A DNA stretch of 64,000 nucleotides from Flavobacteriaceae bacterium. GTDB lineage: Bacteria > Bacteroidota > Bacteroidia > Flavobacteriales > Flavobacteriaceae. The notes under the pieces were generated by a model, which saw nothing but the letters and a program-made list of their open reading frames with translations, was not told the DNA's origin and searched no databases. The stretch covers positions 1 to 64,000 of the forward strand of contig JAKITQ010000008.1 in NCBI GenBank assembly GCA_021647985.1, in the 5' to 3' direction. Of this stretch, positions 1 through 64,000 are shown piece by piece; within the stretch, counting starts at the first letter, position 1, and each line of letters begins with the position of its first letter. A program made the translations under genes and the position numbers.

Positions 1-1
1 A

Positions 2-256
2 GGCATCGCGATAGAAGAAGTTGTCCTCCCGGCCGATATTAAATTTGAACCAAGCTATAAGTCCGATTTATTGAACGGCATCACGGTTTTGAACGGAAAG
101 GCTCGATATTTCGAAAAACAGAACTGGAACAAAAAAATGTACCAGCAATTTAAAATACCACAACTAAGAGATTTCAATTTGACACTTATTCCATATTATA
201 CCTGGGCCAATAGGGGTGTAACCAAAATGAGCGTTTGGATACCTGTAGATTATTAA
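2..256 (+). CDS. C-terminal end of a GH127/DUF1680-type glycoside hydrolase (partial)
   Basis: The reading frame is open from the first bases of the window to the TAA at 254-256, giving about 84 residues of a larger protein whose start lies outside. The end of the protein (PYYTWANRG, then a VWIPV-like tail) is typical of the beta-sandwich C-terminus of DUF1680/GH127 proteins, a family that includes beta-L-arabinofuranosidases. The catalytic part is missing from the window, so the substrate cannot be inferred. The family call rests on the tail motif alone. Confidence 0.7.
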   Translation, partial: GIAIEEVVLPADIKFEPSYKSDLLNGITVLNGKARYFEKQNWNKKMYQQFKIPQLRDFNLTLIPYYTWANRGVTKMSVWIPVDY

Positions 257-492
257 AAAAGATCGCTAAGTTCTAATTTACATATTGAACAATTGTTAAT
301 TGTACTGAAACCAGGCACTGTTTGGGCCAGTTCGTAGGTCTAAATATTGAGAGTCCATGATCACAGAAATGGCTAGCAATGGAGCTTATGTGCAAAATAG
401 CCAAAGCTGCTCTTTTGCATGATTTGAAAGGATATCTAAAAACTTGGATAAGTAAAATTAAATAATTGATTATTAATATAATAGGCTCTAGT

Positions 493-717
493 TTAAAACT
501 GCGTTGAAATTAATTTTTGATACTTCAATTCAATATTTTGATAGTTTTGATATGCGTTAATATCTTCAGATATTTTAGTTACAAACACATTTAGCTTGAC
601 ATTACTGTTTTTAATCTTTTCTTTGAAACGATATCTATTTAAATATTGCTGTAAATACTTGGTAGATACTCCCCAAAATGTATTGTCCATATAATTCGTC
701 TTAACAATAGTAGACAT
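493..717 (-). pseudogene. Remnant of an IS1595-like (ISXO2) transposase, C-terminal part
   Basis: A 74-residue frame whose middle (WGVSTKYLQQYLNRYRF) and end (IELKYQKLISTQF) resemble the C-terminal tail of ISXO2/IS1595-type transposases in Bacteroidota, from memory of the family. The DDE-like catalytic core and the zinc-ribbon part are absent, and no terminal inverted repeats were found around it, so this is probably a decayed copy. It could alternatively be an unrelated small protein. The flanking stretch 257-492 shows no convincing gene. Confidence 0.45.
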
Positions 718-743
718 TCTAAACCCTAACTAATCAAACTTAG

Positions 744-773
744 AAAAATCGAGGAACCCAACCTCGATTTTTT
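744..773. terminator. Rho-independent terminator-like hairpin
   Basis: An 11-bp perfect stem (AAAAATCGAGG at 744-754 paired with CCTCGATTTTT at 762-772) with a 7-nt loop and a T-rich tail on the plus side and an A-rich start. It lies upstream of the minus-strand transposase remnant and could end transcription arriving from either side. Confidence 0.6.
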
Positions 774-831
774 ATACAATAAATTTAAGAACTATTATTA
801 ATTTTAAATGATTTGCTACAATTTGATTTCC

Positions 832-867
832 AAAAAAAACCTATTCAAATTTTGAATAGGTTTTTTT
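832..867 (-). terminator. Bidirectional terminator just behind a small gene
   Basis: A 10-bp perfect stem (CCTATTCAAA at 840-849 and TTTGAATAGG at 851-860) is flanked by eight A and seven T residues, so it can work in both directions. It begins 5 bp beyond the stop codon of the 31-codon minus-strand ORF at 873-968. That placement is the main support for this ORF being a real transcription unit. Confidence 0.7.
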
Positions 868-872
868 ATAGA

Positions 873-968
873 TTATAGGCCATAATGTCTGTGTTTTGAC
901 CATTGCATTCTTTTTGTATTTCTAAAATTTGAAAAGACTCTCGTTTCTGTTGGTGTTGAATTTTTCAT
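873..968 (-). CDS. Very small basic protein (31 aa), paralogue of the ORF at 1093-1209
   Basis: The frame reads ATG to TAA on the minus strand for 31 residues. Its C-terminal 20 residues (VFSNFRNTKRMQWSKHRHYG) match those of the neighbouring small ORF at about 12 to 13 of 20 positions: FSNFRN, KR, WS, R and G are shared. A strong terminator follows the stop directly. It is highly basic, with no signal peptide or membrane segment. No function is recognised. The paralogy at protein level and the terminator favour a real gene over a chance ORF. Confidence 0.5.
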   Translation of the reverse strand: MKNSTPTETRVFSNFRNTKRMQWSKHRHYGL

Positions 969-1092
969 GTGCCTAACATTTTAATTTTTATAGGTGACAC
1001 ATGCTGTTCGCTATTAGTCATTCCCGTGTGCGTCAAAATTTGGCATGCTCGTTTCATAATATGTATTTTTAAGATTGTTTAAATAAATTTAA

Positions 1093-1209
1093 TTAATGTC
1101 CAAAAGTTCTGTATTCTGACCAGCGAATTCTTTTGGAATTTCTAAAATTTGAAAAGTTGATATACTTTCTTGATACTGGTTCTGAATTGATATTTATTAA
1201 AGTTTTCAT
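1093..1209 (-). CDS. Very small basic protein (38 aa), paralogue of the ORF at 873-968
   Basis: The open frame extends upstream to 1296, but the internal ATG at 1207-1209 gives a 38-residue product (starting MKTLININ) that lines up with the neighbouring small ORF, so this start is preferred. The shared C-terminal block is FSNFRNSKRIRWSEYR followed by an aromatic residue and Gly. The DNA of the two copies is also similar over about 50 bp, as in an old tandem duplication. No known family was recognised. It may be a regulatory or precursor peptide, but that is speculation. Confidence 0.45.
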   Translation of the reverse strand: MKTLININSEPVSRKYINFSNFRNSKRIRWSEYRTFGH

Positions 1210-1420
1210 GATGTTAAATTTAATGGTTATACTAGATAGACGCCGCATCATATTTTTTGTTACAGTACCTTGTATAACAAAGTAGTAAATTAACAATACT
1301 TTAACAATCAGTCAATAATAGCAAAGGCTAGTAGGAGAGAAGTTAGATGTTTATAATAGCAGCACAAACAAAATAATCATAAAACATTGTAACACTCGCA
1401 ATCTATTCAAATAGATACGT

Positions 1421-3025
1421 TTAATTTTTAATTCCTGGCTGTACTATTTCAAAATTTTCTTTTTGTTTGGCTTTATCCACCATTAATTTAACTTCATTTA
1501 AAAGTTGTTTGGCATCATAAATAATACCATCTTTAATCGTGTATTTTACGCCACCAACTCTAACAACTTCATTATCATCGGTAAGTTTAATAGCACCAGT
1601 ACCATATAATACTTTAAGATTTTCCAGAGGGTTTTCTTCTACAATTACAAAATCTGCATATTTTCCTATTTGTACAGAACCAATTTTATCATCCATATTT
1701 AATGCTTCAGCACCATTTAAAGTAGCAGCTCTAATTACTTCCAAAGGATGAAAACCGGCTTCTCTTAAAAGCTCTAATTCTCGAATATATGCAAAACCAT
1801 ACAACTGAAATATAAACCCTGAATCAGATCCTGCCGTAACGCGACCCCCTCTATTTTTATATTCATTAATAAATGTCATCCATAACTGATAATTTTTTTT
1901 CCAGGCTATTTCTTGTTCTGTACCCCAATAATGCCAGTAAGAACCATGAGACTTTTTACTTGGTTGGTAAAATTCCCATAATGATGGTAGGGTATATTTT
2001 TCATGCCATTCAGCCCTTCTGGCTCTATGTAAATCTCTACTTGCCTCATAAATATTAAAAGTAGGATCAATGGTAAAATCTAATGAAATCAATTCATTCA
2101 ATACATTATTCCAATGGTCTGAATAAGGTTTAGCTGCTTGTTGCCATAACTTACCAGCCTCTTCAAATCGATGTTGCTCATTGTTATAATTATAGTTTAA
2201 TGGGTAGTGTTGTACAGTTTTATCTTCAAATAAGGCTTCAGGTAGTCCGTACCAGTGCTCCATGGAGGTTAATCCCGCTCTAGCGGAATGTAATACGTTC
2301 CATCTAGCGACACTCATTTGTGCATGGTGACATGCCGATCCCAAACCTAATTTTTTATTTTCATCTAAAGCAGCCTTCATTATTTCTGGTTCCGCACCAA
2401 AAAATTTGATACCATCTGCACCATTTTTTGCGTTACTTCGAACCCATTGTCTTGCCATTTCTGGCGTTGTGATAGGTAAATCGTTTAAAGGATTAAAACC
2501 CTCGCCGGTTTGGCCAAAAGCCGTGTATGAAACAATTCTTGGGGCAACTATCTTATTTTGAGCACTTAATTTTTTTAGATTTAAACTGTAATTTATACCT
2601 CTGCCACTTGGTTCTCTTACAGTTGTTATACCATGTGCCATCCATAATTTAAAAACATATTCGGAGTCAGCACCTTGGGCATCACCTCCAATATGCCCAT
2701 GCATATCAATAAAACCGGGTAATAAATACATGCCATTGGCATCTAATTCTTTACCTCCTTTTTTTAATAAAGGTCGGTCAGTCGGATTTATAGCAATACC
2801 AGGGTAACCTACTACTTTAATATCTTTAATAATATTTTTTTCAACAACAATATCTACTGGACCAACAGGAGGGGCACCGTTTCCATTGATCAATGTAACT
2901 CCTCTAATAATTAATTGTGTATACGGGCCGTTATTGTTTACATCATCAGCCACTTGTGCATATAGCAAAGGCAATGTTGAAATATACAATACAAGTAAAA
3001 TGATAATTTCTTTAAATTGTTTCAT
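1421..3025 (-). CDS. Secreted amidohydrolase (imidazolonepropionase-like)
   Basis: This is a 534-residue metal-dependent hydrolase of the amidohydrolase superfamily. An N-terminal signal peptide (about residues 1-24, ending LYAQ) sends it to the periplasm or beyond. The beta-sandwich part is followed by the metal-binding HxH of FIDMHGH (His109, His111), further histidines in the CHHAQ and SMEHW motifs, and the TAGSDSG aspartate near residue 400. A second composite segment at the C-terminus (ADFVIVEENPLENL) is typical of this family. The substrate is unknown; relatives act on dipeptides or cyclic amides. It is monocistronic by position, with about 200 bp upstream before a truncated protease gene. 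Confidence 0.85.
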   Translation of the reverse strand: MKQFKEIIILLVLYISTLPLLYAQVADDVNNNGPYTQLIIRGVTLINGNGAPPVGPVDIVVEKNIIKDIKVVGYPGIAINPTDRPLLKKGGKELDANGMYLLPGFIDMHGHIGGDAQGADSEYVFKLWMAHGITTVREPSGRGINYSLNLKKLSAQNKIVAPRIVSYTAFGQTGEGFNPLNDLPITTPEMARQWVRSNAKNGADGIKFFGAEPEIMKAALDENKKLGLGSACHHAQMSVARWNVLHSARAGLTSMEHWYGLPEALFEDKTVQHYPLNYNYNNEQHRFEEAGKLWQQAAKPYSDHWNNVLNELISLDFTIDPTFNIYEASRDLHRARRAEWHEKYTLPSLWEFYQPSKKSHGSYWHYWGTEQEIAWKKNYQLWMTFINEYKNRGGRVTAGSDSGFIFQLYGFAYIRELELLREAGFHPLEVIRAATLNGAEALNMDDKIGSVQIGKYADFVIVEENPLENLKVLYGTGAIKLTDDNEVVRVGGVKYTIKDGIIYDAKQLLNEVKLMVDKAKQKENFEIVQPGIKN

Positions 3026-3233
3026 GATAAAATTAATATTATAGTTATTATTGATCCACTTGTTTATAATTACTTTTTACCAGTTCTCAATTAATTATTT
3101 TCGTAAAAGAAGATCCTTCTGTTTTTGATAAGCCAGACTTTAAGACAGGGTCTGAAAAATTATTAATTTAATTGATACCCGAAGAAAAGAATTGATGCTA
3201 TGTAATTAATAATATATAAAAATAGAGACTTTT

Positions 3234-3670
3234 TTACCTTCCCAAGGTAATAATTTTTCCGCCTCTAAGTACGAGCAATTTAATAGATTTATTCTCTGAA
3301 CTTTGTCCAATTACCTTCGAAAGTTGCAATAAAGCTTCATCATTAAACTCAAATTTAACCCCATTGATTGATAAGATAATATCTCCACCAACAATAAGTT
3401 TTTTATCCTTGATAGTTAATTCCGTATCCCCATCAAGTAAACCTAACACACCAAAAGGAGAAATTTTAACGACACGTTGTACCAACAAACCATCTTCTTG
3501 TGGAAGATTAAATATTCTTGCTAATTTTCCCGTAAGTGGATAAAGATCTGTACCATTCCATATTATTTTTTTTTCAAACAACAATTCCTGGGTAATATTT
3601 GATGATGATGCAAAACCAATCCCTTGAAAACCACCAGATTTTGTTAGTATATTGCTGACAACACCAATTA
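3234..3670 (-). pseudogene. 3' fragment of an HtrA-like (S1C) serine protease with PDZ domain
   Basis: The frame is open from the IS border at 3670 to the stop at 3234. The upstream part reads as the end of a trypsin-like fold (IGVVSN, then GGFQGIGFA), followed by a PDZ domain (VGGDIILSINGVKF). A TTG at 3582-3584 can be read as a start, but the homology continues upstream of it, so that start is not believed. The 5' two thirds, including the catalytic triad, is missing: the gene is cut by the IS3 copy at 3671, and the rest is not found beyond the IS. It is very likely non-functional. Confidence 0.75.
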
Positions 3671-3745
3671 TGTCTTGTCCTAGTATAGGTTGACCATTTT
3701 TGGTTGTTTATTTGTTCAAATTTAGTAATTAATTCACGGAACATT

Positions 3746-3792
3746 GATAACTTTTTCTAAAAAACTCCCTTTGGGTTTTAGAAAAAGTTATC
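3746..3792. terminator. Perfect 17-bp hairpin inside the IS, behind orfB
   Basis: GATAACTTTTTCTAAAA at 3746-3762 pairs perfectly with 3776-3792, with a 13-nt loop. It lies just downstream of the transposase stop codon, and the same structure recurs in copy 2 at 6525-6571. It may block transcription through the IS end or protect against read-in. It lacks a clean T tract of its own. Confidence 0.5.
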
Positions 3793-3800
3793 AACCTTCC

Positions 3801-4655
3801 TTAAGCTGTTTTTCTTTTATATGATTTGTATGTTTGTTTATCATAGTTTAAATGCACTTCTTGAGGTGTTTTTAAATCTAAGGACCAATGTAATCTTTCA
3901 TTATTGTAAACTTCTACAGTTTGCTTAACCATTTTTTGAGCAATTTCAATATTTTTAATGGTATTGATTAGTCCAAATTCATATTTTAAAATTCCATTAA
4001 TTCTTTCAGCGATCGCATTTTCATAAGGGTCGTATTGTTGGGTTGTACTGAGAATAAAGTTTCTTTTTTCGGCATATTCTGAGTAATCTGGGCAGCAATA
4101 TTGAATACCTCTATCAGAATGATGAATGATATGTTTATGATTGTAAATAAGGTTTTTATATGCCATTTCTAAGGCTTCTTTTACTAGAGTAACTCTCATA
4201 TTGTCATCTAATCTCCAGCCCAATAGTTTTTTTGAATATGCATCTGTTACTAAGGCTAAATAAGCATGTCCTCCATCAATTTTAATATAAGTTATATCGC
4301 ATACCAAGACTTGTTCAGCGTGTGTTATTTCGAGTTCTTTAATCAAGTTAGGTGATTTGTAAAAGAAGTGATTAGAGTCTGTTGTAATATGGAATCGTTT
4401 CGTTTTTTTGACTAGCAATCCATAGGATCTCAGTAAATCAAACAAAGCATCTCTTCCCATTTTTATATCGTTTTTAACGAGATCATCTTTAATATGTTTG
4501 TAGAGTTTTTTAACTCCTGTTTTAGGCATCCTATGTCTTACATTTCTAATTAATTCAAGAACAATTTTATGTTGTTTTTCTTTTACAGAATTATTTTTAA
4601 GTCTTTGGTAGTAAGCTTGTTTACTAATCCCGAAACATTGATAGACCCATTTCAT
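3801..4655 (-). CDS. IS3-family transposase OrfB (copy 1)
   Basis: This 284-residue protein has an HTH_21-type N-terminus followed by an rve-type integrase core. The catalytic acidic residues are seen in VCDITYIK, in HHSDRGIQY and in the NAIAERING segment (DDE pattern). Its ATG overlaps the stop codon of orfA in an ATGA arrangement, so expression probably depends on translational coupling or frameshifting to give OrfAB. The protein is identical to that of copy 2. The length is normal for the family and the gene looks intact. Confidence 0.93.
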   Translation of the reverse strand: MKWVYQCFGISKQAYYQRLKNNSVKEKQHKIVLELIRNVRHRMPKTGVKKLYKHIKDDLVKNDIKMGRDALFDLLRSYGLLVKKTKRFHITTDSNHFFYKSPNLIKELEITHAEQVLVCDITYIKIDGGHAYLALVTDAYSKKLLGWRLDDNMRVTLVKEALEMAYKNLIYNHKHIIHHSDRGIQYCCPDYSEYAEKRNFILSTTQQYDPYENAIAERINGILKYEFGLINTIKNIEIAQKMVKQTVEVYNNERLHWSLDLKTPQEVHLNYDKQTYKSYKRKTA

Positions 4656-5032
4656 TTTGAAAGGTTTCTTCTCTTTTTCTCTATCTGTTTTGCTAATGCT
4701 TCGGGCAAATACTTTTTTGATAAATGCTCTCCTGTAATATTTTCGAAATCAGCTATAATATCTTGCTGAAATTCTTTTACAAACTCCAGTTCTTCAATGC
4801 GTTCACGGAGTTTTTTAATTTCATCGTTTTTGCTCATGGCTTTGGTTTTATTATCAAAGTTACTCAACTTTTTTAACCAGTAGGCGATGGAACTACGAGA
4901 TACACCATACTTTTTGGAGGCATAATTGGCAGAAATTTGTCCATTATTGATTTGGTCAATGATGGAAAGTTTGAGGTCAAAACTGAATTTTTGATACTCT
5001 TTTTTTCGACAGGTACTGTTTTGTGTTTTCAT
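4652..5032 (-). CDS. IS3-family transposase OrfA (copy 1)
   Basis: A 126-residue DNA-binding protein with an N-terminal helix-turn-helix (ASKKYGVSRSSIAYWLKKL). It is followed by a leucine-zipper-like coiled coil (KKLRERIEELEFVKEFQ) of the kind IS3 OrfA proteins use to dimerise. It overlaps orfB by 4 bp. It should recognise the terminal repeats of this IS. The protein is identical in the second copy. Confidence 0.9.
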   Translation of the reverse strand: MKTQNSTCRKKEYQKFSFDLKLSIIDQINNGQISANYASKKYGVSRSSIAYWLKKLSNFDNKTKAMSKNDEIKKLRERIEELEFVKEFQQDIIADFENITGEHLSKKYLPEALAKQIEKKRRNLSK

Positions 5033-5099
5033 AAGTGACTATAATTAATGGTTTAATTTTTAGTCAACCTATTTCAGGAAAGTACAGGGTCATAATTAA

Positions 5100-5232
5100 G
5101 CACAACGTTAAGGCTATGCTTCTGTTGTGGACTAAAGTAGCCAAATTTTTCCGCTTTTAATTAATTTTGTAAATTAGCTTTTACTTTGACAATACACTGA
5201 ACCACAATAGAGTATGGCCATTGTTGTAAACT
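5100..5232 (-). repeat. Imperfect palindromic attC-like element behind the ATPase gene
   Basis: The outer ends are inverted copies: GCACAACGTTAAGGCTATGC at 5100-5119 against the complement of the AGTATGGCCATTGTTGTAAA stretch at about 5211-5230. The total is about 130 bp. It lies directly behind the stop codon of the minus-strand ATPase gene, the place an integron attC would occupy relative to its cassette gene. The core triplets only partly fit the classical attC consensus, so attC-like describes layout, not proven function. Confidence 0.45.
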
Positions 5233-5239
5233 GGCGGAT

Positions 5240-6358
5240 TTAATTAGATACAAATTCTCTGAAATTATTTCTATCAATTATTTCTTCTGTCGCATTATAC
5301 GCATTTACAAATGTCTTCGGTAATCTTAATTTTTTCTTTGCATTCCATTTAAATTCAAATCCTGTAATTATTCCATTATTTTCTTCAACCAAATCAACTT
5401 CTTGTTGCTGCTTAGTTCTCCAAAAATACATCTTTGTAAACCTGTTTTTATAGATATTTTGTTTAAGCCTTTCTGATATTAAAAAATTTTCCCATAACGC
5501 ACCTGTATCTTGTCTAAGTTCTAAAGAATTAAAATTTCCTAATACCATATTTCTTACACCATTATCATAGAAGTATATTTTTTTATTTTTCTTGATTTCA
5601 TTTCTTAAATTTCTACTAAAGCTTCCTAATTTGAATATGACGTATCCTTTTTGGAGGATATCAATATAATTAGAAACGGTGTTTTTATCCACTCCAACAG
5701 TTTGTGCAAGTTCATTATAGTTTACTTCACTTCCTATTTGTAGCGCTAAAGCTTGAACGAGTTTCTCAAGAATTTCAGGTTTTCTAATATTAGAATATGC
5801 TAAAATGTCTCTATATAAGTAACTATTTACTAATTGTTTTAGAATTTCTTTTTCTTCTCCTGGATTGTTCAATACATCAGGATAGAATCCATATAACATT
5901 CTATTTTCAATTTGTTGTTCTGAAACTAGATATCCATGGTAATTTTCAAATTCTTCCCAGCTAATTGGATATAATTCATATTCCCATTTTCGACCAGTTA
6001 GTGGTTCATTAAGTTCACTTGATAAGTCAAAGGCTGATGATCCACTTACAAATAGTTGAACATCTTTAAACTGATCCGTAATTATTTTAAGAGTTAACCC
6101 AATACCCTGTATTCTTTGAGCTTCGTCAATAAATATAATTTTATTCGAACCTATTATACTTCTAATTTGCTCAGTGTTTGGATTGTTCAAAATACTTCTA
6201 ACGGTAGGATCATCCGCATCTAAAAAAAGATGTTTTTTATTTTTAATTAAACTTTTAATTAATGTCGTCTTTCCAACCTGTCTAGGACCTATTAATATTA
6301 TAGCTTTCCCCTTTCCTATTTTGTTTTCAATTGTGTCTGATAGAATCCTTATGTACAT
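5240..6358 (-). CDS. AAA_14/DUF4143-type ATPase
   Basis: This 372-residue protein has a P-loop ATPase domain: Walker A GPRQVGKTT at residues 24-32, and Walker B IIFIDEAQ near residue 75. A winged-helix-like region follows (YNELAQTVGVDKNTVSNYIDIL), then the DUF4143 C-terminal domain with a nuclease-like signature (EVDLVEENNGIITGFEFKW). Such proteins are common, poorly understood accessory ATPases of bacteria and archaea. It is flanked by a palindromic element at its 3' end and by IS copy 2 upstream, in an island of short unrelated genes, which suggests horizontal transfer. The ORF appears intact. Confidence 0.88.
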   Translation of the reverse strand: MYIRILSDTIENKIGKGKAIILIGPRQVGKTTLIKSLIKNKKHLFLDADDPTVRSILNNPNTEQIRSIIGSNKIIFIDEAQRIQGIGLTLKIITDQFKDVQLFVSGSSAFDLSSELNEPLTGRKWEYELYPISWEEFENYHGYLVSEQQIENRMLYGFYPDVLNNPGEEKEILKQLVNSYLYRDILAYSNIRKPEILEKLVQALALQIGSEVNYNELAQTVGVDKNTVSNYIDILQKGYVIFKLGSFSRNLRNEIKKNKKIYFYDNGVRNMVLGNFNSLELRQDTGALWENFLISERLKQNIYKNRFTKMYFWRTKQQQEVDLVEENNGIITGFEFKWNAKKKLRLPKTFVNAYNATEEIIDRNNFREFVSN

Positions 6359-6579
6359 AATCTAAATTTTCAAACAAATATACTCTTTTAAAAAACATAT
6401 TCACTAATAGTTATATTTATAAGTGAACTAAATTATAGTTTTAAGTGTATGTCTTGTCCTAGTATAGGTTGACCATTTTTGGTTGTTTATTTGTTCAAAT
6501 TTAGTAATTAATTCACGGAACATTGATAACTTTTTCTAAAAAACTCCCTTTGGGTTTTAGAAAAAGTTATCAACCTTCC

Positions 6580-7434
6580 TTAAGCTGTTTTTCTTTTATA
6601 TGATTTGTATGTTTGTTTATCATAGTTTAAATGCACTTCTTGAGGTGTTTTTAAATCTAAGGACCAATGTAATCTTTCATTATTGTAAACTTCTACAGTT
6701 TGCTTAACCATTTTTTGAGCAATTTCAATATTTTTAATGGTATTGATTAGTCCAAATTCATATTTTAAAATTCCATTAATTCTTTCAGCGATCGCATTTT
6801 CATAAGGGTCGTATTGTTGGGTTGTACTGAGAATAAAGTTTCTTTTTTCGGCATATTCTGAGTAATCTGGGCAGCAATATTGAATACCTCTATCAGAATG
6901 ATGAATGATATGTTTATGATTGTAAATAAGGTTTTTATATGCCATTTCTAAGGCTTCTTTTACTAGAGTAACTCTCATATTGTCATCTAATCTCCAGCCC
7001 AATAGTTTTTTTGAATATGCATCTGTTACTAAGGCTAAATAAGCATGTCCTCCATCAATTTTAATATAAGTTATATCGCATACCAAGACTTGTTCAGCGT
7101 GTGTTATTTCGAGTTCTTTAATCAAGTTAGGTGATTTGTAAAAGAAGTGATTAGAGTCTGTTGTAATATGGAATCGTTTCGTTTTTTTGACTAGCAATCC
7201 ATAGGATCTCAGTAAATCAAACAAAGCATCTCTTCCCATTTTTATATCGTTTTTAACGAGATCATCTTTAATATGTTTGTAGAGTTTTTTAACTCCTGTT
7301 TTAGGCATCCTATGTCTTACATTTCTAATTAATTCAAGAACAATTTTATGTTGTTTTTCTTTTACAGAATTATTTTTAAGTCTTTGGTAGTAAGCTTGTT
7401 TACTAATCCCGAAACATTGATAGACCCATTTCAT
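6580..7434 (-). CDS. IS3-family transposase OrfB (copy 2)
   Basis: This 284-residue rve-type transposase has the same sequence as the copy at 3801-4655, including the DDE residues in VCDITYIK, HHSDRGIQY and NAIAERING. It starts inside the orfA stop (ATGA). Because this copy has both matched ends and a target duplication, it is the likelier mobile one. Confidence 0.93.
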   Translation of the reverse strand: MKWVYQCFGISKQAYYQRLKNNSVKEKQHKIVLELIRNVRHRMPKTGVKKLYKHIKDDLVKNDIKMGRDALFDLLRSYGLLVKKTKRFHITTDSNHFFYKSPNLIKELEITHAEQVLVCDITYIKIDGGHAYLALVTDAYSKKLLGWRLDDNMRVTLVKEALEMAYKNLIYNHKHIIHHSDRGIQYCCPDYSEYAEKRNFILSTTQQYDPYENAIAERINGILKYEFGLINTIKNIEIAQKMVKQTVEVYNNERLHWSLDLKTPQEVHLNYDKQTYKSYKRKTA

Positions 7435-7811
7435 TTTGAAAGGTTTCTTCTCTTCTTCTCTATCTGTTTTGCTAATGCTTCGGGCAAATACTTTTTTGAT
7501 AAATGCTCTCCTGTAATATTTTCGAAATCAGCTATAATATCTTGCTGAAATTCTTTTACAAACTCCAGTTCTTCAATGCGTTCACGGAGTTTTTTAATTT
7601 CATCGTTTTTGCTCATGGCTTTGGTTTTATTATCAAAGTTACTCAACTTTTTTAACCAGTAGGCGATGGAACTACGAGATACACCATACTTTTTGGAGGC
7701 ATAATTGGCAGAAATTTGTCCATTATTGATTTGGTCAATGATGGAAAGTTTGAGGTCAAAACTGAATTTTTGATACTCTTTTTTTCGACAGGTACTGTTT
7801 TGTGTTTTCAT
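7431..7811 (-). CDS. IS3-family transposase OrfA (copy 2)
   Basis: A 126-residue helix-turn-helix protein with a coiled coil, identical in protein sequence to the one at 4652-5032. The two genes differ by one silent base in a Lys codon (7455). Confidence 0.9.
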   Translation of the reverse strand: MKTQNSTCRKKEYQKFSFDLKLSIIDQINNGQISANYASKKYGVSRSSIAYWLKKLSNFDNKTKAMSKNDEIKKLRERIEELEFVKEFQQDIIADFENITGEHLSKKYLPEALAKQIEKKRRNLSK

Positions 7812-7878
7812 AAGTGACTATAATTAATGGTTTAATTTTTAGTCAACCTATTTTAGGACGAGACCAGTAGGGGGATTA

Positions 7879-8013
7879 CCCACAACGTTTGGTGTATGGA
7901 AAGTTGCGGTTTTGTGTGCGAGGATTTTCCGCAGGAAAATCAGACGTAACAAAATTGCAACTACCTCTGTTTAAGCACTAATTTAGCAATTTTTTATACA
8001 CGGTGTTGGCAAA
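7879..8013 (-). repeat. 135-bp palindromic attC-like element (most complete copy)
   Basis: Several nested inverted repeats are visible. The outer ends are CACAACGTTTGGTGTAT and ATACACGGTGTTGGC. The middle arms are AGTTGCGGTTTTGT (from 7902) and ACAAAATTGCAACT (7950s). The centre is a perfect GATTTTCC-GCA-GGAAAATC hairpin (7923-7941). The length is close to the 120-130 bp of Vibrio attC repeats. It begins 15 bp beyond the stop of the minus-strand CPBP gene. The outer and right-half sequences recur at 8681-8702 and 9541-9616. Confidence 0.6.
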
Positions 8014-8027
8014 TCGTTTTTATTATT

Positions 8028-8659
8028 CTACCAATTTCCTTTTTCATATAAATCCAAAAATGAAGATGCTGACAAATTAAAAAAATCAACTAAAAAGTGA
8101 GCCAATATTATCCACCTCAAACTATCTGTTTTCTTATAAACGAGTCCCCAAATTATTCCCATAATGAATGTCGAAATTATTACTGTTAAGCCACTATTCA
8201 ATTCTGAATTCACTCCGAAAACAGCGTGACTAAGTGCAAATACTAAACTTGTAAAAATTATTGCAGTCCAATTTGACCAGTTTTTTGTGTAGTCCAAAAG
8301 TAGTCCACGCCAATAAAATTCCTCAAGCCAAGGATTGATTAGAGCTAATAAAATCCAAGGTAACCAAACTTGCCAAATTCCTAATGTTTCGTAATGCATT
8401 AAAAATAATGGAAGTGGAAGTAATCCAATAAATAAGGCCAAAATGTTCCAACCGAATGGACTTTTTGATTTTTGCAACCACTTTTTTCTTTTTCAGTATA
8501 TTTCAAAATGAAAAATATAAAAAGACACCATTGAATCAGAATTATTGGTATAAAAGCCCATTTTCCGATAATATTTCCGAACAGAAAGGCAATTCCGAAG
8601 CTAATTGTGATAATCAAAAATGGTGATGCAAGAACAATTTTCTTTTTTGTTAATTTCAT
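8028..8659 (-). pseudogene. CPBP-family intramembrane protease, frameshifted
   Basis: Two overlapping frames together make one protein of about 210 residues. The first (8399-8659) carries N-terminal membrane helices. The second (8028-8477) carries the CPBP motifs: EE of WLEEFYWRG, His of FALSHAVFG, and His of AHFLVDFF. The reading switches frame in the A-rich run at about 8482-8493, where one extra A would restore a continuous protein (EKEKKWLQKSKSPFGW). Either the gene is inactivated or the run holds a sequencing error. The family cleaves or binds prenylated or membrane proteins. It is the second gene of the cassette-like array. Confidence 0.75.
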
Positions 8660-8680
8660 TTAGGATTGGTTTTTGTCAAA

Positions 8681-8702
8681 TGTTTGCACGGTGTTGGCAT
8701 TT
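8681..8702 (-). repeat. Short palindromic-element end behind the second CPBP gene
   Basis: The block TGTTTGCACGGTGTTGGCAT matches the right-hand end (CACGGTGTTGGCA) of the full element at 7879-8013, and lies about 37 bp behind the stop of the next minus-strand gene. The rest of the element is missing or too diverged to see. Confidence 0.45.
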
Positions 8703-8738
8703 GTGATTTTTTTAAAATTATTGTTTTGTTCCATTATC

Positions 8739-9494
8739 TTAAAAATGTTTAAATGTCCAATAAGCAGCCATTAAATCCATTAATGCATGTGCAATAATAA
8801 TCGGAGTTAATCTTTTTACTTTTATAAAGGCAAACATTAATCCAATCACTATAGGTATAAAAGATAAAAATCTCCAAGTTATATATCGCCAATCTAAAAT
8901 TAAAGGTAAAAAACTATGTTGTAACGCCCAAAAGAACCCTATAAATAGAATAACTTTCGTTTTATTATACCTTGTGAGTAATCTAGTTAAACTATAACCT
9001 TGATATGTTAATTCCTCAGTAAACGACCAAATAGGCCACCAAATTAAAATACTATAGAAAAAAGCCCAATTTGGTAACGTTCTTTCAGCTAATTGTCCGT
9101 TTATTAAGTTAAAAGTTTCTTCATTAAAAAGTAGCCTGCCCACACCTATGGAATATAAAAGCCCAAATAATGGAAAGATTAAAACAAAGATAATTAATCC
9201 AGTTTTTATATCTTTTAAAATCAATTTTTTATCAAAATCAATAAGCGAATAAATTTTCTTTCCTTCTTTTTTTAAGAAAATAATTATAAGTGCTAAACAA
9301 ATCAAATCCGTAAATGTTCCAAATATAGTCCACCATGCTGAAGAGTTTTTCCAAGGAGTTGAATCTCCATTAAGATATAGTAATACTGAAGTAATTCCTT
9401 GCGAGATTATTAATAAAACACATCTTGCTATTACTAAAATCACAGCAAATTTTATGATTTTTGATTCTTTTAACATTGAGGGATTAATTTTCAT
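8739..9494 (-). CDS. CPBP-family intramembrane glutamic endopeptidase
   Basis: This 251-residue, strongly hydrophobic protein has about seven or eight membrane segments. It carries the Rce1/CPBP (ABI) motifs in order: TEELTYQGY, FWALQHSFLP and IAHALMDLM, holding the paired glutamates and two catalytic histidines. The frame is intact, unlike the neighbouring CPBP gene, to which it is only distantly similar. Members process CAAX-like or peptide substrates, or serve in bacteriocin self-immunity; which applies here is not shown. It lies in the cassette-like array on the minus strand. Confidence 0.85.
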   Translation of the reverse strand: MKINPSMLKESKIIKFAVILVIARCVLLIISQGITSVLLYLNGDSTPWKNSSAWWTIFGTFTDLICLALIIIFLKKEGKKIYSLIDFDKKLILKDIKTGLIIFVLIFPLFGLLYSIGVGRLLFNEETFNLINGQLAERTLPNWAFFYSILIWWPIWSFTEELTYQGYSLTRLLTRYNKTKVILFIGFFWALQHSFLPLILDWRYITWRFLSFIPIVIGLMFAFIKVKRLTPIIIAHALMDLMAAYWTFKHF

Positions 9495-9540
9495 TAATGA
9501 TTTTTAAATGAATCTATATTATTACACTTTTGAAGGAGAA

Positions 9541-9616
9541 TCAGAAGTACGCAAAAATGCAACAACCATTTGTTTGGACTAAAATAAGCAATTTTTTATA
9601 CACAGTGTTGGCAAAC
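9541..9616 (-). repeat. Half copy of the palindromic element behind the RDD gene
   Basis: The stretch follows the order of the right half of the element at 7879-8013: TCAGAAGTACGCAAAAATGC, a GCAAC motif, then AGCAATTTTTTATACACAG and TGTTGGCAAACG. It ends 6 bp before the stop codon of the minus-strand RDD gene, the same gene-to-element arrangement seen for the other members. Confidence 0.5.
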
Positions 9617-9621
9617 GTTTT

Positions 9622-9960
9622 TTAGTTCATATTCGGAAATATTAAACTTAATCCATAAAAGTAAATTCCGCCAATGATTAAAATTCCAATTAAATTCAGT
9701 TTCAACTTTTTGTTTTTTAGGTCAGTCCAAAGCGTTTTTAATTTTTCTTTTTCAGATACAACAACTTTTGTATTTGCGATAAAATCTCCGATTCGTCTTT
9801 CAGGATTCACATAGCCGACAACTACTTCTAATGGCCAAGCAACAGCGATTGTCAAATTCCGAATGAAACATTGTAATTCAGATGCTGGTTTTTCTGTTTT
9901 TCTGTCTATTACTTGATAGCCTAAAATTCGTTTTGCTGGACTTTTGGCTTTCAAAAAATC
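9622..9960 (-). pseudogene. RDD-family membrane protein, 5' end removed by an IS
   Basis: About 112 residues of an RDD-domain protein. The typical KSPAKRILGYQVID block is followed by RNLTIAVAWPLEVV, an RRIGDFIANTKVV segment and a C-terminal membrane helix. The N-terminal membrane helix carrying the conserved Arg-Asp is missing, because the open frame runs into the IS3 element at about 9972. A TTG at 9952-9954 is the only in-frame start left. It is probably a non-functional remnant of an array gene. Confidence 0.7.
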
Positions 9961-10002
9961 TTTATTTAAGTTGGACTACCTAATAAATTTGGGGCTATTT
10001 TA

Positions 10003-10836
10003 TTAAGCCGCTTTTTTAATAATTCCTTTCAATTTAATTTCCATTTCTAAAGGAGAAAGATACCCTAAACTAGAATGTAATCTTTTGGTGTTATACCAGG
10101 TAATATAATTCTGTAAGGATTCATATAATTGAGAATATGAATAAAATTTAAATCTATTGAGCCATTCATATTTAATGGTCTTAAAAAAACTTTCAGCTAC
10201 TGCATTATCCCAACAATTTCCTTTTCTACTCATACTTTGTTTTACTTTTCTATTAAAAGAAAAAAGATTCGTCATTTTATTTGATGCATACTGGACACCT
10301 CTATCAGAATGAAATATAAAATCATCAGATAAGTCTCTTTGTTCACGAGCAGAACACCAAGCTTTCATAACTGTATTTTCAGTGGTCATATCATCACTTA
10401 AAGTCCAACCTACTATTTTTCTGTCTGCTAGATCCATTATTGTAGTCAAATAATTCCAATCATTTCCTACTCGAATATAAGTAATGTCTGAGACCCATTT
10501 TTCTCCTAATTTAATACTAGAAAAATTTCTATTCAATTCATTGTTGGCTATTTTAAATGTATGTTTGGAGTTTGTTGTTAGTACAAATTTCCGTTTTAAT
10601 ACACTCTTTAAACCCATTTCTTTCATGAGAAATCCTACATATGAACGTGAATAAATCAAATCTTCTCGTTCCAACATTTTTTGAATTCTACAGCTCCCAT
10701 AGATTTCTCTACTTTGCTCAAAAATTACTTTAATCCTTTCTTTAAGGTATATTTTAGATGATGTAATGAGTGTTAAATCTTTGGCTTTAAACCAATGATA
10801 ATAAGCATTTTTACTAACTCTCATGCATTTACACAT
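10003..10836 (-). CDS. IS3-family transposase OrfB
   Basis: This 277-residue rve-type DDE transposase shows the acidic residues in VSDITYIRV, in FIFHSDRGVQYAS and in the WDNAVAESFF segment. The listed ATG start gives an OrfB without its usual N-terminus; the frame is open further upstream and is expected to be reached by frameshifting from orfA. It is unrelated at close range to the transposases of the two other IS copies in this island. It appears intact. Confidence 0.93.
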   Translation of the reverse strand: MCKCMRVSKNAYYHWFKAKDLTLITSSKIYLKERIKVIFEQSREIYGSCRIQKMLEREDLIYSRSYVGFLMKEMGLKSVLKRKFVLTTNSKHTFKIANNELNRNFSSIKLGEKWVSDITYIRVGNDWNYLTTIMDLADRKIVGWTLSDDMTTENTVMKAWCSAREQRDLSDDFIFHSDRGVQYASNKMTNLFSFNRKVKQSMSRKGNCWDNAVAESFFKTIKYEWLNRFKFYSYSQLYESLQNYITWYNTKRLHSSLGYLSPLEMEIKLKGIIKKAA

Positions 10837-10883
10837 CTTCTCAACAGAATGAATACCAACATTTCTTAAAATGAATTGATATC

Positions 10884-11168
10884 TTATTTGTCGCTCTTGG
10901 AGAAGATGCTCACCGCCTTTTTTAAGATGTCTCGCTCCTCTTTTACATCCCTTAACTCCTTCTTCAGAATTTTAAGTTCTTGCTCTTCCCAAGATAAGAC
11001 TCTCTTTTTATTAAAATCCCCAGACTTAGATTTATACTCTCTTTTCCAGCGACTTATCATACTAGCATTTAGCCCGTAATCTTTGCTTACTTGTTCTGTT
11101 TTAATTCCTGATTTTGATAGTTCAACTATCATAACCTTAAATTCATTGTCATACTTTGTTCTTGCCAT
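10884..11168 (-). CDS. IS3-family transposase OrfA
   Basis: A 94-residue helix-turn-helix protein (VSKDYGLNASMISRWKREY) with a heptad-rich tail (LKILKKELRDVKEERDILKKA). Near its end lies an A-AAA-AAG slippery heptamer (minus strand, about 10917-10923) in the correct phase (TTA AAA AAG). A -1 shift there leads into an open frame that continues into orfB. This is the classical IS3 mechanism for making the OrfAB fusion. Confidence 0.9.
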   Translation of the reverse strand: MARTKYDNEFKVMIVELSKSGIKTEQVSKDYGLNASMISRWKREYKSKSGDFNKKRVLSWEEQELKILKKELRDVKEERDILKKAVSIFSKSDK

Positions 11169-11224
11169 AATTCAAATATATAATATTTATGGGCTTAATA
11201 AAATCGTCACATCAAAGGTAGACA

Positions 11225-11882
11225 CTCCATATCTACGTAGTTGGAGTTGGTGTAAAATTCATCCTGTTCGTGATGCACCTTATGTATATTGGGTGTTGTA
11301 ATGAATAGTCCAACTGTTTTATCCAACCATTTAGGATACTTTAAATTGGCGTGTTCTAAAAAAAACATGGGAATGAGAATAATATAATAAAGGCCTAGTA
11401 TTGTTAAATCTAATCCAAAAATAGCGGAGGCAAGTATATCAGACACGCTAAACCAAAGCATGAGTTCTAATGAATGTGACCTGAGAAAGGTAGAGGAATC
11501 CATAGTGGTATCGCTATGATGTACACGATGAAAACGCCATACCAAAGGCAAAAAATGAGCTGTTCGATGAAACCAATATGTACTTAAATCGTACATGGCA
11601 ATTCCGATGAAAAGTTTTGCCAAAAACGGAACTTCAATCCAGTAGAACAGTCCAATTTCTTGTGTGTTAAACCATTGTATTGCATATACAATAACACCAG
11701 CCCAAAATAAATTTATCAAAAACAAAACAATATACATCATAAAATTAATTAGAAAGGTGATGTAAGCGTTTGTTAAATTTAAATTGTGTATTTAGAATTT
11801 GTTCTAAAGTGAAAAAAATTACGATTAAAATTAAAACCAGAAAATCGATGTTGATGTTAATGAGTATTTCTAGTGTTTTCAT
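11225..11882 (-). pseudogene. Sterol desaturase/fatty acid hydroxylase family gene, truncated and frameshifted
   Basis: The main frame (to 11740) has membrane helices and the histidine clusters of the family: HRTAH, HRVHHSD and HKVHHEQDE. It then ends at NSNY and runs into the IS at 11224, losing the last part. Upstream, a 45-codon frame (11745-11882) encodes what looks like the missing N-terminus (FFTLEQIL, then FNKRLHH). It ends in a different frame; removing one T near 11753-11755 would join the two. The first ATG overlaps the stop of the methyltransferase gene (ATGA). The gene therefore belonged to the upstream cluster and is now broken twice. Confidence 0.7.
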
Positions 11883-12916
11883 TTAATAGCTATAACTGCA
11901 CTCGATGGTCCGGTAAGAGGCATTACAGAACAGGAGCTAAATCCCGCTTCTGTTGCTATTCTTTCAAAATCTTTTGCTGAGAAATCAAATCCACCTTCGG
12001 TTTCTATCATCATATTTAAAGACATCATCAATCCAAAAGCATTTTTATTTCTTTCATCGTCAATAATATTTTCAATTACGATTAAAGACCCACCTTTTGG
12101 TAAGGCATCATAAGCTTTTTTTATCAATATTTTTTTTTCATCAAGCCCCCAGTCATGTAAAATGTTTCCCATGGTTATTATATCTGCTTTAGGAAAATCA
12201 TCTGCAAAAAAATCTCCCGATTTAATAGTAATTTTATCGCTTAATCCCATTTTGTATACATTTTCGGTTGCCACCGGATGTACTGGTGGTAAATCAAATG
12301 AAACACAATGCATATGATCATTATTTTTAACCACATGTATCGATAGATCTCCACCTGAACCACCCAAATCACAAAGCGTATTGTAATTTGAAAAATCAAA
12401 TTTATTAGCAAACATCATAAAATTACCTGTCTGAATGCCGCCCATACCATGAATAAATTCCCGAAGCCTGTTTTCATCGGCATAAATTGCTTCAAAGACA
12501 GATTTACCGCCGTTTTTAGTTTCATTTTGAGGTTTACCTGTTTTTAATCCTTCTTCTAAATCATTCCAAAAAGGATACAATCTATTGTTAGACATTTCTA
12601 AAATTCCACCGATATAAGAGGGTTTGTCTTTGTCTAAAAATAAATCAGAATCTACTGAGTTGCTGTAGGTTGCATTTTCTTTGATTCCGGTTCTATTTAA
12701 AAAGCCAAGAGCTACCAGGGTGTCTAAAAAATCATATAAAGACCGGTTATGTAAACCCAATTTACCTTGAATTTCAACACCGCTTAATACACCTTTTGCC
12801 AAATGCGTAAACAGATTCATATTTACTGCTGTTAAAAGCGTTTTTGATGCCCAAAACCCCATTCCAATTTGCATTATTTTTGAGGGATCTACTTGTTTTT
12901 CTTGTAATATGTCCAT
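11879..12916 (-). CDS. SAM-dependent O-methyltransferase (acetylserotonin-type)
   Basis: This 345-residue protein has an N-terminal winged-helix dimerisation domain (residues about 10-110). A Rossmann-fold methyltransferase domain follows, with the SAM motif DLGGSGGDL and the family signature GNILHDWG, whose His is the usual general base of plant-type O-methyltransferases. The likely reaction is transfer of a methyl group to a hydroxyl of a small aromatic or polyketide-like molecule; the substrate is not known. It heads a minus-strand group with SnoaL-like proteins and overlaps a broken hydroxylase gene by 4 bp, which suggests co-transcription and a shared small-molecule pathway. Confidence 0.82.
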   Translation of the reverse strand: MDILQEKQVDPSKIMQIGMGFWASKTLLTAVNMNLFTHLAKGVLSGVEIQGKLGLHNRSLYDFLDTLVALGFLNRTGIKENATYSNSVDSDLFLDKDKPSYIGGILEMSNNRLYPFWNDLEEGLKTGKPQNETKNGGKSVFEAIYADENRLREFIHGMGGIQTGNFMMFANKFDFSNYNTLCDLGGSGGDLSIHVVKNNDHMHCVSFDLPPVHPVATENVYKMGLSDKITIKSGDFFADDFPKADIITMGNILHDWGLDEKKILIKKAYDALPKGGSLIVIENIIDDERNKNAFGLMMSLNMMIETEGGFDFSAKDFERIATEAGFSSCSVMPLTGPSSAVIAIK

Positions 12917-12977
12917 GTTTTTTAAATTTGTTTACAGTTTATATTTTTTTAGTTAGTAGTAATTTTTCTAGTCAATT

Positions 12978-13376
12978 CTAAATCACAGCCTCAGAAACCT
13001 GTTTGGTATCTGCATATTGTTGAAAACTAATTACTTTACCATTTTTCAACTGCCAAAGATGTGCCATTTGGGCATTGATTTCTTTACCCGTTTTTTTATG
13101 TTTTGCCTGATATCTTCCGGTGCCAAGTACCATATCATTTTCCATTCCCATGACTTGCAGATCGGCTAGTTTAAAGTATTCCCATTCTTCCCCAAGCCTG
13201 GCAAAGACTCCACTTAAAATAGCATCCGGACCGATATATGGGTTGCCATCATCATATGGAAAATTTTCTGCTTCATTCCATTCTATATCTGCTGACATCA
13301 TAGAAAGAACAGCTTCAACGTCTCCTTTTGCAAAGGAGTCGTACATGTTTTGTATTATTTGGACTGATTTATTCAT
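12978..13376 (-). CDS. SnoaL/NTF2-like protein (ketosteroid isomerase-related), cytosolic
   Basis: This 132-residue protein has the cone-shaped NTF2-like fold pattern: an N-terminal helix (IIQNMYDSFAKGDVEAVLSMM), then DIEWNEAENFPYDDGNPYIGPDAI, and a beta sheet ending QLKNGKVISFQQYADT. No signal peptide is present, unlike the two SnoaL-like lipoproteins upstream in the same gene run. Such proteins are cyclases, isomerases, dehydratases or binding proteins. The gap to the methyltransferase gene is 61 bp. Confidence 0.8.
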   Translation of the reverse strand: MNKSVQIIQNMYDSFAKGDVEAVLSMMSADIEWNEAENFPYDDGNPYIGPDAILSGVFARLGEEWEYFKLADLQVMGMENDMVLGTGRYQAKHKKTGKEINAQMAHLWQLKNGKVISFQQYADTKQVSEAVI

Positions 13377-13447
13377 AAAATAATAAGTTTTAAAGTATTT
13401 AATTACAACAGCTTTTTCGGAGTAAAGTCCGTAAAAGCCATTATTTT

Positions 13448-13720
13448 TTAGTCAAGCTCATTGTACAAAGGAAACAATTCTGCTTCGGCATCAATACCAT
13501 TTTTCTTTGCCAAAGGCACCATAATTTCACCAAATTTATCAAAATCTTCTGCTGATTCCCAGATATCAACGACCAAGATTTCACCATCTTTTATTGAAGC
13601 GAAGTGATGAGGTCTCTCTTTCAGTTTCAGTTGTCCTGCATTGGTTAAATCTTGTACTAAATTGTCATACTGCTTTGTGGTAGCACCTTTAAGGTGAACC
13701 AATGCTAATACTTTTGCCAT
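13448..13720 (-). CDS. Small ABM-like (ferredoxin-fold) protein
   Basis: A 90-residue protein beginning AKVLALVHLKGATTKQYDNL, with an IWESAEDFDKF motif and a C-terminal helix. The alternation of strands and helices and the WESAEDF pattern resemble the antibiotic-biosynthesis-monooxygenase-like superfamily, which includes small dimeric enzymes and binding proteins. No catalytic residue can be named. It lies between two SnoaL-like genes in a minus-strand run. Confidence 0.6.
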   Translation of the reverse strand: MAKVLALVHLKGATTKQYDNLVQDLTNAGQLKLKERPHHFASIKDGEILVVDIWESAEDFDKFGEIMVPLAKKNGIDAEAELFPLYNELD

Positions 13721-13826
13721 TGATATATGTATTTAGGTTGAATTGCCTACTCTGGTCGGTTTTCGGCTTCTCCGTTTTATGTTTAAATTTTTCTCAAAAC
13801 TTCCGATAACATCGTCATATAAAAAA

Positions 13827-14342
13827 TTATTCAGCAGCTTCTTCCTCCAACATTTTACTTGCTTTTATTTCATTAATAGCAAGCATAACAGGAACATTAT
13901 CATAGTAAGCATGTTCTTTAACAATTTTACCATTTACAAATTGTGCAGCCAAATGAACCGGTATGACAATATTTTTATTGTTTGCTGCTAAATTTCCTTC
14001 CCAGGTTCCCCAGAAATACACCCATTTTTCTCCTTCGTTATCAATAATCATTTCATAAAAAATATCTTCTTTAGAAAATTTATAGTCAGAAAAATCCGCA
14101 AGTTGTACTTTAAACCCTTTTATAAGTTCATTGGGTGAAATAGACTTTAAACTATTGTGGTAAATTTTTGCCGTATCAGCATATTTAGTAACCCAATTTT
14201 CCCAATTGGAATCTTCATAATCTTTAATTATTGCTTTTAATACATCAATTTCAGCTGATGTAGCAAAATAGCGCTCTGGTTTGTTGTTTTGACATGATAT
14301 GAATAGAATTACAGTTAATCCTAAATAGATTATTTTTTTCAT
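13827..14342 (-). CDS. SnoaL-like lipoprotein
   Basis: This 171-residue protein has a lipoprotein signal peptide (hydrophobic stretch to FISC, Cys at about residue 17). It then has an NTF2/SnoaL-like domain: a helix with LKAIIKDYEDSNWENWVTKYAD, a central WVYFWGTWEG strand and an AAQFVNGKIVKEHAYYDN strand. It is probably anchored on the periplasmic side or at the surface. Gap to the next upstream gene is 39 bp, so they are likely co-transcribed. Substrate unknown. Confidence 0.75.
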   Translation of the reverse strand: MKKIIYLGLTVILFISCQNNKPERYFATSAEIDVLKAIIKDYEDSNWENWVTKYADTAKIYHNSLKSISPNELIKGFKVQLADFSDYKFSKEDIFYEMIIDNEGEKWVYFWGTWEGNLAANNKNIVIPVHLAAQFVNGKIVKEHAYYDNVPVMLAINEIKASKMLEEEAAE

Positions 14343-14381
14343 GATTTTAGATTTTAATTATTAAAGCATTGTTCGTATTGT

Positions 14382-15170
14382 TTATTTTGCTGAATAACCT
14401 AAATCGGGTCTTATATAACCGATTCTTGTTTCATATTTAAGTAGGTTGTTGAATAAATCACCCAATACTTTTTCACCATCAGCTCCTAATAATGTATTGT
14501 TTTCTTTGGATTGTCTAGCATAATCTTCTTCGTCAATTGCTGCAATGGCGACCATGTAATATTCTTTCGAGCCTTTTTTTGCAAATAAGTCTTTAATAGC
14601 TTTCATCTTTTCTTTGACAATTTTTCGGTTACTAGGAGAAACATATAGTATATGATTTTTTCGATAGTTTTTACCTTCGGGTGTCTGCGTAAAGCCATTT
14701 GGCATGTATGTTAGGTCGTTATCTAACTTCAATATATAGTTGTGTTCTATATCATAACATTTATCCATTCTATCAAATAAACTCGTTACGGTATTTTTAC
14801 CTTCTTTTTCTATTAAGGTTGAAACAAATGATGGTTTATCTAGTTCTGCCATGTTCTTAAGAGATGAAACATAACTGTATCTGGCGTCGCTGGTTTTAAG
14901 AGCTATCCAGTTTACATCTTGCAGATTATGCTTTTTAACCAAGGCAACCAATTCTTTTACAATAGTTTCATATTCACTTGCCATATTTAGTTTTACCACA
15001 TCTTCATGAACCCAAAAGGATTTATTTTTGTCATCATTCTGGGCAGAAATTAAATTTGTCGAAAGGATTAAAAATAGAATTAAAAGATAAATATTATTGC
15101 CTACATTATTTTTATGTAATACGCTTTTGTGGACTTGCTTTACGTTTTTGTTTTTTTTTAAAGATTTCAT
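14382..15170 (-). CDS. Secreted protein of unknown function
   Basis: This 262-residue protein has a long basic N-terminus followed by a hydrophobic segment (about residues 27-43) ending SAQ, a likely signal peptide. The mature part begins FWVHEDVVKLNMASEYE and shows alternating helices and strands (WIALKTSDARYSYVSSL, then YYMVAIAAID), which recalls a duplicated ferredoxin-like unit, but that is only an impression. I do not recognise the family. It sits between two SnoaL-like lipoprotein genes with gaps of 30-39 bp, so it probably acts in the same periplasmic process. Confidence 0.6.
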   Translation of the reverse strand: MKSLKKNKNVKQVHKSVLHKNNVGNNIYLLILFLILSTNLISAQNDDKNKSFWVHEDVVKLNMASEYETIVKELVALVKKHNLQDVNWIALKTSDARYSYVSSLKNMAELDKPSFVSTLIEKEGKNTVTSLFDRMDKCYDIEHNYILKLDNDLTYMPNGFTQTPEGKNYRKNHILYVSPSNRKIVKEKMKAIKDLFAKKGSKEYYMVAIAAIDEEDYARQSKENNTLLGADGEKVLGDLFNNLLKYETRIGYIRPDLGYSAK

Positions 15171-15200
15171 CTTGTTTAGTTTTAGTTAATATTTAAAATT

Positions 15201-15710
15201 TCATTCTATATTCGGTGGAATTAAAGTATATCCCAATTGTTGTAAAAAATCTAGTTCGTTATAATATATTTCTTCTTTTAAAATCATACCTTCTTTATTA
15301 AATTCAACATTAGTATAACCATGAACTTCGACCTTTTTACCAGTTGCAGCCTTCTCGCCAAAAATCCCTGTATTTGTGCCATTAAATGTCCAAGCTAAAA
15401 AAGCTAGATTGTCTTTAAAGGTAACTTTGTTGATTTCTATAAAAAGATCAGGAAAGCCCTTATGATAAACTTTTATATTCGCTTTCAATTCATTCGGACT
15501 TGATGCTACACTTACATTATTTATAATTCTTGAATAGTTTTTATGGATTATTTTATCGAAATCTAAAAAGTCTTTATTGTTCCAGCAATTCTCAATGAAT
15601 TTAGAAAAATTTATACTGTATGTTTTTTCAAGTTCAGATTGGTTATTTTGCTCCTTACATGAAAATGTCATAATGAAAATCAAAAGCCATATAAGTTTGT
15701 TTTTATTCAT
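15201..15710 (-). CDS. SnoaL-like (ester cyclase type) lipoprotein
   Basis: The frame is open to 15764, but the ATG at 15710 gives a proper lipoprotein signal (MNKNKLIWLLIFIMTFSC), so this start is preferred (169 residues). The mature part is SnoaL-like: IIHKNYSRIINN, GFPDLFIEINKVTFKDNLAFLAWTF split by GTNTG, KVEVHGYTNVEFNKEG and an EEIYYNELDFLQQLG end. This is close to the polyketide cyclase/ester cyclase pattern. It is first in the minus-strand run that ends at the broken hydroxylase gene. Confidence 0.75.
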   Translation of the reverse strand: MNKNKLIWLLIFIMTFSCKEQNNQSELEKTYSINFSKFIENCWNNKDFLDFDKIIHKNYSRIINNVSVASSPNELKANIKVYHKGFPDLFIEINKVTFKDNLAFLAWTFNGTNTGIFGEKAATGKKVEVHGYTNVEFNKEGMILKEEIYYNELDFLQQLGYTLIPPNIE

Positions 15711-15917
15711 TATCTTCGATAAGTGATTCTTGTTTAAATGAGTTGAAAATATATTTCCAACCAAACACTAAATAAGCAACATATAATAATATATACAACC
15801 CTTTTAGGACGAACGATTATAATTTTTGTCCGAAAGTCCCTTTTTATTTATCGAAGAATTTTAAACATAAAATTTGTATCTTAATCCATTAATATTTTAA
15901 AAATTAACTTTGAATCA

Positions 15918-17876
15918 TTGAAACATTATTTATTGATATTTGTTTTTATTGCCATTGGCTATTCCGGTTTTGGTCAAATAATCGATTGGAACAGAGAACA
16001 ACCTTATAAAAAGGTTTTTGTTGATACCGATAATTTTGGGTCCTCCTATTTAAAAACTTTGGAAGAAGCTTTAGTTATGGTTGATAATGATACTATTCAG
16101 TTTTCTATACTGAATGATTTGGCATATTATTGGCATACCCGAAATTTGAATAAAGCTCTAGAATTCACCCTAATAGGGCTGAAATTAACCGAGAACAAAA
16201 GCAATAAACTTTGGCATGGTAGATTTCAAATAACGCAGGGTTCCATATTATTGAGAATGGAAAAATTAGATGAGGCTTTAGAAGTTTTGCATGAGGCCAG
16301 TGCTAAAGTAACACAGCAGGATTTGGCATTTTTACATACGCAATTGGGCTATGTTTATGAAAGAAAAGGAGAAATTGACAAAGCTGCAGATTATGCATTA
16401 ACTTCGCTTGAACTTGGTAAATTACTTAATGATAAAAAATCTATTGCTCTGGCATATAGCGATTTGAGTAATCTTCTATGGAAACAAGCCAAATTTGAAA
16501 AAGGATTGGAATACGGCTTAAAATCATTGGAAATATTCGAAGAACGAGGATTGATTGATTTAGATTATGACTTTACTTTATATGTAGTTGGTAATAATTA
16601 TTTAGAATTAAAAGATTATGAAAATGCCAAACAATATTTTGAACATGCTATTGCTATAGGTGAAAGATATGGATTTTATAATAATTTAAGTGATGTTTAT
16701 ATATCACAAGTAAACCTTTATGCCTATCTAGCACTTTTTGAAAAAGCCAATAAAGCTGGCGAAAATGCGATTAAATATGCCAAATTACTGAATAATAATT
16801 TTATGATGATGCGATCGCTATTATCTATTGGTAAATTGCAAATTTTAGAAGGGAAATATATTTCTGCAATAAAAAGATTACAAAATAGTATTGAGGTTGC
16901 AACCGTTGATTTTGGAGATACATACTATTTAAGTCAGGCCTATGAATCTTTAGGGAAAGCATATGCTGGAAATCATAACTATAAAAAGGCCTATCAGGCT
17001 TTTGCCGAGTATGACAAATTAAAAAATATGGTTTTTACGGCCGAAGCAGATCAAAGAATTTTATTGTTGCAAACTGAATTTGATGTTGCACAAAAGGAAA
17101 ATACCATACTTGATCAGGAAGGGAGAATTGAAAAACAAAAAATTCGTCAAACTTACATCTCTGTTTTTGCAGGTTTACTATTATTGCTATTGTTACTACT
17201 GTTTATAACACTACAAAATAATCGTAAAAAGGGTAAGCTATTAAAAAATCAAAATAAAGAAAAGGAGTTTTTATTAAAAGAGATACATCATCGTGTTAAA
17301 AATAATTTAGGTATTGTTTCGAGCTTATTAGATTTGCAATCGGCTCAAATGAAAGACCCAAAAATGATAAATGCCATTCAAGAAAGTCAGAATAGAGTAC
17401 ATTCTATGAGTATGATTCATCAAAAACTGTATCAAGGAAAAAATCTTGCAGCCATTGAAATGAAAGATTATTTTATCAATTTAAGCAAACATATTTCAGA
17501 TTCATATGGCGTAAAAGAGCAGGTTTCATTGACCTATGATATGGAAAAAGTTGAACTGGATGTAGATACGGCAATTCCTTTGGGTTTATTGGTAAATGAA
17601 TTACTAACCAATGCATTTAAGTATGCTTTTCCTAACCGCCGAAAAGGAAACGTAAATATAGGTTTACAGGTAGTTGGAGGGCAAACCATTAAATTGCGCG
17701 TAGAGGATAATGGAGTAGGCCAGTTTAAAAATGAAGTGATTCATGGTACCGGTTTTGGTACAGAGTTAATAAAACTATTAACAATCCAATTAGATGGTAA
17801 GATGCATAAAACAGTAAAAGACGGAACTTCCGTATCCTTTGAATTTAACTTTGAAAAGATGAGTATAATAAATTAA
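15918..17876 (+). CDS. TPR-containing sensor histidine kinase (HisKA_2)
   Basis: This 652-residue protein has a signal peptide (about 1-20) and a periplasmic tetratricopeptide region (about 65-375). One membrane helix follows (412-433), then a HisKA_2-type dimerisation domain with the phosphoacceptor motif EIHHRVKNN (His457/458) and an HATPase domain (NELLTNAFKYAF, VEDNGVGQ, GTGFGTELI). The TTG at 15918 is chosen because it gives a good signal peptide and no ATG does. The gene converges with a LytTR response regulator, its probable partner, and is divergent from the SnoaL gene cluster. The signal sensed is unknown. Confidence 0.88.
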   Translation: MKHYLLIFVFIAIGYSGFGQIIDWNREQPYKKVFVDTDNFGSSYLKTLEEALVMVDNDTIQFSILNDLAYYWHTRNLNKALEFTLIGLKLTENKSNKLWHGRFQITQGSILLRMEKLDEALEVLHEASAKVTQQDLAFLHTQLGYVYERKGEIDKAADYALTSLELGKLLNDKKSIALAYSDLSNLLWKQAKFEKGLEYGLKSLEIFEERGLIDLDYDFTLYVVGNNYLELKDYENAKQYFEHAIAIGERYGFYNNLSDVYISQVNLYAYLALFEKANKAGENAIKYAKLLNNNFMMMRSLLSIGKLQILEGKYISAIKRLQNSIEVATVDFGDTYYLSQAYESLGKAYAGNHNYKKAYQAFAEYDKLKNMVFTAEADQRILLLQTEFDVAQKENTILDQEGRIEKQKIRQTYISVFAGLLLLLLLLLFITLQNNRKKGKLLKNQNKEKEFLLKEIHHRVKNNLGIVSSLLDLQSAQMKDPKMINAIQESQNRVHSMSMIHQKLYQGKNLAAIEMKDYFINLSKHISDSYGVKEQVSLTYDMEKVELDVDTAIPLGLLVNELLTNAFKYAFPNRRKGNVNIGLQVVGGQTIKLRVEDNGVGQFKNEVIHGTGFGTELIKLLTIQLDGKMHKTVKDGTSVSFEFNFEKMSIIN

Positions 17877-17896
17877 ATTTTATGCCGATCCAAGGT

Positions 17897-18640
17897 TTAA
17901 AAGGTTTGTAGTCTGTTAAGCAATACACTTCGCGAAGTTTTACTTAGAGGTATTGCTTTTTTAAGAATTACTACGTGTGTACCTGCAACTTCATTTATAT
18001 GGCTTAGGTTTACAATATACGATCGATGAATACGTAAAAAGTTTTCTTTTGGTAATTTCTCATCAATTTCTTTAAGGGTCATTACTAACAAACACTCTCT
18101 GTCTTTAGCATAAATTTTGCAATAATTACGATCGGCTTCAAAATAATAGATATTCTTTATTAATATTTTTACCATCCTATCATTTCGGCGAACAAAAATA
18201 CTGTCACTTAAAACATATGGAGAGGAACAGGTATCATCTATATTTAACCCCTTTCCGTTAGCTTTCATTATCCTATCAATTGTTAGCTCTATTGCGTGTT
18301 GCAGGTCTAATTTTTTAAAAGGCTTGGATATGAATGCATATGGATTCGTAGCTTTGGCTCTTATAAAATGGTCTTCATCTGCATTTGCAGTAAGATAAAT
18401 TATAGGGATATCGTATTCTGCTTGCATCTGTTGCACAGTTTCAATACCGTCTAATTTGCCTTTTAGTTGGATGTCCATGAGTACAATGTCGGGTCTGTTT
18501 TCTCTAATGTGTAGTAGAGCTTCTTCACCTCGAGGAACAAGACCATTTACTTCATAGCCCAATTTGCTCAATTGCAATGAAATATTTGCTCCAATAATCA
18601 TTTCATCTTCAACAATAAGAATTTTAACAGCTGTTTCCAT
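17897..18640 (-). CDS. LytTR-family response regulator
   Basis: The frame is open to 18697, but the ATG at 18640 places the protein start right before the receiver domain (METAVKILIVEDE), so 247 residues is preferred. The receiver has the acidic pocket (VEDE), the phosphorylated Asp56 in LMDIQL, the TANAD threonine/alanine region and the KPF lysine. The C-terminal half is a LytTR DNA-binding domain (IYYFEADRNYCKIYA, FLRIHRSYIVNL). It is convergent with the TPR histidine kinase, 20 bp apart, and so is a likely cognate pair. Targets are unknown; the neighbouring SnoaL cluster is a candidate. Confidence 0.88.
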   Translation of the reverse strand: METAVKILIVEDEMIIGANISLQLSKLGYEVNGLVPRGEEALLHIRENRPDIVLMDIQLKGKLDGIETVQQMQAEYDIPIIYLTANADEDHFIRAKATNPYAFISKPFKKLDLQHAIELTIDRIMKANGKGLNIDDTCSSPYVLSDSIFVRRNDRMVKILIKNIYYFEADRNYCKIYAKDRECLLVMTLKEIDEKLPKENFLRIHRSYIVNLSHINEVAGTHVVILKKAIPLSKTSRSVLLNRLQTF

Positions 18641-19163
18641 TTTAAAATAAACGATATATTGAAAGTCCTCTTTAACTTGTGTTTTCTTTACAACCAAGAC
18701 AAATGTTTTACCAGTTAAACCATAAAATGATAAAACTTACTAAATTGGTAAGAAGTTTAAATGAGGAGAGCACAATAAATTTAATTAGTTAGTTATGAGT
18801 GTAATATAATGATTTTATTAAAACACAGCAAATATTATATAAATTATTTACTCCATTTAATGCTCAGTTTCACAAAGACTGCTTTATAAACCAATTGATT
18901 GTGTGTTTTATGAAAACAGTTACTTTGCTTTCATGTTTTTCATATTTAACATGGTATTTAAACATAATTATAATTTAAATCGTTGTTTGAGTGATAATTA
19001 TATTCAAGTCCATATGCTTTGTTCTTAAAGCGAAGCGGTCTTATATCTTTTATAGTACACGAATAATTATAAATTAATGAATTTTTAGAACCCACCTTAA
19101 GTAATGCTGTATTATCTCTTAAAAAACATTATTTTTGTATTCTTTAATTATTAAAAACATAAT
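18641..19163. other. Long divergent intergenic region
   Basis: There are 523 bases between the response-regulator start and nadA. No coding frame with support, RNA gene or clear repeat was seen. It is AT-rich and must hold the promoters of both divergent genes. A TATTTTTG box close to nadA is the only element I would name. Confidence 0.4.
19130..19137 (+). promoter_or_regulatory. Candidate Bacteroidota -7 box (TAnnTTTG) of nadA
   Basis: TATTTTTG lies 26 bp before the nadA ATG and matches the TAnnTTTG consensus of Bacteroidota sigma-ABfr promoters. A -33 TTG at the right distance is not obvious. Confidence 0.35.
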
Positions 19164-20165
19164 ATGAGTTTTGATCAGGCGAAAGCAGAATTAAATGAAG
19201 TTGGATATTTAAATTTGGAGGGTACAGAAAATATTGATTTTGCTGCAGAAATAAAAAAGCTAAAAAAAGAAAAAAATGCTATTATTCTTGCACACTATTA
19301 TCAGGAACCGGCCATTCAGGATATTGCTGATTTTGTTGGAGATAGTTTGCAACTTTCCTATAAGGCTGCTGAGGCCGATGCAGATTTAATTGTCTTCGCC
19401 GGAGTGCATTTTATGGCAGAAACAGCTAAGATTTTAAATCCTAATAAAAAAGTAGTTTTACCCGATTTGAATGCGGGCTGCTCATTATCTGAAGCTTGCG
19501 AGGCAAAAGATTTAAAAGCTTTTAAAGAACTGCATCCCAATCATTTGGTGGTTACTTATGTAAATACTTCGGCAGAGGTTAAAGCGATTAGTGATTTGTG
19601 TTGTACTTCATCCAATGCAAAAAAAATTGTTGACTCCATACCATTAGATCAACCTATTATATTTGCTCCCGATAAAAATCTTGGCGCCTGGATACAAAAA
19701 GAAACGGGTAGAGATATGTTGTTATGGGATGGCGCATGTATTGTGCATGAGGCCTTTTCTATTGATAAATTAATTCTCACACATAAAGAGCATCCAAAAG
19801 CAAAAATTATTGCACACCCTGAGTCGGAAGATCATATTTTAAAAACAGCCGAATATATTGGGTCTACTTCAGGTTTAATCAATTATGTTAAAACGAATCC
19901 TGCCAAAGAATTTATTGTTGCTACAGAAGCTGGTATTTTACATGAAATGCAAAAGGAGGTTCCGAATAAAGAGCTGATTCCGGCACCATCACATGAAGAT
20001 AATACCTGTGCATGTAGTGAATGTCCCTACATGAAAATGAATAATATGCGTAAATTATATTTATGTATGAAATACGAATTACCTGAAATTCAAGTCTCTA
20101 AAGAAATTCAGGAGAAAGCTTTAATTCCAATCCAAAGAATGTTAGACATTTCTGCAAAGAAATAA
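19164..20165 (+). CDS. nadA: Quinolinate synthase NadA
   Basis: This 333-residue [4Fe-4S] enzyme condenses iminoaspartate with dihydroxyacetone phosphate to quinolinate in NAD synthesis. The family blocks are present in order: ILAHYYQ near residue 41, [30 protein letters not shown] (cluster ligand Cys106), [18 protein letters not shown] and the C-terminal [14 protein letters not shown] with further ligand cysteines. Length is normal. NadB follows 189 bp downstream on the same strand, so the iminoaspartate supply is encoded next door. Confidence 0.95.
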
Positions 20166-20239
20166 AAGAGATTAAACTTAGATTATCCAAATATTTAAGG
20201 ATAAGAATATAAATAAAACGGGCCTAGAAAGGTCGAGAG

Positions 20240-20265
20240 ATCCCGCTCAAAAATAAAAGCGGGAT
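20240..20265. terminator. GC-rich hairpin between nadA and nadB
   Basis: ATCCCGCT (20240-20247) pairs with AGCGGGAT (20258-20265) around a 10-nt A-rich loop. A T tract does not follow, so it could be an attenuator, an mRNA-stability element or part of an intergenic repeat rather than a true terminator. Confidence 0.4.
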
Positions 20266-20268
20266 TAG

Positions 20269-20287
20269 CCTGCCTACCACAGGCAGG
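20269..20287. repeat. REP-like palindrome CCTGCC-N7-GGCAGG
   Basis: CCTGCCTACCACAGGCAGG is a near-perfect palindrome of a type found scattered between genes in Bacteroidota genomes. It lies in the nadA-nadB gap next to another GC-rich hairpin, in otherwise AT-rich DNA. Confidence 0.5.
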
Positions 20288-20354
20288 TTCAACTTTCAGT
20301 TTTGAACAATTTCGCTAAAGCAGAAATCTCAAAACTGAGTTTCACTAAAATAAA

Positions 20355-21923
20355 ATGAGTGTAATAAAAGTAGATACCTTGATACTTGGTTCTGGAATTG
20401 CCGGACTTACCATAGCAATAAAAACTGCTAAAGCCCTGCCAAATAAAAAAATATTTGTTGTTACAAAAGCAGCAGAAAGTGAATCAAATACCAAATATGC
20501 GCAAGGGGGTATAGCAGCTGTTTGGGATAGTTTGGATTCATTTAAAAATCATATCAACGATACGATGATTGCGGGTGATCAATTGAGTAACAAAGAGATT
20601 GTTAAAATGGTAGTAGAAAATGCACCCAAATGCATGAATCAGTTGATGGATTGGGGAGCGGAGTTTGATAAAATTACCAACGGAGATTTAGATTTAGGTA
20701 AAGAAGGTGGCCACTCAGCAAATAGAATATTACATCATAAAGATATTACAGGTTTTGAGGTTGAGGAAACTTTGTTGGAACAAGTTAGACTATTAAAAAA
20801 TATCACACTTTTACCATACCATTTTGCCATCGATTTGATTACGGATCATCAGGTGAGTAAGAAAGCGACAAAAAATGATATATCTTGCTATGGTGCCTAT
20901 ATTTTAAATCTGGAAACAAATAAAATTGACACCTATATTGCTACTTCTATTGTTTTAGCAACGGGAGGTGCAGGTCAGGTTTACGCAGCTACAACCAATC
21001 CAAATGTTGCGACAGGTGATGGTATTGCCATGGCATATAGAGCCAAAGCTAAAATTGAGGATATGGAATTTGTTCAATTCCACCCAACTTCTTTATACCA
21101 ACCTGGTGTGAGTCCGGCTTTTTTAATTTCTGAAGCTGTACGTGGTTTTGGCGCATATTTGCGGAATAAATCAGGAAAACGATTTATGCTTGAAGTAGAT
21201 GATAGAGCTGAGCTGGCACCTCGTGATATTGTGGCACGAGCCATTGATAGTGAGTTGATAAAAAGTGGAGATCAATATGTGTATTTAGATTGTACCCATT
21301 TAGAAATGGAAGGCTATATCAAACATTTTCCAAATATTTTTGAGAAATGTAAAAGTTTAGGAATTGATATAGCAACACAATATATACCAGTGGTTCCAGC
21401 TGCGCATTATATAATGGGAGGTATCGTGGTAAATAAAAAGGGATATACTTCAATAAATAATTTATTTGCCTGTGGTGAATGCTCTCGAACTGGATTGCAT
21501 GGCGCCAACCGTTTGGCGTCTAATTCACTTTTGGAAGCCTTGGTGTTTGGAAATATAATTGCTGCTGAAATTGTAGAGCATAGAAAAAATATCACTTTAG
21601 AGGCCGATAAACAAATTCCTGAATGGGATGAAGAAGGAACAACCGTCCCTAAAGAAAAAGTTTTAATAAGTCACAACCGTAAAACAATTCAGAATATAAT
21701 GACAGATTTGGTTGCAATTGTTCGCTCAAACGAACGTTTAGAAAAAGCATTAGATCATTTAGATTATTTATACCAAGACACTGAAAAAGCTTACGCAAAA
21801 TCAAAATTGTCACCGCAAATTTGTGAGTTGAGAAATTTAAATGCCATTGCTTATTTGATCGTAAAACAATCTACGGCTCGAAAAGTAAATAAAGGAGCTT
21901 TTTACAGTTTAGATAACTTGTAA
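20355..21923 (+). CDS. nadB: L-aspartate oxidase NadB
   Basis: This 522-residue FAD enzyme oxidises L-aspartate to iminoaspartate, the substrate of NadA. The FAD-binding start LILGSGIAGLTIAIKTA is followed by SNTKYAQGGIAA, by GGHSANRILHHKD, by the active-site region VQFHPT, by RGFGAYLRN and PRDIVARAID, and by the C-terminal GLHGANRLASNSLLEALVFG split over the usual positions. This gives the complete succinate-dehydrogenase-flavoprotein fold. The spacing and strand suggest a nadA-nadB unit. The start ATG is directly preceded by an A-rich stretch. Confidence 0.95.
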   Translation: MSVIKVDTLILGSGIAGLTIAIKTAKALPNKKIFVVTKAAESESNTKYAQGGIAAVWDSLDSFKNHINDTMIAGDQLSNKEIVKMVVENAPKCMNQLMDWGAEFDKITNGDLDLGKEGGHSANRILHHKDITGFEVEETLLEQVRLLKNITLLPYHFAIDLITDHQVSKKATKNDISCYGAYILNLETNKIDTYIATSIVLATGGAGQVYAATTNPNVATGDGIAMAYRAKAKIEDMEFVQFHPTSLYQPGVSPAFLISEAVRGFGAYLRNKSGKRFMLEVDDRAELAPRDIVARAIDSELIKSGDQYVYLDCTHLEMEGYIKHFPNIFEKCKSLGIDIATQYIPVVPAAHYIMGGIVVNKKGYTSINNLFACGECSRTGLHGANRLASNSLLEALVFGNIIAAEIVEHRKNITLEADKQIPEWDEEGTTVPKEKVLISHNRKTIQNIMTDLVAIVRSNERLEKALDHLDYLYQDTEKAYAKSKLSPQICELRNLNAIAYLIVKQSTARKVNKGAFYSLDNL

Positions 21924-21996
21924 GATTGTTGTTGGTTAGTAGTATACTAGTTGATAGATAAAAGGTTGAGCTGTTTTTAATAACCAACAACTAAAT

Positions 21997-22782
21997 CTAC
22001 CTAAAACTCCATCCCTTATAATCAGAAGCACTTTCTAATTGATTTTCTAAATCATCTGGTAAAGCAGGAAAAAAATCAATTCCGGTTAAGGCTTCAATTT
22101 TATCTATTGAAGTTACAAATTCATAAAGTGCTTTGTTACTTTCTTGATGAGGTACTAAAAAAGCAATCGTTTTTATTTCTGGTTGCGTATAATCTAAAAT
22201 AACTTTATAAAAATATTTTGGTACGGCTACATTCTCATAACCAATGGTTTTTAAGTTGTTGGTAAGAACACCACCAGTAATCACGTAAATTTCATCATAT
22301 TTTTGTGCCCAATATCTGGTTTTTTGTTCTAATCTATTCCAAATACCAGCATTAAAATCATAAATTTGTGGGCTAATATTTGAAGTCAAAAAAGTTTCAT
22401 TATATGCTTCTAAACTAAATTTTCTATCTGCAGCAGCTAATAAATGACCTTTGGTATAGCCTGATTTTTTGTAATTTTTCCAATCTGCAGAGCCTGTTTT
22501 TACTTTTGGGTCTTGTTCAAAATAAGGTCTTTTACGTTTGGTAAGAACAATTTGTTTATTGGTTAATTTATAAGCAACCCATTCGGCTTGTTCAAATTCT
22601 TCATCATAAGAAAGCGTAAAATATTTATGCTGTACAATATTATTTGTAGTAGAGGTTGGTAAAAAATCAAAATTTAATGATTTTGAATTTTCTGTACTTT
22701 TTGAAGTGCACGAAATAAAAATAATACTCAATAAAAATACACTTAGTAATTTTAAATGATGATTTTTAGTTTGATTTTTCAT
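21997..22782 (-). CDS. DNA/RNA non-specific endonuclease (lipoprotein)
   Basis: This 261-residue protein has a lipoprotein signal (hydrophobic core then FISC, Cys about residue 25) and a NUC1-type beta-beta-alpha-metal nuclease domain. The motif is GYTKGHLLAAAD (the family's DRGH appears as TKGH, with the catalytic His kept), followed by LTSNISPQ and NAGIWNRLE, which hold the metal-ligand Asn. It probably degrades external nucleic acids at the cell envelope. Its start overlaps the end of the thioesterase gene by 17 bp. Confidence 0.87.
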   Translation of the reverse strand: MKNQTKNHHLKLLSVFLLSIIFISCTSKSTENSKSLNFDFLPTSTTNNIVQHKYFTLSYDEEFEQAEWVAYKLTNKQIVLTKRKRPYFEQDPKVKTGSADWKNYKKSGYTKGHLLAAADRKFSLEAYNETFLTSNISPQIYDFNAGIWNRLEQKTRYWAQKYDEIYVITGGVLTNNLKTIGYENVAVPKYFYKVILDYTQPEIKTIAFLVPHQESNKALYEFVTSIDKIEALTGIDFFPALPDDLENQLESASDYKGWSFR

Positions 22783-23218
22783 TTATTAAAATAGTTTCAA
22801 AATCTTCGGTTTTTTCCAATTGATTAAAATCAGAAAATATTTGATTGGGAGCCAAAGTCAATTTTCTTTTACTTAAATCTAACCAGGCGCCATAAACTTC
22901 AATAATTGCAGCCAAAACACCATCTTGTTTGCATATTTTGTGCTGAAACTTAAACCGTTCCCCATTTTCTGATAAGCCCTTCATAAGCAATGTAACACTA
23001 ATATCTTCGCTAAGTGTTATTTCGCGATAAAAAATAGTGTTTTCACTAAACAGAACTGGACCTAAATTTTGTTTATTGAGTTCGGATAAAGAATATCCAC
23101 AATCCTTAAAATAACGAACACGTGTTTCTGCTGCATAATCATTATAGGCCGAATGCCGCATGTGATTATTGGGGTCAAAATCTGCCCAACGGGTTTTGAA
23201 TGTTAGTTTGTAATTCAT
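22766..23218 (-). CDS. Acyl-CoA thioesterase (hotdog fold, 4HBT type)
   Basis: This 150-residue single-domain hotdog protein has the 4-hydroxybenzoyl-CoA thioesterase-like start TRWADFDPNNHMRHSAYNDYAAETR, split by its conserved Asp and Asn-His. Length and arrangement fit YbgC/FcbC-like thioesterases acting on acyl-CoA. It overlaps the following endonuclease gene by 17 bp. Its substrate cannot be told from sequence. Confidence 0.82.
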   Translation of the reverse strand: MNYKLTFKTRWADFDPNNHMRHSAYNDYAAETRVRYFKDCGYSLSELNKQNLGPVLFSENTIFYREITLSEDISVTLLMKGLSENGERFKFQHKICKQDGVLAAIIEVYGAWLDLSKRKLTLAPNQIFSDFNQLEKTEDFETILINEKSN

Positions 23219-23278
23219 TTACTTAGCGTTTTGAAGAGGTGAGCAAATCAAAAAAGAAAAGAAATCTAAAAAGTATTT

Positions 23279-24466
23279 TTAAGCCAATACTTCAGCTATT
23301 CTTTTCACAGCTTCAATCAAATTTTCTTGTGAGGCTGCATAAGAAATACGAATACAATCTGGTGCACCAAATGCATCTCCGGTAACGGTAGCAACATTGG
23401 CTTCTTCTAATAATAGCATGGAAAAATCACTAGCGTCTTTTATGACTTTTCCTTTTATAGTTTTTCCAAAATAGTAAGAAACGTCGGGGAAAATATAAAA
23501 AGCTCCTTCTGGAACATTGGTTTTAATACCTTCAATTTTACTTAGTAAATCAATCATTAGATCTCTTCGAGTTTCAAACTCATCAACCATGTACTGTATT
23601 TTAGAAACAGGAGCTTCTATGGCAGTAATGGTTGCTCTTTGGGCTATACAGTTTGCACCTGATGTAATTTGCCCTTGCATTTTATTACAAGCTTTGGCAA
23701 TCCATTCCGGGGCACCGATATATCCAATTCTCCATCCAGTCATGGCAAAGGCTTTTGCAACGCCATTAACGGTTATAGTTCGGTCATACAAACTTTCAAT
23801 GGCAGCAAAACTAAAATTAGGAGTACCGTAATTGATGTGTTCATAAATTTCATCCGAAAGGATATAAATATTTGGGTATTTTTCTAAAACCTTAGCCAAA
23901 GCTCTAAACTCTTCTTCCGTATAAACTGTACCACTTGGGTTGTTAGGCGAGTTAAAGAAGATCATTTTAGTTTTTGGCGTAATTGCCGCTTCTAATTGCT
24001 CTGGAGTAATTTTAAAATTGGTTTCTATTGATGAAGGTATTTCAATATATTTTGCTTCAGCCAAAATGGTAAGTGCAGAATAGCTAACCCAATAAGGCGC
24101 AGGTAATAATACTTCGTCACCAGGGTTTAAAAGAACCATTACCAAATTGGCAATAGATTGTTTAGCTCCTGTAGATACTACTACTTGATTGGCCGTATAA
24201 TTCAGGTTATTATCTCGTTTGAATTTGCGGCAAATAGCTTCGCGCAAATCTGCATAACCATTAACTGGGCTATATGAATTATAGTTGTCGTTGATGGCTT
24301 GAATCGCTGCATCTTTTATAAAATCAGGAGTATTAAAGTCGGGTTCTCCCAAACTTAAACTAATGATATCTTTTCCTTGTTCTTTAAGTTCTCTAGCTTT
24401 GGCGGCCATTGCCAAAGTTTGAGATACAGGTAAACTGTTAATTCTTCGTGATAATTGTTGCGACAT
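23279..24466 (-). CDS. Aspartate aminotransferase (class I PLP enzyme)
   Basis: This 395-residue fold-type I aminotransferase carries the blocks LGEPDFNTPDFI, NSPNNPSGTVY, DEIYEHINYG and the PLP lysine in VNGVAKAFAMTGWRIGYIG, plus a C-terminal CIRISYAAS arginine that binds the substrate carboxylate. It matches the prokaryotic subgroup Ib aspartate aminotransferases, which interconvert aspartate/oxaloacetate and glutamate/2-oxoglutarate; some also use aromatic keto acids or prephenate. It lies 5 bp beyond the desaturase gene, so the two are probably co-transcribed. Confidence 0.88.
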   Translation of the reverse strand: MSQQLSRRINSLPVSQTLAMAAKARELKEQGKDIISLSLGEPDFNTPDFIKDAAIQAINDNYNSYSPVNGYADLREAICRKFKRDNNLNYTANQVVVSTGAKQSIANLVMVLLNPGDEVLLPAPYWVSYSALTILAEAKYIEIPSSIETNFKITPEQLEAAITPKTKMIFFNSPNNPSGTVYTEEEFRALAKVLEKYPNIYILSDEIYEHINYGTPNFSFAAIESLYDRTITVNGVAKAFAMTGWRIGYIGAPEWIAKACNKMQGQITSGANCIAQRATITAIEAPVSKIQYMVDEFETRRDLMIDLLSKIEGIKTNVPEGAFYIFPDVSYYFGKTIKGKVIKDASDFSMLLLEEANVATVTGDAFGAPDCIRISYAASQENLIEAVKRIAEVLA

Positions 24467-24471
24467 GATTT

Positions 24472-25560
24472 TTATGCAAGTTGTGGTTTTTCCCCTAAAG
24501 CACTTAATTGATGATAATGCTCTAAAATGGCTTTCCTCATTGTTTTATATTCATTATAAGGCAGGCTGAATTCTTTTGTAGTTTCTTTAACAATTTTTGC
24601 AATTTTTTTATAATGCACATGACTTATTTGTGAAAATAAGTGGTGCTCAACTTGATAATTTAAACCTCCGGTAAAAAAACCTACAAACCAACTTTTTGGT
24701 GCAAAATTAGAGGTAGTATATAATTGATGAATTGCCCATGTGTTTTTCATATTTCCTTCCTCATCTGGTTGCGGCATATCTGTATTTGGCATAACGTGAG
24801 CTAATTGAAAAACGACGCTTAAAATAATTCCGGCTGTATAGTGCATAATAAAAAACCCAATCAACACCTGCCACCAGGTAAAGCCTATAAATAATGGTAA
24901 GGCAACCCAAAGTGCATAATATAATATTTTACCTATAATCAATTTTGTCCACTGTGTAGCCGGATTTGGAAATTTACCATAAGATAATTTTCTTTTTAAA
25001 TAGTGATAGGATTGCTTAAAATCGGTTGTAATAGCCCAGTTCATGGTTAATAATCCGTACAGGAAAAAAGAATAATATTTTTGATATTTATGAATTTTTA
25101 ACCATGGCGCATGTTTTGAAAAGCGAATAATTCTACCTGCATCAATATCTTCATCATGTCCTTGGATATTGGTGTAAGTATGGTGTAAAACATTGTGTTG
25201 TACTTTCCAATTATAATCATTTCCGGCAAGGATATAAATACTACTACCCATTAATTTATTAACCCATTTTTTACTGGAAAAAGATTCGTGATTCGCATCA
25301 TGCATAACATTCATTCCAACACCCGCCATGCCAATACCAATTAATATCATGCTTAATATTTGAGCCCAAGCAGGTAAATCAAACGTTAAAATAATTATTA
25401 ATGGTACTATGAGCAAAGTAAACATGACAATTGCTTTGGTGTAAAGTTTCCAGTTTCCAGTACGTTTGATATTGTTTTCTTTGAAATAATTGTTAACTCT
25501 TTTATTTAGAGTTCTAAAGAATTTTGTCTTGTCTCTAGTTAAAAATTTTATCTCTTGCAT
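24472..25560 (-). CDS. Membrane fatty acid desaturase (acyl-CoA/acyl-lipid)
   Basis: A 362-residue di-iron membrane desaturase with the three histidine boxes: HDANHE (about residue 107), HNVLHH (about 144) and QVEHH (about 300). There are four or more hydrophobic segments around them. The QxxHH third box is the form found in front-end desaturases, but no cytochrome b5 domain is fused. It introduces a double bond into membrane acyl chains. It lies upstream of the aminotransferase gene, 5 bp apart. Confidence 0.88.
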   Translation of the reverse strand: MQEIKFLTRDKTKFFRTLNKRVNNYFKENNIKRTGNWKLYTKAIVMFTLLIVPLIIILTFDLPAWAQILSMILIGIGMAGVGMNVMHDANHESFSSKKWVNKLMGSSIYILAGNDYNWKVQHNVLHHTYTNIQGHDEDIDAGRIIRFSKHAPWLKIHKYQKYYSFFLYGLLTMNWAITTDFKQSYHYLKRKLSYGKFPNPATQWTKLIIGKILYYALWVALPLFIGFTWWQVLIGFFIMHYTAGIILSVVFQLAHVMPNTDMPQPDEEGNMKNTWAIHQLYTTSNFAPKSWFVGFFTGGLNYQVEHHLFSQISHVHYKKIAKIVKETTKEFSLPYNEYKTMRKAILEHYHQLSALGEKPQLA

Positions 25561-25694
25561 TGGTTTTTATTTTTGATTGTTAAATCATTGATAATTTGTT
25601 GCAAAGCTAATGGTTTTTTAACGGAATTTTGAAAATTTTTGTTAAAATAATAATCTCATTTTTAATCGTATTTTTACCGAAAATTACGAGAGCC

Positions 25695-26324
25695 ATGGAA
25701 GTGTTAAATCGCTATTTTAATGACTTAACTGCATTGCAAATAGAGCAATTTTCAAAGTTGCAAAATCTGTATGAATTATGGAATGCACAGATTAATGTAA
25801 TTTCTAGAAAAGATATTGAGGCTTTGTTATTGCGACACCTTTTACACTCTTTAGGAATTGCAAAAGTGCAAGAATTCAATCCGGGTTCTAAAATACTGGA
25901 TGTGGGTACTGGCGGAGGTTTCCCTGGTATTCCATTAGCAATTTTATTTCCTGAAAGTCAATTCTATTTGGTGGATTCTATGGGTAAAAAAATAAAAGTG
26001 GTAAATGCTGTTGCAGATGAAATTGGATTGAAAAATGTACAGGCTTCGCATGAACGTGCCGAAAAAATTCAAGGAGAATTTGATTTTATTGTAAGCAGGG
26101 CAGTTACCAATATGGATGATTTTGTACAATGGACAAAAAAGAAAATTTTGAAAAAGCAGAATCACCAATTAAAGAATGGTATTTTGTATTTAAAAGGAGG
26201 TGATTTAACCAAAGAGCTTCAAAACTTTCCAAAGGCAACGATTTACAATTTATCAGATGTTTTTAAGGAGGATTTTTTTGAAACCAAAAAAGTAGTGCAT
26301 TTGCCTTTAAAATTTAAACCTTAA
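25695..26324 (+). CDS. rsmG: 16S rRNA (guanine(527)-N7)-methyltransferase RsmG
   Basis: The frame is open from an ATG-less upstream region, but the ATG at 25695 gives the normal family start MEVLNRYF (209 residues), so the longer start at 25629 is rejected. The SAM-binding motif is ILDVGTGGGFPGIPLAILFP, followed by LVDSMGKKIKVV and the VSRAVTNM region of RsmG. It methylates G527 of 16S rRNA. The neighbouring genes are unrelated. Confidence 0.93.
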   Translation: MEVLNRYFNDLTALQIEQFSKLQNLYELWNAQINVISRKDIEALLLRHLLHSLGIAKVQEFNPGSKILDVGTGGGFPGIPLAILFPESQFYLVDSMGKKIKVVNAVADEIGLKNVQASHERAEKIQGEFDFIVSRAVTNMDDFVQWTKKKILKKQNHQLKNGILYLKGGDLTKELQNFPKATIYNLSDVFKEDFFETKKVVHLPLKFKP

Positions 26325-26491
26325 TCTATTTAATAATTATTTAGTGTTTTTCATACTAAGTTGTTAAATAGCTAAAATGAAGTTATTCCACTTACATTTA
26401 TCGCATTATTGAAATAATATTTGTTAAAAAATTGCGTAATGCGAGATAGTATTTTTATCTTTTGATCCTCAAAAAAAGATAAATTTTAATT

Positions 26492-27604
26492 ATGGATAAG
26501 GAACTTTCGTCAATACATTACGATAAATATTTACAATTAAATAAAATTTTGGATGCACAAAAACTGCGAAGTGTAGAATTTGACAAACCAGCTCATGATG
26601 AAATGCTTTTTATCATTGTGCATCAGGTTTATGAATTGTGGTTTAAAGAAATTATTCACGATCTTAACTCAGTTATGGATCTATTTGGAGAAGAAGTAGT
26701 TCAAGAAAAAAATATTGGAATAGCCATATCTCGACTCGATCGCATTGCAAAGATTCAAAAAATATTGGTAGATCAAATTGAAATTATTGAAACACTTACT
26801 CCGCTTGATTTTTTAGATTTTAGAAATTATTTACTTCCCGCTTCGGGTTTTCAGAGTTTTCAGTTCAGACAATTAGAGGTTTCTTTAGGTCTTAAAAGGG
26901 ACAATAGAATTTCTTATACCCAATGTGCTTATTCGGGAGTTTTTTCTCAAAAAGAACAAGATATCTTAAGTAAATTAGAGGAAAATGATTCTATGCTAGA
27001 ATTGGTTGAAAAATGGCTGGAAAGGATTCCATTTTTAAATTTTGATGCAACAGGTTCAAAAGAAGGATTTGATTTTGTGGGTGCCTATAAAAATTCTGTT
27101 GCAAACATGTTAGAATTAGAAGAAAAAGCCATAAATAATGCAGATTATATTGGTGATGCGGAGAAGCATTTGCGTTTAAAAATGCTAGGTGAAACGAATA
27201 CGTATTTCAGCTCTATTTTTAATGAAGAAGAACATTTGAAAAAAATAAAAGATGGTGAGTTAAAATTATCCTATAAAGCAACAATGAGTGCTTTGCTAAT
27301 TAATTTATACAGAGATGAACCAATTTTACGTCAGCCTTATATGTTTTTACAAAAACTAATTGATATTGACGAATTGTTAACAAGCTGGCGAAACAGGCAT
27401 GCACAAATGGTATTGAGAACTTTAGGTAAAAAAATTGGTACAGGCGGTTCATCAGGTTATGATTATTTAAAAACTACGGCGGATAAACATAGAATATTTT
27501 ATGACTTACATAATATTTCAACCTTGTTGATTCCGCGATCACATCTACCAGTTTTGCCAGATGATTTAAAAGAAAAGCTAAACTTTAATTTTACACAAAA
27601 ATAA
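26492..27604 (+). CDS. kynA: Tryptophan 2,3-dioxygenase
   Basis: This 370-residue, mostly helical heme dioxygenase opens the indole ring of tryptophan to N-formylkynurenine. Family blocks include HYDKYLQLNKIL, DEMLFIIVHQVYELWFKEI, FLDFRNYLLPASGFQSFQFR, and a C-terminal GTGGSSGYDYLK that lines the substrate pocket. It is longer than short proteobacterial enzymes and closer in length to animal-type TDO. The heme ligand is expected in the LRTLG region near RHAQMVLRTLG. The SDR gene follows after 2 bp, and the rest of the pathway lies downstream. Confidence 0.93.
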   Translation: MDKELSSIHYDKYLQLNKILDAQKLRSVEFDKPAHDEMLFIIVHQVYELWFKEIIHDLNSVMDLFGEEVVQEKNIGIAISRLDRIAKIQKILVDQIEIIETLTPLDFLDFRNYLLPASGFQSFQFRQLEVSLGLKRDNRISYTQCAYSGVFSQKEQDILSKLEENDSMLELVEKWLERIPFLNFDATGSKEGFDFVGAYKNSVANMLELEEKAINNADYIGDAEKHLRLKMLGETNTYFSSIFNEEEHLKKIKDGELKLSYKATMSALLINLYRDEPILRQPYMFLQKLIDIDELLTSWRNRHAQMVLRTLGKKIGTGGSSGYDYLKTTADKHRIFYDLHNISTLLIPRSHLPVLPDDLKEKLNFNFTQK

Positions 27605-27606
27605 AA

Positions 27607-28395
27607 ATGGATTTAAATTTAAAAGGAAAATATGCACTGGTTTGTGGTAGTTCACAAGGTATTGGTATGGCCTCTGCTATTGAATTAGCTTCTTTAGGTG
27701 CCAATGTTGTTTTGATGGCCAGAAATGAAAAGGTGTTAAAACAAGTTTCAAATGCATTACCCAAAAATGAGAATAATCACGATTTTATCGTTGCAGATTT
27801 TTCTAAACCAAAACAGTTAAAAGAGATATTAGAAAAGTATTTACAAGATAATAAGATTGACTTTAATATTTTAGTAAATAATACAGGTGGTCCAGCCGGA
27901 GGGCAAATTATTGATGCCTCAACCGAATCCTTTGAAAATACATTTTCCCAGCATTTGATAAATAATCATATAATTACTCAAGCCCTAGTTGAAGGAATGA
28001 AAAGAACCGGCTATGGCCGAATTATTAATATTATTTCTACTTCTGTAAAGCAACCTCTAAACGGACTAGGGGTTTCCAATACAATACGAGGCGCCGTTGC
28101 AAGTTGGTCAAAAACAATGGCCAATGAATTGGGAGTTTATGGTATAACAGTAAACAATGTTTTACCCGGAGCTACAGATACGGTTCGTTTAAGATCAATT
28201 ATTGAAAATAAGGCTACCAAAACAGGATTGTCAGAAGATGAGGTCTCAAAAATGATGATTGCACAAGTTCCCTTGCAAAGGTTTGCCGATGCCAAAGAAA
28301 TTGCTTATGCGGTTGGGTTTTTAGCTTCACCATCAGCAGCTTATATCAATGGTGTCAATATTCCGGTAGATGGGGGAAGGACAAAGTGTTTGTAG
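27607..28395 (+). CDS. Short-chain dehydrogenase/reductase with atypical active site
   Basis: This 262-residue Rossmann protein has the nucleotide-binding motif CGSSQGIGMASA, the NNTGGP turn and C-terminal FLASPSAAYINGVNIPVDGG. In place of the usual YxxxK it has GLGVSNTIRGAV, with Ser-Asn and Arg instead of Tyr and Lys, as in the 3-oxoacyl-ACP-reductase-like branch lacking the standard tetrad. It starts 2 bp behind TDO, so it is co-expressed with the kynurenine genes. No step of the textbook pathway needs it; it may act on a side product such as an aldehyde or keto acid. Confidence 0.85.
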   Translation: MDLNLKGKYALVCGSSQGIGMASAIELASLGANVVLMARNEKVLKQVSNALPKNENNHDFIVADFSKPKQLKEILEKYLQDNKIDFNILVNNTGGPAGGQIIDASTESFENTFSQHLINNHIITQALVEGMKRTGYGRIINIISTSVKQPLNGLGVSNTIRGAVASWSKTMANELGVYGITVNNVLPGATDTVRLRSIIENKATKTGLSEDEVSKMMIAQVPLQRFADAKEIAYAVGFLASPSAAYINGVNIPVDGGRTKCL

Positions 28396-28678
28396 TTTAA
28401 AAGTTATAAGTTATAAGTTGAAAAGTTGAAAAGTAGTTAAGGAGAAAAGAGAGAATGGAGAGAAAAGGAGAGAAGAGAGAAGAAAAGTGAGAAAATAATA
28501 AATTTAAATAGATTCGTTTTCACGAGCTACGAAGCATGAGTAGCGTGGTGATCTATTGAAAATTGGTTATTTGTTGTTTGTTGAAAAGCTAAAAGCTAAA
28601 GGCCAAAGGCAAAAAGCCAAGAGCCAATAGCCAAAAGCCAACAGCTAAAGGCCAAAAGCAAAATGTCAAAAGAAATAA
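28396..28678. repeat. Purine-rich low-complexity spacer within the kynurenine gene run
   Basis: About 280 bases hold short tandem motifs: AAGTTATAAGTT and AAGTTGAAAAG repeats, a run of AGAGAGAA units, then GCTAAAGGCCAAAAGCC-like units repeated about six times (28590-28665). There are no coding features. It interrupts otherwise tightly packed genes and might form a slippage-prone or transcript-processing region. Confidence 0.6.
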
Positions 28679-30124
28679 ATGAATAAAATACGAAACTATA
28701 TTAACGGAGAATTAGTATCTCCCCTTTCCAAGAAATACATGGATAATATCAATCCGACAACGGGGAAAGTTTATGCTTTAATTCCAGATTCAGATGCTTC
28801 TGATATTGACCTTGCAACTCAATCTGCTATTCAAGCAAAAAAGGAATGGGGCAATTCAAGTATCGAATATCGCTTTAAAATTCTAATGAAAATTGCTGAT
28901 TTAATTGAACGAGATATAGAAACATTGGCTTTGGCCGAAAGTATCGATAACGGAAAACCATTAACACTAGCAAGAAATATAGATATCCCTAGAGCAGTTA
29001 GTAATTTTCAGTTTTTTGCAACAGCTATCAAACACTTTGCTTCAAATGCACACGAACTAACTGGCGAAGCCATCAATTATACACTTAAAAAACCTATTGG
29101 CGTTGTTGCTTGTATATCTCCGTGGAATTTACCCCTATATTCTTTTACCTGGAAAATAGCTCCGGCACTTGCGGCTGGTAACTGTGTTATTGCCAAACCA
29201 TCTGAAATAACACCAATGACGGCTTATCTACTTTCTAAAATTTGTATGGAAGCAGGTTTGCCAAAAGGAGTTTTAAATATTGTTCACGGTTTGGGTTCTA
29301 AGGTTGGAAATGCAATTAGTGAACATATTGATATAAAAGCTATTTCATTTACTGGAGGTACAGAAACTGGAAGACAAATTGCAAAAACAGCAGCACCGAT
29401 GTTTAAAAAATTATCACTGGAATTGGGTGGTAAAAACCCGAATATAATTTTCGCCGATTGTAATTACGAGGCAATGTTGAAAACAACTTTAAAATCGTCT
29501 TTTGCCAATCAAGGTCAAATTTGTTTATGCGGATCAAGAATATTTATTGAGCGAACATTGTATAAGAAATTCAAAACAGATTTTGTTGAAAAAACCAAGG
29601 CTTTAATAGTTGGAGATCCATTAATGGAACAAACCGATATTGGCGCGATAGTTTCTAAACAACATCAGGATAAAATTATGTCGTATATTGAATTGGCTAA
29701 AAAAGAAGGAGGAAGAATTTTGTGTGGAGGTGAAAAAGTAAAACTTGATGGCGATAACGCTGAAGGGTTTTTTATAAGTCCGACTATCATTGAAGGCTTA
29801 AGTGCATCTTGTAGAACCAATCAGGAAGAAATATTCGGACCAGTAGTTACCATCATGCCATTTGATACAGAAGAGGAGGTATTAAATTATGCCAATAGCA
29901 CCGTTTATGGATTATCAGCTACACTTTGGACAGATAGTAATGCGAGAATTAATCGTTTTACTAATACATTGGAAGCTGGTATTATTTGGGTAAATTCATG
30001 GTTGCTTCGCGATTTGCGAACACCTTTCGGTGGAGTAAAAGATTCGGGAATTGGTAGAGAAGGAGGTTTTCATGCCTTGGAATTTTTTACGGAAACAAAG
30101 AATATTTGTATAAAATATGAATAA
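28679..30124 (+). CDS. 2-aminomuconate 6-semialdehyde dehydrogenase (ALDH family)
   Basis: This 481-residue NAD-dependent aldehyde dehydrogenase has SPWNLPLYSFTWKIAPALAAG, the catalytic Glu in LELGGKNP and the catalytic Cys in GQICLCGSR, and it keeps the C-terminal PFGGVKDSGIGREGG. By context it should oxidise 2-aminomuconate semialdehyde, the ACMSD product, to 2-aminomuconate. It overlaps the RidA-like gene by 8 bp, and ACMSD and HAO follow. By sequence alone it could be another semialdehyde dehydrogenase, but the neighbours make the assignment strong. Confidence 0.85.
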   Translation: MNKIRNYINGELVSPLSKKYMDNINPTTGKVYALIPDSDASDIDLATQSAIQAKKEWGNSSIEYRFKILMKIADLIERDIETLALAESIDNGKPLTLARNIDIPRAVSNFQFFATAIKHFASNAHELTGEAINYTLKKPIGVVACISPWNLPLYSFTWKIAPALAAGNCVIAKPSEITPMTAYLLSKICMEAGLPKGVLNIVHGLGSKVGNAISEHIDIKAISFTGGTETGRQIAKTAAPMFKKLSLELGGKNPNIIFADCNYEAMLKTTLKSSFANQGQICLCGSRIFIERTLYKKFKTDFVEKTKALIVGDPLMEQTDIGAIVSKQHQDKIMSYIELAKKEGGRILCGGEKVKLDGDNAEGFFISPTIIEGLSASCRTNQEEIFGPVVTIMPFDTEEEVLNYANSTVYGLSATLWTDSNARINRFTNTLEAGIIWVNSWLLRDLRTPFGGVKDSGIGREGGFHALEFFTETKNICIKYE

Positions 30125-30548
30125 ACATATGAACACAAAAAATAAATTTGAATCATCAAAAGCCCCAGAACCTGTGGGTTTATATCCTCACGCTCGTAAA
30201 GTTGGAAACTTGTTATTTTTATCGGGTGTTGGACCAAGAGAAAGAGGAAAAAAAGAGATTCCTGGTGTTACCTTAGATAAAAACAAGCACATTATTGCCT
30301 ATAATATTGAAAAACAGTGTCATGCAGTATTTAAAAACATTCGATATATTTTAGAAGATGCCGGTTCAAGTTGGGAAAACATTGTTGATGTTACCGTATT
30401 TTTAACCAATATAAAAGATGATTTTAAAACGTATAATAAAATTTATTCGCAATATTTTAAAGAAAATCAACCTTGTCGAACCACTGTTGAAATCAATTGT
30501 TTACCAACACCAATAGCTATTGAATTAAAAGTAATAGCTACCATTTAA
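30117..30548 (+). CDS. RidA-family 2-aminomuconate deaminase
   Basis: A 143-residue YjgF/YER057c/UK114 fold protein with the subtype start APEPVGLYPHARKVGNLLFLSGVGPRERG, split over its usual sites, and a C-terminal RTTVEINCLPTPIAIELKVIA. The substitution of the usual Q by GPRERG is typical of 2-aminomuconate deaminases (AmnD) and not of general RidA. It would hydrolyse 2-aminomuconate to 4-oxalocrotonate and ammonia. The start could be at 30117 or at the second ATG at 30129. Confidence 0.82.
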   Translation: MNKHMNTKNKFESSKAPEPVGLYPHARKVGNLLFLSGVGPRERGKKEIPGVTLDKNKHIIAYNIEKQCHAVFKNIRYILEDAGSSWENIVDVTVFLTNIKDDFKTYNKIYSQYFKENQPCRTTVEINCLPTPIAIELKVIATI

Positions 30549-30560
30549 ACCAAAAATATT

Positions 30561-31079
30561 ATGCCAAAATTAATTTCACCACCAATAAATTTTCTAAAAT
30601 GGATTGAAGAAAATAGAGACCAACTAAAACCACCTGTATGCAATAAAGTTGTTTGGGAAAATGGCGACTTTATTGTTATGGTTGTAGGAGGTCCAAACAA
30701 TAGAAAAGATTATCATTATAATGAAACGCCTGAATTTTTTTATATGATAGAAGGAGACATGATTTTAAAAGTAATTGAAGATGGTGTTTTTATTGATGTA
30801 CCAATTAAAGAAGGGGAAATTTATTTATTACCTCCAAAAGTACCACATTCTCCACAGCGTTTTGAAAACACAGTTGGTTTGGTAATAGAAACCAAAAGAG
30901 GTTCAGGTGTATTAGATGCATTGGAATGGTATTGTGAATCATGTGGTAATCCGTTATATCGTGAGGCATTCACTTTAGAAAATATCGTAACACAAATGCC
31001 TATTATTTTTGATAAGTATTACAATAATTTGGATTTAAGAACTTGTAATAAATGTAATACAATAATGGGTAAAATTTAA
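30561..31079 (+). CDS. 3-hydroxyanthranilate 3,4-dioxygenase
   Basis: This 172-residue cupin enzyme opens 3-hydroxyanthranilate to 2-amino-3-carboxymuconate semialdehyde. Iron ligands are seen in DYHYNETPEFFYMIEG (His, Glu) and in PPKVPHSPQRF (His). At the C-terminus a rubredoxin-like metal site is formed by WYCESCG and RTCNKCNT (four Cys), as in bacterial-type HAO. It is followed at 2 bp by ACMSD. Symbols used in other organisms are nbaC or haaO. Confidence 0.93.
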   Translation: MPKLISPPINFLKWIEENRDQLKPPVCNKVVWENGDFIVMVVGGPNNRKDYHYNETPEFFYMIEGDMILKVIEDGVFIDVPIKEGEIYLLPPKVPHSPQRFENTVGLVIETKRGSGVLDALEWYCESCGNPLYREAFTLENIVTQMPIIFDKYYNNLDLRTCNKCNTIMGKI

Positions 31080-31081
31080 TA

Positions 31082-32119
31082 ATGGCAGACTTGAATCACG
31101 ATAATAATTCTTTAAAAATTGATATCCATACGCATATCATGCCTGAAAAAATGCCCAATTTTGCTAAAAAATTTGGCTATGGAGGCTTTATTCATTTAGA
31201 TCATCACAAACCATGTTGTGCCAGAATGATGAAAGATGATGAATTTTTTAGAGAGGTAGAAGACAATTGCTGGAGTGCAGAGGCACGTCTTAAAGATTGC
31301 AAGCACTATCATGTAGATGTACAAGTTTTATCTACAATTCCGGTGCTTTTTAGTTATTGGGCCAAACCCAAAGATGCATTGGGTGTATCTATGTTTTTAA
31401 ATGATCATATAGCCGAAATCGTACAGCGTTATCCCAAACGGTTTATCGGTTTAGGAACCATTCCGATGCAAGTATCTGAATTGGCAATTAAAGAATTAGA
31501 AAGATGTAAAAAAATTGGATTAGTAGGTGTAGAAATTGGGTCGCATGTTAATGATTGGAATTTAGATAACGAGAATTTGTTTCCTATTTTTCAAGCGGCC
31601 GAAGCATTGGATATGGCAATTTTTGTTCATCCTTGGGATATGATGTCGAAAAACAAAATGGAAAAATATTGGTTGCCTTGGTTGGTGGGTATGCCGGCCG
31701 AATCTTCTTTGGCTATTTGCTCTTTAATTTTTGGTGGTGTTATGGAAAAGTTACCCAATTTGCGTTTTGCTTTCGCTCATGGCGGAGGATCTTTTCCGGC
31801 AACGATAGAAAGAATTGAGCACGGATTTAACGTTCGCCCCGACCTTTGTGCTGTTGACAATCCAGTAAGTCCGAAATCATATTTAGGTAAGTTTTGGGTT
31901 GATTCATTAACCCATGATCCAGCGATGTTAAAATACTTGGTGGATTTAATGGGTGAAGATAAGGTTGCTTTGGGTACCGATTATCCTTTCCCTCTAGGGG
32001 AATTAGCCCCGGGTAAACTTATTGAAAATATGGATGGTTTTTCGTTAAAAACCAAAGCGCAATTGTTAAGTGGTAGCGCATTATCGTGGTTAAACCTTAA
32101 AAAAGAACAATTTATATAA
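31082..32119 (+). CDS. 2-amino-3-carboxymuconate-6-semialdehyde decarboxylase (ACMSD)
   Basis: This 345-residue metal-dependent amidohydrolase-fold decarboxylase has the HxH motif in IDIHTHIMPEKMP, the metal His in FVHPWDMM, the AFAHGGGSFPATIERIEHG block with the general His and Arg, and the metal Asp in LGTDYPFPLGE. It removes the 3-carboxyl group from the HAO product, which directs carbon away from quinolinate and toward catabolism. The gene overlaps the next by one base. Confidence 0.93.
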   Translation: MADLNHDNNSLKIDIHTHIMPEKMPNFAKKFGYGGFIHLDHHKPCCARMMKDDEFFREVEDNCWSAEARLKDCKHYHVDVQVLSTIPVLFSYWAKPKDALGVSMFLNDHIAEIVQRYPKRFIGLGTIPMQVSELAIKELERCKKIGLVGVEIGSHVNDWNLDNENLFPIFQAAEALDMAIFVHPWDMMSKNKMEKYWLPWLVGMPAESSLAICSLIFGGVMEKLPNLRFAFAHGGGSFPATIERIEHGFNVRPDLCAVDNPVSPKSYLGKFWVDSLTHDPAMLKYLVDLMGEDKVALGTDYPFPLGELAPGKLIENMDGFSLKTKAQLLSGSALSWLNLKKEQFI

Positions 32120-32937
32120 TGCAATTAAACTTTAAAATTTCAAATAAAAATTACAGTATAAATACAGATAAGTATCATGATATTGCCATTGCTTTACAAT
32201 TTAATAAGGAGCAACCCAATACTTATAATGTTGAAAAAGCAACAAGCAAAGCTTATGCAATTGATAATTTTATAGGAGATACCAGAAGAGGTGGTGGTTG
32301 TAATTTTGAAGTATTAAAAATGATTCCACACTGTAATGGCACGCATACTGAATGTATTGGCCATATAACCAATCAAAGAATATCTATAAATGAGCAATTG
32401 AAAGATGTTTTTATACCTGCAACATTAATTAGTGTTACTCCTTTAATTGCTGATGATATGGAAGATGTATATCAACCAACTTTAGAAAAAAATGATAGGG
32501 TGATCAGTAAAAAAATATTGGAGGATGCTATAAAAAATTACAACAATCATTTTTTAAAAGCTTTAGTTATTAGAACATTGCCAAATGACAATAAGAAAAA
32601 ATCAAGAAATTATATGAAGCATGAAGCCCCATTTTTTTCTTTAGATGCCATGGAATATATTATTGCTTTAGGAGTAGATCATCTATTGGTAGATATGCCT
32701 TCGGTAGATAGGGCTTTTGATGATGGTGAATTAAACGTGCACCATATATTTTGGAACGTTAAAAAAGGAACGCACGAGATTGATGAAAGTTCAAATTTAT
32801 ATAAAACGATTACCGAAATGGTTTATGTTGAAGATGCAATTCAAGACGGAAATTATATGTTGAATTTACAAATTGCTTCATTTGTTTCGGATGCATCACC
32901 AAGCAGACCAATATTAATGGAAATTACTGAAATTTAA
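32119..32937 (+). CDS. Cyclase-family protein, probable kynurenine formamidase
   Basis: This 272-residue member of the PF04199 cyclase family has the metal-binding signature NGTHTECIGHI (the family's HxGTHxDxPxH in variant form) and a Glu/His-rich C-terminal half (DGELNVHHIFW). The family includes bacterial KynB, which cleaves formyl from N-formylkynurenine. Placed between ACMSD and kynureninase, it is the only formamidase candidate in the cluster. The motif starts with Cys rather than His, and it is longer than typical KynB (about 210), so the call is inferred from context. Confidence 0.72.
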   Translation: MQLNFKISNKNYSINTDKYHDIAIALQFNKEQPNTYNVEKATSKAYAIDNFIGDTRRGGGCNFEVLKMIPHCNGTHTECIGHITNQRISINEQLKDVFIPATLISVTPLIADDMEDVYQPTLEKNDRVISKKILEDAIKNYNNHFLKALVIRTLPNDNKKKSRNYMKHEAPFFSLDAMEYIIALGVDHLLVDMPSVDRAFDDGELNVHHIFWNVKKGTHEIDESSNLYKTITEMVYVEDAIQDGNYMLNLQIASFVSDASPSRPILMEITEI

Positions 32938-32940
32938 AAA

Positions 32941-34209
32941 ATGGATTACCAAAATAATTTAGCTTATGCAAAAAATTTAGATATAGAAGACCCACTGAGG
33001 TTGTACAGAGATAAATTTTATATTCCCAAACAAAAGAATGGTAAAGATCATATTTATTTATGTGGAAACTCTTTAGGATTGCAGCCTAGATCAACGAGAA
33101 AATATATAGAGCAAGAATTAAATGACTGGGAAAAATTAGGCGTAGAAGGTCATTTTGAAGCTAAAAATCCTTGGATGTCCTACCATGAAATTTTAACCGA
33201 TAAAATGTCGAAAATCGTTGGTGCAAAAGCCAATGAAGTGGTGGTGATGAATAGCCTTACGGTAAACTTGCATTTGATGATGGTTTCTTTTTATAGACCA
33301 AGTTCAAAAAGGTATAAAATTCTTATTGAGGGTAATGCATTTCCATCAGATCAGTATGCGGTGAAATCACAAATAGAATTTCATGGATATGATGTTGCTG
33401 ATGCTTTGATAGAATTAATTCCCCGAAAGGGAGAAAAAACCATGCGAATAGAAGATATTTTAAAATTAATAAAGGAAGAAGGAGATACGATCGTTTTAAT
33501 TATGATTGGTGGATTGAATTATTATACCGGACAGGCTTTTGATATGAAAGCTATAACAAAAGCAGGGCATGAAAAAGGTTGTTTTGTAGGTTTTGATTTG
33601 GCACACGGCGCAGGAAATTTACCCTTGCAATTACATGATTGGCAGGTAGATTTTGCAGTTTGGTGTACTTATAAATATTTAAATTCGGGTCCGGGTGGTG
33701 TAGCAGGGTGTTTTGTCCATGAAAATCATGTAAAAGATAGTACAATAAAGCGATTTACCGGTTGGTGGGGGCATGAAAAAGCCACTAGATTTTTAATGGA
33801 TGATACGTTTGTTCCTATTGAAAGTGCTGAAGGTTGGCAATTGAGCAACGCACCCATTTTGTCAATGGCAGCATTGCATGCTTCTTTAGATATTTTCGAG
33901 AAAGTTGGTATGAAAGCAATTCAAAATAAAGCTGAGAACCTGACTGGTTATTTAGAATATTTATTAATTGAACTTCAACACGATGCTATTGAAATAATCA
34001 CTCCAAAAAATGCAGCAGGTAGAGGTTCGCAGTTATCGATACAAGTAAAAAATAGTGATAAATCATTATTTAAAAAAATCACTAAAAAAGGTGTGATTGC
34101 AGACTGGAGAGAACCCGATGTTATACGAGTAGCACCAATTCCTTTGTACAATAGTTATGCAGATGTATTTTCTTTTGTAGCCATTTTAAAAGAATGCCTA
34201 AATCAATAA
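32941..34209 (+). CDS. kynU: Kynureninase
   Basis: This 422-residue PLP enzyme (fold type I) cleaves 3-hydroxykynurenine to 3-hydroxyanthranilate and alanine. Blocks include YLCGNSLGLQPRSTRKYI, GHFEAKNPWMSYHE, VGFDLAHGAGNLPLQLHDW, and the PLP lysine in VWCTYKYLNSGPGG, with a GWWGHEKATRF block. Length is typical. KMO starts 2 bp beyond its stop. Confidence 0.94.
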   Translation: MDYQNNLAYAKNLDIEDPLRLYRDKFYIPKQKNGKDHIYLCGNSLGLQPRSTRKYIEQELNDWEKLGVEGHFEAKNPWMSYHEILTDKMSKIVGAKANEVVVMNSLTVNLHLMMVSFYRPSSKRYKILIEGNAFPSDQYAVKSQIEFHGYDVADALIELIPRKGEKTMRIEDILKLIKEEGDTIVLIMIGGLNYYTGQAFDMKAITKAGHEKGCFVGFDLAHGAGNLPLQLHDWQVDFAVWCTYKYLNSGPGGVAGCFVHENHVKDSTIKRFTGWWGHEKATRFLMDDTFVPIESAEGWQLSNAPILSMAALHASLDIFEKVGMKAIQNKAENLTGYLEYLLIELQHDAIEIITPKNAAGRGSQLSIQVKNSDKSLFKKITKKGVIADWREPDVIRVAPIPLYNSYADVFSFVAILKECLNQ

Positions 34210-34211
34210 AG

Positions 34212-35555
34212 ATGAAAGAGAAAAAAGCAATCATTGTTGGAGCTGGTTTGGTTGGATCGTTATGGGCAATTTATTTATCGAAAGCTGGCTATACTGTTGA
34301 TATTTATGAGCTAAGAGATGATATTAGAAAGGTAGATATTTCGGCAGGTAAATCTATAAATTTGGCATTGTCTTATCGAGGATGGAAGGCCTTGGATAAT
34401 GTTGGAATAGGTGATGAGATCAGAAAAATTGCTTTGCCCATGTTTGGAAGAATAATGCACGATAAAAAAGGAGCAATAACCTACCAGGCTTATGGTAAAG
34501 AAGACCAAGCAATTTATTCTGTTTCTCGTGGTGATTTGAATGCGAAGATGATGGATTTGGCAGAATCATTCGAAAATACTTCAATTCATTATAATCACAA
34601 ATGTATAGATGCCAATTTGAATAAAGGAATCGTTTATTTTGAAAATACCAAAACGAAAAAAAGAATAGAGAGAAATGCAACTGTAGTTTTTGGAACGGAT
34701 GGTGCATTTTCGGCCATAAGAATAAAGGCCATGCAAAAAACCTATCGTTTTCAATATAGCCAGCATTATATTGAAGATGGTTATAGGGAAATATTATTAC
34801 CAGCAAATAAAGATGGTTCTTACAAATTAGATAAAAAAGCGTTGCATATTTGGCCAAGAGGCAGGTTTATGTTAATTGCCTTGCCAAATGAAGATGGCTC
34901 TTTTACCTGTACCTTATTTATGCCACATAAAAATAATAAGAACAGTTTTGAGAATTTAAAAACAAAAGATCAAATCAATGATTTTTTTAAAAATGAATTC
35001 CTTGATTTTTATAAAATGATACCAGAAATTGCTGAGATATGGGGTAATCACCCATTGTCGCCTTTGGCAATTATTAGGTGTTATCCTTGGGCAGTGGGTA
35101 AGGCGGTATTGATGGGAGATGCGGCACATGCTACGGTTCCGTTTTACGGACAGGGAATGAATAGTGGTTTTGAAGATTGCACTGTAATGGAGGAATTAAG
35201 AAAAAAATATAACGAGGATTGGGAGGCTATTTTTGATGTTTTCCAAAAGCAACAGAAGCCAAATGGTGATGCCATTCAAGATTTGTCATTACACAATTAC
35301 CATGTGATGCGTGATTTTGTTGGCGATACTAAATTTTTATTACAAAAAAAGATAGAAGCAGAATTCAGTAAAAAGCACCCTGATAAATGGTTGCCACTTT
35401 ACAGTCAGGTAAGTTTTAGTGATATTCCTTATGCAAAAGCCCTGCAAGTAGGTAAGCAACAAAATAAAATTATGAAAGAGGTGATGCAATTAGATAATAT
35501 TGAAACTATTTGGGATAGTGAAGAAGTAACAGCATATATATTAAAGAGATTGTGA
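34212..35555 (+). CDS. kmo: Kynurenine 3-monooxygenase
   Basis: The frame includes an earlier ATG at 34194, inside kynU, but the ATG at 34212 gives MKEKKAIIVGAGLVG, so it is preferred (447 residues). FAD binding is shown by IVGAGLVGSLWAIYL with the later GDAAHATVPFYGQGMNSGFEDC motif. The Arg-rich SRGDLNAKMMDLAE and the C-terminal region fit KMO of flavobacteria and animals. It hydroxylates kynurenine with NADPH and O2. It is last in the gene run, ended by a strong hairpin. Confidence 0.93.
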   Translation: MKEKKAIIVGAGLVGSLWAIYLSKAGYTVDIYELRDDIRKVDISAGKSINLALSYRGWKALDNVGIGDEIRKIALPMFGRIMHDKKGAITYQAYGKEDQAIYSVSRGDLNAKMMDLAESFENTSIHYNHKCIDANLNKGIVYFENTKTKKRIERNATVVFGTDGAFSAIRIKAMQKTYRFQYSQHYIEDGYREILLPANKDGSYKLDKKALHIWPRGRFMLIALPNEDGSFTCTLFMPHKNNKNSFENLKTKDQINDFFKNEFLDFYKMIPEIAEIWGNHPLSPLAIIRCYPWAVGKAVLMGDAAHATVPFYGQGMNSGFEDCTVMEELRKKYNEDWEAIFDVFQKQQKPNGDAIQDLSLHNYHVMRDFVGDTKFLLQKKIEAEFSKKHPDKWLPLYSQVSFSDIPYAKALQVGKQQNKIMKEVMQLDNIETIWDSEEVTAYILKRL

Positions 35556-35590
35556 TTGGTTTAAATTATTTTAGAATCTAAACAAATAAA

Positions 35591-35623
35591 AAAATCTTCA
35601 TCAATTGGATTGATGAAGATTTT
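35591..35623. terminator. Bidirectional terminator between kmo and pruA
   Basis: A 15-bp perfect stem (AAAATCTTCATCAAT with its complement) with a 3-nt loop lies between two convergent genes. It has A-rich and T-rich flanks on both sides, so it can stop both transcripts. Confidence 0.8.
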
Positions 35624-35649
35624 AGTTTATAAAATGAACTTATACCAAA

Positions 35650-37275
35650 TTATTCTCCCAAAAAAGGATATCGATAATCCGTTGCCGGAACAAAAGTTTC
35701 TTTAATGGTTCGGTTTGAAACCCAACGAAGTAAATTCCAAACTGAACCTGCTTTGTCATTAGTTCCTGAACCTCTTGCGCCACCAAATGGTTGTTGCCCA
35801 ACTACAGCACCTGTTGGTTTATCATTGATATAAAAATTACCTGCGGCATTTTCTAAAGCTTTGCTGGCGTAATCAATTACATAGCGATCTCCACTTAAAA
35901 TGGCACCTGTTAAAGCATAATCTGATTCATCAATGGTTTTTAATATCTCTTTCCAGTTTTCATCTTCATAAATATATATAGTAATAACTGGACCAAATAG
36001 TTCGGTACACATGGTTTTGTATTTTGGATCTGTAGTTACAATAACAGTAGGCTCAATAAAATAACCTTTGCTTTTGTCATATCCACCTCCAATAATAATT
36101 TGGGCATTGTCATCTTTTTTAGCTTGATCTATATAGCTAACCAACTTATCAAAAGATCCTTCATGAATTACAGCATTCATAAAATTAGAAGGGTCATCGG
36201 TTGCACCAATTTTAATAGTTTTCACTTCTTTTTCTAATCCTGCTTTAACTTCTGCCCATTTACTTTTTGGAATATAAGCTCTGGAGGCAGCTGAACATTT
36301 CTGACCTTGATATTCAAAAGCACCCCTTATGATTGCAGTAATAACTTCATCCGCATTAGCGGTATTGTGCATCCATATAAAATCTTTACCACCTGTTTCT
36401 CCAACAATTCTTGGGTAGGTTCTATAAGTATTGATGTTTTCTCCAATTTTTTTCCATAAACTTTTAAAAACATTTGTTGATCCGGTAAAGTGAATACCAG
36501 CAAAATCTTTATGGGTCATTACAACATCGGTAATCATAACTGGATCACCATAAACCACATTGATAACACCATCTGGTAAGCCTGCAGCTTTTAATAAATC
36601 AACGATTACTTTGGCTGAATAAATTTGGTGGTCTGATGGTTTCCAAACCACCACATTGCCCATCATGGCAGCAGATGCAGGTAAATTACCGGCAATTGCA
36701 GTAAAGTTAAACGGAGTAACCGCATAAACAAATCCTTCTAAAGGGCGGTATTCCATTCGATTCCAAATACCTGGTGATGAGATAGGTTGATCGTTATAAA
36801 TTTGGGTCATAAATTCTACATTGAAACGTAAAAAATCTATAAACTCACAAGCTGCATCAATTTCGGCCTGCATCACATTTTTTGATTGTGCCAACATGGT
36901 AGCGGCATTCATTTTGGCTCTAAAAGGCCCTGCTAATAAATCGGCAGCTTTTAAAAAAATTGCCGCTCTACTTTCCCAAGGCATATTTGCCCAATCTTTT
37001 TTTGCATCTAAAGCCGTTTGTATGGCTAAATCAATATGTTCTTTTTTGGCTTTGTGATAAACACCAAGTTTGTGCTGATGGTTATGAGGAGGTTGCATGG
37101 TTGCGGTGTCTCCAGTTTTAATTTCATTAGAACCAATATACATAGGTATATCAATTTTTTCATTGTACATGGTATTGTACATTGCTAAAACTTCCTGTAA
37201 TTCTGTAGAGCCTGGAGCATACGCTTTTACAGGCTCATTTATGGTTTTCGGTACTTTATAAAATCCGTTGGACAT
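35650..37275 (-). CDS. pruA: L-glutamate gamma-semialdehyde dehydrogenase PruA
   Basis: This 541-residue ALDH oxidises glutamate semialdehyde (pyrroline-5-carboxylate) to glutamate in proline breakdown. It has TPFNFTAIAGNLP, GETGGKDF with the general base nearby, the catalytic Cys in YQGQKCSAASRAYIP and QPFGGARGSGTNDKAG near the end. Its length and the LLRWVSNRTIKETF tail match the stand-alone eukaryote-like PruA of Bacteroidota rather than PutA fusions. No proline dehydrogenase gene is next to it. Confidence 0.93.
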   Translation of the reverse strand: MSNGFYKVPKTINEPVKAYAPGSTELQEVLAMYNTMYNEKIDIPMYIGSNEIKTGDTATMQPPHNHQHKLGVYHKAKKEHIDLAIQTALDAKKDWANMPWESRAAIFLKAADLLAGPFRAKMNAATMLAQSKNVMQAEIDAACEFIDFLRFNVEFMTQIYNDQPISSPGIWNRMEYRPLEGFVYAVTPFNFTAIAGNLPASAAMMGNVVVWKPSDHQIYSAKVIVDLLKAAGLPDGVINVVYGDPVMITDVVMTHKDFAGIHFTGSTNVFKSLWKKIGENINTYRTYPRIVGETGGKDFIWMHNTANADEVITAIIRGAFEYQGQKCSAASRAYIPKSKWAEVKAGLEKEVKTIKIGATDDPSNFMNAVIHEGSFDKLVSYIDQAKKDDNAQIIIGGGYDKSKGYFIEPTVIVTTDPKYKTMCTELFGPVITIYIYEDENWKEILKTIDESDYALTGAILSGDRYVIDYASKALENAAGNFYINDKPTGAVVGQQPFGGARGSGTNDKAGSVWNLLRWVSNRTIKETFVPATDYRYPFLGE

Positions 37276-37415
37276 TTGTTTGTATTTTTAAGAATTATTT
37301 TAATTTTAAAGAGGTCAAAGATACGAATAATGTAAGATTTTAAGATTAAGATGCAAGGTAAATGTTATGTTTGTAACTTAATTAACTTTTTTTTAGCAAT
37401 TTATTACAAAACCCT

Positions 37416-38117
37416 ATGTGTACGGTTACTTATATACATTTAAATAATAACAATTTTATATTAACGTCAAGCAGAGATGTTCCGTTTTCTAGAGAAAAGG
37501 CAGATTTACCAAAACAATATATAGAACAAGGAATCTCATTGTATTATCCGAAGGATGGGAAAGCTGGAGGTACATGGATTGGTTTTAGTGATAAAAAAAG
37601 AATGATTTGTTTATTAAATGGGGGGTTTAAAAATCATAAGCAGCAAGAATACTATATCAAAAGTAGGGGTTTAATTGTAAAGGAATTATTAAAATCGGAT
37701 GATATTACCAAAGCCTGTAAAACAATTGATCTAGAAAAAGTTGAGCCGTTTACCTTGGTGATTGTTGCATGGATTAAAAAGATAGACCTATTTGAATTTG
37801 TATGGGATGGGAATAATAAACATTTTAGTATTTTGAAACAGGAAAACCATATTTGGTCTTCATCAACTTTGTATACTGACGCGATCAAGAATAGGAGAAA
37901 GTCATGGTTTAAAAAATGGGAGTTGGAGCATCACCCGCAAAATCCAAAAACTGAAAATGTAAAAAATGACATTCTTAAATTCCATCATACGGCAGGAGAA
38001 GGTGATTCAAATGTTGATGTGTTGATGAAAAGAGTAAAAGTTGGAACGGTTAGCATTACGCAGGTAATAAAAAATAATAATGATATAAAAATGAACTATG
38101 AAGAAATTAAAAGTTAA
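37416..38117 (+). CDS. NRDE (TANGO2-like) family protein
   Basis: A 233-residue protein with the family start MCTVTYIHLNNNNFILTSSRD, split at the NRDE position (here SRDV), and blocks GGTWIGFSD and LNGGFKNH. The Cys2 after the initiator Met suggests N-terminal nucleophile-type processing. The family is linked to heme or lipid handling, but the exact role is not settled. It is monocistronic, with its own upstream AT-rich region. Confidence 0.8.
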   Translation: MCTVTYIHLNNNNFILTSSRDVPFSREKADLPKQYIEQGISLYYPKDGKAGGTWIGFSDKKRMICLLNGGFKNHKQQEYYIKSRGLIVKELLKSDDITKACKTIDLEKVEPFTLVIVAWIKKIDLFEFVWDGNNKHFSILKQENHIWSSSTLYTDAIKNRRKSWFKKWELEHHPQNPKTENVKNDILKFHHTAGEGDSNVDVLMKRVKVGTVSITQVIKNNNDIKMNYEEIKS

Positions 38118-38185
38118 TTTCTTCATGTTGTTTACTATAGGTTATTTTTATTTTTTAGCCAATTGTAAAATTTTGGCAAGTGAAT

Positions 38186-38572
38186 TCAATTAAATGTTGC
38201 TGGCAACATTAATTGAAAAGTAGGAATTTGTACTTTGAATTTTTTAGAGGTTTTGAAATTGATCATATTATAATATCCGTTCATAGAACCTATGGCAGAA
38301 GTTAAATAGCAATTAGAAGTGTAGGTGTAAATTTGCTTTGGTTTTAATATGGGTTTTTTTCCAATAACTCCTTCACCTTCAACTATTTCTAATTGGTTTA
38401 AAGAATCAAAAATATTCCAATGCCGACTTAATAATTGCACTGTATCACTACTTTGATTTTCAATAGTTACGCTATAACTAAAGGCATAGTAAATTTTACT
38501 ATGTTGATAGCGTCTATCTTCAAAATTTGAAGTGATTGAGATTTTTATGCCCTTTGTAATTTGCTGAATCAT
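38186..38572 (-). CDS. apaG: ApaG-domain protein
   Basis: This 128-residue single-domain protein of fibronectin-like ApaG fold carries YSVTIENQSSDTVQLLSRHWNI, split by its hallmark LLSRHW, then EGEGVIGKKPILKPKQIYTYTSNC and SAIGSMNGYYNM. These are all classical ApaG blocks. The role is uncertain; it is associated with divalent-metal resistance and nucleotide metabolism in enterics. Convergent with the NRDE gene. Confidence 0.9.
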   Translation of the reverse strand: MIQQITKGIKISITSNFEDRRYQHSKIYYAFSYSVTIENQSSDTVQLLSRHWNIFDSLNQLEIVEGEGVIGKKPILKPKQIYTYTSNCYLTSAIGSMNGYYNMINFKTSKKFKVQIPTFQLMLPATFN

Positions 38573-38774
38573 ATGTTAAACACTGATTTTTATTGATTTA
38601 CAAATATACTCAAATCAATTAGGTATTCGGAAATTTTCCCGAAAGTTATTTTTTTCTTTAGCAATGTAAAAAAATCAAGCGTAGCCTTAGCTACGGTTTC
38701 TGTTTTTAAAGAAGATAAAGGAAAAAAGAACAAGATAAAAAACCGAAAAACTAGTTGGTTTGAGTATATAAGGT

Positions 38775-39209
38775 TTATTTTAAAAAGATAAATGATTTAC
38801 CTTCTTTTGTATCTTTAGCAAACTCGCCAATAGTTCTTTCTGTTAATTCACGCAATAAAGAATCTCTACAGGGTGCTGCAACATGGTGAATGGCACAAGG
38901 GTTTTCGTCACTACATTTAGGTAAGCCAATAAAACAGGAACTAAAAGAATCTAATCCATCAATACATTGTATGATATTTAAAATATTTTTTGATTGCTCT
39001 TTTTTTCCTAAATAGAAACCTCCATTAGGCCCTTTTACCGATAAGATTATTTTTTCTTTACTAAGGGTTTGAAATATTTTTGCCAAAAATGGAGCAGGTA
39101 CCTCTATGATATTAGCAACAGTTTTTGAGCTTAATTTATTGTCTATACTGGATTTTACTGCAAGGTAGAGAACCGCTCTAATTGCATATTTACTTTGATT
39201 ACTTAACAT
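38775..39209 (-). CDS. Rrf2-family regulator, Fe-S type (NsrR-like)
   Basis: This 144-residue winged-helix regulator (MLSNQSKYAIRAVLYLAV, then VPAPFLAKIFQTL recognition helix) has cysteines at 92, 99 and 105, close to the three cluster ligands of NsrR-type proteins, plus Cys82 and Cys114. It probably binds an Fe-S cluster and senses NO or redox state. It is divergent from the fasciclin-cytochrome c-nosZ genes with 119 bp between, so it is the obvious local regulator. A minus-strand TATATTTG box (39221 to 39214) sits just before its ATG. Confidence 0.87.
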   Translation of the reverse strand: MLSNQSKYAIRAVLYLAVKSSIDNKLSSKTVANIIEVPAPFLAKIFQTLSKEKIILSVKGPNGGFYLGKKEQSKNILNIIQCIDGLDSFSSCFIGLPKCSDENPCAIHHVAAPCRDSLLRELTERTIGEFAKDTKEGKSFIFLK

Positions 39210-39213
39210 AAAG

Positions 39214-39221
39214 CAAATATA
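39214..39221 (-). promoter_or_regulatory. Candidate -7 box of the Rrf2 gene
   Basis: On the minus strand it reads TATATTTG, a perfect TAnnTTTG match, ending 4 bp before the ATG at 39209. Transcription from it would be nearly leaderless. It is placed symmetrically to the plus-strand box around the CRP/FNR-like operator. Confidence 0.4.
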
Positions 39222-39241
39222 AAAGATATTTTTATCCTTTA

Positions 39242-39257
39242 TGTGATAAAAATCATG
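39242..39257. promoter_or_regulatory. CRP/FNR-type operator TGAT-N4-ATCA between rrf2 and nos genes
   Basis: TGTGATAAAAATCATG is an inverted repeat with the FNR/CRP half sites TGAT and ATCA 4 bp apart (39244-39255). Its centre (39249.5) lies about 42 bp upstream of the start expected from the plus-strand -7 box at 39279-39286, which is the class II activator position. It is similarly far from the minus-strand box. CRP/FNR-family control of N2O reductase genes is known in other bacteria; here it is an inference. Confidence 0.55.
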
Positions 39258-39278
39258 TTTTTGATTAGCAAGGTAGCT

Positions 39279-39286
39279 TAATTTTG
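39279..39286 (+). promoter_or_regulatory. -7 box (TAATTTTG) of the nos gene cluster
   Basis: TAATTTTG matches TAnnTTTG exactly. A TTG at 39261-39263 is 15 bp upstream, slightly short for a -33 element, which fits a promoter that needs an activator. The fasciclin ATG is 43 bp downstream. Confidence 0.5.
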
Positions 39287-39328
39287 TGTAAATTTAATTT
39301 TTAATAATCTAACTTAAATACAATAATT

Positions 39329-39910
39329 ATGAAAAGTAAAATTTTTGCAATAGCAGTCGTATTTTCTTTCGTTTTTTATTCTTGCAATACTGATAAAAAA
39401 CAAGATGCTGTTAAAAGTGAGACAAAACAAGAGCAGAGTGTATCTGCGAATACAGGGCAAGCTTCTGTTAAGGATGATGGTGTTTCGGATGCAAATGCAC
39501 TACAGGTAGCAAAATCTATAGAAGATTTTTCAACATTAGTTGTAGCCATTGAGGCAGCTGGAGTTCAAAATTCAGTTGTAAACACTGGTCCGTTAACAAT
39601 TTTCGCACCTTTAAATAGTGCTTTTGCCAAATTGCCAGAAGGTACTGTTGAAACCTTATTAAAACCTGAAAACAAAAAGGATTTATCTTTTATTTTAGTA
39701 AACCATGTTGCTCCAGCAAACTATCCTATTAAACAATTAAAAAAAGAGGCTAAAAAAGGAAGAAAACTTTATATGGCTTCAGGTAAATATTTGGTTGTAG
39801 AGAATAAAGATGGAGAAATCTATGTTGGTGGTACCAAAATATTAAAAACCGTAAAAGTAAGTAACGGATGGATACACGTAATTGACGATGTATTGGTTCC
39901 TGCTGAATAA
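39329..39910 (+). CDS. Fasciclin-domain lipoprotein in the nos cluster
   Basis: This 193-residue protein has a signal peptide ending YSC (Cys about residue 19), a low-complexity linker and one FAS1 domain: DFSTLVVAIEAAGV, TIFAPLNSAFAKLP, ILVNHV and WIHVIDDVLVP. FAS1 domains mediate adhesion or binding. It is the first gene behind the nos promoter and is followed at 28 bp by the cytochrome c gene, so co-expression with N2O reductase is likely. How it helps is unknown; a scaffold or electron-carrier partner is possible. Confidence 0.85.
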   Translation: MKSKIFAIAVVFSFVFYSCNTDKKQDAVKSETKQEQSVSANTGQASVKDDGVSDANALQVAKSIEDFSTLVVAIEAAGVQNSVVNTGPLTIFAPLNSAFAKLPEGTVETLLKPENKKDLSFILVNHVAPANYPIKQLKKEAKKGRKLYMASGKYLVVENKDGEIYVGGTKILKTVKVSNGWIHVIDDVLVPAE

Positions 39911-39938
39911 TAATTAATAATAATAAATCTAACTAAAA

Positions 39939-40403
39939 ATGAAATTAAAAATTTTAACTGTCTTGGCACTAAGTGCTATCATGATGAGTTGTGGAGGTGA
40001 TAAACCAAAAGAAAAAGCTGCTGATTCGCCGGCAAAAGAGGATATGAAAGCTGAAGTCACTAAAATTGACCCTATGAAAGACAAAGGTGTAGGTCCAATA
40101 AAATCTGTAACTATAGGTGACATTGATGATGCAATGGTAGCAAATGGAGAAAAAATATTTAAGGCAAAATGTACGGCTTGTCATAAAATTAGTAAAAGGT
40201 TTGTAGGCCCAGCTTTAAAAGGTATTACTAAAAAACAAACACCAGAGTGGATTATGAATATGATATTAAATCCTGATGTAATGGTAGTTGAAAATGCCAG
40301 GGCTAAAGAGTTATTAATAGAATATAGTGCTCCTATGGCAAATCAAAATCTAACCGAAGAAGAAGCCAGAGCAATTTATGAATATTTCAGAACAAAAAAT
40401 TAA
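39939..40403 (+). CDS. c-type cytochrome lipoprotein (class I)
   Basis: This 154-residue protein has a lipoprotein signal (MMSC, Cys18), a charged linker and a single heme-c domain. The heme motif is CTACH (Cys78, Cys81, His82), and the sixth ligand is probably the Met in APMANQNLTEEE. It lies directly upstream of nosZ, 28 bp, so it is the probable electron donor to N2O reductase. Its size and the RFVGPALKGI block fit the small monoheme cytochromes of the class I fold. Confidence 0.9.
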   Translation: MKLKILTVLALSAIMMSCGGDKPKEKAADSPAKEDMKAEVTKIDPMKDKGVGPIKSVTIGDIDDAMVANGEKIFKAKCTACHKISKRFVGPALKGITKKQTPEWIMNMILNPDVMVVENARAKELLIEYSAPMANQNLTEEEARAIYEYFRTKN

Positions 40404-40431
40404 AAATAACTAAACTAAAATAGATATTATT

Positions 40432-42414
40432 ATGAAAAAAATGATTAAATCTTTTATCGCAATACTTTCCTTATCCGTTGTAATGGTAAGTTGTGGCGAT
40501 TTAAATAATGGAAATTCAAAAAAGCAAGGTGCTTTATCTGGTAATGCGGCGGAAAAAGTATATGTTGCTCCAGGTGAACATGATGAGTTTTATGCTTTTT
40601 TATCTGGTGGATTTAGTGGGCAATTAGCTGTTTACGGTTTGCCATCAGGTAGATTGTTTAAGGTGATTCCAGTTTTTTCTGTAGATGCTGAAAAAGCTTA
40701 TGGATTTAATGAAGAAACCAAACCCATGTTAAATACTTCTCATGGATTTATTCCGTGGGATGATTCACATCACCCTGATATTTCTCAAACCAATGGAGAA
40801 ATAGATGGAAGATATATTTATATCAATGGAAACAATACTCCTAGAATTGCTAAGATTGATTTAACAACTTTTGAAACAACAGAAATTATTGAAATTCCTA
40901 ACTCAGCAGGAAATCACAGTTCATCTTATGTAACAGACAATACGGAGTATGTTGTTGCTGGAACAAGATTTGGTGTACCTGTGCCACAAAGGGATATATC
41001 TATTGACGATTATAAAGGAAATTTCAAAGGAACTTTATCATTTTTGAAAGTTGATCCGAAAGATGGAGGAATGAGTTTAAAATTTCAAATTTTAATGCCT
41101 GGATTTGATTATGATAAAGCACATCCAGGAAGAGGTAAATCACATGGATGGTTTTTCTTTACTACCTATAATACTGAAGAAGCAAATTCACTTTTAGAGG
41201 TTAACGCATCGCAAAACGATAAAGACTTTATTGCCGCGATTAACTGGAAAAAAATTGAAGAATATGTAAATAATGGAGGTGGTAAAAAAATGGCAACGAA
41301 TTATGCACATAACGTTTATAGTGATGAGACACATTCTGCAACTTCAACGATGATAAAAGAAGTTCTTATGGTAGATCCGAGTGAAGTACCGGGCGCAATA
41401 TTTTTTCTGCCAACACCTAAATCTCCTCACGGGTGTGATGTTGATCCTTCTGGTGAATATATAGTTGGAAGTGGTAAATTATCTGCTGATGTAACGATAC
41501 ATTCTTTTACTAAAATGTTAAATGCCATTGAAAATAAATTATATGATGGAGAGGCGTATGGAATTCCTATTTTAAAATATGAAGAAGTTAACGCAGGAAG
41601 CGTAAAACAAGCTGGTTTAGGCCCTTTACATACGGAGTTTGATGGGCAAGGAAACGCTTATACTACTTTCTTTATTTCCTCTGAAGTTGTAAAATGGAAA
41701 TTAGGAACCTGGGAAGTTATAGATAGAAAGCCAACATATTATTCTGTTGGTCACTTAATGATTCCTGGAGGTAATTCAAGAAAACCATATGGTAAATATT
41801 TATTGGCTATGAATAAAATAACTAAAGATCGTTATTTACCAACTGGGCCAGAGGTAACGCAGTCAGCTCAGTTATATGATATTACAGGTGAAAAAATGGA
41901 ACTTTTATTAGATTTTCCTACAGTTGGTGAGCCACATTATGCAGCAGGAATTCCTGCCGATATTATAGCAAAAAACTCTCGTAAAATATATAAATTAGAA
42001 GAAAATAAACATCCTTATGTTGCCAAAACCGAAGCGGAATCTAAAGTAGTTAGAAAAGGTAATGAAGTGCATATTTATTTGACGATGATACGATCTCACT
42101 TTGCACCAGATAATATTGAAGGAGTTCAAGTGGGTGATAAAGTATACTTTCATGTAACTAATTTAGAACAAGATTATGATGTGCCACATGGTATTGCAAT
42201 GATTGGAGCACAAACTTCTGAGTTATTGATCATGCCAGGACAAACAGAAACATTTATATGGTACCCAAAACAAGTTGGAGTTTGGCCATTCTATTGTACA
42301 GATTTCTGTTCGGCTTTACATCAAGAAATGCAAGGTTATGTTAGGGTATCACCAAAAGGATCAAGTGTGCCAATTAAATTTACTTTGGATGGAGATGCAG
42401 TTGATGCCGAATAA
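40432..42414 (+). CDS. nosZ: Nitrous oxide reductase NosZ (clade II, probable lipoprotein)
   Basis: This 660-residue copper enzyme reduces N2O to N2. The N-terminus is a Sec-type signal with a possible lipobox (VMVSC, Cys21) and not a twin-arginine signal, as expected for clade II. The beta-propeller holds CuZ ligands, for example DSHHP (His113, His114). The C-terminal cupredoxin domain has the CuA site CTDFCSALHQEM (Cys622, Cys626, His630, Met633) and an upstream His in YDVPHGIAMIG. The length is full. It is followed by a strong terminator, so nosL-nosY may have their own promoter or arise by read-through. Confidence 0.95.
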   Translation: MKKMIKSFIAILSLSVVMVSCGDLNNGNSKKQGALSGNAAEKVYVAPGEHDEFYAFLSGGFSGQLAVYGLPSGRLFKVIPVFSVDAEKAYGFNEETKPMLNTSHGFIPWDDSHHPDISQTNGEIDGRYIYINGNNTPRIAKIDLTTFETTEIIEIPNSAGNHSSSYVTDNTEYVVAGTRFGVPVPQRDISIDDYKGNFKGTLSFLKVDPKDGGMSLKFQILMPGFDYDKAHPGRGKSHGWFFFTTYNTEEANSLLEVNASQNDKDFIAAINWKKIEEYVNNGGGKKMATNYAHNVYSDETHSATSTMIKEVLMVDPSEVPGAIFFLPTPKSPHGCDVDPSGEYIVGSGKLSADVTIHSFTKMLNAIENKLYDGEAYGIPILKYEEVNAGSVKQAGLGPLHTEFDGQGNAYTTFFISSEVVKWKLGTWEVIDRKPTYYSVGHLMIPGGNSRKPYGKYLLAMNKITKDRYLPTGPEVTQSAQLYDITGEKMELLLDFPTVGEPHYAAGIPADIIAKNSRKIYKLEENKHPYVAKTEAESKVVRKGNEVHIYLTMIRSHFAPDNIEGVQVGDKVYFHVTNLEQDYDVPHGIAMIGAQTSELLIMPGQTETFIWYPKQVGVWPFYCTDFCSALHQEMQGYVRVSPKGSSVPIKFTLDGDAVDAE

Positions 42415-42438
42415 TAATAAGTTAGGTTAATTATTTTG

Positions 42439-42475
42439 AAAACGGGCAGAGATTATTATCTGTCCGTTTTTATTT
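42439..42475 (+). terminator. Terminator behind nosZ
   Basis: AAAACGGGCAGA (42439-42450) pairs with TCTGTCCGTTTT (42459-42470), with one G-U pair, followed by TATTT. It separates nosZ from the accessory nos genes. Confidence 0.7.
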
Positions 42476-42576
42476 AAACTTAAAAAAATGAAATTGTCTT
42501 GTTGTTTTCATGAATTATCACCATAAAAGTAACTTGTTTTAAAAACTTGTTTATCTGTTAATCAAATACGTATATC

Positions 42577-43167
42577 ATGAAAAAATCTAAAATATTAATG
42601 ATAATAGGCTCCTTGTTGCTACTGGGTTTGTTTGTTTTTCCATTATGGAATATTACATTAGAAGCACCGCAATATCCTATTCCTTTGGGTATGGATATTC
42701 ATATTAATAAATTTACTGACACCCATGAATTTGATATTAAAAATATTAATTTGATGAATCATTATGTTGGTATGAAATATATACCAGAAACCATTCCTGA
42801 ATTTAAAATTTTTCCAATTGTTATTGGGGTAATGGTTTTTTTAGGTGTCATAATTGGATTTGTTGGGAAACATAAATGGTTTTTATATTGGTTTATACTG
42901 ATGTCAATTTTAGGAATTGCCGGAATGTATGATTTTTATCTTTGGGAGTATGATTATGGTCATAATTTAGATCCAAAGGCCATCATGAAATTCACCAACC
43001 CTGATGGCTCAATTATGGGATTTCAACCCCCTTTATTTGGTACCAAACACATTCTTAATTTTACAGCACACTCTTATCCAAGAGCGGGAGCATATTTTAT
43101 GTTTACTGGAATGATGTTAACTTTTATTTCCTTTTTTGTAGGGAAGAAAGAAATTAAAAACACATAA
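42577..43167 (+). CDS. Four-helix membrane protein of the nos cluster
   Basis: This 196-residue protein has predicted membrane segments near residues 7-27, 80-98, 101-120 and 170-190. It has a periplasmic loop rich in aromatic, Met and His residues (LMNHYVGMKYIPETIPEFK, and GTKHILNFTAHSYPRAG). I do not recognise a named family; membrane proteins of this kind occur next to clade II nosZ, where one is called nosB. The His/Met-rich loops would fit copper or quinol interaction, but this is inference. Confidence 0.6.
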   Translation: MKKSKILMIIGSLLLLGLFVFPLWNITLEAPQYPIPLGMDIHINKFTDTHEFDIKNINLMNHYVGMKYIPETIPEFKIFPIVIGVMVFLGVIIGFVGKHKWFLYWFILMSILGIAGMYDFYLWEYDYGHNLDPKAIMKFTNPDGSIMGFQPPLFGTKHILNFTAHSYPRAGAYFMFTGMMLTFISFFVGKKEIKNT

Positions 43168-43188
43168 ATTTTAAGGACTATTATTTTT

Positions 43189-43224
43189 AAATTGAGCATA
43201 ATGAATTTTCATTATGCTCAATTT
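43189..43224. terminator. 15-bp hairpin between the membrane protein gene and nosL
   Basis: AAATTGAGCATAATG (43189-43203) is perfectly complementary to 43210-43224 with a 6-nt loop. No long T run follows, so it may only attenuate or process the transcript. Confidence 0.45.
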
Positions 43225-43256
43225 AATTATATTTACAAACTCTAACTAAAAACAAA

Positions 43257-43697
43257 ATGAAAAATCATTATTTAGCAGTATTTGGTGTAATCTTATTGTT
43301 ATCTATTTCCTGTAAAGTTGAGCCTGAAAAAATTAATTTTGGTCAAGAAGCCTGTCATTTTTGTAAAATGACTATTGTTGATCAGCAACATGCTTCACAG
43401 TATATAACAAAAAAAGGGAAGCAATATAAATTTGATTCTATTGAATGTATGCTAAATAGTTTAGATGATATTACTACTGAGAATATCTCTGTCTTTTTGG
43501 TTTCAGACTATGGAAACCCAGGAAATATGACAGATGTTATCACTGCAACGTATTTGATTAGTGAAGAAATTAAAAGCCCGATGGGTGCTTTTTTATCAGC
43601 TTTTTCGAGTGACTCTTTGGCAAACGAAACCTTACAAAAAAGTGGGGGTAAACTCTATACCTGGTCAACCATAAAAGAAAAATATCATGTTGAATAA
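43257..43697 (+). CDS. nosL: NosL copper chaperone lipoprotein
   Basis: This 146-residue lipoprotein (SISC, Cys about residue 19) has the copper-binding motif ACHFCKMTIVD, followed by KFDSIECMLNSL and the C-terminal SPMGAFLSAFSS, the NosL core. It delivers Cu(I) for the CuZ centre of NosZ. It overlaps nosD by 11 bp, so translation is probably coupled. Confidence 0.9.
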   Translation: MKNHYLAVFGVILLLSISCKVEPEKINFGQEACHFCKMTIVDQQHASQYITKKGKQYKFDSIECMLNSLDDITTENISVFLVSDYGNPGNMTDVITATYLISEEIKSPMGAFLSAFSSDSLANETLQKSGGKLYTWSTIKEKYHVE

Positions 43698-44937
43698 AAT
43701 AAAAAATAGTTTATTTATTTTATTAACAATATTATTTAGTACAATTCAAGCAAAACAAATTGAAGTATGTTCAACTTGCGAGATAAAAACTATTAATGAG
43801 GCAATTCAATTTGCTTTGGATGGTGATGAAATAATTGTTAAATCAGGTATTTACAAAGAACACAACCTTGTTATTAATAAATCTATAAAAATTATTGGTA
43901 TAGATAATCCAATTGTGGATGGGGAAAACAAGGAAACTATTTTTAAATTTAGTGCTAATAATTTTTCTATTGAAGGCTTCACGATAATAAATGTGGGGCA
44001 GAGCTACACCAAAGATTTTGCAGCCATATTAGTTTCTAAGTCAAATCATTTCACCATAAAGAACAACAAATTTGAAAACGTATTTTTTGGATTGCTTATT
44101 GAAAAATCAAAATTCGGAATTATTGATAATAATAATATTAGCAGTAAAGCAATAAATCAAGCGAGTTCTGGAAATGGTATTCATATTTGGCATTGCTCTA
44201 ATATGCAAGTAAGTAATAATGACTTACACGGTTTAAGAGATGGAATTTATTTCGAATTCGTTAAAAAAAGCAAAATTTATAATAATAATAGTTACAATAA
44301 TTTGCGTTACGGATTACATTTTATGTTTTCAAACGAAAATGAATATTATAACAATGTCTTTTCAAAAAATGGCGCCGGTGTTGCCGTTATGTTTTCTAAA
44401 TATATTAAAATGCACCACAATAAGTTTTCAGAAAACTGGGGTTCAGCTTCATATGGATTATTACTTAAGGAAATTTATGACGCCGAAATCGAGAATAATA
44501 TTTTTGAACAAAATACTATTGGGATTAGCGTTGACGGCTCTACCCGAATGAATTATAAAAAAAATACTTTCTTGCGCAATGGTTGGGCTGTTAAAATTGT
44601 TGGTGCCTGTTATGAAAATAACTTTTCGCAAAACAATTTTATGCACAATGCATTGGATCTTTCTTACAATAGTAAGATCAATTCAAATAAATTTGATAAT
44701 AATTATTGGAGTGATTATTCTGGTTATGATCTGGATAAAAACGGTGTAGGAGATGTACCTTATCGTCCCGTAAAATTATTTTCGTATATAGTACATAATA
44801 CACCAGAAACCATTATTTTATTACGAAGTTTATTTGTAGATATTATCAATTTTTCTGAAAAAGTATCTCCGATATTTACCCCAGATAATTTGGTGGATAA
44901 TAACCCATTAATGAAACAAATCAATGATACAAATTAA
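43687..44937 (+). CDS. nosD: NosD periplasmic maturation protein
   Basis: This 416-residue protein has a signal peptide (ending about IQAKQ) and a right-handed parallel beta-helix of the NosD/CASH type. The repeats carry Asn ladders (NNKFENVFFGLLIEKSK, then NNDLHGLRDGIYFEF and so on). The end YWSDYSGYDLDKNGVGDVPYRP is characteristic of NosD. It works with NosF and NosY in supplying sulfur or copper to the CuZ site. It overlaps nosL and nosF. Confidence 0.92.
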   Translation: MLNKIKNSLFILLTILFSTIQAKQIEVCSTCEIKTINEAIQFALDGDEIIVKSGIYKEHNLVINKSIKIIGIDNPIVDGENKETIFKFSANNFSIEGFTIINVGQSYTKDFAAILVSKSNHFTIKNNKFENVFFGLLIEKSKFGIIDNNNISSKAINQASSGNGIHIWHCSNMQVSNNDLHGLRDGIYFEFVKKSKIYNNNSYNNLRYGLHFMFSNENEYYNNVFSKNGAGVAVMFSKYIKMHHNKFSENWGSASYGLLLKEIYDAEIENNIFEQNTIGISVDGSTRMNYKKNTFLRNGWAVKIVGACYENNFSQNNFMHNALDLSYNSKINSNKFDNNYWSDYSGYDLDKNGVGDVPYRPVKLFSYIVHNTPETIILLRSLFVDIINFSEKVSPIFTPDNLVDNNPLMKQINDTN

Positions 44938-45631
44938 TAATTTAAATAAAAAATTTGGCAAATTAACTGTTCTTGAAGGATTGGATTTAGAAATTAATTC
45001 AGGAGGAATATTTGCTATTTTAGGTCCAAACGGATCTGGTAAAACAACCTTGATTAAAAGTATTTTAGGTATGGTAATTCCCAATTCTGGTGATATAAAA
45101 TTAAATGGTAAAACTATATTAAAAGAATGGGAATATCGAAATCAAATTAATTACTTGCCCCAAATAGCTAATTTTCCCAGTAATTTATCTGTTAATGAAT
45201 TGATTGGGATGGTTAAAAATTTAAGACCAAAAAAAGCCAATGAAGTTGAGCTGATTTCACTTTTTGGTTTGGAGCAATTTTTGGATAAAAAACTGGGTAA
45301 CTTATCAGGCGGTACAAAACAAAAAGTAAATATCGTTTTAACTTTTATGTTTGATAGTGAACTAATTATTTTAGATGAACCCACTACAGGTTTGGATCCT
45401 ATTTCATTAATTCATTTAAAAGACATTATCCAAAAAGAAAAAGAAAAAGGAAAAACCCTTTTAATTACTACACATATCATGAGTTTGGTAGAAGAAATTG
45501 CAGATGAAATAGTATTCTTATTAGATGGTGAGATATATTTTAAAGGAAGTGTTATCGAATTAAAAAAGAGAACAGGGCAGACTGATATAGAACATGCTAT
45601 TGCTAATTTAATGACCAAAGAAAATGTTTAA
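44924..45631 (+). CDS. nosF: NosF ABC-transporter ATPase
   Basis: This 235-residue ATP-binding cassette has Walker A GPNGSGKTT, the signature NLSGGTKQKVN and Walker B LIILDEPTTGLD. It pairs with NosY in the inner membrane and energises the maturation of NosZ with NosD. It overlaps nosD by 14 bp and nosY by 8 bp. Confidence 0.93.
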   Translation: MIQINNLNKKFGKLTVLEGLDLEINSGGIFAILGPNGSGKTTLIKSILGMVIPNSGDIKLNGKTILKEWEYRNQINYLPQIANFPSNLSVNELIGMVKNLRPKKANEVELISLFGLEQFLDKKLGNLSGGTKQKVNIVLTFMFDSELIILDEPTTGLDPISLIHLKDIIQKEKEKGKTLLITTHIMSLVEEIADEIVFLLDGEIYFKGSVIELKKRTGQTDIEHAIANLMTKENV

Positions 45632-46406
45632 AATTTTAAAATATAGTTTTTACGATTTAATGCGTAGCCGATGGAGTTATGTATACTTTGCCTTTTATCT
45701 GGCTTTGGGTTTTGTATTGTTATTTTTAAATAATGATATGAATAAAGCGGTTATCACATTATTGAATATTATTATTGTTTTAACACCATTAATAGGAACT
45801 GTTTTTGGCGTAATGTATTATTATAATTCAAAAGAATTTACCGAGCTTTTATTGGCACAACCTATAAAAAGAAGCACCATTTTTATGGGGCAATATTTGG
45901 GAATATCCATTTCTTTGACTTTGAGTTTAGTACTCGGCTTGGGAATCCCCTTTTTGCTTTATGGCCTGTTTAGATCAACAGCAATATTCGACTTTGGCTT
46001 GTTATTGGTAGTGGGGTCTTTTTTGAATTTTATTTTTGTTGCTTTGGCGTTTAATATTGCGTTATCTAATGAAAATAAGATAAAGGGTTTTGGTTATGCA
46101 ATTTTATTGTGGTTATTTTTAGCCGTGATTTATGATGGTGCATTTTTAATCATTTTGGTTATGTTTAATGAATATCCATTAGATAAGTTTTCTTTATTTG
46201 CAACCATGTTTAACCCCATTGATTTATCTCGAATATTAATTTTGTTAAAACTAGATATTTCTGCACTTTTGGGCTATACCGGAGCTGTGTTTAAAAAATT
46301 CTTCGGTACAAATTCGGGTATGATTATATCGTTTGTTGTTATGACTTTATGGATTATTTTACCGGTTTGGAGAATTAACAAAAAGTTAAGAAAAAAAGAT
46401 TTTTAG
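45624..46406 (+). CDS. nosY: NosY ABC-transporter permease
   Basis: This 260-residue membrane protein has six predicted helices. The block YYNSKEFTELLLAQPIKRSTIFMGQYLG is the cytosolic coupling region of ABC-2 permeases of the NosY type. It is the last gene of the nosLDFY run, with 8 bp overlap with nosF. Together they form the NosDFY complex. Confidence 0.9.
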   Translation: MFKILKYSFYDLMRSRWSYVYFAFYLALGFVLLFLNNDMNKAVITLLNIIIVLTPLIGTVFGVMYYYNSKEFTELLLAQPIKRSTIFMGQYLGISISLTLSLVLGLGIPFLLYGLFRSTAIFDFGLLLVVGSFLNFIFVALAFNIALSNENKIKGFGYAILLWLFLAVIYDGAFLIILVMFNEYPLDKFSLFATMFNPIDLSRILILLKLDISALLGYTGAVFKKFFGTNSGMIISFVVMTLWIILPVWRINKKLRKKDF

Positions 46407-46433
46407 ATAACACTTAGGCAATGTTTTTGGTAT

Positions 46434-46441
46434 TATCTTTG
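46434..46441 (+). promoter_or_regulatory. Candidate -7 box of the Bax-inhibitor-like gene
   Basis: TATCTTTG matches TAnnTTTG, 24 bp before the ATG at 46466. No TTG at proper -33 spacing is clear, so the site is tentative. Confidence 0.35.
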
Positions 46442-46465
46442 TTAATTACTAAATAAAAAAATTGC

Positions 46466-47176
46466 ATGAATAATAGTATAGGAAATTACAGTCAAAATTC
46501 GATAGAAATAAGTAATAGTAATGTGTCGGTTTATCTTACAAAAGTTTATAATTGGATGGCTGTAGCTCTTTTGGCTACTGGTCTTGTTGCATATTTTGTT
46601 GCGCAGTCTGAAGCTGCTCTGCAAATTATAGTTGGTAATAAAATAATTTTTTATGGTTTGCTTATCAGCGAATTTCTTTTGGTAATGTATATCGCAAAGC
46701 GTATTCATAACATGAGTGCATACAATGCAACCATGTTATTTTTAATTTACGCCATATTAAATGGATTAACTTTTTCGGTCATTTTTTTGATTTACACTTC
46801 AGCATCTATATCTTCCACATTTTTAATTACTGCAGGAACTTTTGGAGCGATGAGTGCCTATGGTTATTTTACCAAAACTGATTTAACTAAATTAGGAAGC
46901 ATGGCAATGATGGCTTTAATAGGTATCATCATCGCATCTGTTGTAAATATATTTTTACAAAGTAGTATGATGCATTGGATAATTACCTATTTAGGCGTTG
47001 CTATATTTATTGGTTTGACCGCTTATGATACACAAAAGTTAAAAGCAATAGCTCAAAAGGGCTTTGATAATGAAGAAAGTATGGAAAAGAGCGCCATCTT
47101 AGGAGCCTTAACGCTGTATCTTGATTTTATCAATTTATTTTTATTTTTATTAAGAATATTTGGGAGTAGAAAATAG
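46466..47176 (+). CDS. Bax inhibitor-1/YccA family membrane protein
   Basis: This 236-residue protein has seven hydrophobic segments, and the blocks KVYNWMAVALLATGL, TAGTFGAMSAYGYFTKTDL and GLTAYDTQKLKAIAQ are typical of BI-1. The DFINLFLFLLRIFG end is a standard C-terminus. Such proteins are pH-dependent calcium-leak channels or FtsH-interacting proteins. It stands alone between nosY and a convergent DUF5103 gene. Confidence 0.9.
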   Translation: MNNSIGNYSQNSIEISNSNVSVYLTKVYNWMAVALLATGLVAYFVAQSEAALQIIVGNKIIFYGLLISEFLLVMYIAKRIHNMSAYNATMLFLIYAILNGLTFSVIFLIYTSASISSTFLITAGTFGAMSAYGYFTKTDLTKLGSMAMMALIGIIIASVVNIFLQSSMMHWIITYLGVAIFIGLTAYDTQKLKAIAQKGFDNEESMEKSAILGALTLYLDFINLFLFLLRIFGSRK

Positions 47177-47186
47177 TTGCAATTAA

Positions 47187-48446
47187 TTAATTGTTTAATT
47201 GTTCAGAACTGGCATTACCCATACCTATAACCTGATCAAATCTTTCACCATATTTTCTGTAATAAACTATCACGGTATAATTATTTTCCGTTTGATAAAA
47301 AGAGCCTTCAATGGCGTGTTTGTTTAATTGAAAATATTTATTTACTGTGACATAGGTGTAATTATAAAAACCTTGTTTAAGTAATAGGCTTGTTTCAAAA
47401 AAATTGGTTTTCCTGTTAAATTTTAATTGGTTTGATTCTGTAATTGCCCAATCATTAAATGCACCATAAACATATATATCATCATTTTCGTAATTATCTA
47501 AATATTCTAATGCAAAATGAACATAAGAGTAATCTCCTTCTAGCGAAACATCATCTGTATCAATAGTTCGCAAAACAAAATTACCATTTACATCAGGGTA
47601 GAAAGTATATGGTTGATTGCCTCTTGCTTCATCATAATATAGATAAGTGTTAAAAATGTCATCTAATCTTGTTTTTGCAACATTGTTAGTTGCGTTGCGA
47701 ATTTCTTTGGTGTCAAAATATAAATATTCATTACCAGCCCAATAAGAGATTTGATCTACATAATTATATAAAAGTTGTGACCCCCTAACATATCTTGGTT
47801 TGATATTATAAATTGCCGAATTCCAATCATTATTTTGGTAAATGGCAACTTTTATTTCTTGATTTGGATTGTTTATTAATAAATTTTGATGATTTATTAC
47901 AAATTGTACACTCTGTTTTTCATTGATGCTCACTATATCGGTGCTTCTGTGTGCGGTTATACCTACATTGACTTTGGGCTGGTAAATGATAAACCGTCGA
48001 CTAAAAAGCACATTTTGATATGAGTCTAAGATGCTAATCAAATAATTACCACTGATTTTAATTCGATTATTTTGATTGGGTATATTTAATTCATAATGTG
48101 TGTATGGCTGAAAGGTATTAAAAGAATTTTCAAATTCACGTATACGATCTGTTTCAAACCCTGTCATATAATCGGTTGAAGATAAATTTGATTTTTTCCA
48201 ATTGTAATCGTAATGCTCAATTTTGTAATAATATATGGTTTCTTGAGCATGTAGATCATCAAAAGAAAGTTTAAGAATTTCACCCAATTTAATAATAGGC
48301 GCATAGTTATTTGGCCTCAATGGTTTTAAAACTATAGACTTTATGTTTTGTGGAGGGATAACAGTAATCCTATTTTGAGCTGAAATATGGAAAATGCTTA
48401 GATACCCTACGGAAACAGTAAAAAGGAATTTGTTAAACTTAGTCAT
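47187..48446 (-). CDS. Type IX secretion system plug protein (DUF5103)
   Basis: This 419-residue secreted protein (signal peptide about 1-23, ending SAQ) has YKIEHYDYNW, the TGFETDRIREFENSFNTF segment and the PYTHYELNIPN tail of the N-terminal domain. A C-terminal beta-rich part ends NNYTVIVYYRKYGERFDQVIG. This is the DUF5103 pattern. DUF5103 proteins act as periplasmic-side plugs of the SprA translocon in Flavobacterium, and the gene marks the organism as Bacteroidota with T9SS. It is convergent with the Bax-inhibitor-like gene. Confidence 0.85.
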   Translation of the reverse strand: MTKFNKFLFTVSVGYLSIFHISAQNRITVIPPQNIKSIVLKPLRPNNYAPIIKLGEILKLSFDDLHAQETIYYYKIEHYDYNWKKSNLSSTDYMTGFETDRIREFENSFNTFQPYTHYELNIPNQNNRIKISGNYLISILDSYQNVLFSRRFIIYQPKVNVGITAHRSTDIVSINEKQSVQFVINHQNLLINNPNQEIKVAIYQNNDWNSAIYNIKPRYVRGSQLLYNYVDQISYWAGNEYLYFDTKEIRNATNNVAKTRLDDIFNTYLYYDEARGNQPYTFYPDVNGNFVLRTIDTDDVSLEGDYSYVHFALEYLDNYENDDIYVYGAFNDWAITESNQLKFNRKTNFFETSLLLKQGFYNYTYVTVNKYFQLNKHAIEGSFYQTENNYTVIVYYRKYGERFDQVIGMGNASSEQLNN

Positions 48447-48591
48447 GTTAATAAGCTAATAAATAGTGAGTTATACTTTAAGGATTGCACTCGATACGCT
48501 GAAATCAATATATTTATTTTAGATGTTAATAAAATCAAAACTTTATCTAAATAAATGTTATTTATTTGCTAAACTATAAAATATTAATTAT

Positions 48592-48599
48592 TAAATTTG
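48592..48599 (+). promoter_or_regulatory. Candidate -7 box of the nqr operon
   Basis: TAAATTTG fits TAnnTTTG and lies 82 bp before the nqrA ATG. A TTTG (48575-48578) is 13 bp upstream, too close for a standard -33. Confidence 0.4.
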
Positions 48600-48680
48600 C
48601 ACTCGTTAAAGAAACATTTGTTTTTTTTATTTAACGTATTGTTATAGTAAAGAAAACAGAAATTTAATTTAAGCAAATTT

Positions 48681-50030
48681 ATGTCTACAGACATTAGTAT
48701 TAAGAAAGGCTTAGATATTAAGCTAAAAGGAACAGCACAACTTAGTCTGTCTTCCTGTAATCGATCAAAAATATTTGCTATAAATCCATCCAATTTTCAC
48801 GGCATTATACCAAAATTAGTAGTTAAGGTTGGTGATAAAGTGTTGGCGGGAGATACCGTTTTTTATGCAAAGCACAATGATAAAATAAAATTCACTTCAC
48901 CGGTTAGCGGAGAGATTAAGGATATTGTTCGTGGTGCAAAACGTAAAATATTATCGGTAAAAATTATAGCAGACAATAGTGATTCATTCAAAGATTTTGG
49001 AATTGAAACAGCAAGTAATTTAGCAGCACCTCAAATAAAGGAAATGTTGTTAGAAAGTGGTTGTTGGACATTTATAAAACAACGTCCATACGATGTTATT
49101 GCAAGTCCTGATGAAACTCCAAAATCAATTTTTATATCTGCTTATGAAACAGCACCCTTAGCGGCATCTCATGATTTCGCATTGTCGGGTAAAGAAAATG
49201 AATTTAAGGCAGGTATTGATGCTTTGTCTAAATTAACCGATGGTAAAGTGCACCTTTCTGTAGGTGCGGGTAGCTCTTCATTTTTAAATGAAATAACAGG
49301 AGTTACTTTGCATAAAGTTAAAGGAGTACATCCTGCAGGTAATGTTGGAGTTCAAATTTCTAAAATTGACCCAATAAATGCTGGAGATAGAGTTTGGGTT
49401 GTAAACCCACAAGATGTAGCTGCCATTGGCGCCTTGTTTTTAACTGGTAAAATTGATCCTGTTAGAACGGTAGCACTTGCCGGATCACAAGTAAAGGAGC
49501 CACAATATTACAAAATAACACAAGGTTCAAAGATTAGTGATATTATATCTGGTAAATTAACAACACTTAAAAGTAGAATTATTAGTGGAAATCCTTTAAC
49601 GGGTACTTCAGTTAGTAATGAAGACGCCATAGGTTTTTATGACGATGTTATTTCGGTCTTACCGGAAGGGGATCATTATAGTTTTTTGGGATGGGTGCCG
49701 TTTATTGGAAATGATAAGTTTAGTATGTCACGTACATTCTTTTCTTGGTTAACCCCAAAGAAAGTATACGATTTAGATACCAACTTTAATGGTGAAGAAA
49801 GAGCTTTTGTAATAACGGGTGAAATGGAAAAGGTGATGCCAATAGATGTTTATCCGATGCAATTATTAAAAGCAACGATGAGAGATGATATTGAAAAAAT
49901 GGAAAACTTAGGAATTTACGAAGTTGCGCCCGAAGATTTTGCCTTGGTTGATTTTGTAAGTACTTCAAAAATTGAAACTCAAGATATTATCCGTAAAGGT
50001 TTAGATTTAATGATTAAAGAAGTAGGTTAA
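48681..50030 (+). CDS. nqrA: Na+-translocating NADH:quinone reductase subunit A
   Basis: This 449-residue peripheral subunit of the sodium pump has the RnfC-like barrel-sandwich start (LKGTAQLSLSSCNRSKIFAINPSNFHGIIPKL), SPVSGEIKDIVRGAKRK and VKGVHPAGNVGVQI, all NqrA blocks. It lies at the head of nqrABCDEF, with its stop overlapping the nqrB ATG by one base. NqrA is involved in quinone binding. Confidence 0.95.
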   Translation: MSTDISIKKGLDIKLKGTAQLSLSSCNRSKIFAINPSNFHGIIPKLVVKVGDKVLAGDTVFYAKHNDKIKFTSPVSGEIKDIVRGAKRKILSVKIIADNSDSFKDFGIETASNLAAPQIKEMLLESGCWTFIKQRPYDVIASPDETPKSIFISAYETAPLAASHDFALSGKENEFKAGIDALSKLTDGKVHLSVGAGSSSFLNEITGVTLHKVKGVHPAGNVGVQISKIDPINAGDRVWVVNPQDVAAIGALFLTGKIDPVRTVALAGSQVKEPQYYKITQGSKISDIISGKLTTLKSRIISGNPLTGTSVSNEDAIGFYDDVISVLPEGDHYSFLGWVPFIGNDKFSMSRTFFSWLTPKKVYDLDTNFNGEERAFVITGEMEKVMPIDVYPMQLLKATMRDDIEKMENLGIYEVAPEDFALVDFVSTSKIETQDIIRKGLDLMIKEVG

Positions 50031-51172
50031 TGAATTTTTTAAGAAAACAATTAGATAAAATCAAGCCTCACTTTGATAAAGGAGGTAAGTATGAAAAATT
50101 TGCTCCCGCATTTGCCGGAATTGATACGTTTTTATTCGTGCCAAATCACACAACAACAAAAGGAGCACATATTCGTGATGGTATAGATTTAAAAAGAGTA
50201 ATGATTACAGTTGTAATAGCTCTTTTACCAGCTTTGATATTTGGTATGTGGAATATAGGGTTCCAAAATATGGGCGAAGGTCATGGTTTTTGGGATTATT
50301 TTAGTTTTGGTGCAATTAGAATGCTTCCAATGATAATTGTATCCTATGGTGTTGGTTTGGGTATTGAGTTTGCTTATGCAATTAAAAGAGGACATGATGT
50401 TAACGAAGGGTACTTGGTTACAGGGTTGTTAATACCAATGATAATGCCCATTGATTTACCATTGTGGATGCTTGCTATTTCCGTGATTTTTGCCGTAGTA
50501 ATTGGCAAAGAAGCATTTGGAGGTACAGGAATGAATATTTTAAACCCGGCTTTAATTGCAAGAGCTTTTGCTTTATTCTCTTATGCCCCATTTATGTCAG
50601 GAAATACCGTATGGGTTGCTGATTCTGTTGCCGATGGTGTTTCAGGAGCAACAATACTAGGTGATTTAGCAGGAAATATTATTCCAGATACAAGTGTATT
50701 TGATATGTTTATGGGTTATATGCCTGGTTCAATTGGAGAGACTTCAATTTTGATGATCCTAATTGGAGCAGCAATTTTGCTGTTTACAGGTATTGCAAGC
50801 TGGAGAATTATGTTAGCATCAGTAATTGGGGCTGCATTAACAGGATTGTTTTTTAATGCTATAGGTAGTGATACAAATGCTTTATTTAATTTCCCATGGT
50901 GGCAACATTTATTAGTGGGCGGTTTTGCTTTTGGTATGGTTTTTATGGCGACGGATCCCGTTTCTGCAGCACAAACTACAAAGGGTAAATGGATTTACGG
51001 ATTTTTAATTGGCGTCTTTTCCATATTAATTAGAGTGGTAAACCCAACCCTACCTGAGGGAGTTATGATGGCAATACTTTTAATGAATGTTTTTGCGCCT
51101 ACTATAGATCATTATGTAATTGAAGGTAACGTGAAACGCAGAAAAAAAAGAGCACAAAAAGTTAAAGCGTAA
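50030..51172 (+). CDS. nqrB: Na+-translocating NADH:quinone reductase subunit B
   Basis: A 380-residue membrane protein with about ten helices. The covalent-FMN site is DGVSGATIL with Thr208, the motif used by ApbE for flavinylation. GGTGMNILNPALIARAF and FMATDPVSAAQTTKGKW are other NqrB hallmarks. It forms the sodium channel and binds riboflavin and FMN. It is tightly coupled to nqrA. Confidence 0.95.
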   Translation: MNFLRKQLDKIKPHFDKGGKYEKFAPAFAGIDTFLFVPNHTTTKGAHIRDGIDLKRVMITVVIALLPALIFGMWNIGFQNMGEGHGFWDYFSFGAIRMLPMIIVSYGVGLGIEFAYAIKRGHDVNEGYLVTGLLIPMIMPIDLPLWMLAISVIFAVVIGKEAFGGTGMNILNPALIARAFALFSYAPFMSGNTVWVADSVADGVSGATILGDLAGNIIPDTSVFDMFMGYMPGSIGETSILMILIGAAILLFTGIASWRIMLASVIGAALTGLFFNAIGSDTNALFNFPWWQHLLVGGFAFGMVFMATDPVSAAQTTKGKWIYGFLIGVFSILIRVVNPTLPEGVMMAILLMNVFAPTIDHYVIEGNVKRRKKRAQKVKA

Positions 51173-51177
51173 ATATT

Positions 51178-51873
51178 ATGGATAGAAATAGTAACATATA
51201 CACTTTTATTTTCGCAATTGTAATGGTAGTTGTTGTAGCTTCAATTTTAGCTTTTGCAGCTACAAATTTGAAACCATTGCAAAAAGAAAATGTAAGAAAA
51301 GAGAAAATGCAAAATATATTATCAACTATTGGAGTAGATGTTGGTAGAGATAGTGCTTCTGTAAAATTTGATAAATATATTAAAGAGCAATTGGCATTGA
51401 AACCTGATGGGACTGTTGATGATGCAATTGATGCCTTTACGATGGATTTACATAAAGAAGTTAAAAAAGAGCCAAACAATCAACATTACCCAGTTTATGT
51501 TGCAAAGAAGGATGGTAAATCTTTTTATATCATTCCATTATATGGATCAGGATTATGGGGCCCACTTTGGGGATATATTGCTTTAGACGATGATAAAAAT
51601 ACAATAATAGGAGCCTCTTATGACCACGCAGGAGAAACTCCAGGTTTGGGTGCCGAAATCAATCAATCTTGGTTTGAAGATCAATATATTGGTAAAACGA
51701 TATTTGATGATAACAATAATTTTGTTTCTGTAAAAGCAATTAAAGGAGGTGCAAAAATTGGCGATATGCATGGAGTAGATGCAATTTCTGGAGGTACAAT
51801 TACAGCAGATGGGGTAAATGCAATGTTGGAAGAAAGATTAAAAAATTATTTACCATATCTTAAAAATAATTAA
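51178..51873 (+). CDS. nqrC: Na+-translocating NADH:quinone reductase subunit C
   Basis: This 231-residue protein has an N-terminal membrane anchor (about 10-27) and a periplasmic FMN-binding domain. The flavinylation motif is DAISGGTIT, with Thr207 the expected attachment site. The [13 protein letters not shown] block and [12 protein letters not shown] are conserved in the family. It passes electrons from NqrF/NqrD-E to NqrB. Confidence 0.95.
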
Positions 51874-51875
51874 TT

Positions 51876-52547
51876 ATGGCTAAGGAAAGAGAAGCGTTGT
51901 TTTCGCAAAAAAATAGAAGGTTATTAATTGATCCTTTAAACGATGATAATCCAATTACAGTACAGGTATTAGGTATATGTTCTGCCTTAGCAATAACAGT
52001 ACAATTAAAGCCAGCAATAGTCATGTCTATTGCGGTAATTTTTGTTATGGTTTTTGGTAATTTAATTGTTTCATTACTGAGAAATATAATACCAAATAGA
52101 ATAAGAATTATTGTTCAGTTATTGATAGTTGCATTTTTAGTGATATTGGTAGATCAGGTATTAAAAGCCTATGCTTATGATGTTAGTAAAGAGTTATCTG
52201 TTTTTGTTGGACTGATTATTACCAACTGTATTATCATGGGTAGGTTTGAGGCTTTTGCCCTTGCGAATAGCCCTTGGAAATCAGTTTTGGATGGAATTGG
52301 GAATGCTGCCGGTTACGGTTTAATATTAATTATTGTAGCATTTTTTAGAGAACTTTTAGGTTCAGGTAAATTAATGGGATATGAGATTTTAGGTCACAAA
52401 GCAAAAACCATTGCTGAGTCAACAGGACTTTACCAATACGGTTATGAAAATAATGGTTTTATGTTGCTCTCACCAATGGCTTTAATTACGGTAGGTGTAT
52501 TGATTTGGTTTCATAGATCAAGAAACAGAAAATTAATAGAAAATTAA
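51876..52547 (+). CDS. nqrD: Na+-translocating NADH:quinone reductase subunit D
   Basis: This 223-residue protein has six membrane helices, with [21 protein letters not shown] carrying the Cys of the inter-subunit iron centre shared with NqrE. Length and order in the operon are standard. Confidence 0.95.
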
Positions 52548-52597
52548 ATAAAAATTTCAAATGCATTCAAAAGCACATTTGATAATACATAAATAAA

Positions 52598-53215
52598 ATG
52601 GAAGAGTTAGGGAGTTTATTTGTAAGAAGTATTTTTATAGAAAATATGGTATTTGCCTATTTTCTGGGAATGTGCTCTTATTTAGCTGTATCAAAAACAG
52701 TAAAAACAGCAGTTGGACTTGGGGCAGCAGTAATTTTTGTATTGGCAATTACGGTACCAGTTAACTATTTATTAGACACTTATGTGTTGAAAGAAGGAGC
52801 ATTAACTTGGTTAGGTGATGGATATGCAGATATTGATTTAAGCTTCTTAAGCTTTATCATGTTTATTGCTGTAATTGCATCTATGGTGCAGTTGGTTGAA
52901 ATGATAATCGAACGTTTTGCACCAGCACTTTACAGTGAATTAGGTATCTTTTTACCATTAATTGCAGTAAACTGTGCAATTCTTGGAGGCTCACTATTTA
53001 TGCAACAAAAGAACTTTTCAACCATTACAGAATCTGCTGTATATGGACTAGGGTCAGGTATAGGTTTTTTCTTTGCAATTTTAGCTATTGCTTCTATTAG
53101 AGAGAAAATCACATACTCAAATGTTCCTCAACCTTTAAAAGGTTTAGGAATAACATTTATCATTACAGGTTTAATGGCAATTGCTTTTATGAGCTTTTCA
53201 GGAATTAAATTATAA
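52598..53215 (+). CDS. nqrE: Na+-translocating NADH:quinone reductase subunit E
   Basis: This 205-residue subunit is homologous in fold to NqrD. It has [26 protein letters not shown] and [16 protein letters not shown] with the two Cys of the intramembrane iron centre. Six helices, full length, third last in the operon. Confidence 0.95.
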
Positions 53216-53237
53216 TATTTATTAGAATCAGTACAGT

Positions 53238-54530
53238 ATGAATCCAATAGTAGCAAGTATCGTATTTTCTTTATTATTAATACTTATTTTAGTCACCATA
53301 TTATTAGTAGCTAAGGCAAAATTACTTCCATCAGGTAAAGTAAAACTTTTGATTAACGGTCAAAAAGAAATTGAAGTAGAAACAGGTAGTACGCTTCTAA
53401 CAACTTTAAGTAACGAGAAAATATTCTTACCTTCAGCTTGCGGTGGAGGTGGAACTTGTATTCAATGTGAATGTCATGTAATAAGTGGTGGAGGTGAAGC
53501 ATTACCAACGGAAGTGCCTCATTTTACTCGTAAGGAATTGGCAGAAGGAGTTAGATTGTCATGTCAGGTAAAGGTAAAAGCTGATATGGAAATTACTATT
53601 CCAGAAGAAATATTTGGTATTAAAAAGTTTGAAGCTGTAGTTAAGTCTAATTATAATGTTGCTTCTTTTATTAAAGAATTTGTAGTTGAGTTACCTGAAG
53701 ATATGGATTATAAACCAGGGGGTTATATTCAAATTGAAATTCCTAATACAAAAGTGGACTTTAAGAATATGGATATCACAGCGCATCCAAAAGAACATCC
53801 GGGAGAACCCGATAAGTTTAAATTAGAATGGGATAAATTCAATTTATGGCCATTGGCTATGAAAAATGATGAAAATGTAGAAAGAGCTTATTCTATGGCA
53901 TCTTACCCTGCAGAAGGAAGAAACGTAATGTTAAACGTTCGTATAGCTACACCACCTTGGGATAGAGCAAAAAATGGATGGATGAGTGTTAACCCTGGAA
54001 TTGCTTCATCATATATATTTGATAAAAAACCCGGTGATAAAGTTATAGTTTCAGGTCCTTACGGTGAATTTTTTATCAATGAAAGTGATGCAGAAATGCT
54101 TTATGTTGGTGGAGGGGCTGGTATGGCTCCAATGCGATCTCATTTATACCATTTATTCCAAACCTTAAGAACGAATAGAAAAGTTACCTATTGGTATGGA
54201 GGAAGGTCTAAACGTGAGTTGTTTTATGTAGATCATTTTAGAGACTTGGAAAAGGAATTTTCTAATTTTAAATTTTACATAGTACTTTCTGAACCTGCCG
54301 AAGAAGATAATTGGAAAGTAAAGAAAAATGTTGATGATAATGAAGGTGATGGTTTCTTAGGCTTTGTACATCAAGCAGTAATTGATGAATACCTATCGAA
54401 ACATGAAGCTCCTGAAGATCTTGAACTTTATTTCTGTGGACCGCCAATGATGAATAATGCCGTTCAAAAAATGGGAGAAGACTTTGGTATGGCCGATGAA
54501 AATATACGATTTGATGATTTTGGAGGATAA
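53238..54530 (+). CDS. nqrF: Na+-translocating NADH:quinone reductase subunit F
   Basis: This 430-residue entry subunit has an N-terminal helix, a [2Fe-2S] ferredoxin domain with CGGGGTCIQCEC and a later Cys, an FAD domain with RAYSMASYP and an NADH domain (GGGAGMAPMRS, then FCGPPMMN). It oxidises NADH and passes electrons into the complex. It is the last gene of the nqr operon, followed directly by a terminator. Confidence 0.95.
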   Translation: MNPIVASIVFSLLLILILVTILLVAKAKLLPSGKVKLLINGQKEIEVETGSTLLTTLSNEKIFLPSACGGGGTCIQCECHVISGGGEALPTEVPHFTRKELAEGVRLSCQVKVKADMEITIPEEIFGIKKFEAVVKSNYNVASFIKEFVVELPEDMDYKPGGYIQIEIPNTKVDFKNMDITAHPKEHPGEPDKFKLEWDKFNLWPLAMKNDENVERAYSMASYPAEGRNVMLNVRIATPPWDRAKNGWMSVNPGIASSYIFDKKPGDKVIVSGPYGEFFINESDAEMLYVGGGAGMAPMRSHLYHLFQTLRTNRKVTYWYGGRSKRELFYVDHFRDLEKEFSNFKFYIVLSEPAEEDNWKVKKNVDDNEGDGFLGFVHQAVIDEYLSKHEAPEDLELYFCGPPMMNNAVQKMGEDFGMADENIRFDDFGG

Positions 54531-54548
54531 TTAATCTTGTAATAAGAA

Positions 54549-54578
54549 AAAAAAACAGCACCTTGGTGCTGTTTTTTA
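54549..54578 (+). terminator. Terminator behind the nqr operon
   Basis: AAAAACAGCACC and its complement GGTGCTGTTTTT (54551-54562 and 54565-54576) form a 12-bp stem with a 2-nt centre and a run of six T. It begins about 20 bp after the nqrF stop. Confidence 0.85.
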
Positions 54579-54630
54579 GTTTAGATTTAATATTAACGTT
54601 TTATATTTATCAAAATAAAAAGAATCAAAA

Positions 54631-55425
54631 ATGCCTATTTGGTCTATCTTTTTAATAGTAATTGGAATTATTTTTGCTACTATTAGTACTGCTATGTACT
54701 TTATACAAGATACAATGATTTTTCATGCTGAAAAATTACCTGCCAATTATCAATTTTCATTTAATAATAATTTTGAAGAGTTTAATTTAAAAACTGAAGA
54801 TGGTGAAGTTTTAAACGGTTTACTCTTTAAAGCAGAATCGTCAAAAGGCGTTGTAATTTTTTACCATAACCATTCAGGTAATATAGAACATTGGAGTAGA
54901 TCGGCAACGATTTTTTTGAAATTAAATTATGATGTATTATTGAATGACTATAGAGGTTTTGGTAAAAGTACCGGAAAGTACAATGAGCACTTCATGTTAA
55001 AAGATTCTATGTTATGGTATAATTTAATGCTAAAATATTATGCTAAAGAAAAAATTGTTGTTTTTGGTAGAGGTATTGGAGCAACCTTTGCAACGTATGT
55101 AGCTTCTATTAATCAGGTTAAACTATTGATATTAGAATCGCCAGTGTACAGTTTATATCAAACTGCAAAAGCGCATTATCCTTATTTACCAATTAATTTG
55201 ATCTCGAAGTATAGGTTTGAAACTTATAAATATATAAATAAAGTCTCTTGTAAAATCTATATTTTTCACGGAAAAAAGAATGATTTAGTACCCTATAATA
55301 ACAGTGAAAAATTACATGAATTAGTTACAGATAAAAGTACCTTGTATTTAATTGATGATGGTAATCATTATAATTTGGTAAACAATGAAACCTATATCAA
55401 CAAAATTAGTAAGATGCTAAAATGA
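54631..55425 (+). CDS. Alpha/beta hydrolase (BEM46/YqkD-like), membrane-anchored
   Basis: This 264-residue protein has an N-terminal membrane helix (about 5-25), then an alpha/beta-hydrolase domain: FYHNHSGNIEHWSR (the HxxGN-type oxyanion loop), LNDYRGFGKSTG, GRGIGATFATYVA and YIFHGKKNDLVPYNNSEKL, with a later DDGNHYNL His. In GRGIGA the nucleophile Ser of the usual GxSxG is Gly-Ile-Gly, so the classic catalytic Ser is not seen at this position. It may be inactive as an esterase or have an altered mechanism. Confidence 0.78.
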   Translation: MPIWSIFLIVIGIIFATISTAMYFIQDTMIFHAEKLPANYQFSFNNNFEEFNLKTEDGEVLNGLLFKAESSKGVVIFYHNHSGNIEHWSRSATIFLKLNYDVLLNDYRGFGKSTGKYNEHFMLKDSMLWYNLMLKYYAKEKIVVFGRGIGATFATYVASINQVKLLILESPVYSLYQTAKAHYPYLPINLISKYRFETYKYINKVSCKIYIFHGKKNDLVPYNNSEKLHELVTDKSTLYLIDDGNHYNLVNNETYINKISKMLK

Positions 55426-55609
55426 CATTATTTATTTCTATAAAGTATTGTGTCTTCGTATAATTTTGAGTTATGAATGTTAAGTTAAAAGTTAAAAGTT
55501 AACGTGAGTTGTCTTATTTAAACATTGTTGACTAACTAGATACAAATCAATTAGATACTAAACAGAAGAGGCTATTGTAGGTAAATAAAATACCCAATAA
55601 AACGTATAA

Positions 55610-55647
55610 AAAAAGATCGTTTAAACAATTGTTTAAACGATCTTTTT
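55610..55647. terminator. Bidirectional terminator between the hydrolase and ompA-like genes
   Basis: A perfect 17-bp stem (AAAAAGATCGTTTAAAC and its complement) with an AATT loop and A/T tracts on both sides, between convergent genes. The stretch 55426-55609 holds nothing else of note. Confidence 0.85.
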
Positions 55648-55674
55648 GTTAGATATAAATCAATTGAAGTTTGA

Positions 55675-56502
55675 TTACTCTGGTTTTTGCTCCAAAATAT
55701 CAAAGAACTGATCTAATTTTGGTAAGATAACAATTCTTGTTCTTCTATTGGTTGATCTGCCAGCGGCAGTATCATTAGTCGCTAATGGTACGTATTCACT
55801 TCTACCGGCAGCAATTAATCTTCCTGGATTAACCGCATAATCATTTTGTAATACTCTAACCACTGCAGTTGCTCTTGCAACACTTAAATCCCAGTTGTCT
55901 TTTAAGCAGTTTGTATTGATAGAAACATTATCTGTATAACCTTCTACTTGAACTTCCATATCTGGTTTGCTATTAATTACGGTCGCAACTTTTCCAAGAA
56001 CTTCTTTAGCTCTGTCAGAAACTGTAGCGCTTCCACTTTTAAATAACATTTTGTCAGCTATTGAAATATAAACAACTGTTTTTTCAATTTCAATTTGAAT
56101 ATCTTCATCCTGAATACCAGCAGCAAGATCTTTTTTCAATTGAAAAGCTAAAGCCAAGTTGATAGAATCTTTTTGAGTCATTGCTGCACGAATACCATTG
56201 ATGTATTTGTCTTTTTCACTCAATTGAGAAATAACTTCCTTAATATTATCAGAAGAAGATTGTGTCAATACAGTTAAATTTTCAACTTGTTTTAAAGACC
56301 TTGACTTATCTTCTTTAAGTAATTCATTTAAAGAAGTCAAATGATCTTTTTCAATCAAACAGGTTTGAAGATCAGCCTTTGCGTCGACTAAATCTTGTTT
56401 TGTTTTTCCATTTTGAGCTTCTAAATCGGCATATTTTTTTGACGATACGCATGAAGTAAGAAAAAGTGAGAGCACAATGGATGCAAAAAGTAATTTTTTC
56501 AT
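55675..56502 (-). CDS. OmpA-family lipoprotein with coiled coil
   Basis: This 275-residue protein has a lipobox (LTSC, Cys about residue 18), a long coiled-coil stretch (about 25-115) and a C-terminal OmpA peptidoglycan-binding domain. The domain has VEGYTDNVSI, KDNWDLSVARATAVVRVL, RLIAAGRSEYVPLATN and RSTNRRTRIVILPK. It likely links the outer membrane to peptidoglycan. The OmpA domain has the usual Asp and Arg that bind diaminopimelate. Confidence 0.9.
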   Translation of the reverse strand: MKKLLFASIVLSLFLTSCVSSKKYADLEAQNGKTKQDLVDAKADLQTCLIEKDHLTSLNELLKEDKSRSLKQVENLTVLTQSSSDNIKEVISQLSEKDKYINGIRAAMTQKDSINLALAFQLKKDLAAGIQDEDIQIEIEKTVVYISIADKMLFKSGSATVSDRAKEVLGKVATVINSKPDMEVQVEGYTDNVSINTNCLKDNWDLSVARATAVVRVLQNDYAVNPGRLIAAGRSEYVPLATNDTAAGRSTNRRTRIVILPKLDQFFDILEQKPE

Positions 56503-56636
56503 AATTTATTTGTAATTTTAATGTGATTGCAAAATTATTAAAAATTTCGCACAATTAATAATAAAGCGCTTAAAATATCAATACAAATCTAAGATAAAAC
56601 TTATCTTTGAATGTTAAAGTATTGATAATTTTTATT

Positions 56637-57632
56637 ATGAAAAAAATTATAGTGTTTTTTGCGTTTTTCTTCTTTATAGCGTGTGATAATAAGGATAATA
56701 CAAAATATTTTAAGTTAGAAGGTCGAGCGCTTGGAACAACTTACCATATAACGTATAAACAAACGAATAAAATTGGATTAAAGAAAATAGATAGTTTAAT
56801 TTTTTTGGTGAATAAATCCTTATCTACTTATATACCAAATTCTGATATATCTAAAATAAACAAAGGAGATACAACTGTTGTTATAGACGAAATGTTTCAA
56901 GAGGTATTTAAAAAATCAGAAAAAATATACAAAGAAACTAATGGTGCTTTTGACCCTACTATTGGTGTTTTGGTAAATGCATGGGGGTTTGGTCCAGGTA
57001 AAGAATTGAATAATTTAAATAAAAAGCAAATAGATAGCTTGTTATTATATGTTGGCTTTGATAAGCTTAGTATTAAAAATAATAAGGTTTATAAAAAATA
57101 TACGCAAACCTATTTAGATTTCAATGCCATTGCAAAAGGCTATGCAGTTGATATCATTGGTAGGTTTTTAGAATTAAATAACAGCAATGATTATTTGGTT
57201 GAAATTGGAGGTGAAATTAGAGCAAGAGGAAAAAATGATAAGGGTTTATTGTGGAAAATAGCGATCGAAAAGCCTAATTTTGACGGATCAAGATCTTTTC
57301 AAACTGTATTGGAGCTTAATAATGAATCTATTGCAACATCTGGTAATTATCGTAAATTTAAAATTGATAAAAAAACAGGTGAGAAATATGCACATACAAT
57401 AGATACCAAAACCGGATATCCAAGTAAAAGCAATTTATTAAGTGCTTCAGTTATTGCCAAATTAGATTGTGCTGATGTTGACGGTTATGCCACAGCTTTC
57501 ATGGCTATGGGTTTTGAAAAAAGTGTGATTTTTTTAGAAGAACATACCCATTTAAAATCTTTTTTAATTTATAGTGATAAAAACGGAAAAATAAAGACTT
57601 ATACAACCAAAAATTTAATCACTGTTAATTAA
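56637..57632 (+). CDS. apbE: FAD:protein FMN transferase ApbE
   Basis: The ATG at 56637 is preferred because it gives a lipoprotein signal (IVFFAFFFFIAC); the frame is open from an earlier start at 56607. This 331-residue enzyme covalently attaches FMN to Thr in SGxT motifs. It carries GTTYHITYK, GAFDPTIG, DFNAIAKGYAVD, GGEIRARG, SGNYRKF, HTIDTKTGYPSK, and the metal-binding ADVDGYATAFMAMG. The neighbouring nqrB and nqrC carry the target motifs. It is separated from nqrF by two genes and is divergent from the OmpA-like gene. Confidence 0.92.
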   Translation: MKKIIVFFAFFFFIACDNKDNTKYFKLEGRALGTTYHITYKQTNKIGLKKIDSLIFLVNKSLSTYIPNSDISKINKGDTTVVIDEMFQEVFKKSEKIYKETNGAFDPTIGVLVNAWGFGPGKELNNLNKKQIDSLLLYVGFDKLSIKNNKVYKKYTQTYLDFNAIAKGYAVDIIGRFLELNNSNDYLVEIGGEIRARGKNDKGLLWKIAIEKPNFDGSRSFQTVLELNNESIATSGNYRKFKIDKKTGEKYAHTIDTKTGYPSKSNLLSASVIAKLDCADVDGYATAFMAMGFEKSVIFLEEHTHLKSFLIYSDKNGKIKTYTTKNLITVN

Positions 57633-57686
57633 ATAGGTTTGCTATTTAAAAATAAAATATTTTATAAAAGGTGTGATTAATAAAAA

Positions 57687-57724
57687 TGTGTCAGACTTAT
57701 AATAATAGGAATAAATCTGACACA
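57687..57724 (-). terminator. Hairpin downstream of the YceI gene
   Basis: A 9-bp stem (TGTGTCAGA, complement TCTGACACA) with a 20-nt loop. Read on the minus strand it is followed by a T-rich stretch, so it probably ends the YceI transcript. Confidence 0.5.
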
Positions 57725-57741
57725 CAAGGGTAATACACAAA

Positions 57742-58296
57742 TTAATATTCAGCAACAACGCTAATTTCAATTGTTTTAGCAATATTCGTTGAAGGTTTCC
57801 CATCCTTAAACGCAATACCATAATCTTCTAAAGTCAAATTGAATTTGGAATTTAAAACTATGTTTGCTCCTTTTACAGTAATCGTTGCTTTTTCATTGAT
57901 ATTTTTAGTTTCTCCATGAATCGTCATAGTGCCTTCTACTTGTATGTTATAAGTACCGTCACTTTTAAAATCAACATCTGATAGATTGGTTATTTTTCCT
58001 TTTAACTTTGATTTAGGGAATTTTTTAGTGTCTAAAAACTTTTTACTATTGTAATGCTGTTGCATTTTGGCTTTCTCAAATTCATAACTCTGCATGGGAA
58101 TCGAGAAAACTATTTCGCCAGTGGCTGTGTTTATCGTTCCAACCGATTTATAATTGTTTGCTTCAATATCCTCAATAGCAGTATGAGAATAAAATTTGAA
58201 ATGTGTTTTTTTGCTAACAAGTTTACTTTCTGATTGTGCTATTGCCGAAAAAGAAAAAGTGATTATAATTAGTAAGGGTAAAATTGAGTTTTTCAT
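57742..58296 (-). CDS. YceI-family periplasmic protein
   Basis: This 184-residue protein has a signal peptide (about 1-20, ending AIAQ) and a lipocalin-like YceI domain: the ITNLSDVDF, GTYNIQVEGTMTIHGETKNI and KFNLTLEDYGIAF blocks match this family, which binds isoprenoid-like lipids. Gap to the OB-fold gene is 38 bp, so the two are likely co-transcribed. Confidence 0.88.
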   Translation of the reverse strand: MKNSILPLLIIITFSFSAIAQSESKLVSKKTHFKFYSHTAIEDIEANNYKSVGTINTATGEIVFSIPMQSYEFEKAKMQQHYNSKKFLDTKKFPKSKLKGKITNLSDVDFKSDGTYNIQVEGTMTIHGETKNINEKATITVKGANIVLNSKFNLTLEDYGIAFKDGKPSTNIAKTIEISVVAEY

Positions 58297-58334
58297 TTTA
58301 GTTTAGAATTTAATTATTAATTATTGCTTTATTT

Positions 58335-58808
58335 TTAATTTATTAAACTGCATTTTTCAAGTATTACATTTTCGTACATCTCTAGATCTTCGTCATAATT
58401 TGCGCCTGCTCGAATAACGCCTTTTACAGTAACACTCTGACCTTCTTTAAGGCTTGAAATAGATTCGTTGGTTTTTTGAGTAAAAGTACAGGTTACACCC
58501 GCTTTGGCATTTTCATCTTTAAATAGTATAACTTTTTGGTTGTTAAAATCTGTTGAAATATTAGCAATTTCACCCGTAATCTCAATAATTTTTGATTCAC
58601 CTTCATCATCCAAATATTTGTCATTTGCAAGATTAGGATCTTTTAAGTATTCATCAACAATACTTGTAGCTGTTAACTGATAATCTGTAGAAGTATTTTG
58701 TACATTACGATGTGGCATGTTAAACATATAGTAGGCTATTCCACTTACAATCAACACCCCAACAACTAGAATAGTTAGAGTACTTTTTATGATTTTATTT
58801 TTTGTCAT
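58335..58808 (-). CDS. Membrane-anchored OB-fold (tRNA_anti-like) protein
   Basis: This 157-residue protein has one N-terminal helix (about 8-28) and a C-terminal OB fold of the tRNA_anti-like type: SKIIEITGEIANI, KVILFKDENAKAGVTCTF, GQSVTVKGVIRAG. The family is often next to YceI genes in Bacteroidota, as here. Its function is not established. Confidence 0.75.
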   Translation of the reverse strand: MTKNKIIKSTLTILVVGVLIVSGIAYYMFNMPHRNVQNTSTDYQLTATSIVDEYLKDPNLANDKYLDDEGESKIIEITGEIANISTDFNNQKVILFKDENAKAGVTCTFTQKTNESISSLKEGQSVTVKGVIRAGANYDEDLEMYENVILEKCSLIN

Positions 58809-58987
58809 AATAATTTGTTTGAATCAATAGACAATAAAATTGTTTATTCATTACAAATATATTTAGAAAAAATACTACTGAATTGATATTCAATAGTTTG
58901 TAAATTTTAATTGATATGGGTACTCGTTTTTAGTTCAAGTAAAATGAAAGTTTTTAATGTTTTTTAACAAAATATTAAAAGTGTGTA

Positions 58988-59018
58988 TAAAAAAATCCTG
59001 TCATAATGAACAGGATTT
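58988..59018 (-). terminator. Terminator behind the DUF4837 gene
   Basis: AAATCCTGT (58993-59001) pairs with ACAGGATTT (59010-59018). On the minus strand the stem is followed by a T run. It lies 35 bp after the stop codon of the minus-strand DUF4837 gene. Confidence 0.75.
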
Positions 59019-59053
59019 GATAAAATAAAATACGATTGGAAATTAAACCTATT

Positions 59054-60025
59054 CTAATTGATATTTACAGTTTTTAAAATGGCTTCCATTTCAAAAACAT
59101 AATCACGTTTTTTTGCTGAAGGAGAATAACTAAATCCTTCGATAATTAAAATTCGATTATTTTTTTTGTCGTTAATAGCATAACTAATAAATGGTCCACC
59201 CATATAATCTCCATCTACAATCCAAAGTCCCCTAGATTCCATAGCCTCCAAGCCCAATATTTTAACCTCTTTGGTAATTGGTTTGAATTGAGGTTCTGTT
59301 CTCATATAAGTATTTTCAAACTGACCAGGAATATATTTTTCACCAATAGAATCTCTGTATTTAATAATGTTTTCTACACTTAAAGTATCATTGGGTGAAA
59401 AAGGTATTTCATATGCAATAATGTTTAATAAACCTTTGCTAATCGTATTTCTAAACCATAAAAATGTTCCATCATCTTCCACTTGTTTATATCCTGACGG
59501 AATTCTTAAGGAAAAATTTAATGTATTAAATGTTTTAAACGTTTTTCGGTCGTAGGATTTTCGTTTTAAAGTTTTTTGATAAACAATTAAATCGTTATCC
59601 TTAAAAGTAGAAATAATTTCATTTTTATGTGATCTAATGTTTTCAATTAATGCTTCTTTGTTTTCCGACAAAATAGAAAGTGTTATTTGTGGACTGGCAT
59701 AAATATTGGAGTTGCTATAAAAATTTCCTTTTTTATCATAACCAACAAACATAATGTTACGAGAGCGTTTAAATAAAGATGTAAATGTTTCAGGGGGAAC
59801 TTGATTTATTGAAAATTGAGCCTCTTCTTGGGGTAATCCTTCTATAGGTTCTGCGATGATCTCACGTAAGGCATCACCAACTTCACCTTGCCAATCCGAG
59901 TTTTTAATAACAATCAAAACATGATTTATACGCCCGGTTGACCCTACCAAGGTTAATTTATCATCTTTTTCACAGGAGGAAATAATGATAAAAAGTAATG
60001 CAATTAGGGTTATTTTTTTTAGCAT
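59054..60025 (-). CDS. DUF4837 lipoprotein
   Basis: This 323-residue protein has a lipobox (ISSC, Cys about residue 18) and the DUF4837 pattern: an N-terminal GRINHVLIVIKNSDWQGEVGD and a C-terminal half with GLWIVDGDYMGGPFISYA and an LIIEGFSYSPSAKKRDYV end. The family is specific to Bacteroidota, and its function is unknown. It lies 24 bp beyond the lytic transglycosylase gene, so it may share its transcript. Confidence 0.85.
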   Translation of the reverse strand: MLKKITLIALLFIIISSCEKDDKLTLVGSTGRINHVLIVIKNSDWQGEVGDALREIIAEPIEGLPQEEAQFSINQVPPETFTSLFKRSRNIMFVGYDKKGNFYSNSNIYASPQITLSILSENKEALIENIRSHKNEIISTFKDNDLIVYQKTLKRKSYDRKTFKTFNTLNFSLRIPSGYKQVEDDGTFLWFRNTISKGLLNIIAYEIPFSPNDTLSVENIIKYRDSIGEKYIPGQFENTYMRTEPQFKPITKEVKILGLEAMESRGLWIVDGDYMGGPFISYAINDKKNNRILIIEGFSYSPSAKKRDYVFEMEAILKTVNIN

Positions 60026-60049
60026 TTAGTTTGATTTTAAAGAAGCCAA

Positions 60050-61669
60050 TTAATATATTTTTAATTTGGTTCCTGGTTTCAGACTTTTAGTACTCCAAAT
60101 ATTGTTCCATTCTTGGATTTGTGCTACAGAAACTTTTGGATATTTTTGAGAAATCAACCACAAAGAGTCTCCTTTTTTAACAGTATAAGTAGTGTATTTA
60201 CCTTTTGGAAGTGCTTTTTTAGATTTGGTTTTTGTACTTTTTTTCTTGCTAGTTGCGTTACTTGCCATTGCATTTCTAGGATATATTGTCAAGCGTTGAC
60301 CTACTCTTAAATTATTAGACTTTAATCTGTTCCACCGTTTGATACTGCTTACAGATACACCATATCGTTTTGCTATTTTACCTAGGTAATCACCGCTTTT
60401 TACTCGATATCTAATTCGATCATTCGCCTCAAAATATTTTGGAAAAGGTTTTTCTCGTTTGGCATCATCTGCTTCCGCGAAAGCGTAAATTTGGGCTTCG
60501 TTTGAAACAAACTTACCCACTAAGTGTTTTGGAATAGTTAAAGTGTAATTTTTATCCTTTACTAAAGGAATAATATTTAATTTATACTGTGGGTTTAACA
60601 TTTCCAACAACTTATTGTCTGTTTCCAGGACTTTGTTTACCTGTTCAAATGTAATTTGCCTTTTTACAACAATGGTATCTGTTTCAAATGTGTTGAGCAT
60701 TTCATTGGTGGCATGCAGGTTATGTTCTTCTGCATATTCAAAAATATATAAAGTTGCATAAAAAGCAGGTAAATAACCGGCTGTTTCGCGTGGTAGATAA
60801 TGTCTTATATTCCAATAGTTCTTTTTACCTCCAGACCGTCTAATAGCCTTATTTACATTGCCCGGTCCGGAGTTGTAGGCTGCCAATGCAAGATCCCAAT
60901 CATTAAAAATACTATATAGTTTGGAAAGATATTTACATGCGGCCTCTGTTGACTTTATGGGGTCACACCTTTCATCAACGTAAGAACTAACATTTAAATC
61001 ATACATCATACCAGTACTATACATAAATTGCCAAAGGCCTTTAGCCCCTACACGAGATTTTGCATTTGGCTTTAATGCAGACTCAACAATTGCAAGATAT
61101 TTTATCTCAAGCGGAATATTATATTTATCAAGTTGCTCTTCAAAAAGTGGAAAATAGTATTTGGCTCTTCCCATTAAATTGGCTAATGTTTCTGGCCTGT
61201 TTTTTAAATAATGTTTGATTATTTTTTCTAAAGAAGGATTGTATTCAATATCAAAAGGTGTATTGCTATTTAAAACTTCCAATCGTTCTTTTAATAGTTC
61301 GGTTGAAAAATTTTTGATCACTAAATTGGCACCAATTGTATCTTGTGGTAGAATTATTAAAGAGCTATCCACCAAAGAATTTTTTAAGGAAAGCATCCAT
61401 TTTTTATCGAATTCACTGGCCTCTACATGGTCAATTAGTGTAATATTTTTTCCAGAAATTAGAGTAGTATCTAATTTTATAGTGTCAATTGTAGAATTAA
61501 TTAACAAATTGTCAACAATTTTTTGTTTGTTGTTAATTAAAACACTGTCTTTAGTTTTTAGGTTTTCTTGAGAAAATCCACTAAAAATTACAAATAATAA
61601 AATTATTATTGTTATTTTCTGCATTAAATTCATTTTCATCTTGTTTGTTTTCAATATGTTCTGTTTCAA
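60050..61669 (-). CDS. Membrane-bound lytic transglycosylase (MltD-like) with LysM repeats
   Basis: This 539-residue protein has a signal peptide (about 12-34, start uncertain among three nearby Met codons). The SLT domain has the catalytic Glu in YLAIVESALKPNAKS, GAKGLWQFMYSTG and AAYNSGPGNVNKAIR. Two LysM domains follow: YRVKSGDYLGKIAKRYGVS and YTVKKGDSLWLISQKYP. It cleaves peptidoglycan glycan strands with formation of 1,6-anhydro-muramic acid. This is a standard Bacteroidota MltD-like layout. Confidence 0.92.
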   Translation of the reverse strand: MKQNILKTNKMKMNLMQKITIIILLFVIFSGFSQENLKTKDSVLINNKQKIVDNLLINSTIDTIKLDTTLISGKNITLIDHVEASEFDKKWMLSLKNSLVDSSLIILPQDTIGANLVIKNFSTELLKERLEVLNSNTPFDIEYNPSLEKIIKHYLKNRPETLANLMGRAKYYFPLFEEQLDKYNIPLEIKYLAIVESALKPNAKSRVGAKGLWQFMYSTGMMYDLNVSSYVDERCDPIKSTEAACKYLSKLYSIFNDWDLALAAYNSGPGNVNKAIRRSGGKKNYWNIRHYLPRETAGYLPAFYATLYIFEYAEEHNLHATNEMLNTFETDTIVVKRQITFEQVNKVLETDNKLLEMLNPQYKLNIIPLVKDKNYTLTIPKHLVGKFVSNEAQIYAFAEADDAKREKPFPKYFEANDRIRYRVKSGDYLGKIAKRYGVSVSSIKRWNRLKSNNLRVGQRLTIYPRNAMASNATSKKKSTKTKSKKALPKGKYTTYTVKKGDSLWLISQKYPKVSVAQIQEWNNIWSTKSLKPGTKLKIY

Positions 61670-61821
61670 AACGATAAAAGTAACACAAAATTTTAATCAG
61701 AAGTTATTTTTATCATTTAAATATCTTTAGTTTGGTTCTCAGGTGTAAATATTTTACATCATTAATATAAATCAACATTTTTTTTAATTACCTATTTCCA
61801 ACCAGACACTATATAATAGGG

Positions 61822-64000
61822 TTAATGTCCTCTTCTTATTCTATGGCCTGAAGAACGACCTTTAGCATTTGGGTTTTTGTTGCCATTTAAATTATAGGTT
61901 AGACTTAGCATATAATAATTACCCAATACATCTTTTTGAATTTCCTCAAAGTAATTGTCAGAACTATTTCTTTCTATACCTATGTTTTTATTTAAAATAT
62001 CTAAAGCAGAAAGCATTACAGTAAGACTTTTTGACTTAAGCATGGCATAAGAAATTGAAGCATTCCATATAGGTACTACCTGATTGGCTCCAAAATTACT
62101 ATCTGAATAAATATCGAATTTAAATTGCGAATTTAAATTAAATCTATCTGTAACATTCCAATCTGACTTTACATAATATGATTGTTGTAAAAAATCCCTG
62201 TCTGCATTATTTCCAGTGGTAAATGTGGTGTAATTTTGTGTCCAGTTCGCACCAATCATCGCGTCAATTTTATCTTTTTTATTGTTTTCTAACGACAAGC
62301 CCAAAGTGCCATCTTTTGATTGAGTTTCATTATTTTCAAAATTAATAATAGACATATATTCGCTATAGGTACCACTTACACGAATACTATATCTAAGCCC
62401 CCAAGACTTAATTCTGTTGCTAAAATTCGTGCGAATATTAAAGTTATTTCGATCTCCCAAATTTTCAAAAGAAGAATACCTTATATTGGTCGAAATATCT
62501 GTGAATTCAGAATTTACAATTGTATTACTCGTGTAATCATAACTAATGCGTGTAAATAAGCTAAAACCTGTTGCGAAATTATGATTTATATAAATAGCTG
62601 AAAGCGAGTACCTGTCTTCTGGAGTTAGATTAGGGTTGCCTTGCAAAATAAACAAAGGGTTAAAGTCATTTATTACGGGTGTTACTTGATTTAAACTAGG
62701 CAGGTCTATAGATCTATTTAAGCTAAAACGCATAAATTTTCCTCTTTTTGGTCTATATCTTACTCTAACGGTTGGTAAAATATTGGTGTATGAATTGTTA
62801 AAACCTAAATCGTTTGTTAATCCAAATTTTTGATTTTGATTCAAAATTGAGGCACCAATAGAAAATGTAAATTTATCATTGTCATATTTATATTTTACAC
62901 CACCAGATAAATCTGTAATATCATAATATTGAGTGTATATTAACGGGTTTTGGACAACATCATTTTCTAATTTAGTTTGGTTAACATCATCGTCAATTGT
63001 TTTATAATTCACGCCAACGCCAATATCTATAAGATGCTTTTCAGTTATAGGTTCTATATAGTTTATATTTAAATTTAAACCCAAATTGTCTAAATCTTGT
63101 TCTCTTTTTATATCTTGTTTAATCTCATATGTATCATCTGGATCTGAGATACTAAATTTATTTAATTGATTATTATTACTCGTACTTGAACTTTTTGAAC
63201 TATTAAACCCTCCTTTCGAGGTTATATGACGTTTACTTTTATCATTAAACCGCTTTGTAAAATCATATCGTATGTTTCCATTAGCATTATTACTTTTATT
63301 ATCGGTTAATCCAATACTTTGCAAATCTAATTCACCATCTCCGTTAAATTTATCTAAGGTATTGATACTGTTACCATTATTAGCACTTAAATTTGCACCC
63401 CCATCAATGTATAAGGAGCTTAATTTATTAGATCTATCTCTGTAATTAAAATTTAAAGAGTGTCTATTGTTTGTGTTTTCACTTCTTCTTTTTCCTTCAG
63501 ATAAAATTTCTATATCACCAATAAACTCGGTACGTGTAGAAATAACATCACCCGTAGTTGTATTGGTATAATTGTAAAAATAATCAGCATTTAAGTTTTG
63601 ATCTTTCTCTATTTCATAACCCAAATTTAAACCACCTACACCCGTAGTTACAAATCCAGAGTTAGGTGTAGGTGAACCACTAAAAAAGGCTCTTCCACCT
63701 CCAGTATTAAATACCATAATTTCGGAAATATCCGATCCTGATGTATTTACATTATTCATTTTTCCGATTATAGAAGTTTGTAATTTTTTTGAAAATCTAT
63801 TGTAATTTAAACTCCCTAAATATCTGTCGTCGGTTCCGTAGCCTCCTTGAAATTTTCCGAAATCGTTTACTTTTCTATCATCCTTTAACTTTAAGTTTAT
63901 CACTTTTACTCTTTCTGAATCGTTTACACCAGACACCCTTGATTTTTCACTTTTTTCATCAATTAATTCTACACTTTTAATCGCATCAGCTGATAAATTT
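61822..64000 (-). CDS. TonB-dependent-receptor-like outer membrane beta-barrel (partial)
   Basis: The frame is open through the end of the window, so the N-terminus is missing; a GTG near 63936 is not the true start. The upstream part reads LSADAIKSVELIDEKSEKS, then INLKLKDD, which is the end of a plug domain. It is followed by a 14- to 16-strand beta-barrel of the OMP_b-brl_3 type (RFSLNRSIDLPSLNQVTPVI, GNPNLTPEDRYSLSAIYIN). It has an atypical His/Arg-rich tail instead of a terminal aromatic residue. Substrate unknown. No SusD gene is visible within the window. Confidence 0.82.
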   Translation of the reverse strand, partial: NLSADAIKSVELIDEKSEKSRVSGVNDSERVKVINLKLKDDRKVNDFGKFQGGYGTDDRYLGSLNYNRFSKKLQTSIIGKMNNVNTSGSDISEIMVFNTGGGRAFFSGSPTPNSGFVTTGVGGLNLGYEIEKDQNLNADYFYNYTNTTTGDVISTRTEFIGDIEILSEGKRRSENTNNRHSLNFNYRDRSNKLSSLYIDGGANLSANNGNSINTLDKFNGDGELDLQSIGLTDNKSNNANGNIRYDFTKRFNDKSKRHITSKGGFNSSKSSSTSNNNQLNKFSISDPDDTYEIKQDIKREQDLDNLGLNLNINYIEPITEKHLIDIGVGVNYKTIDDDVNQTKLENDVVQNPLIYTQYYDITDLSGGVKYKYDNDKFTFSIGASILNQNQKFGLTNDLGFNNSYTNILPTVRVRYRPKRGKFMRFSLNRSIDLPSLNQVTPVINDFNPLFILQGNPNLTPEDRYSLSAIYINHNFATGFSLFTRISYDYTSNTIVNSEFTDISTNIRYSSFENLGDRNNFNIRTNFSNRIKSWGLRYSIRVSGTYSEYMSIINFENNETQSKDGTLGLSLENNKKDKIDAMIGANWTQNYTTFTTGNNADRDFLQQSYYVKSDWNVTDRFNLNSQFKFDIYSDSNFGANQVVPIWNASISYAMLKSKSLTVMLSALDILNKNIGIERNSSDNYFEEIQKDVLGNYYMLSLTYNLNGNKNPNAKGRSSGHRIRRGH

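Follow-up and report, generated by a model that had tools for sequence, protein, structure and literature searches.

Gene content of the rrf2-nos locus

The window, by which we mean the whole stretch of 64,000 nucleotides analyzed here, belongs to a flavobacterial genome that is 86.6% complete and is divided into 80 contigs. It contains a nos operon on the plus strand and, divergent from it, a single rrf2 gene on the minus strand, and the two are separated by a gap at positions 39210 to 39328 (Table 1). Among the best 80 public NosZ loci, the majority of the closest are titled Flavobacteriaceae or genera of that family. The 196-residue protein encoded within the operon gave zero family matches against Pfam and NCBIfam. 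The first two genes of the operon (39329 to 40403) run from fasciclin to cytochrome in the window as well as in Lutibacter and Lutimonas, and are found in the reverse order elsewhere, for example in Maribacter, Ulvibacterium and Aquimarina. Upstream of the nos region, positions 28679 to 35555 hold genes for a kynureninase and a 3-hydroxyanthranilate 3,4-dioxygenase (both models over their cut-offs) and for an aldehyde dehydrogenase, a set that probably serves kynurenine catabolism.

Table 1. Coordinates of genes and of control elements, observed or predicted, at the rrf2-nos locus
Feature	Position	Strand	Basis or remark
rrf2, Rrf2-family regulator, Cys92/Cys99/Cys105/His108	38775..39209	-	profile matches, alignment
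-7 box TATATTTG of rrf2	39214..39221	-	centre 39217.5; predicted start 39209
Dyad D1 AAAGATATTTTTATCCTT (AAAGATA-N4-TATCCTT)	39222..39239	.	putative operator of Rrf2, centred at 39230.5; near -60.5 relative to nos and -21.5 relative to rrf2
FNR-type palindrome TGTGATAAAAATCATG	39242..39257	.	core TGAT-N4-ATCA 39244-39255, centre 39249.5; predicted -41.5 for nos
-7 box TAATTTTG of nos promoter	39279..39286	+	centre 39282.5; predicted transcription start 39291
Fasciclin-domain protein, nos operon gene 1	39329..39910	+	
c-type cytochrome	39939..40403	+	
nosZ, Sec-dependent (clade II) nitrous-oxide reductase	40432..42414	+	TIGR04246, 930 bits, cut-off 625
Protein of 196 residues, nos operon member	42577..43167	+	hydrophobic stretches by eye
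nosL	43257..43697	+	
nosD	43687..44937	+	
nosF-type ABC ATPase	44924..45631	+	named by position
nosY-type permease	45624..46406	+	named by position; weak profile match, below cut-off

An FNR-type palindrome is conserved at a fixed distance from the nos promoter

An earlier note on this DNA had described a CRP/FNR-like palindrome in the gap, with a promoter box centred 33 bp away on the nos side and another 32 bp away on the rrf2 side. The positions of all three elements proved exact. As to its type, the palindrome is FNR-like by sequence (TGAT-N4-ATCA) and not CRP-like; the CRP reading (TGTGA-N6-TCACA) was dropped because relatives carry ATGAT/ATCAT. The exact 16-mer occurs once in the window, and allowing up to three mismatches gave 4 matches there against 2.98 expected. 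Since the number of mismatched copies does not exceed chance, the single copy proves little, and it is conservation that carries the case.

To the best 80 NosZ loci retained from a contig scan we added the window, and from these 81 loci we removed three that lay on contigs without the promoter (L002, L018 and L048), leaving 78 nos regions. The palindrome, which the note had proposed to seek in the nos promoters of relatives, was indeed present there: the core TGAY-N4-RTCA occurs in 65 of the 78 regions (1.12 expected from dinucleotide shuffles) and the strict form ATGAY-N4-RTCAT in 58 (0.2 expected). Regions scored as negative include loci in which the first gene is probably not the start of the operon (for example L024, L029, L032, L052, L060 and L079). 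For a second count we took the 65 loci that deviate from the strict form by no more than one mismatch. Of these 65 good-palindrome loci, 64 are in the core set too, and 56 survived thinning at 75% identity. The nos loci share kinship, and their counts are not independent events.

When every box in the 65 good-palindrome loci was counted, TAnnTTTG lay at exactly 33.0 bp from the palindrome centre in 61 of them, and all other offsets within 100 bp downstream together accounted for five boxes. Picking in each locus the box closest to 33 bp would bias the count, so the offsets quoted here were obtained without such a choice. The mean information per position is 1.24 bits in the palindrome and 1.27 bits in the box, against 0.25 bits in the spacer between them, indicating that both elements are kept while their surroundings drift. 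In Flavobacterium psychrophilum, the -7 box is described as covering -12 to -5 (PMC9723704). At a spacing of 33.0 bp, the palindrome centre is therefore predicted to lie at -41.5, a class II position, and the nos transcript to begin at the site listed in Table 1. Thus, a class II FNR-type site for nos is supported, with the start position itself a prediction. The same arrangement recurs at other genes of relatives, where the FNR core is 33.0 bp from the box in 11 of 12 box offsets at norC and in 15 of 18 at nirK.

The class II position had been claimed for both promoters. It holds for nos, whereas on the rrf2 side a box at 32 to 34 bp was found in only 14 of 38 divergent loci; in 12 it lay only elsewhere (19 to 66 bp), and in 12 it was absent. 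The 32-bp spacing is real in the window but, judged from these loci, is not conserved among divergent relatives. The idea of a symmetric region giving class II control of both genes was dropped, because the rrf2-side offsets scatter and because the core promoter of rrf2 is occupied by another element, described below. The rrf2 box of the window would make the A of the rrf2 ATG the first transcribed base and thereby predict a leaderless message, a kind that makes up 5.5% of the mapped F. psychrophilum messages (PMC9723704). A box centre 8 nt ahead of the rrf2 ATG is also seen in the two best-matching relatives (L131 and L132).

A second dyad lies behind the palindrome in phase with the DNA helix

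The nos promoters share a further conserved element, absent from the earlier note. This inverted repeat, RAGAY-N6-RTCYT, is here called D1; in the window its centre lies 19 bp from that of the palindrome, behind it as seen from nos. Its strict form, ARGAY-N6-RTCYT, was present in 51 of the 78 nos regions (0.42 expected) and lay behind the palindrome in 48 of the 49 nos loci that have both. Without any picking among sites, 39 strict copies were spaced 18 to 21 bp from the palindrome, nine were spaced 27 to 29 bp, and two were downstream, one in L042, a locus with a questionable palindrome, and one in L076, as an extra copy over the box. When one mismatch was allowed, the spacing was 18 to 21 bp in 53 of 62 loci and 27 to 29 bp in 9 of 62, a count biased by the resolution of ties among equal matches toward 20 bp. 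The two spacing classes are about one helical turn apart, which suggests that the proteins on the FNR site and on D1 sit on the same face of the DNA. Relative to nos, D1 is predicted at about -60 or -70.

Of the 78 loci, 39 have rrf2 and nos in divergent orientation (37 plus L026 and L031). Among the 39 loci that lack a divergent rrf2, 22 carry RRGAY-N6-RTCYY behind the palindrome; the nearest upstream reading frame (at least 80 codons) is oriented in the same way as nos in 10 of the 22. Because D1 is kept at nos where rrf2 is elsewhere, it cannot serve rrf2 alone. We searched the genomes of 31 of the 39 non-divergent loci for an Rrf2 protein: exact RRGAY-N6-RTCYY accompanied an Rrf2 match (E < 1e-20) in 20 of 28 genomes and occurred in one of the three genomes without such a match, numbers that lean in the expected direction but are too small to count. 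In L064, about 3.4 kb separate rrf2 from the first nos gene downstream of it, and the region upstream of rrf2 carries D1 and an FNR core 54 bp apart. The order of D1 and FNR core in L064, L065 and L067 fits a gene on the opposite strand, and a further D1-like dyad lies near the rrf2 start.

Two other explanations of D1 were set aside. A second FNR box was dropped, since D1 separates its half-sites by 2 bp more than an FNR site does, and a chance dyad was dropped, since D1 occurs far above shuffles at nos, rrf2, norC, ric and nirK.

D1 precedes genes for nitric oxide metabolism

Across the genome that contains the window, AAAGAY-N6-RTCYTT gave 9 + 7 matches on the two strands, against 9 + 11 for the reversed pattern. 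As the count does not rise above this control, only the placement of the sites is telling. There are nine distinct sites, of which three fall in reading frames, one (on C80) in a 128-codon open stretch, and five in intergenic regions; these five precede nos/rrf2, norCB, nirK, ric and hemA. NirK (TIGR02376), RIC (TIGR03652) and the products of hemA and hemH were all named by models over cut-off, and norB was named because its best matches are solved NO reductases (3o0r, E 6.6e-113).

We then counted D1 in relatives, using a 149-genome family sample and the best loci, at most 30, for each gene, with a search span of 250 bp upstream of rrf2, norC and ric and of 300 bp upstream of nirK. Strict D1 was found ahead of rrf2 in 17 of 30 loci (0.12 expected), ahead of norC in 21 of 30 (0.14 expected; the 30 include three weak cytochrome matches), ahead of ric in 10 of 29 (0.13 expected) and ahead of nirK in 17 of 30 (0.12 expected), an enrichment of 77- to 150-fold over shuffles. 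It is absent from the remaining promoters, namely, 9 of 30 for norC, 13 of 30 for nirK and 19 of 29 for ric.

The rrf2 gene itself also keeps company with these targets. For the 31 genomes without a nos-divergent rrf2, 29 loci were read; the best rrf2 match is a neighbor of norC in 8 of them and lies no more than about 1 kb from ric in 7, and in one locus of the family sample (L145) rrf2 lies beside nirK. In 11 rrf2-norC pairs, D1 (exact in 10, with one mismatch in one) and an FNR core are located between the two genes; ahead of rrf2 itself, these pairs carry no strict D1 and four one-mismatch forms.

At norC and nirK the two sites are arranged in another way than at nos. All 19 D1-FNR pairs at norC have D1 49 to 63 bp downstream of the FNR centre, and 12 of 15 pairs at nirK have it 51 to 59 bp downstream, which would put it just past the predicted start, in the place of a roadblock. 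The remaining three nirK pairs have D1 at +21, at +86 and, as at nos, 19 bp behind FNR (L276). The occurrence of both arrangements at nirK is a weak argument that D1 acts with the same sign in each.

Candidate regulators for the two sites

Three proteins of this genome match HTH_Crp_2 over its cut-off. The best candidate for binding the palindrome, judged from its residues and its neighbors, is encoded on C19 next to cbb3-oxidase genes, a fused ccoNO, and combines a cyclic-nucleotide-like domain with a Crp-type helix-turn-helix. It scored 97 bits against the NCBIfam Fnr model, below the cut-off of 228, yet this was its best-scoring model. We aligned it with the best 30 orthologues from an 80-genome sample, which gave 31 rows in which the protein of this genome is counted twice. 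C5, C8, C54 and C107 are invariant in 31 of 31 rows. C5, C8 and C107 align with three members of the Escherichia coli set C20-C23-C29-C122, with C107 in the C122 column; the C29 column holds Asn in this genome's protein and Cys in none of the 31 rows, and C54 is an invariant extra cysteine. A gene for a heavy-metal P-type ATPase, ccoI-like but under the specific model cut-offs, adjoins fnr in 29 of 30 orthologue loci. Of the Glu, Arg and Ser212 that we take to be the DNA-recognition residues of E. coli FNR, the recognition helix keeps Glu and Arg and has Ile in the place of Ser212, a change that may accompany the use of ATGAT in place of TTGAT. Intergenic sites of the FNR pattern also precede oxidoreductase genes, and the interval between ccoNO and the P-type ATPase gene contains another, as expected of an anaerobic regulator. 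A second Crp-family paralogue (C53:16955-17515) appears to be a pseudogene, being interrupted by two in-frame stops. The third HTH_Crp_2 protein adjoins genes that we take to encode sulfur transporters.

The rrf2 product belongs to the Rrf2 superfamily (PF02082, 88.7 bits, cut-off 30; TIGR00738, 90.8 bits, cut-off 73.3) and is the only such protein over the family cut-off in this genome. Against the NCBIfam models it scored 44 bits for NsrR (cut-off 182) and 51 bits for IscR (cut-off 207.55), below the threshold in both cases. Its C92, C99, C105 and H108 are kept in 104 of 105 Rrf2 rows and align with C92, C98, C104 and H107 of E. coli IscR, which we take to be the IscR cluster ligands; IscR is also its best solved-structure match by sequence. 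In NsrR, Asp8 is described as the fourth cluster ligand (PMC5411485). In the corresponding column, the Rrf2 protein of the window has Lys, as do 36 of the 37 nos-divergent rows. In our tree, E. coli NsrR sits on a very long branch and its placement is unsure, and IscR is likewise unplaced, few columns being available. The earlier note had called the protein NsrR-like. This agrees with its presumed targets but not with the protein itself, which scores below the NsrR cut-off and has cluster ligands of the IscR type, and the lack of Asp8 together with IscR-type ligands means that the signal could be cluster status instead of NO.

The simplest reading of D1 is that it is an Rrf2 operator, and most likely that of the divergently encoded Rrf2. 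Since several relatives' genomes carry at least two Rrf2 paralogues, the protein that binds D1 may vary by species.

A two-operator model for the control of nos

Comparison of related genomes establishes both sites, their spacing and the target genes they have in common. On this basis, we consider it probable, with some reserve, that the gap between rrf2 and nos is a promoter with two operators, at which FNR activates at low oxygen and Rrf2 restrains expression until NO appears; we infer the pairing of each protein with its site, the NO signal and the negative action of Rrf2 at nos. The two-input logic that the earlier note had suggested gains support from an Rrf2-linked dyad at nos and at the promoters of NO genes. 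At low oxygen, an iron-sulfur FNR would bind the palindrome at -41.5 and activate nos as a class II activator, and it would likewise activate norC and nirK. The divergently encoded Rrf2 would bind D1, where it would cover the rrf2 core promoter and repress its own gene, and just past the norCB and nirK promoters it would act as a roadblock. In a class II complex, the alpha-CTD of RNA polymerase binds behind the activator. At nos, D1 lies near this expected position, behind the centre of the FNR site by about two or three turns of the helix, and Rrf2 bound there could block FNR-driven activation, that is, act by anti-activation. NO, generated by the nirK product or arriving from outside, would then damage the Rrf2 cluster, and departure of Rrf2 from the DNA would free rrf2 itself together with nir, nor, nos and ric, the gene for cluster repair.

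An activator at -60 or -70 would fit the spacing of D1 equally well. Rrf2 might accordingly help FNR to recruit polymerase as a co-activator of nos, in which case NO or cluster loss would lower nos while nor and nir are derepressed. The nearly invariant place of strict D1 behind the palindrome (48 of 49 loci), with the helical phase kept, is activator-like, the Rrf2 cluster ligands are those of IscR, and IscR is reportedly an Rrf2-family protein that activates. What makes a co-activator rather unlikely is that the same dyad mostly occupies roadblock places 49 to 63 bp past the FNR centre (19 of 19 pairs at norC and 12 of 15 at nirK), that the nos-like nirK promoter of L276 suggests that a move of D1 from one place to the other leaves the sign unchanged, and that shutting off nos upon NO would be odd for a denitrifier. 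It is very improbable, in turn, that D1 at nos merely mediates autorepression of rrf2, leaving nos to FNR alone. The window D1 does lie across the rrf2 core promoter (-21.5) and the genes are divergent in half of the loci (39 of 78), but D1 stays in 22 of the 39 non-divergent loci, with the upstream frame codirectional with nos in 10 of them, which is why we disfavor this explanation.

Doubts about the identity of the proteins apply to both sites. D1 might be bound by a regulator other than Rrf2, given that strict D1 is missing from 13 of 30 rrf2 promoters in the family sample and from 19 of 29 in the genomes without a nos-divergent rrf2, and that several Rrf2 paralogues occur together in some genomes. 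We regard this as improbable, because D1 is nevertheless found ahead of rrf2 in 17 of 30 loci (0.12 expected) and in 10 of 29, because this genome has a single Rrf2 over the cut-off, and because the wider spacing of the D1 half-sites excludes a second FNR box. The palindrome, for its part, could be read by an NO-sensing Crp/Fnr protein of the DNR, NnrR or HcpR type in place of an oxygen-sensing FNR. The genome is incomplete (86.6%) and such a paralogue could be missing from it, and DNR of other bacteria is described as using an FNR-like box, CTTGATnnnnATCAAG (PMC1274295). Against this, of the three HTH_Crp_2 proteins one has conserved cysteines and lies by ccoNO and one is a broken frame, and sites of the FNR pattern are also found at oxidoreductase genes and between ccoNO and the ATPase gene. 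The third protein lies near genes that seem to encode sulfur transporters. We therefore consider an NO-sensing protein at the palindrome unlikely.

Taken one step further, the two-operator model with FNR and Rrf2 would mean that flavobacteria possess an Rrf2 system of their own, with IscR-type ligands and an operator of 16 to 18 bp, which represses nirK and norCB from a site past the promoter and steers nos from behind FNR as a phased anti-activator (or co-activator). For this broader proposal, drawn from sequence comparison, we see the chances as evenly balanced. If it is true, N2O reduction is wired to NO differently from N2O production inside one regulon.

Relation to known regulatory systems

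In the environment, clade II N2O reducers belonging to the Bacteroidota act as a sink for N2O, and little seems known of how they switch on nos. The present analysis supplies defined sites, a candidate pair of regulators and a small regulon. The same pair of FNR site and D1 recurs ahead of other denitrification genes in relatives, and the difference in D1 geometry between nos and nor/nir bears on the timing of N2O uptake against release.

The closest parallel is in Neisseria, where FNR and NsrR control aniA and norB, the genes for nitrite and NO reductases (PMC3032703, PMC1274295). As described there, the likeness comprises divergent denitrification genes under FNR and an NO-sensitive repressor of the Rrf2 family, and a regulon of nirK, norB and dnrN/ric (PMC3032703, PMC1274295). 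Here, by contrast, nos is among the targets, the dyad reads RAGAY-N6-RTCYT and not gATGyAT-N5-ATrCATc, the Rrf2 protein has IscR-type ligands and the nos dyad lies behind FNR. The NsrR regulons reported for Proteobacteria, Bacillus and Streptomyces share with our system the Rrf2 family and, provided that D1 is the operator of the Rrf2 protein here, targets that include nirK, norB and dnrN/ytfE (PMC1274295); D1 precedes the NO genes nirK, norCB and ric. The linked dyad, RAGAY-N6-RTCYT, differs from the NsrR operator gATGyAT-N5-ATrCATc given in that source (PMC1274295), and the protein differs in its score of 44 bits against the 182 cut-off and in Lys for Asp8; the place of E. coli NsrR in the tree is unsure. 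IscR resembles it in the Cys3His ligands and as the best solved-structure match by sequence, and differs in the score (51 bits, cut-off 207.55) and in that the presumed regulon here consists of nitrogen-oxide genes. The class II promoters of E. coli FNR and of DNR are similar in the TGAT-N4-ATCA core, the predicted -41.5 position and three of the four cluster cysteines; here the outer base is A (ATGAT) and not T (TTGAT), Ile replaces Ser, and the -7 box is of the Bacteroidota type.

Nitrosophilus labii belongs to a phylum other than Bacteroidota. Its Crp/Fnr regulators have been tied to clade II nosZ, a link drawn there from expression correlation, with Rrf2 absent from the abstract (PMC11539149). 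In metagenomes, clade II nos clusters are reported to be enriched in Rrf2 genes, whose role was called hard to predict and for which that account defines no site (PMC6264515). In the portions consulted of open-licence papers on Rrf2/NsrR or FNR with nos, Bacteroidetes or flavobacteria, we found no description of this operator or regulon.

The D1 regulon may extend to heme synthesis. A strict D1 lies between hemA and hemH (C77:21807; L109:1501-1518), 106 bp from hemA.
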